From contig NZ_LYPF02000024.1 in assembly GCF_001661595.2 (NCBI RefSeq), positions 1 to 64,000 of the forward strand: 64,000 nucleotides of DNA, given 5' to 3'. Position numbers and translations under genes: made by a program. Below the pieces are notes generated by a model. That model was not told where the DNA came from. It saw only the letters and a program-made list of their open reading frames with translations, and did no database searches. Source of the DNA: Crocinitomix algicola. GTDB taxonomy: Bacteria; Bacteroidota; Bacteroidia; Flavobacteriales_D; Crocinitomicaceae. Positions 1-64,000 of the stretch are shown in pieces. Each line of letters opens with the position of its first letter. Within the stretch, counting starts at the first letter, position 1.

Positions 1-90
1 ACCCAAAGTAAAATGGCACAATACTTAATGAGTTATTTCAATATTCTCAATACTAAAGAAAGATTCTTACAAAAACAGTTAATCAAATAA
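1..90 (+). CDS. possible 3' end of a gene entering from the left
   Basis: The first 87 bases are open in frame 1 and end at a TAA at 88-90, giving 29 codons. The tail is lysine- and leucine-rich (it ends FLQKQLIK). It could be the C-terminus of a gene that starts outside the window, but a chance open frame of this length in AT-rich DNA is not rare. No family can be assigned. Confidence 0.3.
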   Translation, partial: TQSKMAQYLMSYFNILNTKERFLQKQLIK

Positions 91-280
91 ACTAAGCTCT
101 GTACAGTTCCTTAAACTATTTCTGTCGTTCATTAATTAGGAAAAAAATTCTTTTTTTAATAAGGTAATTTTGGCTTCATATGCAGAAGGTGCTCTGTAAA
201 AAGGAGTCTTCTACCTAAAAAGCACATTGTAAAACGACCACTACTTTTGAATCAATTCAGTAGTATTAACGCACGTTAAA
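91..280. other. intergenic stretch before the first complete gene
   Basis: No coding region is visible. The sequence TAATTTTG at 165-172 fits the Bacteroidetes -7 element TAnnTTTG on the plus strand and could drive the gene at 281, but I see no matching upstream TTG at the usual distance. Confidence 0.3.
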
Positions 281-1873
281 ATGAAAGAAATTACTTTAAT
301 TTTCAGTTTTATCATCATCAGTTTTTCTGTACAAGGAAAAATGATACCCAAATATGTTTTGAAAGAAAAGTATGGCAGTTACTTGGGGAATCCGGTTAAA
401 ACGGCAGATGGTACTAAAGTATATTTTAACTTCATGAAACTGATAAACGATGTTCCTAAATATACTTTACTTGAATTCGATGGAACCAATACCAAAGTAA
501 TACAGGCACCACTCGAAACATTTCCCGAAGGCTATACAGAAATCGCCACCCAAAATACAGGAACAAAACCTGTTGCTCAAGAATTAGAGTATTATGGGTT
601 TTGTACTTTGTACAAAGGTGAGGTATTAATAGGATATGGCCCTAAGAACACAGCAGGTTCAAAGCATCCTGAGGCGATGCAAACGGAATTACACCGTTAT
701 AAGAATGGTAAACACACGCCTTTTTTGATCTCAAGTATCAAGGAAAACCTAGTAAACATGGCTAAATTGGGCAATCCTGAAACAACAAATCCTGCAGAAT
801 ATGAAAAAATAATGAAATCAATGGAAAACGGTGTAAGTTATTTTGGCAATCCATTAATTTACAATTCGAATCATTTAATATTTGAAGCTACGGTGAATGG
901 TAATTCAGGCTACTACCATTATGATGAAGGAGCATTAACTTATCTTTATAAAGCACCGAAGTATTATTCAATTTTTTCAAATGGCAAAACCAAGTATTAC
1001 AAGGAGAGAACTTTTGTGTATTCTGTCGTTCACAAAAATCAACTATTCTCAATTGTCCAAGAATCAAAACGGCTAAACAGTCAAAGCCAAGAGGAACATC
1101 TTTTAGCAAAAGAATTGCATGTTTACGACCTTAAAAATCACACAGATAAAATATTAACTCACGCTAATTTTAAATCTTATCCAAAAAAAGCCAATAACGC
1201 CGTTTACGAAAATTTAATTTATTCTGCTGACGGTTATTTAAAAGAAGCAAGTCATCATTTACGTGTTATTAATAACGAATTGTTCTATACCGGCTTGTTA
1301 ACGAATGTCGTTGAAAATGTGAATACAGAATCATCCAATAAAAACAATAGGTATGGAATTTTTTATTTTCATGAAGGTCAATTTATACATTACAAACTTA
1401 CAGGCTACTCTATGGATAATAAACTAGACGGTTTCGTAGGTTCAGCAGGCTATCATCAGCAAGAGAAAATCTACTATTTTATTAATTATAAATACAGAGA
1501 TTCACCTCGATACAAACTATGTATAAATTCGCCTAATAACAATTTTCAACGACCTATTCAACCAATGAAAATGAAAGGTTATCGATTTGATCTCGTTCCA
1601 CACACGAATCCATTAACCATAGGAGGCAATTATATTTTTCATTATAAAAGTACAATTGGCGACGACACACATTTTGCTCATGATGGTAAACGCTTCATTT
1701 TGTACACTGGTTTTTTGACCAATCAAAAAGGGGAACTAACTGAGAAGGGGTATCCTTCTGATTTTGTCAAATTTGATGGTCGTTATTATGTTCTTTCCGG
1801 GGAGAATCATGACATGTTATACGAGTGGATATTCGATAAAACCGAGATGAAAACCGAAGGGTTTTATGATTAA
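281..1873 (+). CDS. secreted protein of unknown function, 530 aa
   Basis: The product begins with a Sec-type signal peptide (charged start, hydrophobic stretch to about residue 18, then QGK), so it is probably exported to the periplasm or surface. The rest is rich in Tyr, Phe, Asn and Lys, with many short beta-strand-like stretches such as YFHEGQFIHYKL, which would suit a beta-propeller or other all-beta fold. No catalytic motif, lipobox or T9SS sorting domain is visible at the C-terminus, which ends KTEGFYD. It stands alone on the plus strand and faces the copper-related genes convergently with a 48-bp gap. I do not recognise the family. Confidence 0.8.
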   Translation: MKEITLIFSFIIISFSVQGKMIPKYVLKEKYGSYLGNPVKTADGTKVYFNFMKLINDVPKYTLLEFDGTNTKVIQAPLETFPEGYTEIATQNTGTKPVAQELEYYGFCTLYKGEVLIGYGPKNTAGSKHPEAMQTELHRYKNGKHTPFLISSIKENLVNMAKLGNPETTNPAEYEKIMKSMENGVSYFGNPLIYNSNHLIFEATVNGNSGYYHYDEGALTYLYKAPKYYSIFSNGKTKYYKERTFVYSVVHKNQLFSIVQESKRLNSQSQEEHLLAKELHVYDLKNHTDKILTHANFKSYPKKANNAVYENLIYSADGYLKEASHHLRVINNELFYTGLLTNVVENVNTESSNKNNRYGIFYFHEGQFIHYKLTGYSMDNKLDGFVGSAGYHQQEKIYYFINYKYRDSPRYKLCINSPNNNFQRPIQPMKMKGYRFDLVPHTNPLTIGGNYIFHYKSTIGDDTHFAHDGKRFILYTGFLTNQKGELTEKGYPSDFVKFDGRYYVLSGENHDMLYEWIFDKTEMKTEGFYD

Positions 1874-1921
1874 ACTTTTTTATAAAACTTTTTTTAAGTA
1901 CGGGTTGCTGCTAATCTTTTT

Positions 1922-2917
1922 TTAGTTAAAATCAGGATTTTGAACAAAAAAAGGATCTACTAAAGTTTCTAAAAACTTAATCAACGCTTTCTTCTCACTA
2001 GGGGTATAGTGAAAACCTTCTGGTAACTTATTACTTAAGGTTGCACTCATTTTTATTCCATCGCTATAATGATCAATTACTTCATTGAGTGTGTTGAAGC
2101 GCCCATCGTGCATATATGGTGCTGTTAAGGTGATATTTCTTAAGGTTGGTACTTTAAACTTCCCTCTATCCGATGCGTTTAATGTAATTTGCGCTCGCCC
2201 TAAATCTTCAAACTCTTCGTCTAGTCCATTGTTTTCGAAATTGTAATTGGAAGTTAATGGCTCAGTATGACAGCTTACGCAGTCTCGTTGAAATAATTTA
2301 TAGCCCTTGTCCTGTTCTACATTAAAACTTGCTTCTCCCTTATATACACGGTCGTAATATGATTCGGAAGAAATTAAAGTTGCCATATATGCTGCCAAAG
2401 ACCATAATACACGTTGTGCAGTAATAGTATCTTCATTAAATGCGCGTAAAAACAAAGCACGATAATCGTTGTCTTGATATAATTCATCTACAATATGATT
2501 CATATCTTCTTTCATTTCTTTCACATTATTTATAGGAGCAAATCCTGTCAATTCGAGGTGATTTACGCCCCCATCCCAAAAAAATGTTGGGCTCCAAATT
2601 AGGTTAACTAAACCTATTGAATTTCTATCGGACAAGCTATCATCAACACCAAGACTAAAGGATTTTCCGGGATCCGAAAACCCGGCGCTTTGATGGTGAC
2701 ATGAAGCGCATGAAATTGAATTATCAAAAGATAAAATTGGATCGTAAAACAGTGCTTTCCCCAAATCAATTCCAGCTTGATTTAATTCGAAATTTGCGAA
2801 ATTATAATGAGGTTTGGGAAAATGACCAGGTTGTTTAATTAACGACACTTCAACAGCCTCCTTTTTACAAGACATCATTAATCCTGTTAAAAATAATATG
2901 CTCAAAAAATACTTCAT
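1922..2917 (-). CDS. MbnH-like di-heme cytochrome c peroxidase/MauG-family lipoprotein
   Basis: This is a 331-residue lipoprotein (lipobox ending at Cys17 in MMSCKKE) with two covalent heme motifs, CASCH at residues 70-74 and CVSCH at 213-217. The layout is that of the bacterial di-heme peroxidase (CcpA/MauG) superfamily, and the conserved stretch VPTLRNITLTAPYMHDG near residues 256-272 supports it. Family members either reduce hydrogen peroxide or, like MauG and MbnH, oxidise residues of a partner protein through a bis-Fe(IV) state. The gene lies directly downstream of an MbnP-like gene, which points to the MbnH role: oxidising a Trp of MbnP. A hairpin in the 41-bp gap may lower its expression relative to the upstream gene. 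Family confidence is high; the MbnH assignment is inferred from context. Confidence 0.88.
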   Translation of the reverse strand: MKYFLSILFLTGLMMSCKKEAVEVSLIKQPGHFPKPHYNFANFELNQAGIDLGKALFYDPILSFDNSISCASCHHQSAGFSDPGKSFSLGVDDSLSDRNSIGLVNLIWSPTFFWDGGVNHLELTGFAPINNVKEMKEDMNHIVDELYQDNDYRALFLRAFNEDTITAQRVLWSLAAYMATLISSESYYDRVYKGEASFNVEQDKGYKLFQRDCVSCHTEPLTSNYNFENNGLDEEFEDLGRAQITLNASDRGKFKVPTLRNITLTAPYMHDGRFNTLNEVIDHYSDGIKMSATLSNKLPEGFHYTPSEKKALIKFLETLVDPFFVQNPDFN

Positions 2918-2926
2918 GTTAAAAAA

Positions 2927-2950
2927 ACTCCCAGCTTATAGACTGGGAGT
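2927..2950 (-). terminator. intra-operon hairpin between the mbnP-like and mbnH-like genes
   Basis: ACTCCCAG at 2927-2934 and CTGGGAGT at 2943-2950 form an 8-bp stem with an 8-nt loop. Read on the minus strand the stem is followed by a T-run (bases 2921-2927 are A on the plus strand), so it looks like an intrinsic terminator or attenuator for leftward transcription, lying between two genes that should work together. Confidence 0.7.
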
Positions 2951-2958
2951 AATTCTTT

Positions 2959-3786
2959 TTAATTATTCTCAACACGGTCAAATGCGATATTTTCGTAGAA
3001 ATTTACAGCCATAGTTTGTGCTGCTTCTCCAGGCATATGAATCATTGCTGTTTCACTCACACTCGGAGACCCATGCCATAAACGTGCAGGGTTCGCAATT
3101 AAGTGTACAGCACTTGTTTTGTCCTCTTCAATCACTAAATCTTCAGAACTGAATAATACATTCTTTTCCGTCACAATATTATATTCTCCCTGAAAACCTC
3201 CAAGGTGAAATGCAAAAGATCCTGACCCAGAATCAGGAGAAGTACCTTCTGCTTTTAACATGATATAACCATTACTCCAACTCCAAAACATACCGTGTGA
3301 AACAGATAATGCACCGTCTTGCGCTCCTGATACATTTCTCGTGCTGTCTACACCCAACATGTACGTCATTTCTGTGTAGTTCCCTACTGGGACACCTTCA
3401 ATTTTTAAAGGATTATCAAGTCCTTCACTTAAATCGACTAAAAAGTAACTTTCTGGGTGTGACCACCATTCGCCATTTTCATTTTTTAATTTGAAATTCG
3501 AAATATAATATTTGAACGTTGAAAATTCAAGTTCATCCCCTGTCATGGGATGTTCCAACGTAGTTTCCATATTAAAATCAGCTCCTGCCATACCCCATTT
3601 ATAATCTACCTCAATATTTAATGTTCCGGTTTCATCATGGTTATGCTCATAGACACAAGAACCGTCATCTTTTTTTGCCTTTTCACTGTAATTTGTTGCG
3701 GCCTCATCCGTACAACCTTCTTTTTTACAAGAAGTTAAACTCAAACCTCCTAGTAGAACAATTAGTGTTATATTTTTAATTTTCAT
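2959..3786 (-). CDS. MbnP-like copper-binding lipoprotein
   Basis: This is a 275-residue lipoprotein (lipobox LTSC, Cys20). After a short Bacteroidetes-type repeat (GCTDEAATNYSE, closed by DDGSCVY, residues 24-46) it carries a domain matching the MbnP family. Family marks are FSTFKYYISNFKL near 88-100, a Leu-Val-Asp segment near 116-118, and SHGMFWSWSNGYIMLKAEG at 163-181 with Trp168 and Trp170. His164, His194, His228 and His250 are candidate metal ligands. MbnP proteins bind copper, and in the studied case a Trp is converted to kynurenine by the MauG-like partner MbnH, whose homologue is encoded just downstream. It is probably exported and anchored to a membrane; copper handling is inferred from family and neighbour. 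Confidence 0.85.
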   Translation of the reverse strand: MKIKNITLIVLLGGLSLTSCKKEGCTDEAATNYSEKAKKDDGSCVYEHNHDETGTLNIEVDYKWGMAGADFNMETTLEHPMTGDELEFSTFKYYISNFKLKNENGEWWSHPESYFLVDLSEGLDNPLKIEGVPVGNYTEMTYMLGVDSTRNVSGAQDGALSVSHGMFWSWSNGYIMLKAEGTSPDSGSGSFAFHLGGFQGEYNIVTEKNVLFSSEDLVIEEDKTSAVHLIANPARLWHGSPSVSETAMIHMPGEAAQTMAVNFYENIAFDRVENN

Positions 3787-3932
3787 TCCTTTTAATTTTT
3801 TTAATGAACGTGTAATCAGAACTCAAAACATGATTTTAAATTGAGCACTTTACACACGATAAATAATTATTAATTTCAATTACTTTGCTGAAGTTGAATC
3901 TTAAACTTCCAACTATTCATATGTCATTAGAC

Positions 3933-4331
3933 TTATGCCTGTTGAAATAATTGTTCTTCTGGAGGAGTGAAAATAGATTTACCATAACCTTTGTATGGTA
4001 TGCCAGGCGTATGATAAGTTTGTAGATTGTTTTTAAATAAACTTAACAACTTGAATTTTTGTATATTCTGTTTTGCTTGAAATACGAGTAGCCATGTTGA
4101 TGATTTCGTTTGCGCTGCTTTGCCAACTTTTTTTTCTTGCCCCGTTAAAAGCTTCGTTATATGACATTTTCCTTTACAGTTTAGTTCTGGTTTATCTTTA
4201 TTTACACAATGTTTGGCTGTAATTTCTTCTTGATTTAAAAAATAATAAGAAACTATAGAAAACTGCCACAGAGCACTCAATAAAAACAAGTTGACAAACA
4301 ATAGGGCTAATATGTTTCGCCATGAAATCAC
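3933..4331 (-). CDS. small membrane protein with a Cys-rich CX9CX3CH motif
   Basis: This 132-residue protein has one hydrophobic segment (about residues 7-32) followed by HCVNKDKPELNCKGKCH (residues 41-57; Cys42, Cys52, Cys56 and flanking His), which looks like a metal-binding cluster just outside the membrane. The rest is basic and Gln/Lys-rich. The start is taken as GTG at 4331, since no in-frame ATG precedes the membrane segment. It lies 146 bp upstream of the MbnP-like gene on the same strand, so copper sensing or handling is a reasonable guess. No enzymatic motif is seen. A -7 promoter-like TAATTTTG (4343 to 4336) sits only 5 bp upstream of the GTG, so the exact start is uncertain. Confidence 0.7.
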   Translation of the reverse strand: MISWRNILALLFVNLFLLSALWQFSIVSYYFLNQEEITAKHCVNKDKPELNCKGKCHITKLLTGQEKKVGKAAQTKSSTWLLVFQAKQNIQKFKLLSLFKNNLQTYHTPGIPYKGYGKSIFTPPEEQLFQQA

Positions 4332-4402
4332 GGTACAAAATTAGCAATAATACAATTCGAAACGTCTAAAATATCCCTTTTACATTGGCAAATAATTAGG
4401 GT

Positions 4403-5410
4403 TTATTGAATAATTGTCCAGATGCTTCCATTTTTCGTGTCAAAACGATCCAGTTTACCATTTTCGACGAGATCATTCAATAATGATTCACTTTGCGAAG
4501 TAGGTACTCCAGATATCTCAGCAAATTCTCTCAATGTATATGAAGTATAAACCTCAAACAGTTCATTCCACGTTTTCCCATATTCTTGTTTTTTGATTGC
4601 TGGATTTAATTTCAATAAAGCCACTTCGTACAAAGCATAAGGTTGTGAACCGTACACGCGTTCATTTGCACCATTTACACCTTCAAAAATCATGGTTGGA
4701 AATCCTCTAACATTATATTTTCGAGCAAGCTCCAAGTCTTGACCAAACTTTAATTTACCAATTCCTTCTACGTCATTTTTTAGTTGAACAGGGTCTAAGC
4801 CAACTTTTATTGCTGCTTTTTCTATATTTTCCCATTTGGCAATATTCACCTTTTTCAGGAAAACCATTTCCCTGATGGCTCTCATAAACAATTGTGCTTT
4901 ATTGTAGTCTTGCTCTTGGGCAGCTTTAAAAGCAATTGATGGTGGGTAAGACGAATCTAAAGGATCTTCTAACCAAACATCTCCATCAATGGGCATTTGA
5001 TAATGCAAACTAACTTCATCCCAATGATGAGCAACATCTGAAGGTTGACTAATTCCACCGCTATTATATGACCAATCAGGCAGCAATCCTCCCATGCGAT
5101 ATTCAATGGTAATACTTTCTCCGTATTCTAATTTCAATTTACGCAATTGCGGTTCAATGCCCCAACACGACGAACAAATTGGATCTGTAAAATAAATTAT
5201 CTTAATTTTTTCAGTTGTTTTGTCTGTGTTATTTTGGAGTGATTTGTTCTGATTTTCCTTACCCGGAACTTCGCACATCCCAGTTTCAGGATCACATAAT
5301 AATGGATTGGTTTTATTCTCTTTCATTTCTTTCGATGTCGTTTGTCCCTGACAAGCCGATAGGTTAAAAAAAGCTAGCAGCAGTATCAGATAATTTAAAT
5401 TCTTGATCAT
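4403..5410 (-). CDS. DsbA-family thiol-disulfide oxidoreductase lipoprotein
   Basis: The 335-residue product starts with a lipoprotein signal (lipobox LSAC, Cys20). A thioredoxin-like DsbA/FrnE-type domain follows from about residue 68, with active-site CSSC at 79-82 in DPICSSCWGIEP, an alpha-helical insert, and a cis-Pro region at RGFPTMIF. The FTDPICSSCW context resembles FrnE and SpxH-type proteins more than classical DsbA. Residues about 285-335 (YTLREFAEISGVP onward) look like a small helix-turn-helix-like appendage. Two further Cys (39 and 46) lie in the linker. It probably acts on disulfides outside the inner membrane. It is divergent from an HxlR-type regulator, which may control it. 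Confidence 0.85.
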   Translation of the reverse strand: MIKNLNYLILLLAFFNLSACQGQTTSKEMKENKTNPLLCDPETGMCEVPGKENQNKSLQNNTDKTTEKIKIIYFTDPICSSCWGIEPQLRKLKLEYGESITIEYRMGGLLPDWSYNSGGISQPSDVAHHWDEVSLHYQMPIDGDVWLEDPLDSSYPPSIAFKAAQEQDYNKAQLFMRAIREMVFLKKVNIAKWENIEKAAIKVGLDPVQLKNDVEGIGKLKFGQDLELARKYNVRGFPTMIFEGVNGANERVYGSQPYALYEVALLKLNPAIKKQEYGKTWNELFEVYTSYTLREFAEISGVPTSQSESLLNDLVENGKLDRFDTKNGSIWTIIQ

Positions 5411-5482
5411 TGATTGAATTAATTATTACCGCAAAATTAATGCAAACTAATTGTATTTTTGCTATTCATTTCCTTTTAGAAA

Positions 5483-5504
5483 GTAGTTCCCTTTTGGAAA
5501 CTAC
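5483..5504. promoter_or_regulatory. inverted repeat, candidate HxlR operator
   Basis: GTAGTT at 5483-5488 is mirrored by AACTAC at 5499-5504, with flanking CC and GG extending the symmetry. The repeat lies in the 114-bp gap between the divergent DsbA-like gene and the HxlR gene, 20 bp before the latter's start. HxlR regulators bind such short inverted repeats near their own promoters. Binding here is inferred. Confidence 0.4.
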
Positions 5505-5524
5505 AATAAATAATAAATAGACCG

Positions 5525-5896
5525 ATGAGAAAAAAAGCCCAGATCAATGAAACCCCAATCTGCCAATTGAGAATGCAAGCAATAAGCGATGCCATGAGTG
5601 TATTATCTGGTAAATGGAAATTCCACATTTTAGGAACTTTAATTGAAGGTAATAAATTAGGCTTCATGGATTTATTGCGTGAAGTGAATGGCATAGGTAC
5701 AAAAATGTTATCAAAAGAATTACAAGATTTAGAGGTAAATCAACTTATTAGCAGGAAAGTCTTGGACACAAAACCCATCACTGTTGAATATGCAATTACA
5801 GAAAATGGAAGAACCTTATCCCCATTAATTGATGAGTTAGCAAATTGGGGCATTGCATATCGCGCTTCTATTTTAAATAAAAACACGAATGATTAA
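5525..5896 (+). CDS. HxlR-family transcriptional regulator
   Basis: This 123-residue winged-helix protein has the HxlR family pattern: an early Cys (in TPICQLRMQ), ISDAMSVLSGKWKFHIL, the wing/recognition region FMDLLREVNGIGTKMLSKELQDLE, and a C-terminal helix ITENGRTLSPLIDELANWG. Many family members sense electrophiles or thiol oxidation through the early Cys. It diverges from the DsbA-like gene and is followed 70 bp later by a short NAD-binding oxidoreductase-like gene, either of which could be a target. Confidence 0.9.
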   Translation: MRKKAQINETPICQLRMQAISDAMSVLSGKWKFHILGTLIEGNKLGFMDLLREVNGIGTKMLSKELQDLEVNQLISRKVLDTKPITVEYAITENGRTLSPLIDELANWGIAYRASILNKNTND

Positions 5897-5966
5897 TCAA
5901 AAGTTTGGCAATTTTGAAATAAAACTTCTTGCTAAACGACCAAAGGTATAGTTAATTAAATAGAAC

Positions 5967-6632
5967 ATGAAGGTAATAATAACGGGGTCAACCGGGATGG
6001 TAGGCAAAGGCGTATTAATTGAATGTGTCGCTGACAAAAGGACTGAAGAAATTCTTCTGGTAAATCGCAATAGTATTGGAATTAAAGACCATAAAGTGAA
6101 GGAAGTTATTCTCCCTGATTTTCTTCAATTTGAGACCATCAAACATGAGTTAGTAGGATATGATGCCTGTTATCATTGCATGGGTGTTTCGTCATCTGGG
6201 ATGAATGAAAAGAAGTATGAAAAATTAACTTATGATGTTACTGCATCATTGGCTAAAACGCTGTTTGATTTAAATCCTAACATTATTTTCACTTATGTTT
6301 CGGGGCAAGGAACTGACAGCAGTGAAAAAGGAAAAATAATGTGGGCTAGAATTAAAGGAAAAACAGAAAACCTGATTCTTAACATGGGGTTTAAAGATGC
6401 ATATGCATTTCGACCTGGAGCAATTTTGCCTGAAAAAGGAGTTAAATCAAAAACGAAGTGGTATCAACTTTTATATGATATTATGCGACCATTTTATTTC
6501 TTACTCCGCAAGTTAAAATCAGTTACCACATCGAGTAATTTGGGTAAAGCTATGATCAATCTAACCTTTGCTCCAGAAACTATAAAGCATATTGATGGTG
6601 AAGCGATTAATCGAATTGCAAGTAAAACATAA
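5967..6632 (+). CDS. NAD(P)-binding epimerase/dehydratase-like protein (atypical SDR)
   Basis: The 221-residue product opens with the Rossmann dinucleotide motif TGSTGMVGKG (residues 7-16). It is shorter than classical extended SDRs (about 300) and lacks a clear YxxxK catalytic pair, which fits the atypical SDR/NmrA-like group. The substrate cannot be told. It follows the HxlR gene on the same strand and may be under its control. The gene ends at a strong hairpin shared with the convergent arsenic operon. Confidence 0.8.
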   Translation: MKVIITGSTGMVGKGVLIECVADKRTEEILLVNRNSIGIKDHKVKEVILPDFLQFETIKHELVGYDACYHCMGVSSSGMNEKKYEKLTYDVTASLAKTLFDLNPNIIFTYVSGQGTDSSEKGKIMWARIKGKTENLILNMGFKDAYAFRPGAILPEKGVKSKTKWYQLLYDIMRPFYFLLRKLKSVTTSSNLGKAMINLTFAPETIKHIDGEAINRIASKT

Positions 6633-6693
6633 AAAGAGGAGGCGCTGAAGCAAACGCTTTTAAAAAATAATCAAAAAAATGCGCCTCCTCTTT
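6633..6693. terminator. bidirectional terminator between the SDR gene and acr3
   Basis: A perfect 13-bp inverted repeat: AAAGAGGAGGCGC at 6633-6645 and GCGCCTCCTCTTT at 6681-6693, with a 35-nt loop. It sits between convergent genes (stops at 6632 and 6697) and could end transcription from both sides. The loop is long for a classical intrinsic terminator. Confidence 0.7.
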
Positions 6694-6696
6694 GCA

Positions 6697-7755
6697 CTAA
6701 TAACGCCAACGATTGGCAATAGCAACTAATGACAACATCACGGGTACTTCAATTAAAACACCAACAACCGTGGCTAGTGAAGCTCCAGAATTCAATCCAA
6801 AAATAGAAATGGCAACCGCAACGGCTAGTTCGAAAAAATTACTTGCTCCAATCATAGCTGACGGTGCACAAACTGCGTGATTTAATTTTAGAAAACGTCC
6901 AGCAAACCAACTCACAAAAAAGATAAAATACGTTTGTAGCGTTAATGGAATTGCGATTAAAAGAATGGCCAAAGGGTTTTCAATAATCTTTTGTCCTTGA
7001 AAAGCAAAAATCAACACTAAGGTTAGTAATAATGCAAGTATTGAGATTGGTTTTAGTTGCTTTAGAAATTTATTCTCAAACCAAACTTTTCCTTTCTGTT
7101 TAATTAACATTCGATTCGTTAAATAGCCAGTCACTAATGGAATTACAACAAAGACAATAACGGAAGTAATTAAAGTTTTATAAGGAATTCCGATTACTTC
7201 TCCATTTCCATTTAAAAAACTAATATCGAACCATGAAAAAAGTAATCCAACAATCGGTACAAAGGCGATTAATAGAATTAAATCGTTTACAGAAACCTGT
7301 ACCAAGGTATAATTTGCGTCTCCTTTTGTGAGATACGACCATACAAAAACCATAGCTGTACAAGGAGCTGCACCCAATAATATTGCACCCGCCAAATACT
7401 GTTCAGCATCTTCTGGACTCATCCATGCGCCATACAACATCTTAAAAAAAACATAAGCAAATAACGCCATAGTAAATGGTTTAATCAACCAGTTTACAAT
7501 AACAGTAAGACCTAGGCCTTTCCAATTTCGTGAAACATATTTAAGCGATGAAAAATCAATTTGAACCATCATTGGATAAATCATTAACCAAACCAAAATT
7601 GAAACGGGAACATTTACGGCGCCTATATTCCAATCACTTAATATGCGAATATCATCACCAGCTAAATACCCAACGCCAATTCCTGCAGCAATACACAATA
7701 TTACCCATAGGGTAAGGTATTTTTCAAAAAATCCAATTTTTAGATCTTCACTCAT
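6697..7755 (-). CDS. acr3: ACR3-family arsenite efflux permease
   Basis: This is a 352-residue membrane protein with about ten hydrophobic segments. The ACR3 hallmark GAAPCTAMVFVWS (residues 128-140, with the functionally conserved Cys132) is present, as is the later ACR3 stretch SAMIGASNFFELAVAVAIS. ACR3 exports As(III), usually by proton exchange across the inner membrane. I start at the ATG at 7755, one base after the stop of the arsenate-reductase-like gene, because the open frame upstream of it (to 7797) runs into that gene. It is the last gene of the arsenic operon, and a bidirectional hairpin follows. Confidence 0.95.
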   Translation of the reverse strand: MSEDLKIGFFEKYLTLWVILCIAAGIGVGYLAGDDIRILSDWNIGAVNVPVSILVWLMIYPMMVQIDFSSLKYVSRNWKGLGLTVIVNWLIKPFTMALFAYVFFKMLYGAWMSPEDAEQYLAGAILLGAAPCTAMVFVWSYLTKGDANYTLVQVSVNDLILLIAFVPIVGLLFSWFDISFLNGNGEVIGIPYKTLITSVIVFVVIPLVTGYLTNRMLIKQKGKVWFENKFLKQLKPISILALLLTLVLIFAFQGQKIIENPLAILLIAIPLTLQTYFIFFVSWFAGRFLKLNHAVCAPSAMIGASNFFELAVAVAISIFGLNSGASLATVVGVLIEVPVMLSLVAIANRWRY

Positions 7756-7756
7756 C

Positions 7757-8359
7757 TTATTTGATTTTTGAAAAGACATAAAACATTTCTGTCGCAATTT
7801 CGAAAGAGCGATAATCGTAGAAAGTTTCTTCTAACGGAGAATCATCAAATAGTTTGGGATCATCGTAACGAATTGGAATTCTTTGCTCACATCCTGCCAC
7901 AAAAGGACAATTCTCATCTGCATGCGAACAAGTCATTATTGCCGCAAAAGTGCTATTTGGGTTAATTGTGTCATCGTACAACTTTGAATACATCACAATA
8001 GGTTCTTTTTGTTCATTCCACTTGACACGTACTTTAGGATTGTTTCCTTTATCAACATCAATATCAAAGCCAAATCGTTGAAGAGAACTAAAGGCACGCG
8101 TATTAAAAGCAGTTATTTCCACTCCACCGCTAAACGATTGAGCTGAAACGTTATAATAGTCGGCAGCTACGGTGCTCCATATTTGAGCAAATTGACTTCT
8201 TCGCGAATTATGTGTGCATATATAATTTAAGAGAATCGGGGATTCTGCGTTCTTTTTATTTTGAATGAAGCTAACCAAAAGATCCAGTTCTTTCTTACGA
8301 TTAGCATCAATCGTCTCCAAATCAATCAACTTTATGATTGTTTTAATTTTTTCAAACAT
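7757..8359 (-). CDS. arsenate reductase-type low-molecular-weight tyrosine phosphatase
   Basis: The 200-residue product carries the phosphatase P-loop CTHNSRRS (residues 48-55, Cys48 and Arg54 of CX5R) and a downstream Cys cluster TCSHADENCPFVAGC, suited to the thiol relay of thioredoxin-coupled arsenate reductases. The N-terminal 40 residues are an extra helical region ahead of the core. It would reduce As(V) to As(III) for export by ACR3, whose gene starts one base after this stop. It lies 12 bp downstream of the DUF6428 gene in the same operon. Bacteroidetes homologues are often annotated simply as protein-tyrosine phosphatases. Confidence 0.88.
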   Translation of the reverse strand: MFEKIKTIIKLIDLETIDANRKKELDLLVSFIQNKKNAESPILLNYICTHNSRRSQFAQIWSTVAADYYNVSAQSFSGGVEITAFNTRAFSSLQRFGFDIDVDKGNNPKVRVKWNEQKEPIVMYSKLYDDTINPNSTFAAIMTCSHADENCPFVAGCEQRIPIRYDDPKLFDDSPLEETFYDYRSFEIATEMFYVFSKIK

Positions 8360-8371
8360 GTTTTTTCTTTT

Positions 8372-8839
8372 TTAGCAGCATCCAGATCCTGGTGTACACG
8401 TATTATTCGATGTTGAAGTGGCGTTATTTACCTGATTTTCATCTGTAGGAATTCCACATTTATCTTTTGCTAAGCAGTCTGTTGTCAGCGATTTCAATAA
8501 AAAATGATCTCCCTTTAACTCAATTCCGTACTTACCAATTGTAGCTCCTTGATATTCTACTTCAATTTCCTGATTTGTTAATCCTAAGCGTTTTTCTGAC
8601 AACTCAATGATTGATAACAACTTCTCAGGATGCAAGCGGTGGTCATAATCATTTGCTTCCCACAGCTGAAAATTTACTCTTTGTTCTAATCGCATTGTTC
8701 CTCCGCAATCAATAAAGTGCTTCGTAACATTACCTACTTCTGTTACGTGAAAATGTGCAGGAACCAATTCTCCATTTGGCAACTCAAAAGCGATTTTCTC
8801 TCTTTTGATTAATTCTTGTTTAAATCTGTCTAAATTCAT
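8372..8839 (-). CDS. DUF6428 family protein of the arsenic operon
   Basis: This 155-residue soluble protein matches the family found in Bacteroidetes ars operons. Typical segments are FELPNGELVPAHFHVTEVG (about 18-36) and FIDCGGTMR (about 42-50), with two His-containing strands. Its C-terminus ends CTPGSGCC (Cys148, 154, 155), a thiol tail that could bind trivalent arsenic. The molecular role is unknown. Position argues for arsenic resistance: it is between arsR and the arsenate reductase, with its own copy of the arsR operator 15 bp before the start codon. Confidence 0.8.
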   Translation of the reverse strand: MNLDRFKQELIKREKIAFELPNGELVPAHFHVTEVGNVTKHFIDCGGTMRLEQRVNFQLWEANDYDHRLHPEKLLSIIELSEKRLGLTNQEIEVEYQGATIGKYGIELKGDHFLLKSLTTDCLAKDKCGIPTDENQVNNATSTSNNTCTPGSGCC

Positions 8840-8853
8840 TTTATCATTTAATT

Positions 8854-8869
8854 ATTGCAATATTACGAT
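8854..8869. promoter_or_regulatory. ArsR operator copy 2, before the DUF6428 gene
   Basis: The 16-mer ATTGCAATATTACGAT is identical to the one at 9230-9245 and is an imperfect palindrome around AATATT. It lies 14 bp upstream of the DUF6428 start and downstream of the arsR stop, so ArsR could control the resistance genes separately from its own gene. Confidence 0.7.
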
Positions 8870-8887
8870 GGGTGTATTCAAATTTTT

Positions 8888-9223
8888 TTAACAGCAATTA
8901 TCTGCTCCACAACAAGGGTGTTGATCGAAAAAGTTTTCAAAGCTCGCCTTAAACGCTAGCCATTTTTCTTCATCTATACAGTAGCTCATCGAAACACCTT
9001 CTATAGTTCCTTTTATGATTCCAATTGCTTTCAATTCTTTCAAGTGTTGACTAATTGTAGCTTGCGCGAGACCTAATTCTTGTACTAAATCAGAATTTAT
9101 ACATGCATTAGCATTTAATAAATGTTGTAGAATCGCAACACGTGCTGGATGCGAAAACACTTTCCCCATCTGTGCAAAAGCATTTTGCTCTTCGGTAAAT
9201 AAATTTGTTTTAGTTAAACCCAT
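8888..9223 (-). CDS. arsR: ArsR-family metalloregulator
   Basis: This 111-residue winged-helix repressor has the ArsR/SmtB fold: FSHPARVAILQHLL (23-36), the recognition helix in GLAQATISQHLKELKAIG (51-68), and a basic wing. The ELCxC arsenic site of E. coli ArsR is absent. Candidate thiol ligands are Cys41, Cys82 and a C-terminal cluster CCGADNCC (104-111), so the As(III) site probably lies at the C-terminus as in other ArsR subtypes. It is first in the operon and has an operator 6 bp before its start, which indicates autoregulation with derepression by arsenite. Confidence 0.92.
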   Translation of the reverse strand: MGLTKTNLFTEEQNAFAQMGKVFSHPARVAILQHLLNANACINSDLVQELGLAQATISQHLKELKAIGIIKGTIEGVSMSYCIDEEKWLAFKASFENFFDQHPCCGADNCC

Positions 9224-9229
9224 AATTAT

Positions 9230-9245
9230 ATTGCAATATTACGAT
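9230..9245. promoter_or_regulatory. ArsR operator copy 1, before arsR
   Basis: ATTGCAATATTACGAT here repeats exactly the 16-mer at 8854-8869. On the minus strand it reads ATCGTAATATTGCAAT, a near palindrome, ending 6 bp before the arsR ATG and so overlapping where RNA polymerase or the ribosome would load. Confidence 0.7.
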
Positions 9246-9477
9246 ATATAATTCAAAAAAGACATATTTGATTTTATTTTTTTTAGCAGAACTTATGCCT
9301 GCATAACTAAAAAGCAAGTTTTCAACCAGTTATAAAACACATATAAATACTGTTGCTTCGGGCTTTTGTTTGGGCAAAATCCATTAATAAACTTAATCAA
9401 ATGGTTACTAAAATTTTCACAAATTCACACCAATAGCGTTTGTATTTTAGCGCCGAAAAATATTCTAATCAACAACT

Positions 9478-10581
9478 ATGTATAAAAAAACATTCACAAT
9501 TTTTGCTGTTATAGTCGTTTCCGCAACAAGTTTTGGTCAGCTAGGAAATTTAAAAAATCAGCTAAAAGAAAAAAGTTCAACGGTTTTAAAAACTGACGGT
9601 AGTTCGACATCAAAAAAACCAAAAATTATTACTCCAGAAGAATACGCCAAAGAAGTTTATAGTTTTGAAGATCGAATTTTAAAGGTTGATAATAATCAAG
9701 CAATCATAAAAGGATTATATAAAAAGGATTTTGAAGATCGCGTAGGTTTAAGTGGATTTTATTATTTAAACACTGTATTTTCAAAGACTCCATCCAGTCA
9801 TTTCAGCTCTGACACTACAAAAATGTATAGTGGTTTCTCAATTAACTATTCGCCGGACACTTATGACATGCAAGTTCATTTTTCGAGCGAAGACTCGAAC
9901 TATGCTGTAATTTTAAAAGAATATCAAAAATCGGCTGATAAAGGAAATATGAATTTTCAATTCGGAATTCAAGGCGGTCCACAGGAAATTTTTAATGCAA
10001 AATGTTTAGTCCTAGAGCCAGGAGTTATACTTTTTGGGGCCTATGTCTATCATAAGAATGACGAAGTAGGACATCAGTGGATGAATGATTATGAGCCTGA
10101 AGCATTCTATATAGCTGCAAAAGACACTTCAAAATTCAAAGAATACCAGGCCAATCCTGAATATACTTCGCAGGTTGTATTTGAAAAATTTGATCGTTTG
10201 CGGGAGACGAAGTTAGGTCAGGACATTGCGGAAGCCAAGCCTCTTCCAAAAGAAGGAATGACCAATAGTAAATTAAAAGCTGAAGCTTTGTCGCTAATTA
10301 AAAAAACTGCAGATGCCTATCAATGGAAAGAAGAGGTTGAGTATGCCTATATCGTTTCTACCGATTGGGAAATTAAACGATATCCTATTACTGGGATTCC
10401 GATGAAAAGAATCGTTAAGGCCATTGTTGTAATGAAAACACCAAAAGGAAACTATAAGCGAGAGGGCTTTTATATAGCGCAAGATTACCTAGAAAACAAT
10501 ACTTATGGGAACACATACATGTTATACAATGATCAACGCATTTATTATGTCAATCCAAACGACGCATTCACCTACAAATAG
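9478..10581 (+). CDS. secreted protein of unknown function, 367 aa
   Basis: A signal peptide (MYKKTFTIFAVIVV, cleavage likely after FGQ at about 21) precedes a low-complexity Lys/Ser region (about 22-50) and then a mixed alpha/beta part without recognised motifs. No transmembrane segment follows, and there is no lipobox or T9SS C-terminal domain. The start is the only ATG close to the signal peptide. It is transcribed divergently from arsR with a 254-bp gap and ends at a strong hairpin shared with sulP. I do not recognise the family. Confidence 0.78.
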   Translation: MYKKTFTIFAVIVVSATSFGQLGNLKNQLKEKSSTVLKTDGSSTSKKPKIITPEEYAKEVYSFEDRILKVDNNQAIIKGLYKKDFEDRVGLSGFYYLNTVFSKTPSSHFSSDTTKMYSGFSINYSPDTYDMQVHFSSEDSNYAVILKEYQKSADKGNMNFQFGIQGGPQEIFNAKCLVLEPGVILFGAYVYHKNDEVGHQWMNDYEPEAFYIAAKDTSKFKEYQANPEYTSQVVFEKFDRLRETKLGQDIAEAKPLPKEGMTNSKLKAEALSLIKKTADAYQWKEEVEYAYIVSTDWEIKRYPITGIPMKRIVKAIVVMKTPKGNYKREGFYIAQDYLENNTYGNTYMLYNDQRIYYVNPNDAFTYK

Positions 10582-10598
10582 TTAATAACTCAAAAAAG

Positions 10599-10632
10599 AA
10601 AACCCCTTTTTGAAGTTTCAAAAAGGGGTTTT
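10599..10632. terminator. bidirectional intrinsic terminator
   Basis: A 13-bp perfect stem, AAAACCCCTTTTT at 10599-10611 and AAAAAGGGGTTTT at 10620-10632, with an 8-nt loop and A/T runs on both sides. It lies between the convergent secreted-protein gene and the sulP gene and should end both transcripts. Confidence 0.9.
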
Positions 10633-10638
10633 TAATTC

Positions 10639-12213
10639 TTAAATTGAATCAGTAATTACCTTGTAAGTAGGATCCTCTAAAACATTCACCTCAATCAACT
10701 TATCCGCATCTTTCAACAATTTTCTACAGTCCGTACTGAGATGCTTCAAATGTATTATTTTACCCACTTTTTTATAGCGTTCAGTTAATTTATTTAAGGC
10801 TTCAATTGCGGACATATCCACTACTCTACTCTCTTTAAAATCTACCACAACTACATCTGGGTCATTTATAACATCAAATTTTTGGTTAAACACTTCCACT
10901 GATCCAAAAAATAACGGACCATAAATTTCATAATGCTTCACCCCATCCTGATCAACATGTTTTCGTGCACGAATTCTTTTTGCGTTATCCCATGCAAAAA
11001 CTAGGGCTGCTATTATTACCCCAATTAAAACCGCCAATGCTAAATTATGAAGGAACACAGTAACAAGTGTTACAGTTAACATCACAATAATATCGGATTT
11101 CGGCATTTTATTAAACGTTTTTAAACTCGCCCATTCAAATGTTCCAATAGAAACCATAATCATTAGACCTGTCAACGCGGCCATCGGTAACTTTTCAATT
11201 AACCCTGCACCAAACATTACAAAAACGAGGAGCATAATCGCTGCAACTATTCCTGACAATCTAGCTCGTGATCCCGATGAAATATTAATTAAGGACTGGC
11301 CAATCATCGCACATCCTCCCATACCTAAAAGGAACCCAGACAATACATTTGCCGTACCTTGAGCGACGGCCTCTTTATTTCCTCTACCACGGGTTTCTGT
11401 AATTTCATCAATAATATTCAAGGTCAATAAACTTTCAATTAAACCAACACCTGCAACAATGGCTGCATAGGGGAATACAAGAACTAAAGTATCCCAGGTG
11501 TAAGGTACGTCAGGAATTGCTGGTACTGGAAAGCCTCCACTTACAGAAGCAATATCTCCAACAGTTGTGGTGTCAATATCTAAACCATAAACTAATCCAA
11601 ATATTACCAAAATTGCCACTAAACCAGAAGGTATCTTTTTTGTTAACTTCGGTAATCCCCAAATTATTGCCATGGACAATAAAACCAACCCAAGAAACGT
11701 GTATAGCTGAGTTCCTTCCATCCAAGGAGCATCAGGATCAGTACTATCCACAGTAAATTGTGCGAGTTGTGCAGAAAAAATGATGATTGCTAATCCATTC
11801 ACAAATCCAAAAATAACCGGATGCGGAACCAAACGCATGAGTTTTCCTAAGCGCAAAAACCCCGCGACTAATTGCAAAATTCCTGCAATAATTACCGTAA
11901 TAAAAATATACTGCGTTATTTCTTCAATCGTAATATCTGGGTTTTTAACTTTCAATGCCGTAATTAATCCTGTAAAAACTACCGCTACTGCCCCGGTTGC
12001 CCCTGAAATCATTCCTGGTCTTCCTCCTAATATGGCTGTAATTAACCCCATAACAAAGGCGGCATATAAACCTGTGAGAGGTGATAAACCAGCGAGTAAT
12101 GCAAAGGCGACAGCTTCGGGAACAAGGGCTAAGGCCACTGTTAAACCTGAAAGTACTTCCGTTTTATAATCCACCTTTTGGCTCAGGTCGAATAAATTAA
12201 AATATTTCTTCAT
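10639..12213 (-). CDS. SulP-family anion transporter with STAS domain
   Basis: The 524-residue product has the SLC26/SulP layout: about 10-12 hydrophobic segments (20-400), the early motif GLTVALALVPEAVAFALLAG and the PLTGLYAAFVMGLI stretch, then a cytoplasmic STAS domain (about 425-520). Substrates of the family include sulfate, bicarbonate and other anions and cannot be told from sequence alone. A carbonic anhydrase gene is only about 2.3 kb away, which makes bicarbonate uptake attractive but unproven. A -7-like TATATTTG (12290 to 12283, minus strand) lies upstream. Confidence 0.92.
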   Translation of the reverse strand: MKKYFNLFDLSQKVDYKTEVLSGLTVALALVPEAVAFALLAGLSPLTGLYAAFVMGLITAILGGRPGMISGATGAVAVVFTGLITALKVKNPDITIEEITQYIFITVIIAGILQLVAGFLRLGKLMRLVPHPVIFGFVNGLAIIIFSAQLAQFTVDSTDPDAPWMEGTQLYTFLGLVLLSMAIIWGLPKLTKKIPSGLVAILVIFGLVYGLDIDTTTVGDIASVSGGFPVPAIPDVPYTWDTLVLVFPYAAIVAGVGLIESLLTLNIIDEITETRGRGNKEAVAQGTANVLSGFLLGMGGCAMIGQSLINISSGSRARLSGIVAAIMLLVFVMFGAGLIEKLPMAALTGLMIMVSIGTFEWASLKTFNKMPKSDIIVMLTVTLVTVFLHNLALAVLIGVIIAALVFAWDNAKRIRARKHVDQDGVKHYEIYGPLFFGSVEVFNQKFDVINDPDVVVVDFKESRVVDMSAIEALNKLTERYKKVGKIIHLKHLSTDCRKLLKDADKLIEVNVLEDPTYKVITDSI

Positions 12214-12369
12214 GTATAATTATAAACTTACTCAGAATGAGTTGAATGAATAATTGATTTGAATAATCCTTTTTAAAGGGCGCAAATATAACCATTTAAA
12301 ATTGCTCACTCTGCAGATCCAATTCGTTTTTTTAATTTTAGGCAGAATTATCGAGACTAATATATAGAA

Positions 12370-13188
12370 ATGAAAGACATTCAAATCAAGGACAATTCTA
12401 ACCCTAAGCACAGTTTTAAAGTAGCGTATTTTGATGAAAGTAAAAGAAAAACCCTGCCGCATAAACATAAGAACTACCTTGAAATAGTAATACTTTTTGA
12501 AGCTAGTGGCTCACATATTATTGACGCTAAAAATTACCCGGTTAATCAACCCATGGCTTTTATTCTAAGACGTGGACAAATACACAATTGGGAGTTGGAT
12601 GAAGGAATCAATGGATTGGTTTTTATTATTAAAAATGAATACATTAAAAAACGTTCGGACCACCGGTTAAAAATTTTGCTCGATTCACTCACAACCAGTC
12701 AGGGGCTTGTTCTTAAAACCATTTCACCACTTAAAGAAATCGGAAAGTTGTTAATTGAAGAATATGATAACCCAACTTATAATGACGATTATAAAGACGG
12801 ATTATTAAAAGCTTTTTTAGCTGTGCTGCTTTCCAACCGTAAAGAATTAAAATCAGATAAATCGGGGAGTAACCCTTATTATATATCTTTTGTAGAATTG
12901 CTAGAGGAACAACAGCCCTATTACTGCAAAGTCAATGATCTGGCGTCACAATTAAACACAAGTCCTCAAAACTTAACCTTAATCTGCAAAAAGGAGTCCG
13001 GTAAAACAGCAGTTGAACTGGTCGCTGAGCACGTTTTAAATGAAGCTGTACGCCTTTTGTACTATTCGGAGCTTACCATCGCGGAAATTGCACACCATTT
13101 GGGGTTTAATGATGACTCGCACTTTATTAAATTTTTCAAAAGGTATAAACATAAAACACCAAATCAATATCGTTTATACCAAGATTAG
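12370..13188 (+). CDS. AraC-family transcriptional regulator
   Basis: A 272-residue regulator. The N-terminal half is a cupin-like sensing domain (LPHKHKNYLEIVILFE at about 29-44 and an RRGQIHNWEL segment). The C-terminal hundred residues are a double AraC helix-turn-helix with the signature LTIAEIAHHLGFNDDSHFIK followed by FKRYKHKTPNQYR. It is divergent from sulP (156-bp gap) and 50-65 bp upstream of the chrA-like gene, so either transporter could be its target. The ligand is unknown. Confidence 0.92.
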   Translation: MKDIQIKDNSNPKHSFKVAYFDESKRKTLPHKHKNYLEIVILFEASGSHIIDAKNYPVNQPMAFILRRGQIHNWELDEGINGLVFIIKNEYIKKRSDHRLKILLDSLTTSQGLVLKTISPLKEIGKLLIEEYDNPTYNDDYKDGLLKAFLAVLLSNRKELKSDKSGSNPYYISFVELLEEQQPYYCKVNDLASQLNTSPQNLTLICKKESGKTAVELVAEHVLNEAVRLLYYSELTIAEIAHHLGFNDDSHFIKFFKRYKHKTPNQYRLYQD

Positions 13189-13233
13189 CCCTCACCTATT
13201 TCAAAAATACCATTAAAGTAAACTTTAACTGTC

Positions 13234-13241
13234 TAATTTTG
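13234..13241 (+). promoter_or_regulatory. -7 element upstream of chrA
   Basis: TAATTTTG matches the Bacteroidetes TAnnTTTG consensus and lies 12 bp before the ATG at 13254. No clear -33 TTG is seen at the usual distance. Confidence 0.4.
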
Positions 13242-13253
13242 CAAATAAAAAAA

Positions 13254-14393
13254 ATGACACAAGGAGAAAAGCTGAAAGAAGTGGCCAGCGTATTTTTTAA
13301 ATTAGGATTATTTGCCTTTGGAGGACCTGCTGCGCATATTGCGATGATGGAAGCGGAAATAGTTGAAAAGCGCAAATGGATGTCTAAGCAACACTTTTTA
13401 GATTTAATTGGGGCTACCAATCTAATTCCTGGACCCAATTCCACGGAAATGACGATGCATTGTGGACACGAACGCGCTGGTTTTTGGGGGTTATTTATTG
13501 CTGGATTATCCTTTATAATACCTGCCGTGTTTTTAACAGGTTTACTGGCCTATTTTTATGTTACTTATGGTGAACTACCGAATGTTGCTCCTTTCATTTA
13601 TGGAATTAAACCTGTTGTATTGGCAATCATAGCTATGGCCATTTTCAAATTAGGGAAAAAGGCACTTAAGTCGGTTCATTTAGGGATATTAGGGGGGATT
13701 GTACTCATTTTGAGTTTTCTAGGAATAAATGAGGTTTATTTATTGCTGGGAGCTGGATTAATTGGCGCAATTATTCTTTATGGTTTAGATAAAATTAATT
13801 CAAAAACTATGAGACAATTCCTCCCTTTAATTGGAATTCAAGGCGCTACTGCTACAACGGTTGCCTTTACATTAACTTCGATGAAAATATTTTGGATTTT
13901 CTTAAAAGTTGGTGCGGTACTTTATGGAAGTGGTTATGTACTTTTTGCGTATTTGGATGCAGAACTTGTTGATCTTGGCTATTTAAGTCAACAAGAATTG
14001 TTAGATGCGATTGCAATGGGGCAATTCACCCCCGGCCCGGTTTTATCTACGGCCACTTTCATTGGCTATCAATTAAACGGCTTTAGCGGAGCTTTAGCCG
14101 CTACTGCAGGGATTTTCCTGCCTTCATTTATATTTGTCTTAATCTTAAACCCGCTTGTTCCTAAAATGCGTAATTCAAAATTTATGAGTCGATTTTTGGA
14201 TGCAGTAAACATAGCGGCTGTTGCTGTTATGCTGGGGGTAATCGTAGAAATGGGCAACGAGACATTGGTCGACTGGCGGTCCATTGTTTTAGCCTTAGCG
14301 GCTTTCATTACTGTTTTTACCTTTAAGAAAATAAGTCCAATATTCATTATTCTTGGAGGATCTTTAATAGGCTATTTATTGTATTTAATATAG
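13254..14393 (+). CDS. chrA: ChrA-family chromate/anion transporter (two CHR domains)
   Basis: A 379-residue membrane protein with a tandem CHR architecture. The N-terminal domain has FAFGGPAAHIAMME and NLIPGPNSTEM; the C-terminal domain has FGSGYVLFAYL-like LYGSGYVLFAYL and AMGQFTPGPVLSTATFIGY. Long-chain ChrA proteins export chromate using the proton gradient; substrates of many environmental members are untested. I use the ATG at 13254, because the TTG 15 bp earlier falls inside a TAATTTTG promoter -7 element (13234-13241). The AraC regulator gene upstream is on the same strand. Confidence 0.9.
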   Translation: MTQGEKLKEVASVFFKLGLFAFGGPAAHIAMMEAEIVEKRKWMSKQHFLDLIGATNLIPGPNSTEMTMHCGHERAGFWGLFIAGLSFIIPAVFLTGLLAYFYVTYGELPNVAPFIYGIKPVVLAIIAMAIFKLGKKALKSVHLGILGGIVLILSFLGINEVYLLLGAGLIGAIILYGLDKINSKTMRQFLPLIGIQGATATTVAFTLTSMKIFWIFLKVGAVLYGSGYVLFAYLDAELVDLGYLSQQELLDAIAMGQFTPGPVLSTATFIGYQLNGFSGALAATAGIFLPSFIFVLILNPLVPKMRNSKFMSRFLDAVNIAAVAVMLGVIVEMGNETLVDWRSIVLALAAFITVFTFKKISPIFIILGGSLIGYLLYLI

Positions 14394-14516
14394 ACAAATG
14401 CTGCTCGAGCATCCATTAAAAGTAGAATCCTAAAAAAAATTAAAATCAGAGAATAAACCGAATTTAAAAGGCTAAAATTCGACCAAGTTTTTATCTTTAG
14501 AACAAAAATTTACAAA

Positions 14517-15083
14517 ATGACAATTGAAAACGTATTAGACCGATTAAAAGAAGGAAATAAACGATTCGTTGCTGATAAATTAGATGGCAAATTACAAAAT
14601 AGTGCTCGTCGAGATGAGCTAACTGCTGGACAAAGTCCTTATGCTATCATTTTAAGTTGCGCCGATAGTCGTGTTGTTCCTGAACTTGCATTTGACACAG
14701 GATTAGGCGAAATTTTCGTAATTCGTGTTGCAGGAAATGTCGCTAACACATCATCAATTGCCAGTATTGAATATGCAGTAGCACATTTGGGAACGCAGGT
14801 GATAGTTGTATTAGGACATGAAAGCTGTGGTGCTGTGACTGCTGCCGTAAATGGTGGCGACAATGGCTACAACCTCAACCATCTTCTTTCTCACATTACT
14901 CCTTCAGTAGCTGCCTCTGAACAAGGAGCTGAAGTTAATGATGTAGTAAAATTAAACGCAAAAATGAATACCGAAGAGCTCGTTAATCGCTCAAGTATCA
15001 TTAAAAACGCTGTAGATAAAGGAGCGGTTAAAATTTTACCTGCGTACTATAATTTAGACTCAGGAGCTGTGGATTTCCTATAG
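14517..15083 (+). CDS. beta-class carbonic anhydrase
   Basis: The 188-residue enzyme interconverts CO2 and bicarbonate. The zinc ligands are visible: Cys48 in SCADSR, and His101 and Cys104 in GHESCGA. The Asp50-Arg52 dyad of beta-class enzymes is intact. The length is usual for a compact bacterial beta-CA and there is no signal peptide, so it is cytoplasmic. It stands as a single gene between chrA and the tetR gene, ending at a clear intrinsic terminator. Confidence 0.95.
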   Translation: MTIENVLDRLKEGNKRFVADKLDGKLQNSARRDELTAGQSPYAIILSCADSRVVPELAFDTGLGEIFVIRVAGNVANTSSIASIEYAVAHLGTQVIVVLGHESCGAVTAAVNGGDNGYNLNHLLSHITPSVAASEQGAEVNDVVKLNAKMNTEELVNRSSIIKNAVDKGAVKILPAYYNLDSGAVDFL

Positions 15084-15104
15084 CTCTGAAGATTTTCTGA
15101 TAGG

Positions 15105-15134
15105 TGGCTTCACAATAGTGAGGCCATTTTTTTT
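15105..15134 (+). terminator. intrinsic terminator after carbonic anhydrase
   Basis: TGGCTTCAC (15105-15113), loop AATA, and GTGAGGCCA (15118-15126) form a 9-bp stem with one G-U pair, followed by eight T (15127-15134). Confidence 0.9.
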
Positions 15135-15143
15135 GTCCAAAAC

Positions 15144-15175
15144 TTGACTTACTTACTAATAAGTAAGTATATTTG
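15144..15175 (+). promoter_or_regulatory. promoter of the tetR-fabF pair with an embedded operator
   Basis: TTG at 15144-15146 and TATATTTG at 15168-15175 are spaced by 21 bp, matching the Bacteroidetes -33/-7 consensus. The spacer holds an inverted repeat, CTTACTTA-CTAA-TAAGTAAG at 15148-15167, typical of a TetR operator. Repressor binding there would block the polymerase directly. Transcription should start about at the ATG at 15180, so the mRNA may be leaderless. Confidence 0.75.
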
Positions 15176-15179
15176 TTAT

Positions 15180-15752
15180 ATGATTTCCACACGGAAAAAA
15201 ATTGTCGTCATAGCGGATCAACTGATTCGATCTATCGGTTATAACGCCTTTAGTTATGCAGATATTGCCAATAAGCTGAACATCAAAAACGCTGCAATTC
15301 ATTATCATTTTTCTACAAAAGCAGATTTAGGAAAAGCGGTAATAGAAGAAACCCGAGAAAAATTCAATCAAAATACAAAGACCTGGGAAGACTTACCTTT
15401 AATAGAGCAGGTGAAAGCCTTCATTGAAATGTATCGTAAAAATGAAAAAAACGACTGCATATGTTTTATGGGTTCTTTAGGATCCGATTATAATTCGCTA
15501 CCCGATGAAATGAGGGCAGAATTACAAATCGCTCATGATGAGATTACGACCTGGTTGATTACACGCTTTGACGAAGGTAAAAAAACTGGCGAGTTTAATT
15601 TTGATGAAAGTTCGGTTGAGATGTCAAATATGATTACTTCGGGATTGCTTGCTTCATTAATTTTAGAGCGAGTGGCAAAGGCCGACAATTTGGAAAAGAT
15701 GTGCGAAACTTTAATTAAGCGTATTGACAAAAACTATTCATATGGCAAATAA
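15180..15752 (+). CDS. TetR/AcrR-family transcriptional regulator
   Basis: A 190-residue repressor with a TetR N-terminal helix-turn-helix (GYNAFSYADIANKLNIKN then AAIHYHFSTKADLG, about residues 20-50) and a helical ligand-binding half. The start is the ATG at 15180; the open frame upstream of it contains the promoter and operator. The final 11 bases overlap the start of the fabF-type gene, so the two are translationally coupled and probably respond to the same signal, perhaps an acyl compound. Confidence 0.92.
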   Translation: MISTRKKIVVIADQLIRSIGYNAFSYADIANKLNIKNAAIHYHFSTKADLGKAVIEETREKFNQNTKTWEDLPLIEQVKAFIEMYRKNEKNDCICFMGSLGSDYNSLPDEMRAELQIAHDEITTWLITRFDEGKKTGEFNFDESSVEMSNMITSGLLASLILERVAKADNLEKMCETLIKRIDKNYSYGK

Positions 15753-16989
15753 AAGAGTGGTAATAACCGGTCTTGGTGCAATCACACCGATCGGGAAAAC
15801 GGTAAATGAATTTTGGCAGAATGCCGTAAATGGTGTGAGTGGTGCGAAAAACATCTCCAAGTTTGACACCTCAAAATTTAAAACAAAATTTGCCTGTGAA
15901 ATCGTTGATTTTGATCCAAAATTATGGTTAGATCACGGCGAAATAAGAAAAACGGACCTTTTTACACAGTACGCGATTTATGCTGCGTCAGAAGCTATAA
16001 AGGACAGTGGTATTGACTTAGATAAAATGTCTCCATTTGATGTTGGTGTCATATGGGGATCGGGCCAAGGAGGAATGACGACTTTTGAAGAAGAACTAGA
16101 AACATATCATCAAAATGAAAAAAACCCGAGGTTCAATCCATTCTTCATCCCTAAAATTATAACCAATATGGCTTCGGGTATGATTTCATTAAAATATGGA
16201 ATCATGGGAATAAACTACAATACGGTTAGTGCTTGTGCAACGGCTAATACAGCTTTAATGGATGCTTTTAATTATATCCGTCTAGGCAAAGCTAAAGCTT
16301 TTGTAACAGGCGGATCTGAATCTCCTATTTCAGAAGCTTCAATTGGCGGGTTTAATGCGCTAAGAGCAATGTCAACGAGGAATGATGATCCTGAAGCTGC
16401 ATCACGGCCTTTTGATAAAAATAGAGATGGTTTTGTAATGGGTGAAGGTGCTGGTGCCTTGATAGTTGAAGATTATGATCATGCAGTGGCCCGAGGTGCT
16501 AATATTTACTGTGAGATTGTCGGTGCATCAATGACTGCCGATGCTTATCACATGACAGCAACTCATCCTGAAGGTAAAGGTGCAACAAAAGCTATGCAAA
16601 TTGCGCTTAAAGAAGCGGGGTTAAATCCAATTGATGTAGATTATTTAAATTGTCATGCAACTTCAACTCCAGTGGGTGATGTTAGTGAAATAAAAGCAAT
16701 TCAAAATGTATTTGGAGAAGTTCCTGAAAACTTAAAAATCAGTGCTACGAAATCTATGACTGGGCATCTATTAGGTGCTGCAGGTGCAGTTGAAGCTATT
16801 CTTTCGATAAAATCAATACAAAACAATATTATTCCACCGACAATTAATGTTGAAAATCTCGATGATTTTATTCCTAAAAACATGCAAGTTGTGACCAATT
16901 CCGCTCGCGAGGCAGATGTGAATGTGGCAATGAGCAATGCTTTTGGATTTGGAGGTCACAATGCCATTGTTCTCTTTAAGAAGATATAA
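15742..16989 (+). CDS. FabF-type beta-ketoacyl-ACP synthase
   Basis: The 415-residue thiolase-fold condensing enzyme has the Cys-His-His triad: Cys165 in TVSACATANTA, His in NCHATSTPVGD (about 300), and His in KSMTGHLLGAAGA (about 336). It extends acyl-ACP with malonyl-ACP in type II fatty acid synthesis or related chain building. The start is the ATG at 15742, overlapping the tetR stop. It is not next to acpP or rnc as the housekeeping fabF usually is, so it may be a regulated second copy. Confidence 0.92.
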   Translation: MANKRVVITGLGAITPIGKTVNEFWQNAVNGVSGAKNISKFDTSKFKTKFACEIVDFDPKLWLDHGEIRKTDLFTQYAIYAASEAIKDSGIDLDKMSPFDVGVIWGSGQGGMTTFEEELETYHQNEKNPRFNPFFIPKIITNMASGMISLKYGIMGINYNTVSACATANTALMDAFNYIRLGKAKAFVTGGSESPISEASIGGFNALRAMSTRNDDPEAASRPFDKNRDGFVMGEGAGALIVEDYDHAVARGANIYCEIVGASMTADAYHMTATHPEGKGATKAMQIALKEAGLNPIDVDYLNCHATSTPVGDVSEIKAIQNVFGEVPENLKISATKSMTGHLLGAAGAVEAILSIKSIQNNIIPPTINVENLDDFIPKNMQVVTNSAREADVNVAMSNAFGFGGHNAIVLFKKI

Positions 16990-17003
16990 TCTTATACAAA
17001 AAA

Positions 17004-17030
17004 ACCCGTCACGGAATTTCCATGACGGGT
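17004..17030. terminator. bidirectional terminator between fabF-type gene and csp
   Basis: ACCCGTCA (17004-17011) pairs with TGACGGGT (17023-17030), with A-runs upstream and downstream. The genes on each side converge on it. Confidence 0.8.
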
Positions 17031-17053
17031 CTTCAAAAAATAAATTATATCAC

Positions 17054-17245
17054 TTATATGACTCTTACGTTCACTGCGTTTAATCCTTTTTTTCCTTCTT
17101 GAAGTTCGAACTCAACCTCATCGTTTTCACGAATTTCATCGATTAAACCTGAGATGTGCACGAAGTGCTCCTTGTTTGAACCTTCTTCTGTGATGAAACC
17201 AAATCCTTTAGTTTCGTTGAAGAACTTAACTGTTCCTTTATTCAT
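17054..17245 (-). CDS. cold shock protein, CspA family
   Basis: A complete 63-residue cold shock domain protein with RNP1 KGFGFIT (residues 13-19) and RNP2 EHFVHIS (about 26-32). It binds single-stranded RNA or DNA and acts as an RNA chaperone in the cytoplasm. A well-formed promoter lies just upstream. This is a monocistronic gene. Confidence 0.96.
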   Translation of the reverse strand: MNKGTVKFFNETKGFGFITEEGSNKEHFVHISGLIDEIRENDEVEFELQEGKKGLNAVNVRVI

Positions 17246-17272
17246 ATTAAATAGTAAAAATTATTATTGGGT

Positions 17273-17301
17273 CAAATATAGGCGCAATTATTGGAATACA
17301 A
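17273..17301 (-). promoter_or_regulatory. promoter of the cold shock gene
   Basis: On the minus strand TTG (17301-17299) and TATATTTG (17280-17273) are separated by 18 bp, close to the Bacteroidetes consensus. The predicted 5' leader to the ATG at 17245 is about 20-25 nt, too short for the long thermosensing leaders of E. coli cspA. Confidence 0.6.
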
Positions 17302-17395
17302 TAGGATAATTCTAAATTATTGAAAAATAATCGATTATTTTTTTCGTGAAACAACTAAAAACTACAAGATTATCACCAATATTTACAGAGAATAT

Positions 17396-20300
17396 TTATT
17401 CTAAAACGTACTCAAAAACTTCTAAAGCATTTATTTTATGAATAAAGTCATTGTCGACGTTCACTTTCATTGTTTTGGAAGGCATTTTTATTTTTGACCC
17501 CGTTTTATGATCATTAACAACAAACTTTAATTGGCAGTTTCCGGAATGGTCTGTCACCAATTCGTAAAGCTCATCAATCACCCGATCTGTAATATCACTT
17601 GATTCTACTTCCAATAATATTGTTTTTGCTCTTTTCTCTCGTAGTTCGGTCAACAAATCCATACCGGATAATTTGAATTCAAAACCATCTCCAAATTTTC
17701 TTGGTTGAATTCGCCCAGTGATGAATACAAATGTACCAACAGCTAGCAAGTGTTTAAATCTAAAATAATCTTCTCCAAAAACAAATATTCGATTGCTATC
17801 ACCGTAATCTTCAATATCAAATGTGCCAAATGGCTTTCCATGTTTTGTAGTTCGATGTTGAGCATCTGTTATAATTCCAGCTATCCTTAACTCTTGATTT
17901 GCATTTTCTTCAAGTTTAGTGATATCAGCTACTGTTCCTTTACAAAAACTATCAATTTCCAATTTATAGTCGTCAAGCGGATGACCTGAAATATAAATAC
18001 CAACGACCTCCTTTTCTTTACTTAATTTTGTCAAAGTTGGCCAAACATCAGCCCTAGGGGGTTGGGGTTCAGCCACAACCTCACTTTCTCCACCTCCGAA
18101 CAACGAAACCTGAGACGAATCCCTGTTCTCCTGTACACGGGCTCCATATTTCATGACATTTTCTAAAAACAACCGCCCATTGCTATCCTCTGTAAAAAAC
18201 TGAGCGCGATGAACTTGTTTAAAAGAATCAAATCCTCCAGCCAGAACAAGACTTTCAAAAACTCTTTTATTACAAGCACGCATGCTCACTCTTGATGTCA
18301 TATCAAATACAGAAGTAAACCAACCATTTTCTTCTCTTTCTTGTAGAATAGCACTAACAGGCTTAGACCCTACTCCTTTTACAGCACCGAGTCCAAAGCG
18401 AATAGCTCCTTCGGCATTTACCGTGAACTTATACTGAGACTCATTCACGTCTGGACCAAGAACTTTTATACCACTTCTTTTACACTCCTCCATAAAGAAC
18501 GAAACCGATTTGATATCATTCATGTTATTACTCAACACAGAAGCCATATATTCAGCAGGGTAATGCGCTTTAAGATAAGCCGTTTGATAAGCAATCCATG
18601 CATAGCAAGTAGAGTGAGATTTGTTAAATGCATAAGCAGCAAAAGCTTCCCAATCGACCCAAATTTTTTCTAATTTCTGTTTATCATGCCCACGTTGGTG
18701 ACCTTGTTCAATGAATTGAGGTTTCATTTTTGCCAAGAGATCAAACTTCTTTTTACCCATGGCTTTACGCAATGTATCGGCCTCACCTTTTGTAAACCCT
18801 GCCAAACTTTGAGAGAGTAGCATTACTTGCTCTTGATAAACAGTAATACCATAGGTTTCTTCAAGATATTCTTTTGTCGCCTCTATATCATACACAATTT
18901 CCTCGGTACCATGTTTCCGACGAATAAAAGAAGGGATATACTCTAAAGGCCCAGGTCTGTATAGCGCATTCATGGCTATTAAATCGGCAAAAACAGTAGG
19001 TTTTAATTCGCGCAAATACTTTTGCATTCCTGGCGATTCGTATTGGAAAATACCAACCGTCTCACCACGTTGGAAAAGCTCATAGGTTTTTACATCATCG
19101 ATTGGAAAATTATCAGGATCCAAATCAATATTATGTCGATCTTTTACAATTTTTACGGCATCTTTGATCAAGGTTAGTGTTTTTAACCCTAAAAAATCCA
19201 TTTTCAATAAGCCTGCATCTTCCGCTACAGAGTTATCGAATTGGGTGCAGTACATATCCGAATCTTTGGCGAGTGCTACCGGAACAAACTTTGTAATATC
19301 ATCAGGCGTTATTATTACGCCACAAGCATGAATTCCAGTATTTCGCATCGACCCTTCAAGCTTCACCGCCATTCGTACCACTTCACCATGAATATCGTTC
19401 CGTTTCGAGACATCTTTCAATTCATTCGCTCTGGTAATATCATCTTGATTATTTCCTAGCTTATCTGCTAAAGCAACATCGTCAAGACCAAAGATTTTGT
19501 TCAGTTTGATATCAGGAACAAGTTTTGCCAATCGATCTGCTTCATGTAACGGTAAATCCAATACCCTTGAAGCATCTCTAATTGAAGATTTCGCGGCCAT
19601 GGTTCCGTAAGTAATAATCTGGGCAACTTGACTTGCTCCATACTTATCAATTACCCAATCAATTACTCGTTGTCTACCCTCATCATCAAAATCAATGTCA
19701 ATATCTGGCATTGAGACCCTTTCTGGATTCAAGAAACGCTCAAATAGCAAATCGTACTCCATTGGATCTATATTTGTAATCTTCAAGCAATACGCGACTA
19801 CCGAACCTGCTGCTGAACCACGTCCTGGACCAACTGAAACTCCCATATCTCTGGCCGCGGCAATAAAATCTTGCACAATCAAAAAATAACCAGGATAACC
19901 TGTATTTTCAATAGTTTCTAACTCAAAATCTAATCGTTCAGTAATCTCAGGTGTAATTTCCCCATACCGTTCTTTTGCACCGACATAAGTCAAGTGCCTC
20001 AAATAATTGTTCTCTCCTCTTTTGCCTCCATCATCAAGGTCTTTATCATCTCTAAATTCAGCTGGAATATCAAAAGCTGGAAGTAGAATATCTCGGGCCA
20101 AATCAAATGCTTCGCATTTTTCAGCAATTTCTTGGGTATTTTCAATTGCCTCTGGTAAATCAATGAAAAGTTTTTTCATTTCTTGGTCGGACTTGAAGTA
20201 ATACTCTTCATTCTCTAGACCATATCTAAATCCTCTTCCTTTACCCTTCGGAGTTGAGCGAAGTTCACCATCTTTTACACATAATAATACATCGTGCGCA

Positions 20301-21766
20301 GCAGCATCCGATTTTTCGATATAATAGGTATCGTTGGTTGCAACTATTTTTATATTATGTTTTTTATGGAAGGAAATTAATGTATCGTTAACACGATTCT
20401 CCTCCTCCGTTCCATGCCGATTGATCTCAATGTACAGATCATCTCCAAATTGTTCTTTATACCAAAGCAATTTTTCTTCCGCCTGATTTTCACCAACATT
20501 TAAAATTAAACTTGGAATTTCTCCATAAACATTACCCGTTAAACAAATGAGGTCTTCTTTGTAAGTTTCAATTAACGTATGATCAATACGTGGAACATAA
20601 TAAAACCCATCTGTAAAAGCAGCGGATGACAGTTTAGCAAGGTTATGGTACCCCTTTTGATTTTTTGCCATCAAAACGAGTCGTGAACCGTTATCCTTGT
20701 TCGATTTATCTTTGTGGTCTGCGCATACATTAAACTCACATCCTACAATTGGCGTAATTGGTTTTCCATGATATTCTTCGCCCTTTTCTGCTGCCGCTGT
20801 TGCTTCTGAAGCTATTTTTTTATTGTGATTGAGCACTTCTCTTACAAAGTGAAAAGCGGCCATCATATTCCCGGTATCTGTTAAGGCTACTGCGGGACTT
20901 TCATTTTCAACCGCTTTTTTAACTAAATCTGCAATTGTTATCGTAGATTGCAGGATAGAAAATTGAGAATGGTTGTGCAAATGTGAAAAACGAACTTCTT
21001 TTAATCGTTTTGTATTTTTTGCGATATCAATATCCGCTGAATCAGGAGCATCTTCTTCAAGCGTTGCTTTTATTTTAGCACTCGCTTCCTGAAGATTAAC
21101 ATGACTAAGGCCTACAGGTTGAAAAGGCTGACGGTTCTTTTCTATAAAATCACGTAAATAGGTATCGCTTGCTTCAAGCTCCTCTCCCGTATAATTCCCT
21201 GTTCGAATTAATTCAAAAAAGCACCGAGTAGTGGCTTCAACATCAGCTGTTGCATTGTGCGCCTCATTAAAAGGCTCACCAAATAAAAACTCATGCAATT
21301 CTGTTAAGGTTGGTAATTTAAATTTACCTCCCCTACCTCCTGGGATTTGACAAAGTTCTGCCGTTTTTTCCGTACAGGTGTCTAATACCGGCATATCATT
21401 TAATGCTGTATTGACACCTTGTCTATGGAATTCGCATCCCATAACGTTATTATCAAAGCCAACATTTTGACCAACGACGAACTTGGCTTTGCTTAATGCC
21501 TCGTTAAATTCTTCTAATACCTGATTTAGTGGAACACCATCTTGCTCGGCAAGTTCTGTGGAAATCCCATGAATTCTTTCGGCATCATAAGGAATGTTAA
21601 ATCCATCAGGCTTTACGAGATAATCTTTGTGTTCTATTAAATTTCCATATTCATCATGCAGTTGCCATGCAATTTGAATACAACGCGGCCAATTATCGGT
21701 ATCCGTGTATGGTGCATTCCAATTCTTGGGTAATCCCGTGGTTTCGGTATCAAAAATGATGTACAT
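17396..21766 (-). CDS. dnaE: DNA polymerase III alpha subunit with fused N-terminal proofreading exonuclease
   Basis: A 1456-residue replicative polymerase. Residues 1-200 are a DEDDh exonuclease: Exo I FDTETTG (Asp6, Glu8), Exo II VVGQNVGFDNNV, Exo III HNATADVEATT. The PHP domain begins near 257 (FSHLHNHSQFS). The palm motifs GPGRGSAAGS (about 643) and PDIDIDFDD (about 686-694, catalytic Asp) are intact. A helix-hairpin-helix (FGLGAVKGVGSKP, about 1120), a probable clamp-binding motif QVSLFGG (about 1218) and an OB fold (from about 1290) follow. Ordinary DnaE is about 1160 residues and recruits DnaQ in trans; here proofreading is in cis. PolC differs because its exonuclease interrupts PHP. 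The gene appears single, with no operon partner. Confidence 0.95.
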   Translation of the reverse strand: MYIIFDTETTGLPKNWNAPYTDTDNWPRCIQIAWQLHDEYGNLIEHKDYLVKPDGFNIPYDAERIHGISTELAEQDGVPLNQVLEEFNEALSKAKFVVGQNVGFDNNVMGCEFHRQGVNTALNDMPVLDTCTEKTAELCQIPGGRGGKFKLPTLTELHEFLFGEPFNEAHNATADVEATTRCFFELIRTGNYTGEELEASDTYLRDFIEKNRQPFQPVGLSHVNLQEASAKIKATLEEDAPDSADIDIAKNTKRLKEVRFSHLHNHSQFSILQSTITIADLVKKAVENESPAVALTDTGNMMAAFHFVREVLNHNKKIASEATAAAEKGEEYHGKPITPIVGCEFNVCADHKDKSNKDNGSRLVLMAKNQKGYHNLAKLSSAAFTDGFYYVPRIDHTLIETYKEDLICLTGNVYGEIPSLILNVGENQAEEKLLWYKEQFGDDLYIEINRHGTEEENRVNDTLISFHKKHNIKIVATNDTYYIEKSDAAAHDVLLCVKDGELRSTPKGKGRGFRYGLENEEYYFKSDQEMKKLFIDLPEAIENTQEIAEKCEAFDLARDILLPAFDIPAEFRDDKDLDDGGKRGENNYLRHLTYVGAKERYGEITPEITERLDFELETIENTGYPGYFLIVQDFIAAARDMGVSVGPGRGSAAGSVVAYCLKITNIDPMEYDLLFERFLNPERVSMPDIDIDFDDEGRQRVIDWVIDKYGASQVAQIITYGTMAAKSSIRDASRVLDLPLHEADRLAKLVPDIKLNKIFGLDDVALADKLGNNQDDITRANELKDVSKRNDIHGEVVRMAVKLEGSMRNTGIHACGVIITPDDITKFVPVALAKDSDMYCTQFDNSVAEDAGLLKMDFLGLKTLTLIKDAVKIVKDRHNIDLDPDNFPIDDVKTYELFQRGETVGIFQYESPGMQKYLRELKPTVFADLIAMNALYRPGPLEYIPSFIRRKHGTEEIVYDIEATKEYLEETYGITVYQEQVMLLSQSLAGFTKGEADTLRKAMGKKKFDLLAKMKPQFIEQGHQRGHDKQKLEKIWVDWEAFAAYAFNKSHSTCYAWIAYQTAYLKAHYPAEYMASVLSNNMNDIKSVSFFMEECKRSGIKVLGPDVNESQYKFTVNAEGAIRFGLGAVKGVGSKPVSAILQEREENGWFTSVFDMTSRVSMRACNKRVFESLVLAGGFDSFKQVHRAQFFTEDSNGRLFLENVMKYGARVQENRDSSQVSLFGGGESEVVAEPQPPRADVWPTLTKLSKEKEVVGIYISGHPLDDYKLEIDSFCKGTVADITKLEENANQELRIAGIITDAQHRTTKHGKPFGTFDIEDYGDSNRIFVFGEDYFRFKHLLAVGTFVFITGRIQPRKFGDGFEFKLSGMDLLTELREKRAKTILLEVESSDITDRVIDELYELVTDHSGNCQLKFVVNDHKTGSKIKMPSKTMKVNVDNDFIHKINALEVFEYVLE

Positions 21767-21867
21767 GAGGCTAGAAAATTCTATTTATTTGAACCCTCTA
21801 AATTAATGTAATTTTCCCTCAATTCCACATGAAGTTTTCAACATTTCGAATCAATTGTCCTCTAATT

Positions 21868-22521
21868 TTATTGAAGAATATTAGCCGCAACATTGTGGTT
21901 TTCTTCCATTTTTACTGTCAAGATAATATCTCCATGAACAAGGCTAAAAGGAGTTGTTTCTTTTAAATTGGTATTTGAGTCTTTTTCATGAATTGATTTC
22001 AATACCAATGTATTATCCATCACATCTTTTTCAAGTTTAAATGATTGACTAATAGTTTCACTGTCTGATGCTCGCTCCTCCCTATTGTTTAACGTAGAAA
22101 AGTCTTGAGTTAGAATTATATGATCATTATTCAAATATTTCCAAGTTCCAACTTCTGTATAACTCAATTCATTTTGTCTTTTTTCTGCTGCTATGACAAC
22201 CTTCCACTCCCAAGTTTTATCATTGTTCAACTCAAATTTACCCGCTTTCAATCCTTTTGTTTTAATATCATGCAAACACCAAGATGAATCGGGTTTTTGC
22301 TCATTCCACAACCATTTGGAGGAAAATTCATCGACAATATTACCATCCACCGTTAATGTTTTACGCTCAGATACTCCGTCATTTTCATTAATTACTAAAT
22401 GTGATTTGGAGAGGTTAATCAACTCATAATTCCCACATACTCTACACACGTCATCTTCTTCTACACAGGCTGTCAATGCAAATACTATCCACATTGCAAC
22501 GAATATCCATTTCGTCATCAA
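21868..22521 (-). CDS. lipoprotein of unknown function, lipocalin-like pattern
   Basis: A 217-residue lipoprotein (lipobox ALTAC, Cys19) with a nearby CRVC pair (Cys26, Cys29). The alternating strand pattern and the segments FELNNDKTWEWKVV and EVGTWKYLNNDHIILT resemble the lipoprotein at 23423-24181 (FVVEKDGTWSRKMV and ETGTWSFLGG), so the two look like distant paralogues of a small beta-barrel/lipocalin-like family common in Bacteroidetes. The function is unknown. It lies divergent from the EI24-type gene. Confidence 0.75.
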   Translation of the reverse strand: MMTKWIFVAMWIVFALTACVEEDDVCRVCGNYELINLSKSHLVINENDGVSERKTLTVDGNIVDEFSSKWLWNEQKPDSSWCLHDIKTKGLKAGKFELNNDKTWEWKVVIAAEKRQNELSYTEVGTWKYLNNDHIILTQDFSTLNNREERASDSETISQSFKLEKDVMDNTLVLKSIHEKDSNTNLKETTPFSLVHGDIILTVKMEENHNVAANILQ

Positions 22522-22655
22522 TTCTACATTTTTATAAATTAACGGGTTTAAAGGGCCTCTTACAAAGAATAATTGAGGTACTCTTCGTAAACTTTCTTAC
22601 CTTTAATAACGGTAAACAACTGAAAAGTGTTGGTTATTTTATCAAATTTAATTGT

Positions 22656-23402
22656 ATGTCTATTATAAAAGATTTTACAGCAGGATTTTCCTTTGCAATT
22701 CGCCTGATTTTAAAGCGAAATTTATGGAAGTATTTTATTCCTTCAATATTAATTGGGTCTCTATTTTTCTTGTTATTTAACGGAGGTTTAAATCTTGGTC
22801 GATCTCTCAGTTTTATGGAAGATTGGTGGGGCATTGGTTGGATCATTTCTAAATCGAAACTGTTCGTTTCATTTTTAGGATTTATGATTCTTGAATTTTT
22901 CATTCTTGTTGCGCTCTCCCCAATCAACTCTTATTTTGCCGAACAAACGAAAGAAGAGATTACGGACATTCCGACTGACTTTTCCATAATTATTTTCTTA
23001 AAGTCGTTAAAAAGAATGGTTGTAATTTTGTTATTTGCCTTTTTTATGCAATGCCTAATCTCACTCTTTTTATGGGCATTTTCATTTGTTTTGGGAGACC
23101 AATTTTACGAACTAGCCAGTCTTTTAAATGTCTCTTTTTTTATAGGATTTTCTTTTTTTGATTTTTCTTTAGAATTGGATGATGTTAACCGAAAAGAAAG
23201 TTGGAAGTTTGGCAAGAAAAATTGGTTGTCATGTATTGTAATTGGATTACTTGTTAATTTAGGAATTTATTATCCACAGAAGCATGACCTCATCATTGTA
23301 TATTTTATTTCAATTGTGTTCTTACCTCATATATTGACCATAATTACGAGTTATCTGTATTATAACTCAAAAAAAAAGTCGCCTCAAATTGAGACGACTT
23401 GA
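22656..23402 (+). CDS. EI24/CysZ-like multi-pass membrane protein
   Basis: The 248-residue protein has about five to six hydrophobic segments and an opening (MSIIKDFTAGFSFAIRLI, then KRNLWKYFIPSILIG) typical of EI24-domain proteins of Bacteroidetes. Family members include CysZ sulfate channels, but most are uncharacterised. I chose the ATG at 22656: the longer frame from 22476 overlaps the divergent lipoprotein gene and its added residues are not protein-like. The stop codon lies within the terminator hairpin. Confidence 0.75.
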   Translation: MSIIKDFTAGFSFAIRLILKRNLWKYFIPSILIGSLFFLLFNGGLNLGRSLSFMEDWWGIGWIISKSKLFVSFLGFMILEFFILVALSPINSYFAEQTKEEITDIPTDFSIIIFLKSLKRMVVILLFAFFMQCLISLFLWAFSFVLGDQFYELASLLNVSFFIGFSFFDFSLELDDVNRKESWKFGKKNWLSCIVIGLLVNLGIYYPQKHDLIIVYFISIVFLPHILTIITSYLYYNSKKKSPQIETT

Positions 23403-23411
23403 TCTTTTTTT
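23376..23411. terminator. terminator overlapping the EI24-type stop codon
   Basis: AAGTCGCCTCAA (23376-23387) and TTGAGACGACTT (23389-23400) pair with one mismatch, and a T-run (23404-23410) follows. A nine-A run precedes it, so it may also serve the convergent lipoprotein gene. The last codons and the stop of the plus-strand gene are in the stem. Confidence 0.8.
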
Positions 23412-23422
23412 AACAAAATTAA

Positions 23423-24181
23423 TTATTCCTGAACGAACTTAATTTCTGTTTCTCCTACTTTTGTCATAGACCCTTCATACACGACGTCGTCAGTTACTTC
23501 CTCATAGTCATAACCTTCATTCAGATCTTGTTTAAACACCATTTCTTTACTCTTCAGCATATCAATTGTGTAAATAATTGAATTTACCCCTTCTGCAAAT
23601 TCCTCGTTATCTGTAGAGCTTTCGTTTACAGTTCCCGATGTTCCATCCGTATAATTAATTGTAATTTCTTGCTCAACCGCTACATCAGATTTAGTCACAC
23701 TTAATAATACCCGTTCTTTATTCTTATAATCCTCTGACTGTCCACCTAAGAAACTCCATGTCCCAGTTTCTTCACTCGTCACAACGTCTACATAATCTCT
23801 GTCATCTACAAAAAAACCATCGCCATCACGCGTATATTTATAGGTAATCACCATTTTTCTAGACCATGTTCCATCTTTCTCCACCACAAATTCCTCGCTA
23901 TTAACGGTAACTGCAGCAACCGTAGTAGTCGGATCTCCACTGTCAGAATCATAAATTATCGTTCTTGATCCACTTCCATCATTAATGTCTAAAGTCATTT
24001 TCTCCGAAGAATTTGTGTATTCAGTATCTGAATTCATATACCACGAAGCCATTGTATACTCTCCTGCCAGTCTCGATTTTCTTGATTTTAAACTTAAAAA
24101 CGGGTCATTTTCACCTTTTTTACACGAAGGAGTTGCCATTAGCAATCCTACAGCCGCCACGGCTAATACTATTTTTTTCAT
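23423..24181 (-). CDS. lipoprotein of unknown function, lipocalin-like pattern (paralogue)
   Basis: A 252-residue lipoprotein (lipobox TPSC, Cys20) starting at the ATG at 24181, where the signal sequence MKKIVLAVAAVGLLMA begins. The body has many short strands, acidic and Thr/Ser-rich, with GEYTMASWYMNSDTEYT near 50 and the GTWSRK/GTWSFL spacing shared with the lipoprotein at 21868-22521. It probably has a beta-rich fold and is anchored to a membrane. No function is known. Confidence 0.78.
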   Translation of the reverse strand: MKKIVLAVAAVGLLMATPSCKKGENDPFLSLKSRKSRLAGEYTMASWYMNSDTEYTNSSEKMTLDINDGSGSRTIIYDSDSGDPTTTVAAVTVNSEEFVVEKDGTWSRKMVITYKYTRDGDGFFVDDRDYVDVVTSEETGTWSFLGGQSEDYKNKERVLLSVTKSDVAVEQEITINYTDGTSGTVNESSTDNEEFAEGVNSIIYTIDMLKSKEMVFKQDLNEGYDYEEVTDDVVYEGSMTKVGETEIKFVQE

Positions 24182-24256
24182 AAATTTAAATTTGGCGGTA
24201 AAATACAAAAATCGAAAATCACGAACTCTTAAAATATGTTAAGAAATGGTTGTTTT

Positions 24257-24952
24257 CTAACCAATCCAAATACCAATTCCAAATCCCGCAAGAATTGCTA
24301 AGAGCTTATATAAATTAATTTTATGACCTTCTGAGGACTCAAAAATGATTGTCGTTGCCACATGGAAAAACATTCCGATAGCCGTTGCCAACAACCAACC
24401 GAAACTTATCTCAAAATTATGCACTAGCCAATCTCCAAAAAACAAACCTAATGGAGCCATAATGCCAAATAAAGCGAGGTATGTCCATGACATTCGTTTT
24501 GAAACACCTGAAGCATCAAGGATAATTTTTAGAGCTACAGCAACAGGAATTTTGTGCACAAATACCCCCCAATACAGTCCATGTGCATGATGTGAGGCAT
24601 GGTTAATTGGAATTGCTTCCACAAAAGCATGAATACTAAGGCTTATAAAAACCGCCAAAGGAAAATGAACTTTAATGGCCGATCCATTCGTATGCGTATG
24701 TCCATGTTCGGCTCCTTTTGAAAAATACTCTAAAACCAATTGTAAAAAAAATCCTAACAGAATAAAAAAACCTGTAGTCTCAATCTCTTTATAAGCCTCA
24801 GGTAAAATATGTGTGAAAATTATTGTTAGCAAAAAACCTCCACTGAACGACAATAAAAACTTTAAATTCGTTTTTTGCTTGATGATTAACACCAGAACAC
24901 CACCGAACATTACTGCCAACATAAAAAGCAGCGTTTGCATAAATATACTCAT
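24257..24952 (-). CDS. ZIP-family metal transporter
   Basis: This 231-residue inner-membrane protein has seven to eight hydrophobic segments and the ZIP metal site: IHAFVEAIP (His108, Glu112) and a second helix with HKIPVA (His133). A His-rich loop (HGHTHTNG, 83-90) lies between the third and fourth segments, as in zinc or iron importers. The substrate is not determinable. The start is the ATG at 24952, one base after the methyltransferase stop, so they form an operon. Confidence 0.9.
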   Translation of the reverse strand: MSIFMQTLLFMLAVMFGGVLVLIIKQKTNLKFLLSFSGGFLLTIIFTHILPEAYKEIETTGFFILLGFFLQLVLEYFSKGAEHGHTHTNGSAIKVHFPLAVFISLSIHAFVEAIPINHASHHAHGLYWGVFVHKIPVAVALKIILDASGVSKRMSWTYLALFGIMAPLGLFFGDWLVHNFEISFGWLLATAIGMFFHVATTIIFESSEGHKINLYKLLAILAGFGIGIWIG

Positions 24953-24953
24953 C

Positions 24954-25679
24954 CTACTTTTTCTTTGCAACAATAATTAAGCGTTCAGAATTCTTTGTAA
25001 ATGGCGATAGTTGATAATCTCCAAAAACATTTTCAATCTCAAAATTTGCATTGGTTAATAATCGTTCGAACTCTTTTTTGTCAATTAGCTGAACCTTTTC
25101 TTGATAGTCGAATTGCTTTCCTTTATCTTCAAAAGAAATATTTTTAATGATTTTTTCATCCTGTATTGACTTACTAATCTTGAATTTTATCCCGTCTATT
25201 TCCTTTTGTTCAGCCTCAACAATATTATTTCGTATAAAATCAGGGTTTAAAAAATCTATAACAAGCTTACCGTTTGGGTTCAAATATGTTGAAACCGCAT
25301 TAAGTACTTTTTGGTTTTCATCTGTACTCTCAAAATAACCAAAGCTGGTAAAAAGATTTAATACCAAGTCAAACGATTCTCCCTCAATAGGGTCTCGCAT
25401 ATCATGGACTTCAAACTTCAATCCAGAATTTTCATTTTTTTTTGCCTCCTCAATACTTTCTCTGGACAAATCAACTCCCATTGTATTGAATCCAAGGGAA
25501 TTCACGAATATTGAGTGACGTCCTTTACCACATGCCAAGTCTAATACCCGACCATCTTTAGCTAAATCAAGATAATTAAACAGGTTTTTTATAAATAACT
25601 CTGCCTCAGAATAATCTCTATTTTGATAAAGAATATGGTAATAAGAAGTATCAAACCATGATTCAAACCATTCTCTCAT
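24954..25679 (-). CDS. class I SAM-dependent methyltransferase
   Basis: A 241-residue methyltransferase with SAM motif I VLDLACGKGRHS (about 44-55), motif II acidic residue in MGVDLSRESIEEA, and LNLFTSFGYFES after the motif that follows. Such small-molecule or tellurite-type methyltransferases act in the cytoplasm; the substrate cannot be told. It leads an operon with the ZIP transporter, driven by a well-formed promoter. Confidence 0.88.
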   Translation of the reverse strand: MREWFESWFDTSYYHILYQNRDYSEAELFIKNLFNYLDLAKDGRVLDLACGKGRHSIFVNSLGFNTMGVDLSRESIEEAKKNENSGLKFEVHDMRDPIEGESFDLVLNLFTSFGYFESTDENQKVLNAVSTYLNPNGKLVIDFLNPDFIRNNIVEAEQKEIDGIKFKISKSIQDEKIIKNISFEDKGKQFDYQEKVQLIDKKEFERLLTNANFEIENVFGDYQLSPFTKNSERLIIVAKKK

Positions 25680-25697
25680 GAATTCCTAATTTTTATG

Positions 25698-25727
25698 CAA
25701 AAATACAACAGTTTTATTGGTTTACAA
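25698..25727 (-). promoter_or_regulatory. promoter of the methyltransferase-ZIP operon
   Basis: On the minus strand TTG (25727-25725, within TTTTG) and TATTTTTG (25705-25698) are 19 bp apart, an excellent fit to the Bacteroidetes TTG-N19-TAnnTTTG consensus. The leader to the ATG at 25679 would be only about 10-15 nt. Confidence 0.7.
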
Positions 25728-25857
25728 AACAGAAATGAAAAGGGAAAAATTCAAACTGCAAATTACCCCCCTAAAACGATGAAATTCACAATTCTGAATT
25801 AAAATTAAAGGATGACAAATTTTAACCACAAACCGAATTATAAGGCCATTAATTTTA

Positions 25858-25865
25858 TATATTTG
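25858..25865 (+). promoter_or_regulatory. -7 element upstream of siaB
   Basis: TATATTTG fits TAnnTTTG and ends 20 bp before the GTG start of the SiaB-type gene. The -33 TTG is not evident. Confidence 0.45.
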
Positions 25866-25885
25866 TTGCTATCAGGCAAAAACTT

Positions 25886-26434
25886 GTGAGTACGATATAC
25901 GAAATATATAAACAATTAGAAGAAAGAGATGTCATATTATCTTTTAAAGGGATGATGACCTCTGAGCTTTTAACTACCATCTTACAGATAATGGAAACAA
26001 AGATGGATGGCTTTGAAGAAAGTCCCCGTATTCGTAAAAAAGTTTTTAATGTATTGGTGGAATGTTTACAAAATTTATATCATCATATTGATGAGCGGAA
26101 AGATGATACAGAAGCCAGTAAAAATGAGATGAATGCTTTATTTATGATTTCTAAATCGGATACGGGTTATACGATTACGACTGGAAATTATATGAACCCA
26201 AATGATGTTCCAACTGTTAAGGATAAACTCGACTTAATAAATGGAATGACAAAGGATGAGTTAAAAGAGTATTATAAACAAGTTTTAAATGAAGGGACCA
26301 TGTCAGAAAAAGGCACGGCAGGTTTAGGCATGATTGATATCGCGCGAAAATCTGGTAAAGATTTAGTTTACTCTTTTTCACCAATAAATGATAACCTAAC
26401 CTTTTTTAGCCTATCGGTTAAAATAGAAGACTAA
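25886..26434 (+). CDS. SiaB-type serine/threonine kinase (DUF6272)
   Basis: The 182-residue protein matches the SiaB kinase family, a GHKL-fold relative of anti-sigma kinases such as SpoIIAB. The N-box-like helix VFNVLVECLQNLYHH (about 53-67, Glu59 and Asn63) and the Gly-rich EKGTAGLGMIDIARKSG (about 137-153) are the ATP-binding parts. In Pseudomonas aeruginosa SiaB phosphorylates SiaC, whose homologue is encoded 4 bp downstream. The start is GTG at 25886. The PP2C phosphatase SiaA and the diguanylate cyclase SiaD known from Pseudomonas are not adjacent here. It heads an operon with siaC, coaE and nnr. Confidence 0.85.
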   Translation: MSTIYEIYKQLEERDVILSFKGMMTSELLTTILQIMETKMDGFEESPRIRKKVFNVLVECLQNLYHHIDERKDDTEASKNEMNALFMISKSDTGYTITTGNYMNPNDVPTVKDKLDLINGMTKDELKEYYKQVLNEGTMSEKGTAGLGMIDIARKSGKDLVYSFSPINDNLTFFSLSVKIED

Positions 26435-26438
26435 AAAT

Positions 26439-26822
26439 ATGGAAAATTTAAATTTGGAAGGATCGGCAAAAACGCCTACAGTAAAGTTTGATTCAGCTAA
26501 AGGAACATTAGAATTGAAAGGAAGATCAATTCCGGAAAACTCGATTGAATTCTACAAACCCCTCAATGATTGGATTGATTCTTATGCTGGAAATCCACAA
26601 TCAGAAACAACTGTTGATGTGAAATTAGAGTACTTCAACACTTCTTCTTCAAAGTGTATTCTTGATTTATTCAAGCAACTTGAAAAACTAAATCAAAAGA
26701 ACACGATGGTAAAAGTAAACTGGTATTTTGAAGAGGATGATGAAGATATGGCCGAGGCAGGCGAAGATTATCAAGCCATCATTGACTTACCGTTCAAAAT
26801 GATCGAAGTCGAAGAAATTTAA
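26439..26822 (+). CDS. SiaC-type regulatory phosphoprotein (DUF1987)
   Basis: The 127-residue protein is a SiaC homologue: KTPTVKFDSAKGTLELKGRS at the N-terminus, the NSIEFYKPLNDWI strand-helix, and the phosphorylation loop YFNTSSSK with Thr68, the residue number reported as phosphorylated in Pseudomonas SiaC. In that system unphosphorylated SiaC activates the diguanylate cyclase SiaD. The partner here is unknown. The gene sits 4 bp after siaB and 3 bp before coaE, so co-expression is certain if the promoter upstream of siaB is used. Confidence 0.88.
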   Translation: MENLNLEGSAKTPTVKFDSAKGTLELKGRSIPENSIEFYKPLNDWIDSYAGNPQSETTVDVKLEYFNTSSSKCILDLFKQLEKLNQKNTMVKVNWYFEEDDEDMAEAGEDYQAIIDLPFKMIEVEEI

Positions 26823-26825
26823 GTC

Positions 26826-27413
26826 TTGAAAACAAAGAAAAAAATTGGAATTACCGGTGGAATTGGTGCCGGTAAGTCCTTTGTTTGTAGTATCATCGAA
26901 AATTTAGGCTACCCTGTCTTCTATTCGGATAGTGTTGCAAAAAAGCTAACGGATACTCATCCGGAAATAAAAAAACAAATTATCGAATTGTTTGGCCATG
27001 AAGCATACCTGAGTCATAGCCTTAATCGTCCGTTCATAGCGCAACAGGTTTTTAATGACAAAGGGTTACTCGAACAACTAAATCAAATCATTCATCCTGC
27101 CGTACAACATTCCTTTCATCAATTTTACGAGCGATCAAATAAATCGTTAATTTTTAACGAAGCTGCTATAATATTTGAAACTGGTTCTTATAAAAACTTT
27201 GACGCCACAATTTTAGTCAAAGCTCCAAAAGATTTAAGAATTAAACGTGTACTCAATCGCGACAACTCAACTGAGAAAGAAATAGAAAAAAGAATGGACA
27301 AACAGTGGTCCGACCAAAAAAAAGAACAAATAGCAGACTATGTTATTTTAAACGATGATAAATCCTTATTAACTCCGCAGATTATCGCAATTATTGATAA
27401 ATTAACGGTATGA
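26826..27413 (+). CDS. coaE: dephospho-CoA kinase
   Basis: The 195-residue kinase completes coenzyme A synthesis by phosphorylating the ribose 3'-OH of dephospho-CoA. The P-loop is GGIGAGKS (about 9-16), followed by YSDSVAKKL and the late RVLNRDNSTEKEIEKRM lid region. The start is TTG at 26826, 3 bp after the siaC stop. Its stop overlaps the start of nnr (ATGA), so they are translationally coupled. Confidence 0.95.
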   Translation: MKTKKKIGITGGIGAGKSFVCSIIENLGYPVFYSDSVAKKLTDTHPEIKKQIIELFGHEAYLSHSLNRPFIAQQVFNDKGLLEQLNQIIHPAVQHSFHQFYERSNKSLIFNEAAIIFETGSYKNFDATILVKAPKDLRIKRVLNRDNSTEKEIEKRMDKQWSDQKKEQIADYVILNDDKSLLTPQIIAIIDKLTV

Positions 27414-28870
27414 TACCGATTTATTCTGCCCAAGATTTGCGTTCATGGGATCATTATACTATTGAAAACAGTTCTATTTCCTCCATTGATTTAATGGAAA
27501 AAGCCGCTATTGGATGTTGTAAAAAAATTATCGGCAACATTTCATTTTCTACTGCCCATGTTTTTTGCGGGGTTGGAAACAATGGCGGAGATGGCCTAGC
27601 AATAGCTCGCTTATTGGAACTTCACGGCGTTAAAACCCTGGTTTATATTATTGGAGATAGCGAAAATTCGTCTACTGATTTTAAAACGAACTATCGCCGT
27701 CTTCCATCACATATCCCAACGGTTCATCTTGATTCCGCAGACCATTTAAGTATTAAAGAAGGAATCATCATCGATGCTATTTTTGGCACCGGTTTAAATC
27801 GACCAGTACTGGGGAAGGTAGGCGCACTAATATCAGCTATTAATCAACTCAACCTGCCTATTTTCTCAATTGATATCCCAAGCGGTTTATACGCTGATAA
27901 TAATCATGATAATCCTCTGTCAAACTGCATTGAAGCAAAATACACGGTAACTATTCAAACCATGAAAATGCCGTTCTTCTACGCAGAATATGAGCGGTAT
28001 TTTGGAAAGGTTTTGACGGTCGACATTCAGCTTCTTGATTCATTTTCAAGAAATCCGCTAGCTTACTTTATCAATCAATGTCCCTACTCCCCTCCTCCTT
28101 TATCGCAATTCGCTCATAAAGGGCATAAAGGCTTTTTAACTGTTATTGGTGGCTTTGAAAAAATGGCCGGCGCAGCTATATTAGCCACAAAAGCTGGCTT
28201 TAGAGTTGGTGCAGGTTATGTGGGAGCCATTAGCAGTATATCGAGCTTTACTCCCCTTATCACTCATTTACCCGAATTAATTTATTGTGGTGATACAATC
28301 GACGAATTGCATCCGAAAACCAACGCTATCGCAATAGGACCTGGTTTGGGCACAAGTAAAACCGCCGAACATATCATTCAAACGGTATTCAAAAAAAACA
28401 TTCCGCTCATCATTGATGCTGATGCGATCAATTTAATTGCTCGTTCTCCAAACCTTTTAAGCCAAATCCCCTCCAATTCTATCCTCACACCACATTTAAA
28501 AGAACTAGAAAGACTAATTGGTCCTTCTAACAGTCCTGAAAAAAGGTTAGAACAACAGGTGGCTTTCGCTAAAAAACATCGAATTTTCCTACTTCAAAAA
28601 GGGGCCTATTCAAAACTTGCATGTCCTGATGGAAGTTTATTCATCAATTCTACAGGTAATAGCAGTATGGCTTCAGCTGGAATGGGCGATGTTCTTTCAG
28701 GTATGATAGGCGGCTTACTGGCAAAAGGCTATGCACCTAAAGAAGCTACACTTGTTGGCGTATACGCACATGGACTAGCTGGAGACATCGCCGTTAGAAA
28801 TAGTGGAAGTATTGGTATACTTGCCTCAGATATTATTGAACAAATTCCAGCTGCACTAAATCAACTTTAA
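27410..28870 (+). CDS. nnr: bifunctional NAD(P)H-hydrate epimerase/dehydratase
   Basis: A 486-residue metabolite-repair enzyme. The N-terminal domain (about 1-215) is the YjeF_N epimerase, with FCGVGNNGGDGLAIARLL, and acts on R/S-NAD(P)HX. The C-terminal domain (about 225-486) is the ADP-dependent dehydratase with TVIGGFEKMAGAAILA and the hallmark ASAGMGDVLSGMIGGL. Together they rescue hydrated NADH/NADPH. It overlaps coaE by 4 bases and is the end of the siaB-siaC-coaE-nnr group. Its stop overlaps the stop of the convergent OMP gene. Confidence 0.95.
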   Translation: MIPIYSAQDLRSWDHYTIENSSISSIDLMEKAAIGCCKKIIGNISFSTAHVFCGVGNNGGDGLAIARLLELHGVKTLVYIIGDSENSSTDFKTNYRRLPSHIPTVHLDSADHLSIKEGIIIDAIFGTGLNRPVLGKVGALISAINQLNLPIFSIDIPSGLYADNNHDNPLSNCIEAKYTVTIQTMKMPFFYAEYERYFGKVLTVDIQLLDSFSRNPLAYFINQCPYSPPPLSQFAHKGHKGFLTVIGGFEKMAGAAILATKAGFRVGAGYVGAISSISSFTPLITHLPELIYCGDTIDELHPKTNAIAIGPGLGTSKTAEHIIQTVFKKNIPLIIDADAINLIARSPNLLSQIPSNSILTPHLKELERLIGPSNSPEKRLEQQVAFAKKHRIFLLQKGAYSKLACPDGSLFINSTGNSSMASAGMGDVLSGMIGGLLAKGYAPKEATLVGVYAHGLAGDIAVRNSGSIGILASDIIEQIPAALNQL

Positions 28871-29682
28871 ATTCGATAAGTTAAGCCTAAATTTACGCCG
28901 ATTCCATACATATGATGCACTCGTTTGAATGTATCTCCGCTGTAGGTATTTCCCAAATGTCTCCTGTACTCTACATTTAACGTCAACCCAAAATATTTCA
29001 CGTAATAATTCAACCCAAGTCCTCCACTAACCATAATATTAAAAGGGTTAAAACCTTGTTTAATTTTCTGAAATACTTCTTCCGTTTCAACTCCCTCTGC
29101 TGTTCGGAAATCCGTTCTATTTCGTATATTTAATATATTCAATGGCATTATACCTGCGAAACCAAAAACCTGAAAATCTTGACCATAAGTATATCTTAGT
29201 TTTAAAGGAATTCCAGCTTGAACATACATATTGGAATAAAAATAAGTAGAGTCCGAATTTGGGTCTTCATAAAAATATTGTTCCCCATGGCCGAAAAACG
29301 ATAATCCAGCTTCAAGACCAAAATTACCTCCTAGGTCCATTACGGTTCCTAATGTTATACCTGGAGCATACCAAGACTTTTCGTCTAATTTTTTCGCATG
29401 AAAACTATAAACTGAATTATCTTGAAAATCTCTGTATGAATATTGCCCTAAAACGCTGATATAGTAAGTAGACCCCGTTAAGTTTTCATAATCAAAAGGA
29501 GGCAATGTTCGTTGATATTCGTCCTCCTTAGCTTTCACCTCTTTTTTCTTTTCTTTTTTTTCTTTTTTAGGCTTTACCTCTCCACCTGAAATTTGAGCAG
29601 TCACTGACAGTCCACTAAAAAATAATACGCCTAATAATAAATACTTGAAATGCGTTTCTTTTCGTTTATATTTGATTTTCAT
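28867..29682 (-). CDS. outer-membrane beta-barrel protein (PorT-like size) of unknown function
   Basis: The product (271 residues from the ATG at 29682) has an N-terminal Lys-rich stretch, a hydrophobic signal segment (YLLLGVLFFSGLSV, cleavage near TAQ), a highly charged Lys/Glu linker, then about eight amphipathic strands such as FGLEAGLSFFGHGEQYFY, ending in an aromatic residue pattern (GIGVNLGLTYRI). This is typical of a small outer-membrane beta-barrel of Bacteroidetes. The function is unknown. Its stop overlaps that of nnr. Confidence 0.75.
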   Translation of the reverse strand: MKIKYKRKETHFKYLLLGVLFFSGLSVTAQISGGEVKPKKEKKEKKKEVKAKEDEYQRTLPPFDYENLTGSTYYISVLGQYSYRDFQDNSVYSFHAKKLDEKSWYAPGITLGTVMDLGGNFGLEAGLSFFGHGEQYFYEDPNSDSTYFYSNMYVQAGIPLKLRYTYGQDFQVFGFAGIMPLNILNIRNRTDFRTAEGVETEEVFQKIKQGFNPFNIMVSGGLGLNYYVKYFGLTLNVEYRRHLGNTYSGDTFKRVHHMYGIGVNLGLTYRI

Positions 29683-29726
29683 ACATGCAAAAATAAGGAA
29701 TGACAATTAATTAATTTTAATCTTTT

Positions 29727-30317
29727 ATGCGAATTACTTTCAATTCCCCCGTAATATTAACTTTTTCTTTTTTATGTGCCATAGTCTATTTATTCAACCC
29801 CCAATCTCATCCAGCAAACAGTTTATTTACGCTTTTGCCCGTTTGGGATCTGGACAATTTCACATGGTACTTTAGACTATTTTCAAACGCAATAGGCCAT
29901 GCTAGCACCGACCATTTAATGTCTAATCTTGCTTTTATATTATTATTGGGACCCTTGATAGAAGAAAAATATGGTTGGAAAAACACCTTATTCATGCTTT
30001 TATCAACGGCATTAATTTGTTCTTTATTTCATTTACTTTTCTTTAATGTTGGTCTTTTAGGAGCAAGTGGAATTGTTTTTATGTTAATTTTACTAACCTC
30101 ATTGGTTAACTTTAAATCCGGAGAAATCCCTTTAACTTTTATCCTCATAGTGTTAGTGTATATAGGTAAAGAAATAATGGGAACGTTTTCAGATGACAAT
30201 ATTTCACATACAACACATATTGTTGGTGGAATTGTTGGTGCCGCTTTTGGATTTCTTTTGAATAAAAAAAAGAGCAAAAAAAATACTAAATCTAACCCTT
30301 TAAATGCGGTTAAATAA
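29727..30317 (+). CDS. rhomboid-family intramembrane serine protease
   Basis: The 196-residue membrane protein has six hydrophobic segments and the rhomboid catalytic dyad: Ser114 in GASGIV and His164 in HTTHIVGG. HxxxN-like SNAIGHASTDHLMSNLAF (53-70) is the conserved first-loop region. It cleaves transmembrane substrates inside the membrane. The C-terminus is Lys-rich and cytoplasmic. It stands between the OMP gene (divergent) and moxR with a 76-bp gap. No substrate is apparent. Confidence 0.92.
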   Translation: MRITFNSPVILTFSFLCAIVYLFNPQSHPANSLFTLLPVWDLDNFTWYFRLFSNAIGHASTDHLMSNLAFILLLGPLIEEKYGWKNTLFMLLSTALICSLFHLLFFNVGLLGASGIVFMLILLTSLVNFKSGEIPLTFILIVLVYIGKEIMGTFSDDNISHTTHIVGGIVGAAFGFLLNKKKSKKNTKSNPLNAVK

Positions 30318-30393
30318 ACAATTTATTAGATAATGGAAAAATCGAGCGGATTAACGTTTTGAATTTATTATTTTTATCACTTTCAATAAAGCT

Positions 30394-31359
30394 ATGGAGA
30401 AATTATCGGACAAGGACGGAATAGATCAACTCAGTATAAAATACAAAGCACTTAAAGCTGAAATTCACAAAGTAATTGTTGGACAAGATGATGTGGTAAA
30501 TCAAGTCATCATGTCAATATTTAGTCGCGGACATAGTTTATTAGTCGGTGTACCTGGATTAGCTAAAACTCTATTAATTCAAACTATATCAGATTCACTT
30601 GGTTTATCCTTTAAGCGAATTCAATTTACGCCAGATTTAATGCCTTCGGATATCATTGGTTCTGAAATTTTAGATGAGAATAGAAATTTCAAGTTTATCA
30701 AAGGTCCTATTTTTGCAAATATTGTTTTGGCGGATGAAATAAACCGTACCCCTCCTAAAACTCAAGCGGCCTTATTAGAAGCAATGCAAGAGAAAACGGT
30801 TACCGCGGCGGGAACGAAATACGAATTAGACAAACCATTCTTCGTTTTAGCGACTCAAAACCCGATTGAGCAGGAAGGTACTTATCCTTTACCTGAGGCG
30901 CAACTTGACCGTTTCATGTTCAACATTTGGGTGGATTACCCCACATATGAAGAAGAAATTGCCATTGTAAAAAACACTACAGCAGATTTAAAGACGAACT
31001 TAAGCCCTATACTTTCTGGAGAAGAGATCGTTTATTTTCAAAATCTAATTCGACGTATTCCTGTTCCAGAATCTGTTTATGAATATGCAGTAAAGCTTGT
31101 CGCTAAGACACGTAAAAACTCGCCCCACACACACCCTTTAACCGAACAATATTTAGATTGGGGAGCTGGTCCAAGAGCATCCCAATATTTAATTATAGGA
31201 GCTAAATGTCACGCAGCAATTCATGGCAAATATTCTCCAGATATTGAAGATGTGAAAGCTGTTGCCTACGCTATTTTACGTCACAGAATTGTTCGAAATT
31301 ACCGTGCTGAGGCTGAAGGCTATACGATGGAGAAAATAATTCAAGAATTAATGAAATAA
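30394..31359 (+). CDS. MoxR-family AAA+ ATPase
   Basis: A complete 321-residue MoxR ATPase with Walker A GVPGLAKT (52-59), Walker B IVLADEINRTPP (about 110-121), sensor FVLATQNPIEQEGTYPLPEAQLDRF region, and the C-terminal lid. MoxR proteins act as chaperones, commonly with DUF58/VWA proteins. Here the usual partner genes are missing directly downstream; a decayed outer-membrane-protein fragment follows instead. Confidence 0.95.
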   Translation: MEKLSDKDGIDQLSIKYKALKAEIHKVIVGQDDVVNQVIMSIFSRGHSLLVGVPGLAKTLLIQTISDSLGLSFKRIQFTPDLMPSDIIGSEILDENRNFKFIKGPIFANIVLADEINRTPPKTQAALLEAMQEKTVTAAGTKYELDKPFFVLATQNPIEQEGTYPLPEAQLDRFMFNIWVDYPTYEEEIAIVKNTTADLKTNLSPILSGEEIVYFQNLIRRIPVPESVYEYAVKLVAKTRKNSPHTHPLTEQYLDWGAGPRASQYLIIGAKCHAAIHGKYSPDIEDVKAVAYAILRHRIVRNYRAEAEGYTMEKIIQELMK

Positions 31360-31610
31360 TTCAATATTCTTGATATCCAAGCTGAAGATTTTGTTAATTA
31401 CGAAATAAATTCGAATCTTTCATACCGTAAAACTGGTATTGCTGGGGGTATGAATACTATAGCAAGTACCTTGATAAAAATATGGGAGTATCTTGGATTG
31501 GTGAAGCAGGTTTTGCACCAGGATCTTCAGGAAGCTCAATAGGCCATTCGCTTTTGAACAATTTTTATTTAGATTTTAAACTAGGATATCATTTTGCGAA
31601 AATCATTTAG
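31360..31610 (+). pseudogene. remnant of an outer-membrane beta-barrel gene
   Basis: Directly after the moxR stop a frame reads NYEINSNLSYRKTGIAGG, and a second frame, shifted at the GGGGG run 31444-31448, continues EYYSKYLDKNMGVSWIGEAG and ends LDFKLGYHFAKII with a TAG at 31608-31610. If one G were added to the run the two would join into an 80-residue C-terminal part of a beta-barrel protein. No start codon or signal peptide is present, so this is a truncated, frameshifted relic (or a sequencing error in a homopolymer on top of a truncation). The rest of the gap to 31799 has no gene. Confidence 0.65.
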
Positions 31611-31799
31611 CCTTCCAATTGAATTAAATTCATAAAGCTTAAACAAGGTGAAATTATTCATCCAATAAACTAAATTAAGTTAGAATTAACGGCGCGTAAA
31701 ACAGTGCAATAATTTTAGATTATTCTAATTTTTTAATTCGACAATTAGTTCTGAACTTTTGTTTTACCTATCTTTGCGCTTCATTAATTTATTGAAATC
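31611..31799. other. intergenic region upstream of purB
   Basis: The only signal seen is TATCTTTG at 31769-31776, a good Bacteroidetes -7 element, ending 23 bp before the purB ATG. No hairpin or riboswitch-like structure stands out. Confidence 0.4.
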
Positions 31800-33149
31800 A
31801 TGAATGCTTTAACAGCTATTTCTCCAATTGACGGAAGATACCGTAACAAAGTTGAAAATTTAGGGGACTATTTTTCAGAATACGCATTAATAAAATACCG
31901 TGTACAAGTAGAAATTGAGTACTTTTTGGCTTTAACCGAAATGGACATCAAGGCGCTTGCTGATTTCCCAAAAGATCAAAAAGATAGTTTACGTTCTATT
32001 TACATCGATTTTTCGATTGAAGATGCAAAAAAAATCAAAGACATTGAAAAGGTTACCAATCACGATGTTAAAGCTGTCGAATATTTTATTAAAGAACGTT
32101 TAAGTGATTTAGATTTAAGTCAATTTGAAGAGTTTATTCATTTCGGCTTAACATCTCAGGACATTAACAATACAGCTGTACCTTTGTCGTTAAGGGATGC
32201 TGTGCATCAAGAATACATTCCATTATTAGACGAACTGATCCATACCTTAAATGAACTAAGTCAAGAATGGAAAGAAATTCCAATGTTGGCTCGCACACAT
32301 GGACAGCCGGCTTCGCCTACTCGTTTAGGTAAAGAAATCTATGTTTTTGTTGAGCGATTGGATGTTCAAAAAAGACAACTTCTTGCCATTCCATTTTCAG
32401 CTAAATTTGGCGGAGCAACTGGAAATATGAATGCTCACTTTGTAGCATATCCAAAAATTGACTGGGTTGATTTTGCCAATAATTTTGTTAATAACACATT
32501 GCGCATTGATCGAAGTCAAACAACAACTCAAATTGAACATTATGATAATGCTGCAGCTCTTTTTGACGCAATGAAAAGAATCAACAGCATTATTCTTGAT
32601 TTGGATCGAGATATGTGGACTTATATATCAATGGATTATTTTAAGCAAAAAATAAAAGCAGGAGAAATAGGCTCTTCAGCTATGCCGCATAAAGTGAACC
32701 CTATTGACTTTGAAAACTCCGAAGGAAACATTGGTATGGCGAATGCCATTTTTGAGCATTTATCAGCGAAATTACCAGTTTCACGACTACAACGAGACCT
32801 TACAGATTCAACTGTTTTAAGAAATGTTGGTGTTCCTATTGGACATACTTTAATCGCTCTTCAATCAACTTTAAAAGGGATTAATAAACTCTTATTGAAT
32901 GAAGCAAAACTTGCTGAAGATTTGGAAGATAACTGGGCTGTTGTTGCAGAAGCAATTCAAACTGTTCTAAGAAGAGAAGGATATCCTAAACCATACGAAG
33001 CTTTAAAAGGTTTAACACGCACAAATGATGTGATTTCGGCAAAAAGTATTAGTGAGTTTATTGATTCATTAGAAGTATCTGAAGAGGTAAAATCAGAATT
33101 GAAATTAATCAACCCTAGAAACTTTACCGGAATTAACATGGTCAAGTAA
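31800..33149 (+). CDS. purB: adenylosuccinate lyase
   Basis: The 449-residue fumarase-superfamily lyase acts twice in purine synthesis, on SAICAR and on adenylosuccinate, releasing fumarate. Family signatures are present: MLARTHGQPASPTRLGKE (about 163-180), and the catalytic loop GSSAMPHKVNPIDFENSEG (about 290-308, with the active Ser). The length is near the family norm. The gene ends at a short GC-rich hairpin. purA is also in the window, 26 kb away. Confidence 0.97.
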   Translation: MNALTAISPIDGRYRNKVENLGDYFSEYALIKYRVQVEIEYFLALTEMDIKALADFPKDQKDSLRSIYIDFSIEDAKKIKDIEKVTNHDVKAVEYFIKERLSDLDLSQFEEFIHFGLTSQDINNTAVPLSLRDAVHQEYIPLLDELIHTLNELSQEWKEIPMLARTHGQPASPTRLGKEIYVFVERLDVQKRQLLAIPFSAKFGGATGNMNAHFVAYPKIDWVDFANNFVNNTLRIDRSQTTTQIEHYDNAAALFDAMKRINSIILDLDRDMWTYISMDYFKQKIKAGEIGSSAMPHKVNPIDFENSEGNIGMANAIFEHLSAKLPVSRLQRDLTDSTVLRNVGVPIGHTLIALQSTLKGINKLLLNEAKLAEDLEDNWAVVAEAIQTVLRREGYPKPYEALKGLTRTNDVISAKSISEFIDSLEVSEEVKSELKLINPRNFTGINMVK

Positions 33150-33172
33150 TTTTAAATTTGATTTCAAAATTT

Positions 33173-33409
33173 TTAAAGCGCTTTTAGCGCTTTTTTTATT
33201 TCCTCTTTTTCTTCTAAAGTAAAGGTAGGTTTTTGATTGGTTTCTTTATCAAGCAGCTCAAGTATTTGGTTCAGAGTGGCTGAATCCGACTCGTAATTTC
33301 TACATCCTTTACAAATAAAACGATGCAAACGGATTTGCATTTTTTCTGATAAATTTAACTCCGTTAAATATCCTTTTTCAATATAGTATGTAATTTTCTC
33401 GCAATTCAC
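33173..33409 (-). CDS. putative zinc-finger anti-sigma factor, 78 aa
   Basis: The protein is short, with a His-Cys-Cys arrangement (LHRFICKGCRNYE, about 29-41) like the zf-HC2 anti-sigma zinc finger. It has no transmembrane segment, unlike most anti-sigma factors, so it would be cytoplasmic. Its start overlaps the sigma gene's stop by one base, so the two are translationally coupled. It would bind and restrain the ECF sigma factor encoded upstream. A purely structural zinc protein is an alternative. Confidence 0.7.
   Translation of the reverse strand: MNCEKITYYIEKGYLTELNLSEKMQIRLHRFICKGCRNYESDSATLNQILELLDKETNQKPTFTLEEKEEIKKALKAL
33175..33197 (+). terminator. intrinsic terminator after purB
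   Basis: AAAGCGCT (33175-33182), loop TTT, and AGCGCTTT (33186-33193), then a T-run. The stem overlaps the last codons of the convergent anti-sigma-like gene, whose stop is at 33173-33175. Confidence 0.8.
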
Positions 33410-33963
33410 TAGTCAAACCATTTTTTCTCGAGGCAATCTCGGAGTTGCAATTTAGCACGATGTATGATCACCCACAAGTTTGACGCTGTAATTTCATGTT
33501 CATTACAAACCTCTTCACTTTCTTTATTTTCAACCAACTTATCAACTACAATTCCTTTGTATTTTGAAGGTAATAGACTAATACAATGGCCAATTGCTTC
33601 TCTCAATTCGTTGTTTTCAATTTCAACTTCTATCTCTGCTAATTTACCTTTTGGTCGGTAATTATTTAAAAACTCACCCTTAATAATTCCGTCTGTAGTG
33701 AAAAAAGACATCGGGTTAGTTTTACGAGATTCTTGTTTTCTCCAGTGATCGATTATTTTTCGTTTCAATATTGAGAACAACCATGTTTTCACAGTACTTT
33801 TTCCTTGAAAATTATCGAGTCCTTTTAAAGCAGAAACAAAGGTATCTTGAACAAGATCTTTCGACAGGTCCATGTCGTTAACCCGTGCGTAGGCATAATT
33901 ACAAAGCATATCTGCATAATCATCTACCCATTCGGATGTATCTATATTGGTTGCATTATTCAT
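33409..33963 (-). CDS. ECF-type RNA polymerase sigma factor
   Basis: A 184-residue sigma-70 ECF protein. Region 2 is visible in DLSKDLVQDTFVSALKGLDNFQGK then VKTWLFSILKRKIIDHWRK (about 33-75). Region 4 is in LPSKYKGIVVDKLVENKES followed by ASNLWVIIHRAKLQLRDCL (about 130-178). It directs RNA polymerase to stress or surface-protein promoters; targets are unknown. It is coupled to a small zinc-finger protein and separated from the neighbouring operons by terminators. Confidence 0.93.
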   Translation of the reverse strand: MNNATNIDTSEWVDDYADMLCNYAYARVNDMDLSKDLVQDTFVSALKGLDNFQGKSTVKTWLFSILKRKIIDHWRKQESRKTNPMSFFTTDGIIKGEFLNNYRPKGKLAEIEVEIENNELREAIGHCISLLPSKYKGIVVDKLVENKESEEVCNEHEITASNLWVIIHRAKLQLRDCLEKKWFD

Positions 33964-34090
33964 CCCGTGTAAAATTAGTGATATTTCTTTTTTCTAACAT
34001 GTTCTTAAATTCACTAATCTTGTAATCCAAACTGCGGTAATTAGTTTATTAAAACCTGGATTTAAAACAATCAAATTCTGTTTTTGTTCA

Positions 34091-34122
34091 AAAAAAAAGA
34101 GGCTAATTACATTAACCTCTTT
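34091..34122 (-). terminator. terminator of the beta-oxidation operon
   Basis: AAAGAGGCTAAT (34096-34107) and ATTAACCTCTTT (34111-34122) form a 12-bp stem with one G-U pair and a 3-nt loop. Read leftward it is followed by a T-run (A-run 34091-34098 on the plus strand). Confidence 0.88.
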
Positions 34123-34142
34123 AAAATTATTTCGAAATATCA

Positions 34143-35945
34143 TTACCCATTCACAGCATCGGACAAACAATAACTTCCCTTATCTATTAATTTGGTTGCT
34201 ATTAATTGTCGTGCATTTTTTGTATTGAATGGCTGTACTTTGGTAAATCGTTTAAGCCCCATCATCATCATGGTTAATTCATCAGCTTCGACAAAAGCCA
34301 TTAATGCATCCTTCCCAGATTTGTTAATTCGATCAGCCGCATCAAAAATGTATGTTTTAACTATGGCAATGTATTCCGCACATGCTTCTTCTCCTCTTGA
34401 TTTCACCATTTTTTCCACTCTTAAAAGCACAGATTCAGACGCATAAATAGCATTTGCAATATCAGCAATATTCATCAAAATTTCTTGTTCTTTCGATAAT
34501 TGCATCATTAACTTCTGAGCGGCAGTTCCTGCGACCATCAATAAGGTCTTTTTAAAATTCTTCAAATAACCTTTTTCTTCCGCAAACAACTCTGAAGAAG
34601 GATCCGAAAAATCAGGAATACTCATCAACTCATTTGCAACAGCTTGTGCTGGCCCCATCAAGTCCAATTGACCTTTCATTGCCTTTTTCAAAATCATGTC
34701 CACTGTTAAAAGACGATTGATTTCATTGGTTCCTTCAAAAATTCGATTTATTCTTGAATCACGATAAGCACGTTCAACTGCTGATTCAGCCGAGAATCCC
34801 ATTCCTCCATGAATTTGAACTCCTTCATCAACGCAATAGTCTAGGGTTTCTGAACCTAATACCTTTAACATTGCGCATTCCGCGGCAAACTCTTCAATAC
34901 CTTTCAATGTTGCATCTTGCTTATCCATTCCCCCTTCAACAAGGTTGTGGATTGCTTCATCGATATTTGCCGCGGCACGATAGACTGCAGATTCTAACAC
35001 AAAAGTTTGTATCGCCTGTTCGCCAATTTTATGTCGAATAGCACCATATTTTGAAATCGGTCGACCAAATTGTTCTCTTTCATTGGCATATCTAACCGAG
35101 TGATTAACGACCTCTTTCGCTCCCCCTAAAACACCAGCCGCTAATTTTATACGCCCAATATTTAAAATATTCAAAGCAATTTTAAACCCTTTATTTCTTT
35201 CTCCGAGGAGATTTTCTGCCGGAATTGAGACATTGTTAAAGAACACTTGTCGTGTAGAAGAACCTTTGATTCCCATTTTTTTCTCCTCTGGATTTAGGGA
35301 AATTCCTTCACGGTTAGCTTCGACGATAAAACCAGTCAAATTCTCATCATCACCAATTTTAGCGAATACGGTAAAAACATCTGCAAAACCTGCATTCGTA
35401 ATCCACATTTTTTGGCCATTGATAACATAATTTTTACCGTCTTCAGACAATTTAGCTGTTGTTTTACCTGAATTTGCATCAGAACCTGAACTGGGTTCGG
35501 TTAAACAATAAGCAGCTTTCCACTCACCACTTGCCAACTTAGGTATAAACTTTTGTTTTTGCTCTTCAGTTCCGTAATATAAAATTGGCAGCGTACCAAT
35601 TCCTGTATGGGCACCATAAGCTACAGAAAAAGAATTACCTCTTCCCAGGTATTCAGTTGCCAGCATCGAAGTTGGAAAATCAACTCCCATTCCGCCTAAA
35701 TCTGCAGGTACAGACATACCTAACATGCCTAACTCCCCGGCCTTTTCAACTAAACTCGGCATTAACCCTTCCTCCATTGCATCAATCTCTTCAATTTTTG
35801 GATCAATTTCTTGGCGAATAAAATCCAAACAAGTTTGTGCAATCATTCGTTGCTCTTCATTATAATCTTCTGGGGTAAAAACGGCATCGAAATTTGTTTC
35901 TCGAATGATAAATTCTCCACCTTTTATTGTCTTTTTATCTTCCAT
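34143..35945 (-). CDS. acyl-CoA dehydrogenase, long form (FadE-like of fadNAE type)
   Basis: A 600-residue flavoenzyme that introduces the first double bond of fatty acyl-CoA. The acyl-CoA dehydrogenase core (about 30-410) shows the FAD-binding CLTEPSSGSDANSGKT and WITNAGFADV, and the C-terminal motif VQIHGGMGFSAESAVERAYRDSR region with the glutamate base expected nearby (IFEGTNEINR). The extra C-terminal 180 residues match the about 600-residue group that includes Bacillus subtilis FadE. Its start shares one base with the GNAT gene's end. It is the last gene of the operon. Confidence 0.95.
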   Translation of the reverse strand: MEDKKTIKGGEFIIRETNFDAVFTPEDYNEEQRMIAQTCLDFIRQEIDPKIEEIDAMEEGLMPSLVEKAGELGMLGMSVPADLGGMGVDFPTSMLATEYLGRGNSFSVAYGAHTGIGTLPILYYGTEEQKQKFIPKLASGEWKAAYCLTEPSSGSDANSGKTTAKLSEDGKNYVINGQKMWITNAGFADVFTVFAKIGDDENLTGFIVEANREGISLNPEEKKMGIKGSSTRQVFFNNVSIPAENLLGERNKGFKIALNILNIGRIKLAAGVLGGAKEVVNHSVRYANEREQFGRPISKYGAIRHKIGEQAIQTFVLESAVYRAAANIDEAIHNLVEGGMDKQDATLKGIEEFAAECAMLKVLGSETLDYCVDEGVQIHGGMGFSAESAVERAYRDSRINRIFEGTNEINRLLTVDMILKKAMKGQLDLMGPAQAVANELMSIPDFSDPSSELFAEEKGYLKNFKKTLLMVAGTAAQKLMMQLSKEQEILMNIADIANAIYASESVLLRVEKMVKSRGEEACAEYIAIVKTYIFDAADRINKSGKDALMAFVEADELTMMMMGLKRFTKVQPFNTKNARQLIATKLIDKGSYCLSDAVNG

Positions 35946-36406
35946 TACATTCCTTTTTTTAATTCTTTATACATTAATTTATGAGGTCCAATTTTAGGAA
36001 CGGTGTATACCTGTCCTTTGATTTTAAAATCTAATTTTTCATAAAACCCTGTAGCTATCAAACGTGCGTCACACCATAATAAATCTACATTTCGCTGATT
36101 CAATTCTTCTATTCCTTTTTGCACTAAAAGTGCACCAACTCCCAGCCCTCTCACTGATGGATCAGTGGCCATTGCTCGCAATCGGTATTGATATTTGGTC
36201 GGGAATTTGTCATTTTTTTGAAGAATAAAAGTTGCTGTTCCAACATTTTGGCCTTTTCTGAATGCTGCCATATGAAATGTTGTATCATCTCCATCTGGTT
36301 CTATTTCACAAGCCTGAGCATTTTCAAGATGAGGCCAAAGCACCTTAAACCGAAGAGCTTTTAATTCATCCACTTGTGCTTTTCTTATATCTACTTCTAT
36401 TTTCAA
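35945..36406 (-). CDS. GNAT-family N-acetyltransferase
   Basis: A 153-residue acetyltransferase with the acetyl-CoA pyrophosphate loop in VRGLGVGALLVQKGIEEL (motif A) and WCDARLIATGFYEKLDFK (motif B). I choose TTG at 36406, two bases after the thiolase stop, since the ATG at 36457 would overlap the thiolase by 49 bases and prepend a Cys/Arg-rich stretch unlike the family. It lies inside the beta-oxidation operon; whether it acetylates a pathway protein or uses an acyl-CoA intermediate is unknown. Confidence 0.85.
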   Translation of the reverse strand: MKIEVDIRKAQVDELKALRFKVLWPHLENAQACEIEPDGDDTTFHMAAFRKGQNVGTATFILQKNDKFPTKYQYRLRAMATDPSVRGLGVGALLVQKGIEELNQRNVDLLWCDARLIATGFYEKLDFKIKGQVYTVPKIGPHKLMYKELKKGM

Positions 36407-36408
36407 CG

Positions 36409-37587
36409 TTAGAGCATTTCGATTACACCTGCAGCACCTTGACCAGTACCAATACACATCGTCACCACGCCATACTTACCATTTCGGCGTTTTAACTCAT
36501 TAATTATTTGAACGGATAATTTTGCGCCTGTACATCCCAATGGATGACCTAAAGCAATTGCACCGCCGTTCACGTTAACAATATCTGGATTAAGACCCGT
36601 TTCTTTAATCACCGCAAGAGATTGAGACGCAAAAGCTTCATTTAACTCAACAAGATCAATGTCACTCATTTTTAATCCCGCCATTTCAATTGCTCCAGGA
36701 ATTGCTTTTACAGGGCCTATTCCCATTATTCGAGGTTCTACCCCGACCACCTTATAAGAAACAAGACGTGCAATTGGTTCAAGATTTAATTTTTTCACCA
36801 TCTCTTCTGACATCATTAAACAAAATGCTGCCCCATCCGACATTTGAGAAGCATTTCCCGCTGTTACTGAGCCGTCTGCCGCGAATACTGGTCTTAACCT
36901 TGCTAAAGCTTCAGGTGTTGTTCCTAATCGCGGACCTTCATCTACTTTAATAATATTTGTCCTTTCAGCTCTTTTTCCCTTTTCATCTAAATAAACTTCG
37001 TTAACATGAATAGGAACTATTTCACTTTCAAATTTCTTTTCTTCAATAGCTTTCAAGGCTTTCATGTGCGAATTGAAGGCAAATTGATCCTGATCTTCTC
37101 TCGTAACCTTATATTTTCTCGCCACTTCTTCTGCCGTATTCCCCATTCCCCAATACCAATCTGCATGATCTTTTGATATCTTAGCGTTTGGAACAACGCG
37201 CCATCCTCCCATTGCAATTGCAGACATTGACTCGGTACCTCCCGCAATAATAACATCTGCAATTCCCGCTTCAATTTTAGATTTGGCGATTGCCATTGTC
37301 TCTATTCCTGATGAACAATAACGATTAACCGTCATTCCCGGAACTTTCTCTGTGTTTAATCCCATTAGAGAAATAAATCTTCCCACATTTAATCCTTGTT
37401 CTGCTTCCGGCATTGCATTTCCTACAATAACATCATCAATTAGTTCATGATCTAATTCAGGAACTTCATTTAAGATATGCTTAATAACATCAGCGGCCAT
37501 ATCATCGGGTCTAGTAAACCTAAAACCTCCTTTATTCGCTTTACCTACTGCGGTACGATAGGCTTTTACTATATATGCTGTTCTCAT
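36409..37587 (-). CDS. fadA: acetyl-CoA acyltransferase (3-ketoacyl-CoA thiolase)
   Basis: The 392-residue thiolase cleaves 3-ketoacyl-CoA to acetyl-CoA. The nucleophilic Cys is in VNRYCSSGIETMAIA (about 87-100), and the C-terminal catalytic His and Cys are in NVNGGAIALGHPLGCTGAK and VVTMCIGTGQGAAGVIE. It follows the fadN-type gene with a 76-bp gap and precedes the GNAT gene. Confidence 0.96.
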   Translation of the reverse strand: MRTAYIVKAYRTAVGKANKGGFRFTRPDDMAADVIKHILNEVPELDHELIDDVIVGNAMPEAEQGLNVGRFISLMGLNTEKVPGMTVNRYCSSGIETMAIAKSKIEAGIADVIIAGGTESMSAIAMGGWRVVPNAKISKDHADWYWGMGNTAEEVARKYKVTREDQDQFAFNSHMKALKAIEEKKFESEIVPIHVNEVYLDEKGKRAERTNIIKVDEGPRLGTTPEALARLRPVFAADGSVTAGNASQMSDGAAFCLMMSEEMVKKLNLEPIARLVSYKVVGVEPRIMGIGPVKAIPGAIEMAGLKMSDIDLVELNEAFASQSLAVIKETGLNPDIVNVNGGAIALGHPLGCTGAKLSVQIINELKRRNGKYGVVTMCIGTGQGAAGVIEML

Positions 37588-37663
37588 TTTTTATTCGTTT
37601 AATTCTTTTATTCAATTTTTATCCGTTCATTTTTCGAATTAGTGAAATTTTGTCGGCACAAAA

Positions 37664-40066
37664 TCAATTTCGAAGCACCTTGCCACTCGTTACGATACTT
37701 TGAATTCGTTCAAGTGTTTTTTTCTTCGTACACAATTCCAAAAAGGCTTTTCGCTCCAAGTCTAACAAGTATTGCTCGTCGACTTTGGTCAAATCTGAAA
37801 GATCTCCTCCAGCTAGTACATAACCCAACTTTTCTGAAATTAACTGATCATGTTCTGATATGTAATTACCATGCGCCATCGAATCAGCTCCTACGTATAC
37901 AATCCCAAGTCCTTCTTGACCAAGAACTGTGATGTTTTTCGGTTTAACTGGTTGAGTATATCCTGCATTGAAAAGTGCTAAACAGGCTTCTTTTGCTCGA
38001 GTCAATTGATAGTCACGATCAACAACCACTTCATCAATACCTGGTCGCAAATAACCAAGGTCGAATGCTTCATAAGCTGAAGTTGACACTTTAGCTTGTC
38101 CTATCGTTAAAAATTTATCTCTAAAGCGATTGATCCTGACATCTCCTTCTTGTAATTCATCTGAAAACCGTTTGGCAAACTCTTTTGTTCCTCCCCCTCC
38201 GGGTATTAAGCCAACACCAAATTCAACAAGTCCCATATATAGTTCAGAATGGGCCACTACTTTGTCTGCATGCATAGACATTTCACATCCACCACCAAGT
38301 GCCATATTATGTGGAGCAACAATTACTGGACAAGATGAGTAACGAATACGCATCATTGTATCTTGAAATTGTTTGATGGCAAAATTTAACTCATCATACT
38401 CCTGCTCTACTGCCATCATGAAAATAAGTCCAACATTTGCTCCTGCACTAAAGTTTTGTCCATTATTCGATATGACTAGACCTTTATATTCATTTTCAGC
38501 CAATTCAATTCCCTTATTAATGCCTTGTAAAACGCCTCCTCCAATTGTATTCATTTTAGTATGAAACTCGAGGTTGAGAATACCATCTCCTAAATCGACT
38601 AAATGACAATCGTTATTCTCCCAAACTGTATTTGTGTCTCTTAAATTTTCAAGAATCACTAATTCTTCTGTTCCTGGAATAGTTTTATAGGATTTAGTTG
38701 GGATGTCATAGAACATACGAACACCGTTTTCAACTTTATAGAACGACTGATGCCCATTATCCAACATTTCTTGCACCCATCCTGCTACCGATTTACCTTC
38801 GGCTTTACAGAGTTCAATAAAGTTTTCAATTCCAACAATGTCCCAAGTTTCAAATGGACCAAGTTCCCAGCCGAATCCTGCTCGCAAGGCATCATCAATC
38901 TTATATAATTCATCCGCAATTTCCGGTATTCTATTCGATACGTAAGCGAAAAGTCCAGCAAATGATTTTCTGTAAAATTGCCCTGCTTTACCTTTATCCG
39001 CAAATAATATTTTTGTTCTTTTCGCTAAATCTTCAATTGGTTTAGTTTGAGCAAAAACAGGGAAATTAACTTTCTGTTTTGACTCATACTCCAGTGTTTT
39101 CAAGTTTAATGACAAAATTTCTTTTTTGCCATCTTGTTTCACTTTTTTATAAAACCCTTGTCCAGACTTGGAACCTAACCATTTATTCTCAACCATTTTG
39201 GTGATGTAGTCAGGCAAATTAAAGGCTGAATTTTCTTCGTCATTTGGACAATTCTCTCGAACACCATTCGCAACATGAACTAGTGTATCTAAACCAACTA
39301 CGTCACAGGTTCTGAAAGTGGCAGACTTCGGACGACCTAGGACAGGGCCTGTCAACTTGTCTACTTCATCAATTGACAAATCAAGTTCTTCAACTAAATG
39401 AAACAATGACATAATAGAATAAACCCCAACTCTATTGGCAATGAAAGCTGGTGTATCTTTACACAAGACCGTTTTCTTACCTAAAAAGCGAGCGCCATAA
39501 TGCATGAAAAATTCAATTATGCTAGGATCTGTTTTAGGAGTAGGAATAATTTCAAGAAGTCTCAAATACCGTGGAGGGTTAAAGAAATGTGTTCCACAAA
39601 AATGTTTTTGGAAATCTTCCGATCTTCCTTCTAACATCAAATGGATTGGAATTCCAGATGTGTTTGAAGAAACCAACGTACCCTTTTTTCGATATGTATC
39701 AACTTTTTCGAGGATTATTTGCTTGATATCAAGACGTTCAACCACCACTTCAATTATCCAATCGTAATCAGCTATTTTTTCCATGTCATCATCAAAATTT
39801 CCGGTAGAAATTCGATCTGCAAATGACTGATGATAAATTGGAGATGGTTTTGACTTTAACGAAGCTGATAAATAATTATTAACCAAACGATTTCTAACCA
39901 CCTTATCTTGAAGGGTTAGGCCCTTTTGCTGTTCTTTTTCATCAAGTTCTCTTGGAACCATATCGAGTAAAAGCACCTCGCATCCTATATTTGCCATGTG
40001 ACAGGCAATGGCTGAACCCATTACGCCTGAACCTAATACTGCTACTTTATTAATTTTTCTGTTCAT
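37664..40066 (-). CDS. 3-hydroxyacyl-CoA dehydrogenase/enoyl-CoA hydratase, FadN-type fusion
   Basis: An 800-residue multifunctional enzyme. The N-terminal part is the NAD-dependent 3-hydroxyacyl-CoA dehydrogenase (AVLGSGVMGSAIACHMANIG at 9-28; catalytic His in HFFNPPRYLRLLEIIPT, followed by the C-terminal dehydrogenase domains). The crotonase (enoyl-CoA hydratase) comes last, with FSAGANVGLIFMM and MALGGGCEMSMHADK. This order is the reverse of E. coli FadB and matches Bacillus subtilis FadN. It is followed by thiolase and, one gene later, an acyl-CoA dehydrogenase, as in the fadNAE operon. Confidence 0.95.
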   Translation of the reverse strand: MNRKINKVAVLGSGVMGSAIACHMANIGCEVLLLDMVPRELDEKEQQKGLTLQDKVVRNRLVNNYLSASLKSKPSPIYHQSFADRISTGNFDDDMEKIADYDWIIEVVVERLDIKQIILEKVDTYRKKGTLVSSNTSGIPIHLMLEGRSEDFQKHFCGTHFFNPPRYLRLLEIIPTPKTDPSIIEFFMHYGARFLGKKTVLCKDTPAFIANRVGVYSIMSLFHLVEELDLSIDEVDKLTGPVLGRPKSATFRTCDVVGLDTLVHVANGVRENCPNDEENSAFNLPDYITKMVENKWLGSKSGQGFYKKVKQDGKKEILSLNLKTLEYESKQKVNFPVFAQTKPIEDLAKRTKILFADKGKAGQFYRKSFAGLFAYVSNRIPEIADELYKIDDALRAGFGWELGPFETWDIVGIENFIELCKAEGKSVAGWVQEMLDNGHQSFYKVENGVRMFYDIPTKSYKTIPGTEELVILENLRDTNTVWENNDCHLVDLGDGILNLEFHTKMNTIGGGVLQGINKGIELAENEYKGLVISNNGQNFSAGANVGLIFMMAVEQEYDELNFAIKQFQDTMMRIRYSSCPVIVAPHNMALGGGCEMSMHADKVVAHSELYMGLVEFGVGLIPGGGGTKEFAKRFSDELQEGDVRINRFRDKFLTIGQAKVSTSAYEAFDLGYLRPGIDEVVVDRDYQLTRAKEACLALFNAGYTQPVKPKNITVLGQEGLGIVYVGADSMAHGNYISEHDQLISEKLGYVLAGGDLSDLTKVDEQYLLDLERKAFLELCTKKKTLERIQSIVTSGKVLRN

Positions 40067-40096
40067 TCTTCTTTATTTTTATTCAGAATAATTTCT

Positions 40097-40558
40097 TTAT
40101 TTTTCCATTAGTTTTTCTTCAAACTTATTTTCCTCTAAAAGCTCGTTTAATGTAATATCCAAACGTTCCATGACTTCAAAAAATGCTTTTACTTTTGTTT
40201 TGGGAAGTGTTGCATAGAGTTTCTCATTAAAATTGAGAACAACATCTCTTGCAACTTTTCGCTTTCCGATACCATCTGGAGTCAAAAAAACCAACGATTT
40301 TCTTTTATCAAACTTATCTGCTTTACGATAGATTAACCCATTTTCCTCCATATTCTTTAGTGTTCGAGACAGACTTGTTGGCTCCATCCCCATTTTTGGC
40401 CCTAAAGATGTACTTGGCGTTCCCTCCTTTTCTATATTTAACAAGATAAATCCCCATGAAAAAGACATTCCATGTTGAGCTGCAACCTGGTTGTAATATC
40501 GCGATATTTTAAACCAGTTATTGCGTACGTGAAATTCGAATAATTGCTCTTTATTCAT
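40097..40558 (-). CDS. MarR-family regulator of the beta-oxidation operon
   Basis: A 153-residue winged-helix regulator with the MarR core: PKMGMEPTSLSRTLKNMEENGLI (recognition helix) and ADKFDKRKSLVFLTPDG (wing). It is first in the operon, 30 bp before the fadN-type gene, and a 14-bp perfect palindrome lies at its promoter, so autoregulation of the whole fatty-acid operon is likely. An acyl-CoA ligand would be expected by analogy but is not shown. Confidence 0.92.
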   Translation of the reverse strand: MNKEQLFEFHVRNNWFKISRYYNQVAAQHGMSFSWGFILLNIEKEGTPSTSLGPKMGMEPTSLSRTLKNMEENGLIYRKADKFDKRKSLVFLTPDGIGKRKVARDVVLNFNEKLYATLPKTKVKAFFEVMERLDITLNELLEENKFEEKLMEK

Positions 40559-40580
40559 TGATTAGCTTTACGGTTGTCCC

Positions 40581-40614
40581 CAAATATAATTATTTTTTTA
40601 TTATGCATGCATAA
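40581..40614 (-). promoter_or_regulatory. marR-fad operon promoter -7 element and palindromic operator
   Basis: On the minus strand TATATTTG (40588-40581) fits the -7 element. Twelve bases upstream, TTATGCATGCATAA (40601-40614) is a perfect 14-bp palindrome, well placed for a MarR dimer to block the polymerase. A second, weaker inverted repeat, ATGCAAGCAT, lies at 40692-40701. Confidence 0.6.
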
Positions 40615-40752
40615 CTTTATTTAGATTTTTCTTAAAATCCGTTAAAAAAATTCATTCTAAAATTGGGGGAACGCAAAATCGCTAAAAAACAATGCAAGCA
40701 TAGTTTCTGCGTCTTGAATAAAGTTAAAATAAAAAAAAGTAATAGCAAAAAA

Positions 40753-40784
40753 AATCGTCTCAAATATTTTAATTTGAGACGATT
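40753..40784 (-). terminator. terminator of the SBBP/T9SS gene
   Basis: AATCGTCTCAAAT (40753-40765) and ATTTGAGACGATT (40772-40784) form a perfect 13-bp stem with a 6-nt loop. Leftward it is followed by a T-run (A-run 40745-40754 on the plus strand). It serves the gene that stops at 40805. Confidence 0.9.
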
Positions 40785-40804
40785 ACACTTACAAGGTTAA
40801 CTAA

Positions 40805-43800
40805 TTATAATTTGATGACTTGTTTCAAAACAACAGCATTCCCTTTCACGAGTCTAATTAAGTAGGTTGCAGGATCTAGACTATTCATATCAAAGTCCAA
40901 CACTCCGGCAGGAACATTTGCCCGATCCATGATTATTTTACCATCAAAAGAAAATACACTCACCCGATCAATCTGTTCTGCCACTTCTATATGCACAACA
41001 CTACGTGTAGGGTTAGGGTAAACATTTACAGCTAAAGAAAGTCCTTCTTCCTTTATAGAAACATCTGTAATTAGAATTGGGTTTTCGATGCGATCAGATG
41101 TAACCGAACATCCAAATTCATCCGTGTATAACACCCAGTACTCTCCATTTTCACCAACTTCAACATAGTTTACGGTATCATTTGTTTCATCAATTAGAAG
41201 CTCTTCATCCAAATACCATTGATTACCTGTCTCATAAGAAGAGATTATAAAAACACTGTCGACCGTCAACATTGGAGGCGCTGGAGTTGGATGCACTGTA
41301 ACCGTTACTTCATCTGTATTAACACAACCATATTCATCCGTTCCTTCCACAATATAAACAGTTGTTTCGGTAGGTGTGGCCCATGGGTCTCCAATCACAA
41401 AATTCGATAAAGTTGGATCATACTCCCAGATATAAATAACACCCCCGGTCGCGTTTAATTGCGTGGAGTCACCAAAACAAATTTCGGTATCCAAACCAGC
41501 ATCAATTGGGGGAGCTTCTACAATATTTACAGCAACCTCATCAGAACCTTCACAACCAAAACCGTCACTAGCCGTTACCGTATACACTTTATCACTAATG
41601 GGAAACGCCCATGGATCTGCAATACTTAAGTCTGATAATGAAGGGTCAGAATCCCAAGTATATTCCAATCCACCTGAAGCCAATAGCTGAACTGAATCAC
41701 CCAAACATAAAAATTCATCTGGCCCTGCATCAACACTAGGAAGAGCATTAATTGCAACAAATACAGAATCTCTATTTTTACAACCATTAATATCCGTTCC
41801 CTCAACATAATACATGGTTTCAACAATTGGTGTAGCGGTTGGATTATACACATCTAATTCGGACAAACTAGGGTCAGGTTCCCATTGATATAAATCGGCT
41901 AATCCTCCGGTTGCAAATAACACCACAGAACTACCGTCGCAAACTGCCGTATCAACACCCGCATCAATATCAGGCATAGCGAGGGTTGCAACATTCACCG
42001 AGTCCAAATTTTGGCAGCCATTTTCATCTGTACCAGTTACAAAATACTCTGTAAACCCAGTAGGAATTGCCCAAGGGTCAAAAATATCTAGCGCTGTCAA
42101 TGAAGGATCAGAATCCCACATATACTCAAGAGCTCCACTCGCCATAAGATGAACAGAATCACCTAAACAAATTGTTTCATCACTTCCTGCATTCACAACA
42201 GGCAAATCATAAACTACAACATTTACCGTATCACTATTTTCACAACCGCTATCATCTGTACCTGTTACGATATATGTTTTATCGACATCAGGACTTGCTA
42301 TTGGATTATTGACATCCAAATCAGACAAAGTCATATCTTCATTCCATAAGTAATCGGTTGCGCCACTTGCCATCAACTCCACAGAACCATCTGGACAAAC
42401 TCCTGTATCCAATCCTGCAGATACAATAGGCAATTCATAAACAATAACATCTACACTGGTTTCAGCATCACATAAATTCTCATCAACAACGGAAAGCGTA
42501 ACAGTCATAGTTTCTGTTACCTCAGTTGATATTTCATCACTTCCCGTGGACCAAAGGTATTCGTCATATTCATCCGTATACAAAATCACTGAATTACCCA
42601 CACAAAATTCCAAAGGGGTGTCGGCATATATCTCTAATACTGGGTTTGCATTAACCGTAACAGTAACAGTGTCATAATCAATACATCCCGCCACACTTTC
42701 AGAACTCACAACGTAAACCGTAGACTCATCAGGAGTCGCGGTCATCGTTTCACACACATCACATGACATGCTCTCTTCATCGCCCGACATAACGGACCAA
42801 GTAACATTATCTCCACCGGTAGCTTCAAGTACAACAGATTCTCCTTCACATATAGCTGTGTCAACTGACGCTGTTGTCGTTAATTGGCAATATTTTATTG
42901 TACTAAAATCAAGATTTGTGGCTCCTCCATGACTATTCCCTGTTATAAAAATATTATCGTCAATATCTAACCTCATTTTCAAGGCTTGGTCACTGTTTGA
43001 GGCAGGACCATTAAAAATTGTTGACCATTCTAAAGCTCCGTCAGTAATGTCATATTTTAATGTCGCAAAATCATTATTACTCGCGGAATAAAAGCTATAA
43101 CCGGTAACATAAACATATCCACCAGAAGGAGAAATTCGAACATCCTTTGCTTCATCATATTTTAGTCCCATTGTAGTATAGCGATGCGCCCACAATTCAG
43201 TACCATCTGTGTCGTATGCTATGGTATAAAAATCTTCACTGGTTGCGACACTTTTACTTTTTCCTGTTACAATTACATTATCGCTACCATCAACAGCCAC
43301 AGCATTAATGACATCTAAAGCTTCAGCGTCTCCTGCATAAAACTTTTTCCATAAAACATCCCCAGTGGCTCCAGAAAATTTAATCGTTAAATAATCTTCT
43401 TCATTTAAGATATCTGTAAATCCCGAACCTCCCAGTATGACATCATTAGAACTTGTCAGCGCCATAGCAAAAGGCGTGTCAAGCTTACCAAAACCTGAAT
43501 CTTCAGTTTTAGACCAAATAAGCACCCCGTCCGAATCATATTTAACAACTGCATAATCAAAAAACGTGTCTTCTACATCATATTCGTAATCCCCTCCAAC
43601 ATAGAGGTTTTCATCGCTGTCTATTCGAATGATTTTTGCATTATCACTTCCTGATCCTCCGAAACTATTTGACCAAATTTCAGTTCCATCCGTATCATAT
43701 TTAATGGTGAAAAAATCGACATTACCCACTGCAGGTGTAATTGAACCAACCACAATAATATTATCGCTTCCATCGACCACTAAATCCTTTCCTGTATCAA

Positions 43801-44215
43801 AACGCCCTGTCCCAGTTTCGATTTGAGCCCAGAGTTCCGCTCCAGTATCACCGTCGTATTTAATGGTTACCATATCCCAATCTGTTCCACCGATAAAGCG
43901 AGAGCCTGTCACGATAACATCCCCTTCACTGTTTAAAACAATTGCCTTTGCCTCATCTATTCCCGAACCGCCATAGGTAGCTACCCACTGTTCAACACCA
44001 TCTGCATCATACTTAACAGTTGCCCAATCATAACTTGAACCAGAATAAGTTGCTCCAGTAACATAGGTGTTGCCAAGATCATCTAATGTTAAATCGAATG
44101 CTTTATCAATAAAATTACCCACCCCATTATAACGAGCTTCCCATTGGATATTAATTTGACCAAACCCCTGAAAACAAGCTAACGTCATTAATGTAAGTAC
44201 AAACTGGAATTTCAT
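40805..44215 (-). CDS. T9SS type A secreted protein with SBBP repeats and Ig-like repeats
   Basis: A large surface or secreted protein (1136 residues from the ATG at 44215; a second ATG at 44230 is possible). After the signal peptide (MKFQFVLTLMTLACFQGFGQ) residues about 20-430 hold repeats of the SBBP beta-propeller type (DDLGNTYVTGATYSGSS, SDNIIVVGSITP), each with a TIKYD element. Then come about eight Ig-like repeats, five of them closely related (DAGLDTEICFGDSTQLNATG). The C-terminus carries a T9SS type A sorting domain (VYPNPTRSVVHIEV and ending VVLKQVIKL). It would be exported by T9SS. The regulatory role is unknown; adhesion is a common guess. Confidence 0.88.
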   Translation of the reverse strand: MKFQFVLTLMTLACFQGFGQINIQWEARYNGVGNFIDKAFDLTLDDLGNTYVTGATYSGSSYDWATVKYDADGVEQWVATYGGSGIDEAKAIVLNSEGDVIVTGSRFIGGTDWDMVTIKYDGDTGAELWAQIETGTGRFDTGKDLVVDGSDNIIVVGSITPAVGNVDFFTIKYDTDGTEIWSNSFGGSGSDNAKIIRIDSDENLYVGGDYEYDVEDTFFDYAVVKYDSDGVLIWSKTEDSGFGKLDTPFAMALTSSNDVILGGSGFTDILNEEDYLTIKFSGATGDVLWKKFYAGDAEALDVINAVAVDGSDNVIVTGKSKSVATSEDFYTIAYDTDGTELWAHRYTTMGLKYDEAKDVRISPSGGYVYVTGYSFYSASNNDFATLKYDITDGALEWSTIFNGPASNSDQALKMRLDIDDNIFITGNSHGGATNLDFSTIKYCQLTTTASVDTAICEGESVVLEATGGDNVTWSVMSGDEESMSCDVCETMTATPDESTVYVVSSESVAGCIDYDTVTVTVNANPVLEIYADTPLEFCVGNSVILYTDEYDEYLWSTGSDEISTEVTETMTVTLSVVDENLCDAETSVDVIVYELPIVSAGLDTGVCPDGSVELMASGATDYLWNEDMTLSDLDVNNPIASPDVDKTYIVTGTDDSGCENSDTVNVVVYDLPVVNAGSDETICLGDSVHLMASGALEYMWDSDPSLTALDIFDPWAIPTGFTEYFVTGTDENGCQNLDSVNVATLAMPDIDAGVDTAVCDGSSVVLFATGGLADLYQWEPDPSLSELDVYNPTATPIVETMYYVEGTDINGCKNRDSVFVAINALPSVDAGPDEFLCLGDSVQLLASGGLEYTWDSDPSLSDLSIADPWAFPISDKVYTVTASDGFGCEGSDEVAVNIVEAPPIDAGLDTEICFGDSTQLNATGGVIYIWEYDPTLSNFVIGDPWATPTETTVYIVEGTDEYGCVNTDEVTVTVHPTPAPPMLTVDSVFIISSYETGNQWYLDEELLIDETNDTVNYVEVGENGEYWVLYTDEFGCSVTSDRIENPILITDVSIKEEGLSLAVNVYPNPTRSVVHIEVAEQIDRVSVFSFDGKIIMDRANVPAGVLDFDMNSLDPATYLIRLVKGNAVVLKQVIKL

Positions 44216-44317
44216 ATTTTTTAATTTCAATTTATCCGCAAAATTAGATAATATTATAGATTAAACTAGATTTCTTATCGACTAAACTTGCTAATTCATC
44301 GATAAAACTTACAACAC

Positions 44318-44348
44318 TTGTTTTGCGAATAGAATATTAATACTTTTG
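44318..44348 (+). promoter_or_regulatory. promoter of the PKD-porP/sprF-porE-like operon
   Basis: TTG (44318-44320) and TACTTTTG (44341-44348) are separated by 20 bp, a very good Bacteroidetes promoter match. The start codon at 44391 is 42 bp downstream. Confidence 0.65.
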
Positions 44349-44390
44349 CAACAAATTTAGTTTTCACCAGCCAATTAAAATGAAAAGCGA

Positions 44391-47300
44391 ATGAATAAAC
44401 TGTTACTAATTATAATTACGTTTTGTTCTCTATACGCAAAAGCAACTCATATAGTTGGCGGAGAGCTTATTTACCAGCATCTCGGAGGCTCATCTTATTA
44501 CCTCACAATAAAACTCTATAAAGACTGTAACCCAGGGACTCAAAATTTTCCGAGTGATTTAGAGGTTGAGGCTTTTACAGGCTTTGGTTTGGATACGATA
44601 GGAACACTTCCCGCTGATGATTTTTTCATTCTTCCCCGTCTTGGGCGTGACACTTTAGCCCCTAATGTAGACACCTGTGCTTTTAATCCCGGTGTTTGCG
44701 TGGAAGAGGCTATTTATGGGGCCATTGTTAGTCTTCCTCCTGTAGAGGGGGGATACCACCTGTTTTATCAAACTTATGCGAGAAATGGGAGCTTGTTGAA
44801 TATTGTTGATCCACTCCAAGCTGGAGAATCTTTTTACGCATACGTTCCTGATAACTCGCTTTACCTTACTAATTCTAGTCCAGTATTCTCTAATTCCCCT
44901 CCTGTTTTTGTTTGTAAAGGATACGATTTGAACCTTGATTTTTCTGCGACAGATGTTGATGGAGATTCTCTGGTTTATTCCTTTTACACTCCATACACGG
45001 GAAGAAGTTGGGATCACCCTGATCATTACGACCCTACACTTTATTATCCGACAATTGATTTAGGTGGAACACCGCCAGATAATATCACTTTCCCCGAAGT
45101 GGTTTACAATCCGGGCTTTTCTGCGGACAATCCCCTAAACGCTTTTGGAGGCGCAGCCCTAACAATCAGTAGTGAAGGTATAATAAATGGTGTGCCAGAA
45201 GCTGTAGGACAATATGTTGTAGGAGTTATGGTTGAAGAGTATCGTGATGGTGTGAAAATCGGAGAGATTGTTCGAGATTTTCAATTTAATGTGCTCAATT
45301 GTCCACCACCTTACAATGCCGTAATCGGTGAAATTGATGGGTGTACCGACTATGAAATAACTTTCACTAACGAAAGCGGTGAAGGCGCAACCGGGTTTTG
45401 GTGGAATTTTGGAACCGGAATTCCATCTGACACCAGCAATCTAGAAGAACCGACATTTGATTTTACTCCTTTTGCACCTGGAACTTTTGAAGTGACGCTT
45501 ATTGCTCAAAAAGGTACTAATTGTGCCGATACAACCACAATGGACCTTATTTTATCTGGTGTTGAGGCAGGATTTAGTATTCCAGACACAGTATGCCTTG
45601 GAGAACCTATTTTCTTTGAAGACACCTCTAATTCTCAGGTTAACGGTGTATTAGAAACTTGGTCTTGGGACTTTGGGGATGGATCTAGTTCGGACCTCCA
45701 ATTCCCTACGTACAGCTACGGAAGCCCAGGTGACTTCGTGGTCAGTCTTGAAGTTGGTTCTGATGTTGGCTGTACTGATGTCATTTCAAAACCTATTCAT
45801 GTTAAGGATATCTCCGGTGCAGGTATCGCTCCTATGATGGGATGTATTGGATTGGAAGTAGATTTCACAAATTCAAGTGTAGCAGAGGCTGAAAATTTCC
45901 ATTGGAATTTTGGAACTGGATTCCCTTCTGACACGAGTAATCTCGAAAACCCTAGTTTCACCTATTCAGATTATGGAGTATATGACGTGATGTTGATTAC
46001 TGAACCGGGCACATTTTGCTCAGATACGGCGATTTATGAATTATTGGTTTCAACCGTAAATGCTGATTTCGAAGTACCTGACACGACCTGCTCAGATATA
46101 CTCATCGATTTTGAAGATTTATCCACAACAATCAATGGCGATATTTTCAGTTGGGAATGGGATTTTGGTGATGGTTCAACCTCAACTGATTCAGATCCCG
46201 CTTATGGTTACACTAGTCCCGGTACGTTTACAATAACTCTAGTGGTTATATCCGATATTGGATGTACGGACACCGTTTCAAAAGAAATTACCATTTTTGA
46301 CGCACCAGTAGCAGCAATTGGCTACGCTGATTATTGTTCTGGCTTAACTATTGACTTCAATAATATCAGCCCTGTTGACGCCGGTGGCTTCTGGTGGGAT
46401 TTTGGAACAGGAGATGATAGTGACACAAGCGTTTTGGCTAATCCAACCTTCACTTATGACGCATTTGGCACCTATACTGTAACCTTAATCGCGCAAAAAG
46501 GAACCGCTTGTGAAACAACTTCAAATGTAGATATAGTTGTGTCAGATTTGGATATAGCCTTTGACATGCCTGATACAGCTTGTATAAATACAGAAATTAA
46601 TTTCACAGACTTATCCGTAACAGCGCCAGGAACGGAATTAACAGAGTGGGAATGGGATTTTGGTGATTTAGTTACCTCGGACGAGCAAAACCCAACGCAC
46701 AGCTATGGCAGCAGCGGGGATTTAGCTGTAAAACTAGTTGTTCATTCTGATATTGGATGTTCAGACACGCTGGTAAAGCCTCTTTATATCCAACCGCAAC
46801 CAATTGCGTTTGCCGGCCTCGATACAGCTGTTTGTATAAGTGAACCAAGTTTAGAATTGGATGGTTCAATAACCGGAGCTGAAGGGGGAATATGGAGTGG
46901 AGATGGTGGTACATTTTTACCTTCTGTAACTGATTTGGAAGCTACTTACTTCCCTACCATTGAAGAAATAGACCTGGGTTTCACTAACATCGTACTTACT
47001 ACTGAAGGAAATGGGTTTTGTGAAGCCGGAGTTGATACATTAAGACTTGTATACCTCGGCGATCCTAATGTAAATGCTGGAGACGATATTGACGTATGTA
47101 TTGATTCTAGTTATGTGATTGTAAATGCTAGTGTTGAATTTGAATCAGATGTAATTTGGTCAACAGCTGGTGATGGTAGTTTCGATGATGAAGGTAGTTT
47201 ATCAACAATTTACACATTCGGACCGGACGATATAAGTGCAGGTGGTGTTGTATTATATATCGACACATACAATTATTCAGGATGTCCCGAAGATTCCGAC

Positions 47301-48599
47301 ACACTACAAATAAATATCAATGAACCTCCAACTATGGAATACATGAACGATACACTTATTTGTTCAGGGTTCCCTATCTTCCTCGACCCAAATACGAGTA
47401 CTGGAAATGGTGCTTGGAGTTCAAGTGGTGATGGAATTTTTGATCCTGATACTGGAGCAACCACAATCTACACCCACGGCTCATTAGACTCTTTAACTGG
47501 TAGTTTTACCATTTACTTCACGACCTTAGATAATGGAGGATGTGACGCGCTATTCGATAGTCTTTTAGTTGACATCATTCCAAGTCCAGAGCCTGATTTT
47601 AATTTTACAGAAGTTTGTTTTGGTGAAGAAACCGCGTTCACGAATACAAGTGAAAGTGATGACCCAATTGTGGCGTATGAATGGAATTTTGAATTGGGAG
47701 AGAACAGTGATTTAGAAAATCCAACACATACATTTAATCAACCTGGCACTCACCCAGTCGAATTTATTGTTTTCTCAGAGAACGGTTGTAGCGATACAAT
47801 TGTAAAAGAGGTTCGTTCACATTTTATTCCTGAAACCAACTTCTCTGTTCCTGCACCGTGCTTAAACGGCGGAACTTATTTTGCAGATTCAACACATGTG
47901 GATAGCGCATCACTTGTCTCTTGGCATTGGGATTTTGGAGATGGAAAAGGAACTGACACGGTTCAAAACCCAACCTATCAGTATGCCATCGAAGGTGTCT
48001 ATGACATACGTCTGACCACTTCTTCTGAGTTCGGTTGTACAAAAGACACCACAATTACAGTTCTTATCAATTTAGGACCAATTGCATCAATAAGTGCAAA
48101 TCCGCCAAGTGCGCATCCATTTGTGACGATTAATTTCAAAGATGAAACTGTAGAAAATGGAGGAGATTTAGTGGACTGGCAATGGGATTTTGCTGATGGC
48201 AACTTTTCAACGGAACAAAATCCATTGCACACCTATGACGATGAAGATGAATACAATGTAGTCATGATTGTTGAAGACGAAAACGGTTGTATTGATACGG
48301 CAGAATTGATTTTGCCAATCTACCATGGCCCACTCGTTCCAAATGCCTTTTCGCCAAACGGAGACTTAAACAATGATTACTTAATGGTGCTCGGTGGAAA
48401 CTTTGAAGAATTAAACTTTACCGTTTATAATAACTGGGGTGAGGTTGTTTTCGAAACTAATGATATCGAATCTCAAGGTTGGGATGGGACATTTAAAGGT
48501 GAACCTCAACCATTAGGTGTTTATGTTTATGTAGTCAAAGTAAAAACATTTGATGGTGAAGAGCATTCACTATCTGGTGATGTATCCTTAATACGATAG
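44391..48599 (+). CDS. giant PKD-domain protein, T9SS type B cargo
   Basis: A 1402-residue secreted protein with a signal peptide (MNKLLLIIITFCSLYAKAT). Residues about 20-300 form an all-beta N-terminal part. Nine PKD domains follow, recognised by W-x-W-(D/N)FGxG, for example WSWDFGDGSSSD; the first six alternate between a FWWNFGTG type and a WEWDFGDG type, three pairs. Two other Ig-like repeats separate these from the last three PKDs. The C-terminal T9SS type B sorting domain has PNAFSPNGDLNND and the final GVYVYVVKVKTFDGEEHSL. Such domains are also called gliding-motility-associated C-terminal domains. The neighbour PorP/SprF is the matching export partner. Confidence 0.93.
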   Translation: MNKLLLIIITFCSLYAKATHIVGGELIYQHLGGSSYYLTIKLYKDCNPGTQNFPSDLEVEAFTGFGLDTIGTLPADDFFILPRLGRDTLAPNVDTCAFNPGVCVEEAIYGAIVSLPPVEGGYHLFYQTYARNGSLLNIVDPLQAGESFYAYVPDNSLYLTNSSPVFSNSPPVFVCKGYDLNLDFSATDVDGDSLVYSFYTPYTGRSWDHPDHYDPTLYYPTIDLGGTPPDNITFPEVVYNPGFSADNPLNAFGGAALTISSEGIINGVPEAVGQYVVGVMVEEYRDGVKIGEIVRDFQFNVLNCPPPYNAVIGEIDGCTDYEITFTNESGEGATGFWWNFGTGIPSDTSNLEEPTFDFTPFAPGTFEVTLIAQKGTNCADTTTMDLILSGVEAGFSIPDTVCLGEPIFFEDTSNSQVNGVLETWSWDFGDGSSSDLQFPTYSYGSPGDFVVSLEVGSDVGCTDVISKPIHVKDISGAGIAPMMGCIGLEVDFTNSSVAEAENFHWNFGTGFPSDTSNLENPSFTYSDYGVYDVMLITEPGTFCSDTAIYELLVSTVNADFEVPDTTCSDILIDFEDLSTTINGDIFSWEWDFGDGSTSTDSDPAYGYTSPGTFTITLVVISDIGCTDTVSKEITIFDAPVAAIGYADYCSGLTIDFNNISPVDAGGFWWDFGTGDDSDTSVLANPTFTYDAFGTYTVTLIAQKGTACETTSNVDIVVSDLDIAFDMPDTACINTEINFTDLSVTAPGTELTEWEWDFGDLVTSDEQNPTHSYGSSGDLAVKLVVHSDIGCSDTLVKPLYIQPQPIAFAGLDTAVCISEPSLELDGSITGAEGGIWSGDGGTFLPSVTDLEATYFPTIEEIDLGFTNIVLTTEGNGFCEAGVDTLRLVYLGDPNVNAGDDIDVCIDSSYVIVNASVEFESDVIWSTAGDGSFDDEGSLSTIYTFGPDDISAGGVVLYIDTYNYSGCPEDSDTLQININEPPTMEYMNDTLICSGFPIFLDPNTSTGNGAWSSSGDGIFDPDTGATTIYTHGSLDSLTGSFTIYFTTLDNGGCDALFDSLLVDIIPSPEPDFNFTEVCFGEETAFTNTSESDDPIVAYEWNFELGENSDLENPTHTFNQPGTHPVEFIVFSENGCSDTIVKEVRSHFIPETNFSVPAPCLNGGTYFADSTHVDSASLVSWHWDFGDGKGTDTVQNPTYQYAIEGVYDIRLTTSSEFGCTKDTTITVLINLGPIASISANPPSAHPFVTINFKDETVENGGDLVDWQWDFADGNFSTEQNPLHTYDDEDEYNVVMIVEDENGCIDTAELILPIYHGPLVPNAFSPNGDLNNDYLMVLGGNFEELNFTVYNNWGEVVFETNDIESQGWDGTFKGEPQPLGVYVYVVKVKTFDGEEHSLSGDVSLIR

Positions 48600-48608
48600 T
48601 CAATTAGC

Positions 48609-49607
48609 ATGAAAAATATAATATTTTGCATCGCATTATTCTCCATTTCATTTTATGGAAATGCACAAGATTTTCATCTTTCACAGTATGATGCGGCAGC
48701 ATTGAATGTCAACCCTGCCCTAACAGGAATGTTCAAAGGTGATTATCGCATTCATGGACATTATCGAACACAATGGGCGGCGGTTGCTACGAAACCTTTT
48801 ACCACAGGCCTATTGAGTTTCGATATGAAACATAAAAAAAACAATAATTTAGCTTATGGCGCACAAATTGCTAATTTTAGAGCTGGTGCGGGTGGATATA
48901 ATGTCGTGAGCTTTCTACCTTCCGCTTCATACAAATTTGCTTTGGGTAAAAAAGAAGAACATTTTTTAAGTTTAGGAACTCAAATAGGATTCTTCCAAAA
49001 ATCGATTAATGCCTCAAGTCTACTCTTCGCAAACCAATATGTAAAAACAAACGGTGGAGAATTCAATTCAGGAATTTCAAGTGGAGAAAATTTTGCGAAT
49101 AATGGCATTTTTAAGTTAGACATTAATTTTGGTGCGATGTATTATTTTGCAAAAGCCAACAATAGAATTAATCCTTTTGGTGGCGTAACATTTTACCATT
49201 TAAACCGACCAACAGAATCATTCTTAAGCGAATCCAATAAACTCGCAATTCGCCCTTCTATTATAGGAGGAGCAAGGATAATATTTAACCCTAAAATTGC
49301 CCTGACTCCGAAGATATTTTACCAATATCAAGACAAAGCGAGTGAGTTTACCTATGCTGTTGCGAGTCAATTTTACCTACCGGCTTATGATATATTTTTA
49401 TTGGGAACTATTATTTTCCGAAATGAAGATGCTGCCATCTTTGAATTTGGTGCAAAATACGGAAACTTTATCGGTCGATTAAGCTACGATATTAATACTT
49501 CTAGCTTAACTTCAAGTTCAAACGGAAGAGGCGGAACTGAATTTTCTTTGACCTATATTTTTAGCCGCCCTAATCCAAACCCTTTACCATCTTGTCCTAA
49601 ATTATAA
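48609..49607 (+). CDS. PorP/SprF-family type IX secretion membrane protein
   Basis: The 332-residue outer-membrane protein has a signal peptide (cut near NAQ, about 20) and the family opening DFHLSQYDAAALNVNPALTGMF. The remainder is a beta-barrel with the closing SLTYIF region. PorP/SprF proteins bind the C-terminal domain of type B cargo and attach it to the surface. It lies 9 bp after the PKD cargo and overlaps the next gene by one base, so the three form a cargo-anchor-OmpA unit. Confidence 0.95.
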   Translation: MKNIIFCIALFSISFYGNAQDFHLSQYDAAALNVNPALTGMFKGDYRIHGHYRTQWAAVATKPFTTGLLSFDMKHKKNNNLAYGAQIANFRAGAGGYNVVSFLPSASYKFALGKKEEHFLSLGTQIGFFQKSINASSLLFANQYVKTNGGEFNSGISSGENFANNGIFKLDINFGAMYYFAKANNRINPFGGVTFYHLNRPTESFLSESNKLAIRPSIIGGARIIFNPKIALTPKIFYQYQDKASEFTYAVASQFYLPAYDIFLLGTIIFRNEDAAIFEFGAKYGNFIGRLSYDINTSSLTSSSNGRGGTEFSLTYIFSRPNPNPLPSCPKL

Positions 49608-51715
49608 TGAAAAGAATTACGTATATCCTATTTTTTCTTTGTTGCTTAACTGGAAATATCACCAATGCACAAACTTATCCAGAATTAGTTAAGCTTGGTG
49701 ACGAAGCAATGCAAACGGGGCAGTATTCTAATGCCGTATATTATTACGCCTTTACCTTATACAAAATTGATCAGGGACTGGAAGCTGGTTATTACCCCTA
49801 TGAGATCTCTACAACATATGAAGCGCCCCATACCGATAACACTGGTGCAATCGTTCCGCCAGTAAATCCCACAGATAAACAGATTAAAGTAATACACCGA
49901 CTGGGGAAAGCCTATTTGCTAGCGGATGATTATGAAAACGCTGAAAAATGGTTAGCTGCTGCGATAAAATATCCGCAAGAAGAATTTCCAAATGCACGAT
50001 TTGACTATGCTGATGCTCTTATGCAAAGAGGAGATTATCAAGCAGCCGAACAAGAATTCACTACTTTTTCCAATGAATTGACCGATTCGCTCAGCTTGTT
50101 TCATGATAAAGCCCGCACGAAAATTGCAAGTTGCGAATTTGCCCGTAATCAAGCAGTACCCGATCAAAGAATTATAGTTGAACAGCTCGAAGGTAAAATG
50201 ACCGAGGGAAGTACAAATTTTGGAATCCAGTTTACTTCTGATTCTCATATCATTTTTTCAAGCGCTCGAGTTAAAAGCAATTCTGATTCTACACAAAAAA
50301 AGGACGAAAATTTTTTATTAGACTTATTCATTGCTCCGGTTAATAATGGGCAAATCGGAACCCCAGAAAAATTCCCTTTTCCTTTAAACTCAAATGAATT
50401 TCATGAAGCCTCGCCAACGATGAGTGACGATGGGGAATTTATCTATTTCACAAAAATGAATCCAGCAAATAAAAACGAAACACAAATTTTTGGAAGTAGA
50501 AAAATTGCGGGAAAATGGATAGAGCCATTTAAATTAGGGTCTCATGTAAATAAAGAAGGATTTCGATCACTTACCCCCTACTTCCAAAGTTCTAATCGTC
50601 GCCTTTATTTTTCGTCAAATCAAATCGGAGGCTACGGAGGATTAGATCTATGGTACGTTGAAGTCAAGGAAAATGGTGACATAACTGAACCTGTTAATCT
50701 TGGATCAAGCGTAAATTCTTCCGAGGATGAAATTTCACCTTACTTTCAAGATCACTTAAAATTACTATTTTATGCTTCATCAGGCCATATAGGTTATGGG
50801 GGAATGGATATCTTTTACAATGTATGGGACCAAAATACGGACGATTTTGGTCCGATGAAAAATCTAGGACAACCTGTAAATTCTCCCAGCGATGAAACTG
50901 CATTTATTATTGATGACAGCTACATAAATGGTTATGTTAGCTCTAATAGAGCTGTTTGTACAACTTGTGATTCAATCTACAGCTTAAGGGCGCAATGTAA
51001 TCAAATTTACGCTGTAAAATTACCCGGTTTAAAATTCAAAATTAGTGGATACGTTTATGACAAGAAAACCAATAACCCCATCCCTAATGCTCGAATTGAA
51101 TTCAAAGATATTACTTATGAATGGCCGCATTTTGAGATTACCTCAGATGAAAACGGATATTATGAACAAGACCTAATCCCAAATTTAGAAGCTTTTTTGC
51201 GGGCGAGTAAAATTGATTATTTCGCGGATAAAGCCCTAATATCAACGTTAGGTGAGATAGAATCTAAGAACTTTGAACAAGACTTTTACCTAGATCGCAT
51301 TCCAGATAAAGAAATAACTATTGAGGGAATTGAGTACGATTTTGACAGTGCTAATTTACGACCAGAATCCGAAATCGTTTTGGATAAACTTATTGAATTT
51401 TTAGAGCTCAACCACAACATAATTGTTGAAATTCGTTCACACACTGATATAAGAGGAGATGATGATTATAATATGAGGTTATCTCATCGAAGGGCAAAAA
51501 GTGTTGTCGATTACCTAGTGAAACATGGCATTCCGCTTGAACGACTTGTTCCGAAAGGTTATGGCGAAACAACCCCTGCTGAAATTACAGATGACCAAGG
51601 CAATACTACGATAATGTCGCCAGAATATATTGAAAGTCTTCCAAACAGAAAAGCAAAAGAAGAAGCACATCAACGAAACAGACGTACAACTTTCTTTGTC
51701 CTTGAGCAAAACTAG
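49607..51715 (+). CDS. OmpA-family protein with TPR, PD40 propeller and carboxypeptidase-regulatory domain (PorE-like)
   Basis: A 702-residue outer-membrane-anchored protein. In order: signal peptide (about 1-22), TPR helices (about 25-185), WD40/PD40-type beta-propeller repeats such as SPTMSDDGEFIYFTK (about 200-450), a carboxypeptidase-regulatory-like domain (FKISGYVYDKKTNNPIPNARIEF, about 478-550), and an OmpA peptidoglycan-binding domain (IEVRSHTD equivalent VEIRSHTDIRGDDDYN, with the RAKSVVDYLVKHGI helix). This is the order of PorE, which links the T9SS trans-envelope complex to peptidoglycan. Here it sits behind a type B cargo and PorP/SprF, so it is more likely one of several paralogues dedicated to that cargo. 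Confidence 0.93.
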   Translation: MKRITYILFFLCCLTGNITNAQTYPELVKLGDEAMQTGQYSNAVYYYAFTLYKIDQGLEAGYYPYEISTTYEAPHTDNTGAIVPPVNPTDKQIKVIHRLGKAYLLADDYENAEKWLAAAIKYPQEEFPNARFDYADALMQRGDYQAAEQEFTTFSNELTDSLSLFHDKARTKIASCEFARNQAVPDQRIIVEQLEGKMTEGSTNFGIQFTSDSHIIFSSARVKSNSDSTQKKDENFLLDLFIAPVNNGQIGTPEKFPFPLNSNEFHEASPTMSDDGEFIYFTKMNPANKNETQIFGSRKIAGKWIEPFKLGSHVNKEGFRSLTPYFQSSNRRLYFSSNQIGGYGGLDLWYVEVKENGDITEPVNLGSSVNSSEDEISPYFQDHLKLLFYASSGHIGYGGMDIFYNVWDQNTDDFGPMKNLGQPVNSPSDETAFIIDDSYINGYVSSNRAVCTTCDSIYSLRAQCNQIYAVKLPGLKFKISGYVYDKKTNNPIPNARIEFKDITYEWPHFEITSDENGYYEQDLIPNLEAFLRASKIDYFADKALISTLGEIESKNFEQDFYLDRIPDKEITIEGIEYDFDSANLRPESEIVLDKLIEFLELNHNIIVEIRSHTDIRGDDDYNMRLSHRRAKSVVDYLVKHGIPLERLVPKGYGETTPAEITDDQGNTTIMSPEYIESLPNRKAKEEAHQRNRRTTFFVLEQN

Positions 51716-51737
51716 ACGTGAATCAAAATCCTAAGAG

Positions 51738-51764
51738 TTGCTCCTTTTTTTTCTTTTATCTTTG
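51738..51764 (+). promoter_or_regulatory. promoter of the FKBP pair
   Basis: TTG at 51738-51740 and TATCTTTG at 51757-51764, spaced 16 bp (a little short). It lies within the open frame upstream of the ATG at 51780, which shows that frame is not translated from 51738. Confidence 0.5.
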
Positions 51765-51779
51765 CATAAAAAATATATA

Positions 51780-52379
51780 ATGGAAGAATTAAAAAAAGAA
51801 GCAAGTTACGGTGTTGGAATGAGCATTGGTCAAAGCTTACAAGGCCAAAACCTAGATGAAATCGATCTTAATAGTTTTATGGAAGGTATTCAGGCAATTT
51901 TCAATAACGATACCTTGAAATTCAGTCCTGAAGAAGCAAACCAAAAAATATCGGCATATATCAACGAAATGAATACTGCACGTTATGCTGGAAATAAAAA
52001 GGCTGGCGAAGAATTCTTAGCTGAAAATGCTAAAAAACCGAGTGTTACTACGCTGCCTTCAGGTTTACAATATGAAATCATTGAAGAAGGAAATGGTGAA
52101 AAACCTAATCATGATTCACAAGTGACTGTTCATTATCACGGCACATTAACTGACGGAACCGTTTTTGACAGCAGCATAAGTAGAGGAACGCCAGCTACAT
52201 TTGGTGTTAATCAAGTAATTAAAGGATGGACGGAAGCACTTCAATTAATGCCAACAGGCGCTAAGTGGAAGTTATATATTCCTGAAAACTTGGCTTACGG
52301 AGCTACCCCTCATCCTGGAGGACCAATCAAACCATATATGGCATTAATTTTTGACGTTGAATTAATATCAATTAACTAA
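51780..52379 (+). CDS. cytoplasmic FKBP-type peptidyl-prolyl isomerase
   Basis: The 199-residue protein starts at the ATG at 51780 and lacks a signal peptide. Residues 1-85 are an FKBP-associated dimerisation helix region (SYGVGMSIGQSLQG, FNNDTLKFSPEEANQKI). The PPIase domain follows, with VTVHYHGTLTDGTVFDSS, VIKGWTEALQLMPTGAKWKLYIP and LAYGATPHPGGPI, so the active-site aromatic residues are present. It catalyses proline isomerisation during folding. A lipoprotein paralogue follows after 3 bp. Confidence 0.93.
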   Translation: MEELKKEASYGVGMSIGQSLQGQNLDEIDLNSFMEGIQAIFNNDTLKFSPEEANQKISAYINEMNTARYAGNKKAGEEFLAENAKKPSVTTLPSGLQYEIIEEGNGEKPNHDSQVTVHYHGTLTDGTVFDSSISRGTPATFGVNQVIKGWTEALQLMPTGAKWKLYIPENLAYGATPHPGGPIKPYMALIFDVELISIN

Positions 52380-52382
52380 AAT

Positions 52383-53324
52383 ATGACCCGAATTTTTCTA
52401 TCAATCCTACTTTTTGGACTGCTAAGTGCCTGTAATGATGAGAACTCTCAAAATATCCAGGAACAAAATCAAGATACACTTAAAGAGCTTAGTCATTTTA
52501 ACAATGACGACGAAAAAGTAAGTTATTGCATTGGTCTTGACAATGGAAACGCAATATTAAACGTATATTCCAGTGAACAAACCAAGGGCAAATTTAGCTT
52601 GGTAGATATTGAAGCAGGATTGGTAGATTATTTGGGAGATGAAGATTTAAAAATATCAGTACATGCTATTGATAGTATATTAAACCTATATTTAGGTGAC
52701 GAGGGACAAGTTGATGCAACTCATGTTTCGATGCAAGATGCTAGTTATGCGATTGGTTTGGTTGAAGCTCAAACTTTAGTTGGTTCTTTTGTTGGGAGAG
52801 GCATTGATCAACAAATGGAAATCCCGCAACTCATTGAAGGTATTCGCGATGGTATAAATAATGAACCAAATAAAATTTCACTATTAAAAGCACGACAAGA
52901 AGTTGCAGCTTATTATAGCGAAATGAACAGGATTATGGGAGAAAGCTTTCTTTCAAACAATGCTAAAAAAGCAACTGTCCAAACGACAAAAAGTGGCTTG
53001 CAATTCGAACAAATAATGGAAGGAACCGGGCGTCAACCTAATTTAACAGATACTTGCATCGTTCATTACACAGGTCGATTTATTGATGGCCGTGTGTTTG
53101 AATCGACAGTTCCCTCTCAGCAGCCGGCCCAATTCACATTAATGAACGTAATACCTGGATGGCAAGAAGGATTACAATTAATGAAAGAAGGTGGAAGTGC
53201 TAGATTATATATCCCATATCAACTTGCCTATGGCGAAAAAGGCAGCGGTCCAATTGAACCGTTTTCTACACTCGTGTTTGACATCGAATTATTGCGGGTC
53301 CTTAAGTTTAAGCCGCAAAAATAA
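52383..53324 (+). CDS. FKBP-type peptidyl-prolyl isomerase lipoprotein
   Basis: A 313-residue lipoprotein (lipobox LSAC, Cys17). Two helical N-terminal segments (DEKVSYCIGLDNGNAIL at about 40 and DASYAIGLVEAQTLVG at about 120) resemble a duplicated FKBP_N module. A C-terminal FKBP domain follows: CIVHYTGRFIDGRVFES, VIPGWQEGLQLMKEGGSARLYIP, LAYGEKGSGPIEPF. It would fold proteins outside the inner membrane, while the upstream paralogue works in the cytoplasm. Its last 36 bases overlap the end of the convergent HTTM gene. Confidence 0.92.
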   Translation: MTRIFLSILLFGLLSACNDENSQNIQEQNQDTLKELSHFNNDDEKVSYCIGLDNGNAILNVYSSEQTKGKFSLVDIEAGLVDYLGDEDLKISVHAIDSILNLYLGDEGQVDATHVSMQDASYAIGLVEAQTLVGSFVGRGIDQQMEIPQLIEGIRDGINNEPNKISLLKARQEVAAYYSEMNRIMGESFLSNNAKKATVQTTKSGLQFEQIMEGTGRQPNLTDTCIVHYTGRFIDGRVFESTVPSQQPAQFTLMNVIPGWQEGLQLMKEGGSARLYIPYQLAYGEKGSGPIEPFSTLVFDIELLRVLKFKPQK

Positions 53325-54203
53325 AGACTTGATGAACTTTTTTAAACGAATGATTTGATCATTACTTAAAAATAATAGGTAAGAAATTATCATTACTATT
53401 CCGAAAGTAAATATCCCCATTCCAAAGGCAATTCCGAGGTGTAGAACCACTCCATAGACTAAAAAAGGAATCTTAATTCGCTTATTCCATACCAGTATTG
53501 GAAATAAAGCTTGATAGGCTAAAACCGAATAAGTAGCCAGTTGGGATAAAAATAAATTATCAGCAAACAGCCAATGCATCAGATTGCTTGAATACGCATT
53601 AATCCTAGACACAAACATTATCGCCTCTCCACTTTGCCAGGCTGGATCCATCAGTTTATAGAAATTAGAGAAGAAATAAAGTAGGCAGATTTGAATCAAC
53701 ATAATCCAGTAAAATGTATTATTTGCTAAATTCTGTAAATCGTTATTTTCAAATGACTTTTTGCGGGTATCAATAAAAATCAAATAGAATAAGAGTAGGT
53801 TAATCAGCGTCTCTCCACCCGTAAAAACAAGATAACCTCGCCCAAATAAATTTACGGTAAAAAAATAAACTAATATTGCTGATAACCGCGGTAATCGACC
53901 AATCAAACCAAGAATAAGGAAAAGCAATTGACCGAATAGAAATACGTATGCAATCCAGTTTCTTCCAAGGTTATATGGATGACTTAGTAAATTAACGAGA
54001 GCTCTGCTCCCTTGCAGATACCAAGGCGTTCCACTATACCACCCACTAGATCCAAGAATTCCCGGGTAAGCAAAAATTTGATCTACTATTGGAATTAAGG
54101 TAAGGCTATTAATTATCAAAAATATGTATAAAATTCGTTTAAAAAACGACACCTTTTCAGCATAAGGAAAAGGTCGAATAAATATTTCAGCTATTCGATT
54201 CAT
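53289..54203 (-). CDS. HTTM-domain membrane protein (vitamin K carboxylase-like)
   Basis: The 304-residue protein has about seven to eight hydrophobic segments and matches the HTTM (horizontally transferred transmembrane) family, which is related to the gamma-glutamyl carboxylase N-terminal region. Segments such as NLLSHPYNLGRNWIAYVFLFG and LIFIDTRKKSF fit. It is too short to hold the full carboxylase with its lumenal part. It overlaps its upstream neighbour by 4 bases, so the two are translationally coupled, and its 3' end runs 36 bp antisense into the FKBP lipoprotein gene. The activity is unknown. Confidence 0.8.
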   Translation of the reverse strand: MNRIAEIFIRPFPYAEKVSFFKRILYIFLIINSLTLIPIVDQIFAYPGILGSSGWYSGTPWYLQGSRALVNLLSHPYNLGRNWIAYVFLFGQLLFLILGLIGRLPRLSAILVYFFTVNLFGRGYLVFTGGETLINLLLFYLIFIDTRKKSFENNDLQNLANNTFYWIMLIQICLLYFFSNFYKLMDPAWQSGEAIMFVSRINAYSSNLMHWLFADNLFLSQLATYSVLAYQALFPILVWNKRIKIPFLVYGVVLHLGIAFGMGIFTFGIVMIISYLLFLSNDQIIRLKKFIKSLFLRLKLKDPQ

Positions 54204-54772
54204 ATGCTCCCAAAAACAGGTAATTCAAGCTGTTGAAATTCTCCTTTTTGTACATCTTGCATTTCAAACCGTATGCGTGCCGCTTTTGCATTTTTCTTAA
54301 ATAAATACTGCGCGTACCCCTTTAAATATGCACTAATCTTAGCGTAGCTTTGACCATTTTTGAATTCATCCAAACGATTATCGGGTATCTTGCTCAATTT
54401 GGTTAACCCCATTTCTTTTAAATCAATTTGTAGCCAATACACTAAATTCGACTCGCCTATTACAAGTTCGCCGTGATGGCTTCCGCGTAGCCATTGATGT
54501 TTCGTCAGAAATTGATCACTCGGTTTAAACCATGCCGTAGAATCTTTTTCAAAGTAAAATTTCATTTCAACAGTCGCATTAATTGTTGGGCAAGGCGCAA
54601 ACATAGACCATCGCTGCGTAAAAATAGGCTCAACATAAGGTTTTGATATCCTCTCTAATGCATCAGAATCATAGTTAGGAGGCATTGCATAATTAAAAAT
54701 CAACCCAAAATGAACGCATACAAAACCAAAGGCCGCAACCCCCCAAATATTTTTATTTCGAAGTGATTTCAA
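54200..54772 (-). CDS. DUF5819-like membrane-anchored partner of the HTTM protein
   Basis: The 190-residue product has one N-terminal membrane segment (about 9-29) and then a soluble part beginning YVEPIFTQRWSMFAPCP (46-62). The WSMFAP-type motif recalls the DUF5819 family, which is also found next to HTTM genes in other bacteria. The rest is Lys-rich and without known motifs. The start at 54772 is an ATG. It overlaps HTTM by 4 bases. Family assignment is moderate. Confidence 0.65.
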   Translation of the reverse strand: MKSLRNKNIWGVAAFGFVCVHFGLIFNYAMPPNYDSDALERISKPYVEPIFTQRWSMFAPCPTINATVEMKFYFEKDSTAWFKPSDQFLTKHQWLRGSHHGELVIGESNLVYWLQIDLKEMGLTKLSKIPDNRLDEFKNGQSYAKISAYLKGYAQYLFKKNAKAARIRFEMQDVQKGEFQQLELPVFGSI

Positions 54773-54872
54773 TTGAATAGTTTATTAACTTTATGTTTGT
54801 TAAAAATATACATTATCGCGGTAAATTTTCTCCGTAAAATAAATACTTTTCGGAATAAATTGTACGATTAAA

Positions 54873-56231
54873 ATGTTTTTAAGTCCTTTTCTTCGAACAC
54901 TTCTATTTACCATGCTGTTTTCGGCATACAACAATCCTCTTTTTGCTCAAAAGCACAAAGCGTATTTCAGCAACGGCACAGTAAAAGAAATGGGGCGTTT
55001 AAAAGAAGGGAAAAAAGCGGGAAAATGGATACTGTTTCATGAAAATGGATCTATAGCCAAAAGCGGTAAATATAAATTTGGTTTAAAATCAGGGAATTGG
55101 ACATGCTACTACCCTTCTGGTGCTATTCAAAGTACCGGAGTTTATGAAGATGGGTTGGAAGAAGGATTATGGCAGTTCTTTCATGACAATGGAAAATTAT
55201 ATGCCGTTGGGGAATACAAATCGGGACAAAAAACGGGTAAGTGGACATATTTTCACCGCTTGGGTAAGAAATCTGTTGAAGGCTATTATTCTGAAAATAA
55301 GCAAAGTGGAAAATGGAACTATTACGATGTAAATGAAAAGCTAGTTGAAACAGGAAATTGGGAAAATGATCAACCGCATGGTATGTGGTTTTATTATTTT
55401 GCGAATGGTAAAATAAAAAAAGAAGGAAGATGGGAACATGGGCAACAAGATGGCGTTTGGCGATATTATGATGAAATCGGAAATTTGAATAAAAAAGGCA
55501 ATTGGAAGAATGGCCATCAAAATGGGGAGTGGTTATACTTCTACCCTTCAGGAAAGATAAAAGAAAAAGGGTTCTGGTTAGAAAGTAAGCAAGTTGGGGA
55601 ATGGCAATATTATTATGAAAACGGAAATTTAAAAAGAAAAGGGAAGTGGAAAGGTGGTTTTAATTTTGGAGAATGGCAATATTATCATGTTAACGGAAAG
55701 ATTAATAAAAAAGGAGAACGAGCAAAAGGACATTCCATAGGGCATTGGTTTTTTTATCATGAGGAAGGATGGTTACTAAAAGAAGGATGGTATGATAAAA
55801 ACGGTATTGAAGAAGGGAAATGGAAATTTTACCATAAAAATGGCCGCATTGCGCGAACAGGATCTTGGAAAAATCATAAACAAGATGGACTATGGCAATA
55901 TTACGATGAGTATGGTCAGTTAATTGAGGAAGGAACATGGAGTGAAGGGTTACAGAACGGGACTTGGACTTATTATTACTCCAATGGAAGAGTAGCGAGC
56001 AAAGGCGATTGGAAAAATGGTGTGCAGCATGGAGTTTGGTCATACTATTATAAATCTGGTAACCTTCAGAAAAAGGGAACTTGGATAAGTGGCAAGCAGG
56101 ATGGCCAATGGAAATATTTTTATGAAAACGGAACCTTACAGCAAGAAGGAAATTTTATCAACGGAAAAGCTGTTGGAAATTGGCTAGACTACGATCTAAC
56201 CGGCAAAATAATGGATACAAAACAGTATTAA
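54873..56231 (+). CDS. secreted MORN-type (YwqK-like) repeat protein, 17 repeats
   Basis: A signal peptide (MFLSPFLRTLLF, cut near FAQ at about 26) precedes 17 full repeats of about 23 residues with the core GxWxYYxxNGxxxxxG, for example GEWQYYYENGNLKRKG. The tandem repeat fills the whole mature protein. These are MORN_2/YwqK-type repeats, often mislabelled as toxin-antitoxin antitoxins; the fold is a beta-hairpin rod. It lies 9 bp upstream of the rel/spoT gene on the same strand, so it may be co-transcribed, but no functional link is known. It is probably exported and may stiffen or bind surface or envelope components. Confidence 0.85.
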   Translation: MFLSPFLRTLLFTMLFSAYNNPLFAQKHKAYFSNGTVKEMGRLKEGKKAGKWILFHENGSIAKSGKYKFGLKSGNWTCYYPSGAIQSTGVYEDGLEEGLWQFFHDNGKLYAVGEYKSGQKTGKWTYFHRLGKKSVEGYYSENKQSGKWNYYDVNEKLVETGNWENDQPHGMWFYYFANGKIKKEGRWEHGQQDGVWRYYDEIGNLNKKGNWKNGHQNGEWLYFYPSGKIKEKGFWLESKQVGEWQYYYENGNLKRKGKWKGGFNFGEWQYYHVNGKINKKGERAKGHSIGHWFFYHEEGWLLKEGWYDKNGIEEGKWKFYHKNGRIARTGSWKNHKQDGLWQYYDEYGQLIEEGTWSEGLQNGTWTYYYSNGRVASKGDWKNGVQHGVWSYYYKSGNLQKKGTWISGKQDGQWKYFYENGTLQQEGNFINGKAVGNWLDYDLTGKIMDTKQY

Positions 56232-56240
56232 AAAGAGGCG

Positions 56241-58448
56241 ATGAAAGAGCATTCACAAGAAATCGATTTAGAAAAAGAAAGACAGGATATATTAAAAGCT
56301 TACAAAGGATTATTACGCGCGAGTAAATCTATTCGCAATCGTGAAGACACACGAATGATACGAAAAGCTTTTGATGTTGCGGTTGATGCACATAAAGATA
56401 TGCGTCGAAAAAGCGGTGAACCCTATATTTTTCATCCTATTGCTGTTGCAAGGATTTGTGCTGAAGAAATGGGACTTGGGGCAACCGCTATTGTCTGTGC
56501 ACTGCTCCATGATACAGTGGAAGACACCCATATGACTTTAAATGATATTGAAGAGTTGTTTGGATTAAAAGCACGAACAATTATTAACGGGCTAACTAAA
56601 ATCCCAGAAGTCTTTGATGAAAACATCTCCATACAAGCCGAAAACTTTAGAAAATTAATCCTCACAATTTCTGATGATCTTCGTGTGGCATTTATAAAAA
56701 TTGCTGATCGTTTGCATAATATGCGAACCTTAGACTCCATGCGTCCAGACAAACAATTAAAAATTGCGTCTGAAACTGAATTTTTATACGCTCCACTTGC
56801 GCATCGTCTCGGTTTTAACGCAATTAAAAATGAATTTGAAGAAATAATTTTCAAATACAAAGAGCCAGAAATCTATACTCAGCTCGAACAAAAATTAGAA
56901 AAAACTGCTGCTGTTAGAAATCGATTTATTCGTCAATTTAGTCTACCAATTAAGCAAAAATTAGAAGAAGAAGGATATAGTTTTAGTATTAAAGCCCGCA
57001 CCAAAAGCATTCCTTCAATATTTAAAAAGATTCAAAACAAAAACGTTACTTTCGATGAAATATACGACATTTTTGCGATACGTATCATTTTTGACACTCC
57101 ACTTGTAAAGGAAAAATCTGATGCATGGAAAATTTATAGCGTCGTAACGGATTATTATCAACCTAACCCTGATCGTTTAAGAGACTGGATCTCTATCCCA
57201 AAAGCCAATGGATACGAATCATTACATACAACGGTGATGAGTCCTTCAGGAAAATGGGTTGAAGTTCAAATAAGAAGCAAACGAATGGATGAAATAGCCG
57301 AAAAAGGCTATGCTGCACACTGGAAATATAAAGAAAACAAATCTACTGAGAGTACTTTTGATCGTTGGATTGGGGAAATTCGAGAATTACTAGAAAATCC
57401 AAACTCAGACGCCGAAGAATTCATCAATGAGTTTAAACTCAATCTATTCAGCGACGAAATATATATTTTTACTCCGAAAGGAGACCTGCGCGTATTGCCA
57501 AAAAACTCTACAACCCTCGATTTTGCATTCGACATTCACACTGACATCGGTTTATCCTGCATAGGTGCTAAGGTGAACAGTAAATTAATGCCCTTAAGTC
57601 ATGTTCTAAAGAGCGGTGATCAGGTAGAGATTTTGCGATCAAACAAGCAAAAACCTAAAGAAGACTGGTTAAAATTCGTTGCTACAGCTCGAGCTAAATC
57701 TAAAATTAAATCGGCCCTAAAGGACGAACAAAAACGAATTGCAGCTGATGGGAAGGAGATTTTACAACGAAAATTAAGTCAGATGAAAGTCAACTTTTCT
57801 AGTGAAAATATCGCTTCGATAGAAAAGTTTTTTGGAATCAAAGGGGCTACAGAACTTTACTTTCAAATTGCAAAAGGCAAATTAAACCTTTCTAAGCTAA
57901 GAGAGTTAAAGGTTGATAACAAAACATTCGTATTACCTAAACCAAAAACTGAAACTAAGGAAACAGATTTTGTTGAAATTATGACTGCGGTTGATCAAAA
58001 GAAAGACACCATAGTCATTGGCGATGATTTTAAGGAATTTGAATATAAATTAGCGAACTGCTGTAATCCCATTCCTGGGGATCGTGTTTTCGGTTTTATA
58101 ACTGTTTCTGAAGGAATTAAAATTCACCGAACAAATTGTCCGAACGCAACTCAACTGATGTCAAACTACGCATACCGCGTTTTGAAAGCACAATGGAAAA
58201 GTGACCGTATTCGTGAACGTTTGTGTGGCTTGTTAATTACCGGAATAGATGATATGGGGATTGTAAACAATATGACCAATATAATCTCAATGCAACATGA
58301 AGTCAATATGAAGTCTATCAGTTTTGAATCAAACGATGGAATTTTCGAAGGAAAAATAATGTTATACGTTTATGACACCGAACATTTGGATGAATTAATT
58401 TTAAAGTTTGAGCAGATAGACGGAGTAAAATCAGTAGAAAGAATCTAG
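56241..58448 (+). CDS. RelA/SpoT-family (p)ppGpp synthetase/hydrolase
   Basis: A 735-residue bifunctional stringent-response enzyme. The HD hydrolase domain (about 45-195) has FHPIAVARICAEEMGLG and the metal motif LLHDTVEDTH, and IKIADRLHNMRTL. The synthetase domain (about 245-355) has RLRDWISIPKANGYESLHTT. TGS (about 390-450, GDQVEILRS), a helical region with the conserved CCNPIPGD (about 610) and an ACT domain (about 660-735) complete it. Both active sites look intact, so it can make and break (p)ppGpp. It starts 10 bp after the MORN gene. Confidence 0.96.
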   Translation: MKEHSQEIDLEKERQDILKAYKGLLRASKSIRNREDTRMIRKAFDVAVDAHKDMRRKSGEPYIFHPIAVARICAEEMGLGATAIVCALLHDTVEDTHMTLNDIEELFGLKARTIINGLTKIPEVFDENISIQAENFRKLILTISDDLRVAFIKIADRLHNMRTLDSMRPDKQLKIASETEFLYAPLAHRLGFNAIKNEFEEIIFKYKEPEIYTQLEQKLEKTAAVRNRFIRQFSLPIKQKLEEEGYSFSIKARTKSIPSIFKKIQNKNVTFDEIYDIFAIRIIFDTPLVKEKSDAWKIYSVVTDYYQPNPDRLRDWISIPKANGYESLHTTVMSPSGKWVEVQIRSKRMDEIAEKGYAAHWKYKENKSTESTFDRWIGEIRELLENPNSDAEEFINEFKLNLFSDEIYIFTPKGDLRVLPKNSTTLDFAFDIHTDIGLSCIGAKVNSKLMPLSHVLKSGDQVEILRSNKQKPKEDWLKFVATARAKSKIKSALKDEQKRIAADGKEILQRKLSQMKVNFSSENIASIEKFFGIKGATELYFQIAKGKLNLSKLRELKVDNKTFVLPKPKTETKETDFVEIMTAVDQKKDTIVIGDDFKEFEYKLANCCNPIPGDRVFGFITVSEGIKIHRTNCPNATQLMSNYAYRVLKAQWKSDRIRERLCGLLITGIDDMGIVNNMTNIISMQHEVNMKSISFESNDGIFEGKIMLYVYDTEHLDELILKFEQIDGVKSVERI

Positions 58449-58510
58449 TTCTTAAAACTTGCTTAAAATGTCCTTAAAATTGGTTAACTTTACAACCATA
58501 AGATTCCGCT

Positions 58511-58966
58511 ATGGAAAAAGAATTATTACAAGAAAAAGTTAAAAACATATTTTGCGATTTTCTCGAAGAGAAAGGTCATCGTAAAACACCTGAGCGATTT
58601 GCTATTTTGGCTGAAATATACGCGCAAAAAGGACATTTTGATATCGAATCACTGTATGTCAAAATGAAAAACAAGAACTATCGCGTAAGTCGTGCCACAC
58701 TTTACAACACCATCGAATTATTATTAAGTTCTGATTTGGTTAGAAAACATCAGTTTGGTAACAACATAGCACAATTTGAAAAATCTCATGGTTTCCAACA
58801 ACACGACCATGTTATTTGCTCAAACACTGGTGAGGTTATTGAATTTTGTGATCCTCGAATTGAAAAAATAAAAGCGACGGTAGAAGAACTATTCAATGTT
58901 AAAATTCATCACCACTCACTTTATTTTTACGGAGAAAAACTAGACGATAAGTCGGATAAAAAATGA
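58511..58966 (+). CDS. Fur-family transcriptional regulator
   Basis: A 151-residue metal-responsive regulator. The DNA-binding half has [16 protein letters not shown] and the winged helix [17 protein letters not shown]. The dimerisation half carries [18 protein letters not shown], where the usual second Cys of the CxxC structural zinc pair is Thr. This is a Bacteroidetes-type Fur/Zur variant, and the metal sensed is not determinable. Its stop overlaps the start of the STAS gene (ATGA). The order rel/spoT-fur-purA is conserved in this phylum. Confidence 0.93.
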
Positions 58967-59307
58967 GCTTAGAAATTTCAGTAAATCCACGCCAACAAGC
59001 AGATGAAATCTTATTAACTGGGAATGGCTTGATTGAGGATGATTTTGCGGAACTACTTCAAATTGTAGATGAACGTATTGCTGCCGCGCAACCAAACTTG
59101 GTTTTAAACCTTGAAAAAGTAAAAGTTTTAAACAGTCTTGGGCTCAACACTTTGATTAAAATTTTCACAAAATGTAGGAATAATGGTGGCGACATGTACA
59201 TTGTTAATATCTCGGATAAAATTAATCAAGTACTTTTGCTTACTAAATTAAATACAGTTCTTAATATTGCAACTTCTACTGAAGAAGCAGTAGAACTTTT
59301 GAATTAA
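58963..59307 (+). CDS. STAS-domain anti-anti-sigma-like protein
   Basis: The 114-residue protein is a single STAS domain. The expected phosphorylation loop is in [14 protein letters not shown] (about 49-62) with a Ser in place of the canonical DSSG, so it could still be phosphorylated. STAS proteins of this kind work with an anti-sigma kinase and a PP2C phosphatase in partner switching. Both Sia-type proteins are in the window, but no partner is adjacent. It overlaps fur by 4 bases and ends at a terminator. Confidence 0.85.
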
Positions 59308-59335
59308 AGAAAAAGAAATTTCAAATCAAAGAAGG

Positions 59336-59380
59336 TCCATTTTGTTCAGGTGACGCCAACAAAATGGAGTTTTTTTTTTA
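59336..59380 (+). terminator. intrinsic terminator between the STAS gene and purA
   Basis: TCCATTTTGTT (59336-59346) and AACAAAATGGA (59358-59368) form an 11-bp stem with an 11-nt loop, then a run of T (59370-59379). Confidence 0.9.
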
Positions 59381-59432
59381 TTTCTTAAACGAAAAGAATA
59401 AACTAAAACAAAGGCTAAAAACACAGGTTTAG

Positions 59433-60740
<1,308 letters not shown>

Positions 60741-60746
60741 TAAACA

Positions 60747-62285
60747 TTGTACAAACTCAATAAAATAGTATTAATGGCGCTTTTCTTAAGCGCCTTTTTT
60801 CTGCCTCAATCGGTTTTTTCCCAAGATAACCTTGTGCGTTTAGTTTTTGCTGAAGATGTTGTGAGCTCCGTTGAATTTCCAAACACTACCGTCGCAAAAG
60901 GTCATGTAGAGTTTAATCATGCGGGAAGCCGATTATTCTGTGATTCTGCTTTATTTTTTCAAGACAAAGACATTGTTCATGCTTATAGTAATGTCCAAAT
61001 TAACCAAGGAGATACGGTAAATTTATTTTGTGACTCCCTAATTTTTGATGGTAAAACCAATATTTCTAAACTATACTCTAATGTGCGCTTTCGAGATAAT
61101 GAGTATTTGATGGTTACTGATTCGATGGAATATGATGGAAACCGGTCGGTCGGTGCTTATAAAAATCACGCAGTTATCACAAGTAGAAATGATGATTTAC
61201 GTCTCACCTCAATAAAAGGCTATTATTATTCCAATAGCAAAACATTCTTTTTCAAGGATAGCGTGCATATAAAAGACCCTGAATACGAATTGTTTTCGGA
61301 CACACTTGAATTTAGAACAAACACCAGCGACGCACATTTCCATGGACCAACTACTATTCTTTTTGACTCGTCAAATGTACAATGTAAAAAAGGCATATAC
61401 TTTTCAAAAAAAGACCTTGTTCAGTTATGGAATGGTGCAACCATTAACGAACCCGGCAGGAGATTTTACGCAGATAGCTTGATCTATAACCAAAAAGATG
61501 ATTTTGGAGAAGGATTTTGTTTTGTCTCTTTGTATGACACCACTGAACAAGTACATTTTTTAGCAGACTACATGCTCAAAAAACCAAAAAACACGGAGAT
61601 TATCCTGAAAAATAATGCACGAGTTTGGCAGTACGATGAAAAGGACTCCCTCTACCTGTCAGGCGATACAATATCTTATTATACAGATACGCTAACCAAT
61701 AATAAATTGTCCATTGTTGAAAATAATGTTAATGTCATAAAAGGGGAACTTTATATTGTATGTGATTCAGCTTATTTTAACGAACAAGACAGTATACTTA
61801 AACTTCATAAAGAACCAATAATGTGGAATGATCGGACACAACTTTTTGCGGACTCCATGTTTACAACTTTCTATGATGACGAATTCCACGACATGAAAAT
61901 GTATCATAATGCCATGATCATTACAGAACATGAAAACGACTCTGTTCATTATGACCAACTGAAAGGTAAATTTATGACCGCCCTATTAGATTCTGGTAAA
62001 GTCAAATCAGTACACATACATCAAAATGCACAAACCATGTACTATCCAACTGAAACAGAAACAGACACAGCTGGTGTGGAAACAAAAAGATTATCTGGCC
62101 TAAACCAAATTGATTGCAATGAAATAATTGTACGATTTTTAAAGGGTGAAGTTCAAGAAGTGAATTTTATGGATCAACCTTCGGGTAAAATGCTCCCCAT
62201 GAATCAAATCCCAGAGAAAGATCTTTTTTACAAAGGATTTAGATGGGAAATTAATCGAAAACCAGACCGACCATTTCCTGAATAG
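60747..62285 (+). CDS. OstA-like LPS transport protein (LptA/LptD N-domain type)
   Basis: A 512-residue exported protein (signal peptide cut near VFSQ, about 26). The body is repeated LptA-type beta-jellyroll strands, with repeated CDSLIFDGKT and ADSLIYNQKD-like motifs (CDSALFF, CDSLIF, ADSLIY, CDSAYF, ADSMF). Such proteins take part in carrying lipopolysaccharide to the outer membrane. The start is TTG at 60747, 6 bp after the purA stop, since the next ATG (60774) would shorten the signal peptide. It is followed by a membrane protein gene and the LpxD-like gene. Confidence 0.85.
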   Translation: MYKLNKIVLMALFLSAFFLPQSVFSQDNLVRLVFAEDVVSSVEFPNTTVAKGHVEFNHAGSRLFCDSALFFQDKDIVHAYSNVQINQGDTVNLFCDSLIFDGKTNISKLYSNVRFRDNEYLMVTDSMEYDGNRSVGAYKNHAVITSRNDDLRLTSIKGYYYSNSKTFFFKDSVHIKDPEYELFSDTLEFRTNTSDAHFHGPTTILFDSSNVQCKKGIYFSKKDLVQLWNGATINEPGRRFYADSLIYNQKDDFGEGFCFVSLYDTTEQVHFLADYMLKKPKNTEIILKNNARVWQYDEKDSLYLSGDTISYYTDTLTNNKLSIVENNVNVIKGELYIVCDSAYFNEQDSILKLHKEPIMWNDRTQLFADSMFTTFYDDEFHDMKMYHNAMIITEHENDSVHYDQLKGKFMTALLDSGKVKSVHIHQNAQTMYYPTETETDTAGVETKRLSGLNQIDCNEIIVRFLKGEVQEVNFMDQPSGKMLPMNQIPEKDLFYKGFRWEINRKPDRPFPE

Positions 62286-62306
62286 TTCTAACTTTAAAAT
62301 TACTAA

Positions 62307-62873
62307 ATGAATTCAATGAAGTATAGTAAAGGAAAAAAATTATTTGGCATTCTACTCATCGTTAGCATCTCAATGATGCTTGTTTTATCCATTATTAGTG
62401 GTTTAAGTGGCGAGTTTGCAAGAGCTGCTAACTTGAAATTAATTCTTGTTTTATTTGGTTTTTCAGTTGCGTTTTCGGGTATTTATTTAATTCAGAACCA
62501 TTGCTCGACAACAAAACCATCCATTAAAATTCTTATAAGCTTATTCGGTCTTGCTCTAGCTTTTTTAAATACAACCGCTGTATACAACGTTCTACCTTTT
62601 GTAAAACTCTACAATTGGCTCATAAGTGGAACCATTATATTTATTTTGCTCGTTCAACTTCAGTTACTAAATTGGGGGAATCAAGAACGACTTATTATGA
62701 AGTTATTATCGGTCATTCTTGTGCTTGCCAACTTGGCTTTAATTGTCTTTTTTATTGCCAAATGGAGTTTTCCTGAACTTAGTTTGCTTATAAATATTTC
62801 CATTTTAACAGGCTTGGCAAGTTTCATTTTAGGGTTAATCTTCTCAAAAAATAATTCTAACCTCAATCGCTAG
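62307..62873 (+). CDS. membrane protein of unknown function, 188 aa
   Basis: Six hydrophobic segments nearly fill the protein, with a basic N-terminus (MNSMKYSKGKKLF). There is no family motif that I recognise. It lies 21 bp after the OstA-like gene on the same strand and 108 bp before the LpxD-like gene, which hints at an envelope role, but this is inference from position only. Confidence 0.7.
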   Translation: MNSMKYSKGKKLFGILLIVSISMMLVLSIISGLSGEFARAANLKLILVLFGFSVAFSGIYLIQNHCSTTKPSIKILISLFGLALAFLNTTAVYNVLPFVKLYNWLISGTIIFILLVQLQLLNWGNQERLIMKLLSVILVLANLALIVFFIAKWSFPELSLLINISILTGLASFILGLIFSKNNSNLNR

Positions 62874-62981
62874 GAGTTTCAGCAAGCCGTCATTAACATT
62901 TTTACATGGATAAGTAAAAATTGTCCACACTAATTCAAGGAAGATTTTCCAGTACTTTTATAATTGGAAAAAAGAATTAGA

Positions 62982-63911
62982 ATGAAATTTAACCGCGCTT
63001 ATACCATTCAAGAAATTGCCGAGCTATTAAACGCACCGTTCGAAGGAAACGATACATTGATAGTGACCGGTATTAATGAAATCCATAAAATTGAACCCGG
63101 TGAAATTGTATTCGTTGACCATCCCAAATACTACAAAAAAGCACTAAATAGTGCCGCTGATTTAATTTTAATCGACCAGCGTGTAGATGAAATCCCTCCT
63201 GGAAAAGGGATAATTATTTGTGAAGCACCTTTTGATGCATTTAATCAATTAACCAAACATTTTTCACCTACCAAAGTTTGGACAGGAGCTCATGGAGACA
63301 ACTTTAGCCTTGGAGAAAACACAGCAATTTATCCCAATGTTATTATAGGACATAATGTTTCAATTGGTAATAACTGCATGATTCATGCGGGGGTTGTAAT
63401 TGGTGATCATACCGTAATTAAAGATGGTGTTACAATAGGTCCGAATTCAGTAATTGGGCACTATGCCTTTTATTACAAGAAAAAAGAAGGTATATATGAT
63501 AGAATGCACACCTGTGGCAGGACGATTATTGAAGACAATGTCGAAATTGGAGCCCTTTCTACCATTGATAGGGGGGTGACTGGTGATACGATTATTGGAA
63601 AAGGGACTAAAATTGACAATCAGGTTCATGTTGGACATGATACCGTGATTGGAGAAAATTGCCTCTTCGCTGCTAATGTTGGGATTGCGGGCTGTGTAGT
63701 TATCAAAAACAACGTAACCTTATGGGGACAAGTTGGGGTTGTCAGCGATATCACAATCAATGATAACGTAACTGTTCTGGGACAATCAGGTGTAGGAGGA
63801 GATTTAGAAGAAGGCAAAACCTACTTCGGCTCACCATGTGGCGAAGCACGATCTAAATTCAAAGAATTAGCAGCATTTAAACGGCTGCCTTCAATCATTG
63901 AAAATTTATGA
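62982..63911 (+). CDS. LpxD-family N-acyltransferase (left-handed beta-helix)
   Basis: A 309-residue enzyme with an N-terminal uridine-binding-type domain ([15 protein letters not shown]) and then a left-handed parallel beta-helix of hexapeptide repeats ([49 protein letters not shown]). It transfers a 3-hydroxyacyl chain to UDP-GlcN in lipid A synthesis, or is a paralogue of that enzyme. It is shorter than the canonical LpxD (about 340) and is not next to lpxC or fabZ. I use the ATG at 62982 ([16 protein letters not shown]). Confidence 0.88.
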
Positions 63912-64000
63912 TGAATGCTCAGCATCAAATAGTCGAAGAGTTAGAGCATCGGTTACTTTCAAATGAGTTTAAACTAAACTCACTTTTGGAAGTTACTAAA
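63908..64000 (+). CDS. 5' end of a gene, possibly a GAF/PP2C signalling protein
   Basis: The frame opens at ATG 63908 (a second ATG follows at 63911) and is still open at the window's right edge, 31 codons in. It overlaps the LpxD-like stop by a few bases (ATGA). Its start reads as a hydrophilic helix, ending [11 protein letters not shown]. That ending resembles the start of GAF-domain and SpoIIE-type phosphatases of Bacteroidetes ([12 protein letters not shown]), but too little is visible for certainty. Confidence 0.5.

Follow-up and report, generated by a model that had tools for sequence, protein, structure and literature searches.

A probable copper-sensing nascent-chain leader beside an MbnP/MbnH-like gene pair in Crocinitomix algicola

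The MbnP/MbnH-like gene pair

In Crocinitomix algicola, a gene pair resembling the copper proteins MbnP and MbnH lies next to the gene of a small cysteine-rich membrane protein, which raises the question of what this companion does at such a locus. The window analysed here is a stretch of 64,000 nucleotides of contig NZ_LYPF02000024.1. Its three minus-strand open reading frames at 1922–4331 have the coordinates, motifs and Trp numbering (W168 and W170) reported in the preliminary description. In the direction of minus-strand transcription, a DsbA/thioredoxin-like lipoprotein is followed by the Cys-rich protein, MbnP and the MbnH-like lipoprotein. No Rfam element was found at gathering thresholds in positions 1–10000 of the window.

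The MbnP-family lipoprotein (2959–3786, minus strand; 275 aa, SHGMFWSWSNGY) contains a WxW motif (W168, W170) and H194. It scored 156.7 bits against Pfam PF20243, for which the gathering cut-off is 27, and 38.2 bits against TIGR04052 (MbnP_like_WxW), below the equivalog cut-off of 140. The AlphaFold (AF2) model, obtained with a 40-row alignment, has a pLDDT of 89.5, and a Foldseek search of the PDB ranked the six chains of 7L6G, titled 'MbnP from Methylosinus trichosporium', above all other entries (top E 4.4e-9; TM by query length 0.46–0.48). The lipoprotein is thus MbnP-like, as had been suggested. Searched singly against the PDB, its sequence gave no MbnP match, and in the profile search, whose E was a weak 0.41, GMFWSW of the window fell on GMAWNW of 7L6G with GMxWxW in register; the match to 7L6G therefore rests on the fold search. 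In this weak alignment, W168 and W170, the two candidate residues of the preliminary description, fall on the WxW of 7L6G. The codons of W168-S169-W170 occupy 3277–3285 on the minus strand, as mapped from the residue numbering. A 2021 PNAS paper reportedly assigns the kynurenine to the first of the two Trp residues in WxW, and its position in the MbnP of the window would presumably be W168.

The neighbouring di-heme protein (1922–2917, minus strand; 331 aa) is a MauG-type protein adjoining MbnP with two CxxCH haem sites, CASCH and CVSCH, and scored 166.9 bits against Pfam CCP_MauG (cut-off 25.6). Its top NCBIfam match is TIGR04039, the MbnH family, at 209.5 bits, below the cut-off of 362.85. 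Since the cut-offs of both TIGR04052 and TIGR04039 are missed, the pair is filed here as PF20243 plus MbnH-like and not as equivalogs. The alignment with PDB 6e1c ('Di-heme enzyme'), which we take to be MbnH, spans residues 28–330 and includes APYMHDG in both proteins. Three other di-heme peroxidase chains slightly outscore 6e1c in phmmer, and residues 28–330 are covered by 6e1c alone. By its sequence it is an MbnH-like di-heme lipoprotein, a c-type cytochrome belonging to the MauG/CcpA superfamily, and we propose that it oxidises an MbnP Trp to kynurenine. By homology with the known chemistry, the copper site of MbnP would depend on oxidation of the WxW Trp by MbnH.

The relation between the WxW motif and an adjacent MbnH was tallied over 127 distinct MbnPs (open reading frames of 200–340 aa, identical ones counted once, omitting MbnH-less MbnPs less than 1.5 kb from a locus end). 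Both Trp residues are kept in 99/99 MbnPs with an adjacent MbnH, compared with 10/28 without, and H194 is kept in 97/99 and 14/28, respectively. All 18 MbnPs without WxW also lack an adjacent MbnH. Loss of WxW on the tree amounts to 4 changes, and the tree-based test was not significant: with only 4 well-supported independent pairs, a sign test is unable to reach 0.05 for the link between WxW and MbnH. Among the 28 MbnPs without an adjacent MbnH, W168 is kept in 26 and W170 in 10, so that the lost residue is the second Trp of the motif, whereas the residue reported to be converted is the first. The second Trp may have a role in the electron path or in MbnH recognition, and an MbnP without an adjacent MbnH could still be served in trans by one encoded at another locus.

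The preliminary description had regarded the pair as a rare, stand-alone use of the modification. This view does not hold, because a 2013 report already described the pair as conserved 'far beyond' the methanobactin producers analysed and covered by TIGRFAM models (PMC3621798), and PF20243 is present in 282/299 genomes sampled from the source order. Novelty of MbnP/MbnH outside methanobactin clusters was consequently rejected. A literature search for 'metallo-mystery pair' returned no match. In 40 further MbnP loci, chosen among the best-scoring PF20243 matches listed and away from matches to the Cys-rich family, WxW is present in 40/40 and MbnH lies within 12 bases in 38, the other two being at a contig end. 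The window shares with the MbnP/MbnH of methanotrophs (7L6G, TIGR04052/TIGR04039) the gene pair, the WxW motif, the fold and the di-heme partner; it differs in scoring under both NCBIfam cut-offs and in the genome yielding no MbnB gene. As for the earlier remark that no methanobactin genes are visible here, no MbnB-type gene (PF05114) was found in the entire assembly (99.94% complete by listing). The 3.7 Mb genome holds three PF20243 genes, namely the one in the window, one on contig 12 near a second member of the Cys-rich family, and a third, next to another MbnH-like gene, on contig 34. The original observation is therefore correct and its main claim ordinary; the novelty lies in the Cys-rich companion.

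The cysteine-rich companion and its conserved spacing

The companion (3933–4331, minus strand; 132 aa, GTG start, CVNKDKPELNCKGKCH) was described beforehand as a 132-residue membrane protein, and its one membrane helix and three cysteines were confirmed. It contains the motif C42-x9-C52-x-G-x-C56, a spacer, and an F-T-P-P that ends 8 residues before the stop. In the AF2 model, the N-terminal helices 4–32 and 34–41 are confident, while the remainder is of low confidence and disordered-looking. Pfam gave the protein no match and NCBIfam none above cut-off, and Pfam searches with 34 family members gave no convincing match (best E 0.0068). Residues C42, C52, G54, C56, P123 and P124 are invariant in the 34-row alignment and in 79/79 of the first set.

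Relatives of the 132-aa protein occur in 123/299 genomes of the order. A short-peptide-pattern scan of named genomes yielded 548 relatives, and the top 80 were retained, a selection that by its nature keeps those near the query; their record titles name Flavobacteriales, Marinilabiliales, Cytophagales, Chitinophagales and Sphingobacteriales, all Bacteroidota, some titles being without an order. Three of these 80 loci carry the titles of metagenome-assembled genomes of other phyla, which were taken for mislabelled bins. In the order sample, all listed matches were taken except two (G110:C19 and G158:C136). The final part of the first 80 loci was chosen partly for a known nearby MbnP, and the remaining matches were added to the counts of Cys-to-Pro-Pro distance and MbnP proximity to remove this selection bias. 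Among the 140 loci L069–L208, which include one locus of the source genome chosen for its MbnP, a local profile found the Cys-family protein in 138. The three-Cys motif is present in 140/140 proteins of the order sample.

A Pro-Pro pair falls within the last 13 residues of 135/138 complete Cys-family proteins of the order sample, compared with 12/484 other genes of at most 200 aa and 22/1643 genes overall in the same loci. For the named set the count is 84/88, and in the other four an FHPP lies farther from the stop, with tails of 12–27 residues. The last Cys and the Pro-Pro are separated by 63–77 residues in the order sample (mean 69.9, sd 3.4) and 65–74 residues in the named set (mean 67.7, sd 1.8). 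When both sets are combined, with identical proteins counted once, the Pro-Pro lies 60–80 residues past the last Cys in 203/206 distinct complete proteins (mean 69.1, sd 3.1); the three members without Pro-Pro were set aside for the spacing and selection statistics. The distance from the start to the first Cys is more variable (sd 10.4), but this value is inflated because each open reading frame begins at its first possible start codon, and it was not counted as evidence. The C-terminal form is FHPP in 117/203 family members. The companion in the window is atypical in this respect, with an FTPP found in 2/203 and 8 residues following the Pro-Pro.

The spacer itself is 15% identical in equal-length pairs of less than 60% identity, compared with 7% after shuffling and 65% for the Cys motif. 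Over 85 close pairs, the Cys motif and the four-residue stretch with Pro-Pro at its end have dN/dS values of 0.04 and 0.02, and the spacer one of 0.21, so the spacer is under some purifying selection and more alike than shuffled sequence. Since many different codon pairs encode the Pro-Pro, selection acts on the peptide. Two motifs at a distance of narrow range, separated by a low-identity, unstructured-looking spacer and with the second motif near the stop, are what would be expected if the ribosome served as a ruler.

These same features bear on a different explanation, in which the protein is a stable inner-membrane copper chaperone whose three Cys take up Cu(I) immediately outside the membrane for delivery to MbnP, the barrel or the YtkA-like protein, with the C-terminal FHPP as a docking motif. 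The position of the invariant Cys motif next to the membrane helix would suit such a function, and so would the spacer dN/dS. On the other hand, the C-terminal 80 residues look disordered and have little sequence in common, yet the Cys-to-Pro-Pro distance is narrow and the Pro-Pro stands almost at the stop, which makes the chaperone unlikely.

Genes downstream and upstream of the companion

The gene following the Cys-rich gene lies on the same strand in 194/201 distinct cases, compared with 1472/2091 adjacent control pairs, while the upstream gene does so in 129/201. A neighbour on the same strand stands no more than 100 bp upstream in 93/201 cases, so the Cys-rich gene cannot be taken to open its operon. 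The first downstream gene in the 201 cases is an outer membrane protein (OMP) barrel in 100, MbnP in 23, a YtkA-like lipoprotein in 21 and a TonB receptor in 18; the rest comprise 25 other genes, 4 small lipoproteins, 2 family members, 1 MbnH and 7 genes on the opposite strand. The barrel is distant kin of Phenol_MetA_deg and has an N-terminal CxxC in most cases; we infer from its neighbours that it is copper-linked. Downstream genes mainly of copper-like or outer-membrane types are in keeping with a chaperone as well, but its partners would then be unrelated proteins. That a single small gene precedes copper-linked or outer-membrane modules with no kinship to one another is easier to explain by a regulator than by a partner dedicated to one of them. 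We favour a regulatory leader over a functional membrane partner as the reading of the companion.

Among cases with enough sequence, an MbnP gene lies at most 4 kb downstream in 54/123 of the order sample and in 32/81 of the named set. The order-sample count, set beside the three MbnP genes in 3.7 Mb of a genome such as that of the window, and the invariant motifs speak against regarding the small protein as a neutral neighbour of a known copper pair with its published kynurenine chemistry and nothing more. Such a view could draw on the small protein being without a match in Pfam, or in NCBIfam above cut-off, and on the pair being known outside methanobactin clusters (PMC3621798); we nevertheless consider it very improbable.

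The upstream gene in the window (4403–5410, minus strand; PF13743, Thioredoxin_5, 162.9 bits), 71 nt from the Cys-rich gene, would be in line with a redox or haem-maturation role, in which the small protein and the DsbA-like lipoprotein keep the CxxCH of MbnH or other exported cysteines reduced. This association is not conserved: a thioredoxin homologue occurs in just 2/80 of the first Cys-family loci, the window included (1/79 of the others), and many family members head modules without an MbnH found within 4 kb. It is hard to give this role any real credence.

Between the Cys-rich gene and mbnP lies a spacer of 146 nt (3787–3932, minus strand). Folded together with the next 20 nt, it has a z of −1.8, and a weak predicted stem of 6 bp includes the mbnP start codon. 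Across the family, RNA structure in the downstream spacer is slightly above that of controls (mean z −1.70, n = 141, compared with −1.41, n = 180), with a rank test p of 0.004 calculated on rows that are not independent.

Comparison with known leader peptides and proposed mechanism

Small exported proteins through which copper is sensed during translation and the next genes are regulated are described in the papers on CutF (PMC9973294) and CruR (PMC9426467). The layout of the Cys-rich family matches these precedents, and the operons of CruR can include MbnPH-like genes. CutF of Rhodobacter capsulatus has a CxxxC and a proline-rich end, and in the rule-based 'CutF-like' list D the Bacteroidota share is 19% or 40% by two counts (PMC9973294). 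With 132 aa (<150), a Pro-Pro at 123–124 (within 15 residues of the C-terminus) and C52-KGK-C56 as its CxxxC, the companion conforms to the CutF-like rules assessed, and part of the family may therefore already be in the lists of that paper, whose main text does not mention MbnP or MbnH. In contrast to CutF, the Cys-rich family has an extra invariant Cys ten residues before the CxxxC and ends in an FHPP-type sequence, and the modules that follow it are of MbnP/MbnH, YtkA and OMP-barrel kinds. The proline-rich end of CutF had no strong stalling activity in the test of that paper (PMC9973294), which counts against the leader reading here. Several features of the family weigh in the same direction: three members without Pro-Pro, four with long tails behind it, the atypical end of the companion in the window, the frequent same-strand gene shortly upstream, downstream RNA hardly more structured than in controls, and the purifying selection on the peptide spacer.

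CruR has a CxxC and a RAPP 45 residues apart (PMC9426467). The Cys-rich protein resembles CruR and DUF2946 in being small, exported and encoded upstream of copper genes, and in having a Cys motif, a C-terminal Pro-Pro and conserved spacing between them. It differs from CruR in its C-x9-CxGxC where CruR has CxxC, in an end that is mostly HPP and not RAPP, and in having about 68 residues between the motifs, compared with 45. PF11162 (DUF2946) matched 0/34 family members at E ≤ 1, and hhalign comparison of the family profile with 7 DUF2946-type proteins of the order gave a probability of 3.2%, that is, no homology. These results led us to reject the assignment of the Cys-rich protein to DUF2946.

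The family also resembles the RAPP/RGPP arrest peptides, which are small exported proteins with a Pro-Pro near the C-terminus upstream of a regulated gene (PMC12992588, PMC10987492), but its ends are mostly FHPP and not R-A/G-P-P. R[AG]PP upstream open reading frames of Cu-related genes are reported from many lineages and not from Bacteroidota in a 2025 EMBO J paper (PMC12992588). In the source order, PF11162 matches occur in 9/299 genomes, 2 of them above cut-off, and 7 of the 8 PF11162 loci given encode a protein with R[AG]PP a few residues before its end. These seven proteins, identified by their own sequences and not by their downstream genes, do not decide the matter for Bacteroidota. The FHPP family could fill most of the place of the copper R[AG]PP leaders in Bacteroidota. 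A literature search covering few subscription papers found no description of the Cys-rich family or of its link to MbnP/MbnH in Bacteroidota.

The best explanation is that the locus is a Bacteroidota copper operon, with the Cys-rich protein, judged by its sequence features, as a probable copper-sensing nascent-chain leader. The protein would be a short-lived sensor that is read out during its own translation, and not mainly a structural partner. Its N-terminal helix would engage the Sec translocon, and the three-Cys motif would just reach the periplasm as the ribosome arrives at the Pro-Pro slow spot near the stop. The ribosomal exit tunnel holds 30–40 residues and the translocon spans some 30 more; as the motif ends 67 residues before the Pro-Pro, it would sit just outside, in the periplasm, when the ribosome is at the Pro-Pro. 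Binding of copper by the Cys motif would at that point prolong the pause or release it, thereby setting the expression of the downstream genes, which would be MbnP/MbnH in the window and OMP, YtkA or TonB-receptor modules elsewhere. What speaks for a leader is observed in sequence and gene order: the two motifs with their narrow spacing, the predicted disorder and the genes lying downstream. That the Cys motif binds copper, that ribosomes pause, which way regulation runs and that the output lies at the RNA level are what we infer. Whether Bacteroidota possess a phylum-wide class of copper-sensing nascent chains, in which one module of three Cys and an FHPP stall serves several unrelated copper operons including MbnP/MbnH, appears evenly balanced.

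If the leader reading is true, a family without a Pfam entry, present in 123/299 genomes of one order, would become a testable copper sensor, and its narrow Cys-to-Pro-Pro spacing would offer a direct mutational test of the reading of a periplasmic metal by a nascent chain. If the FHPP class is phylum-wide, it would explain the absence of RAPP copper leaders from Bacteroidota reported in PMC12992588. A true copper-sensing leader would also tie the conversion of Trp to kynurenine, a rare modification, to a defined regulatory switch, and many operons without an assigned function would gain a possible copper assignment.

Genes directly behind the Cys-rich gene

The Cys-rich gene, which encodes the proposed copper-sensing leader, is often followed by a gene for an OMP barrel, of which L131:7997-8926 and 122 other members were compared. 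A CxxC motif, mostly CDxC, lies within the first 60 residues of 101 of these 123 distinct barrels, compared with 24 of 867 other ORFs similar in length, and possibly represents a metal site at the mature N-terminus. At three loci, the structural gene is replaced by one for a 287-aa protein immediately behind the Cys-rich gene (L094:12341-13204, L148:7953-8816 and L336:4985-5848), which we read as a putative AraC-type regulator.

The WxW motif and MbnP proteins lacking an adjacent MbnH

The same Crocinitomix algicola genome carries another copy of this gene on contig 12 (L070:6512-9141), where genes for an OMP barrel, a small lipoprotein and MbnP follow the Cys-rich gene. This MbnP retains both Trp residues of the WxW motif, yet has no MbnH nearby. 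Among MbnP proteins without an adjacent MbnH (L072, L074, L080, L085, L088, L094, L099, L160, L202 and others), the second Trp tends to vanish while the first stays.

Related families and neighboring genes

DUF2946-like proteins with a CxxC motif and an R[AG]PP end (L249-L252 and L254-L256) are present in a few genomes of the order, at loci separate from those of the Cys-rich family. Members of the latter also occur on contigs titled as Kuenenia or Actinomyces MAGs (L279, L295 and L328), which are probably mislabelled bins.

In the window, the translations from 6697-9223 (minus strand), a stretch that lies upstream of the copper genes by a few genes, read as an apparent arsenic-type cluster comprising an ArsR-like protein ending in CCGADNCC, a 155-aa protein with a C-terminal GSGCC, a phosphatase-like protein and an ACR3-like permease.
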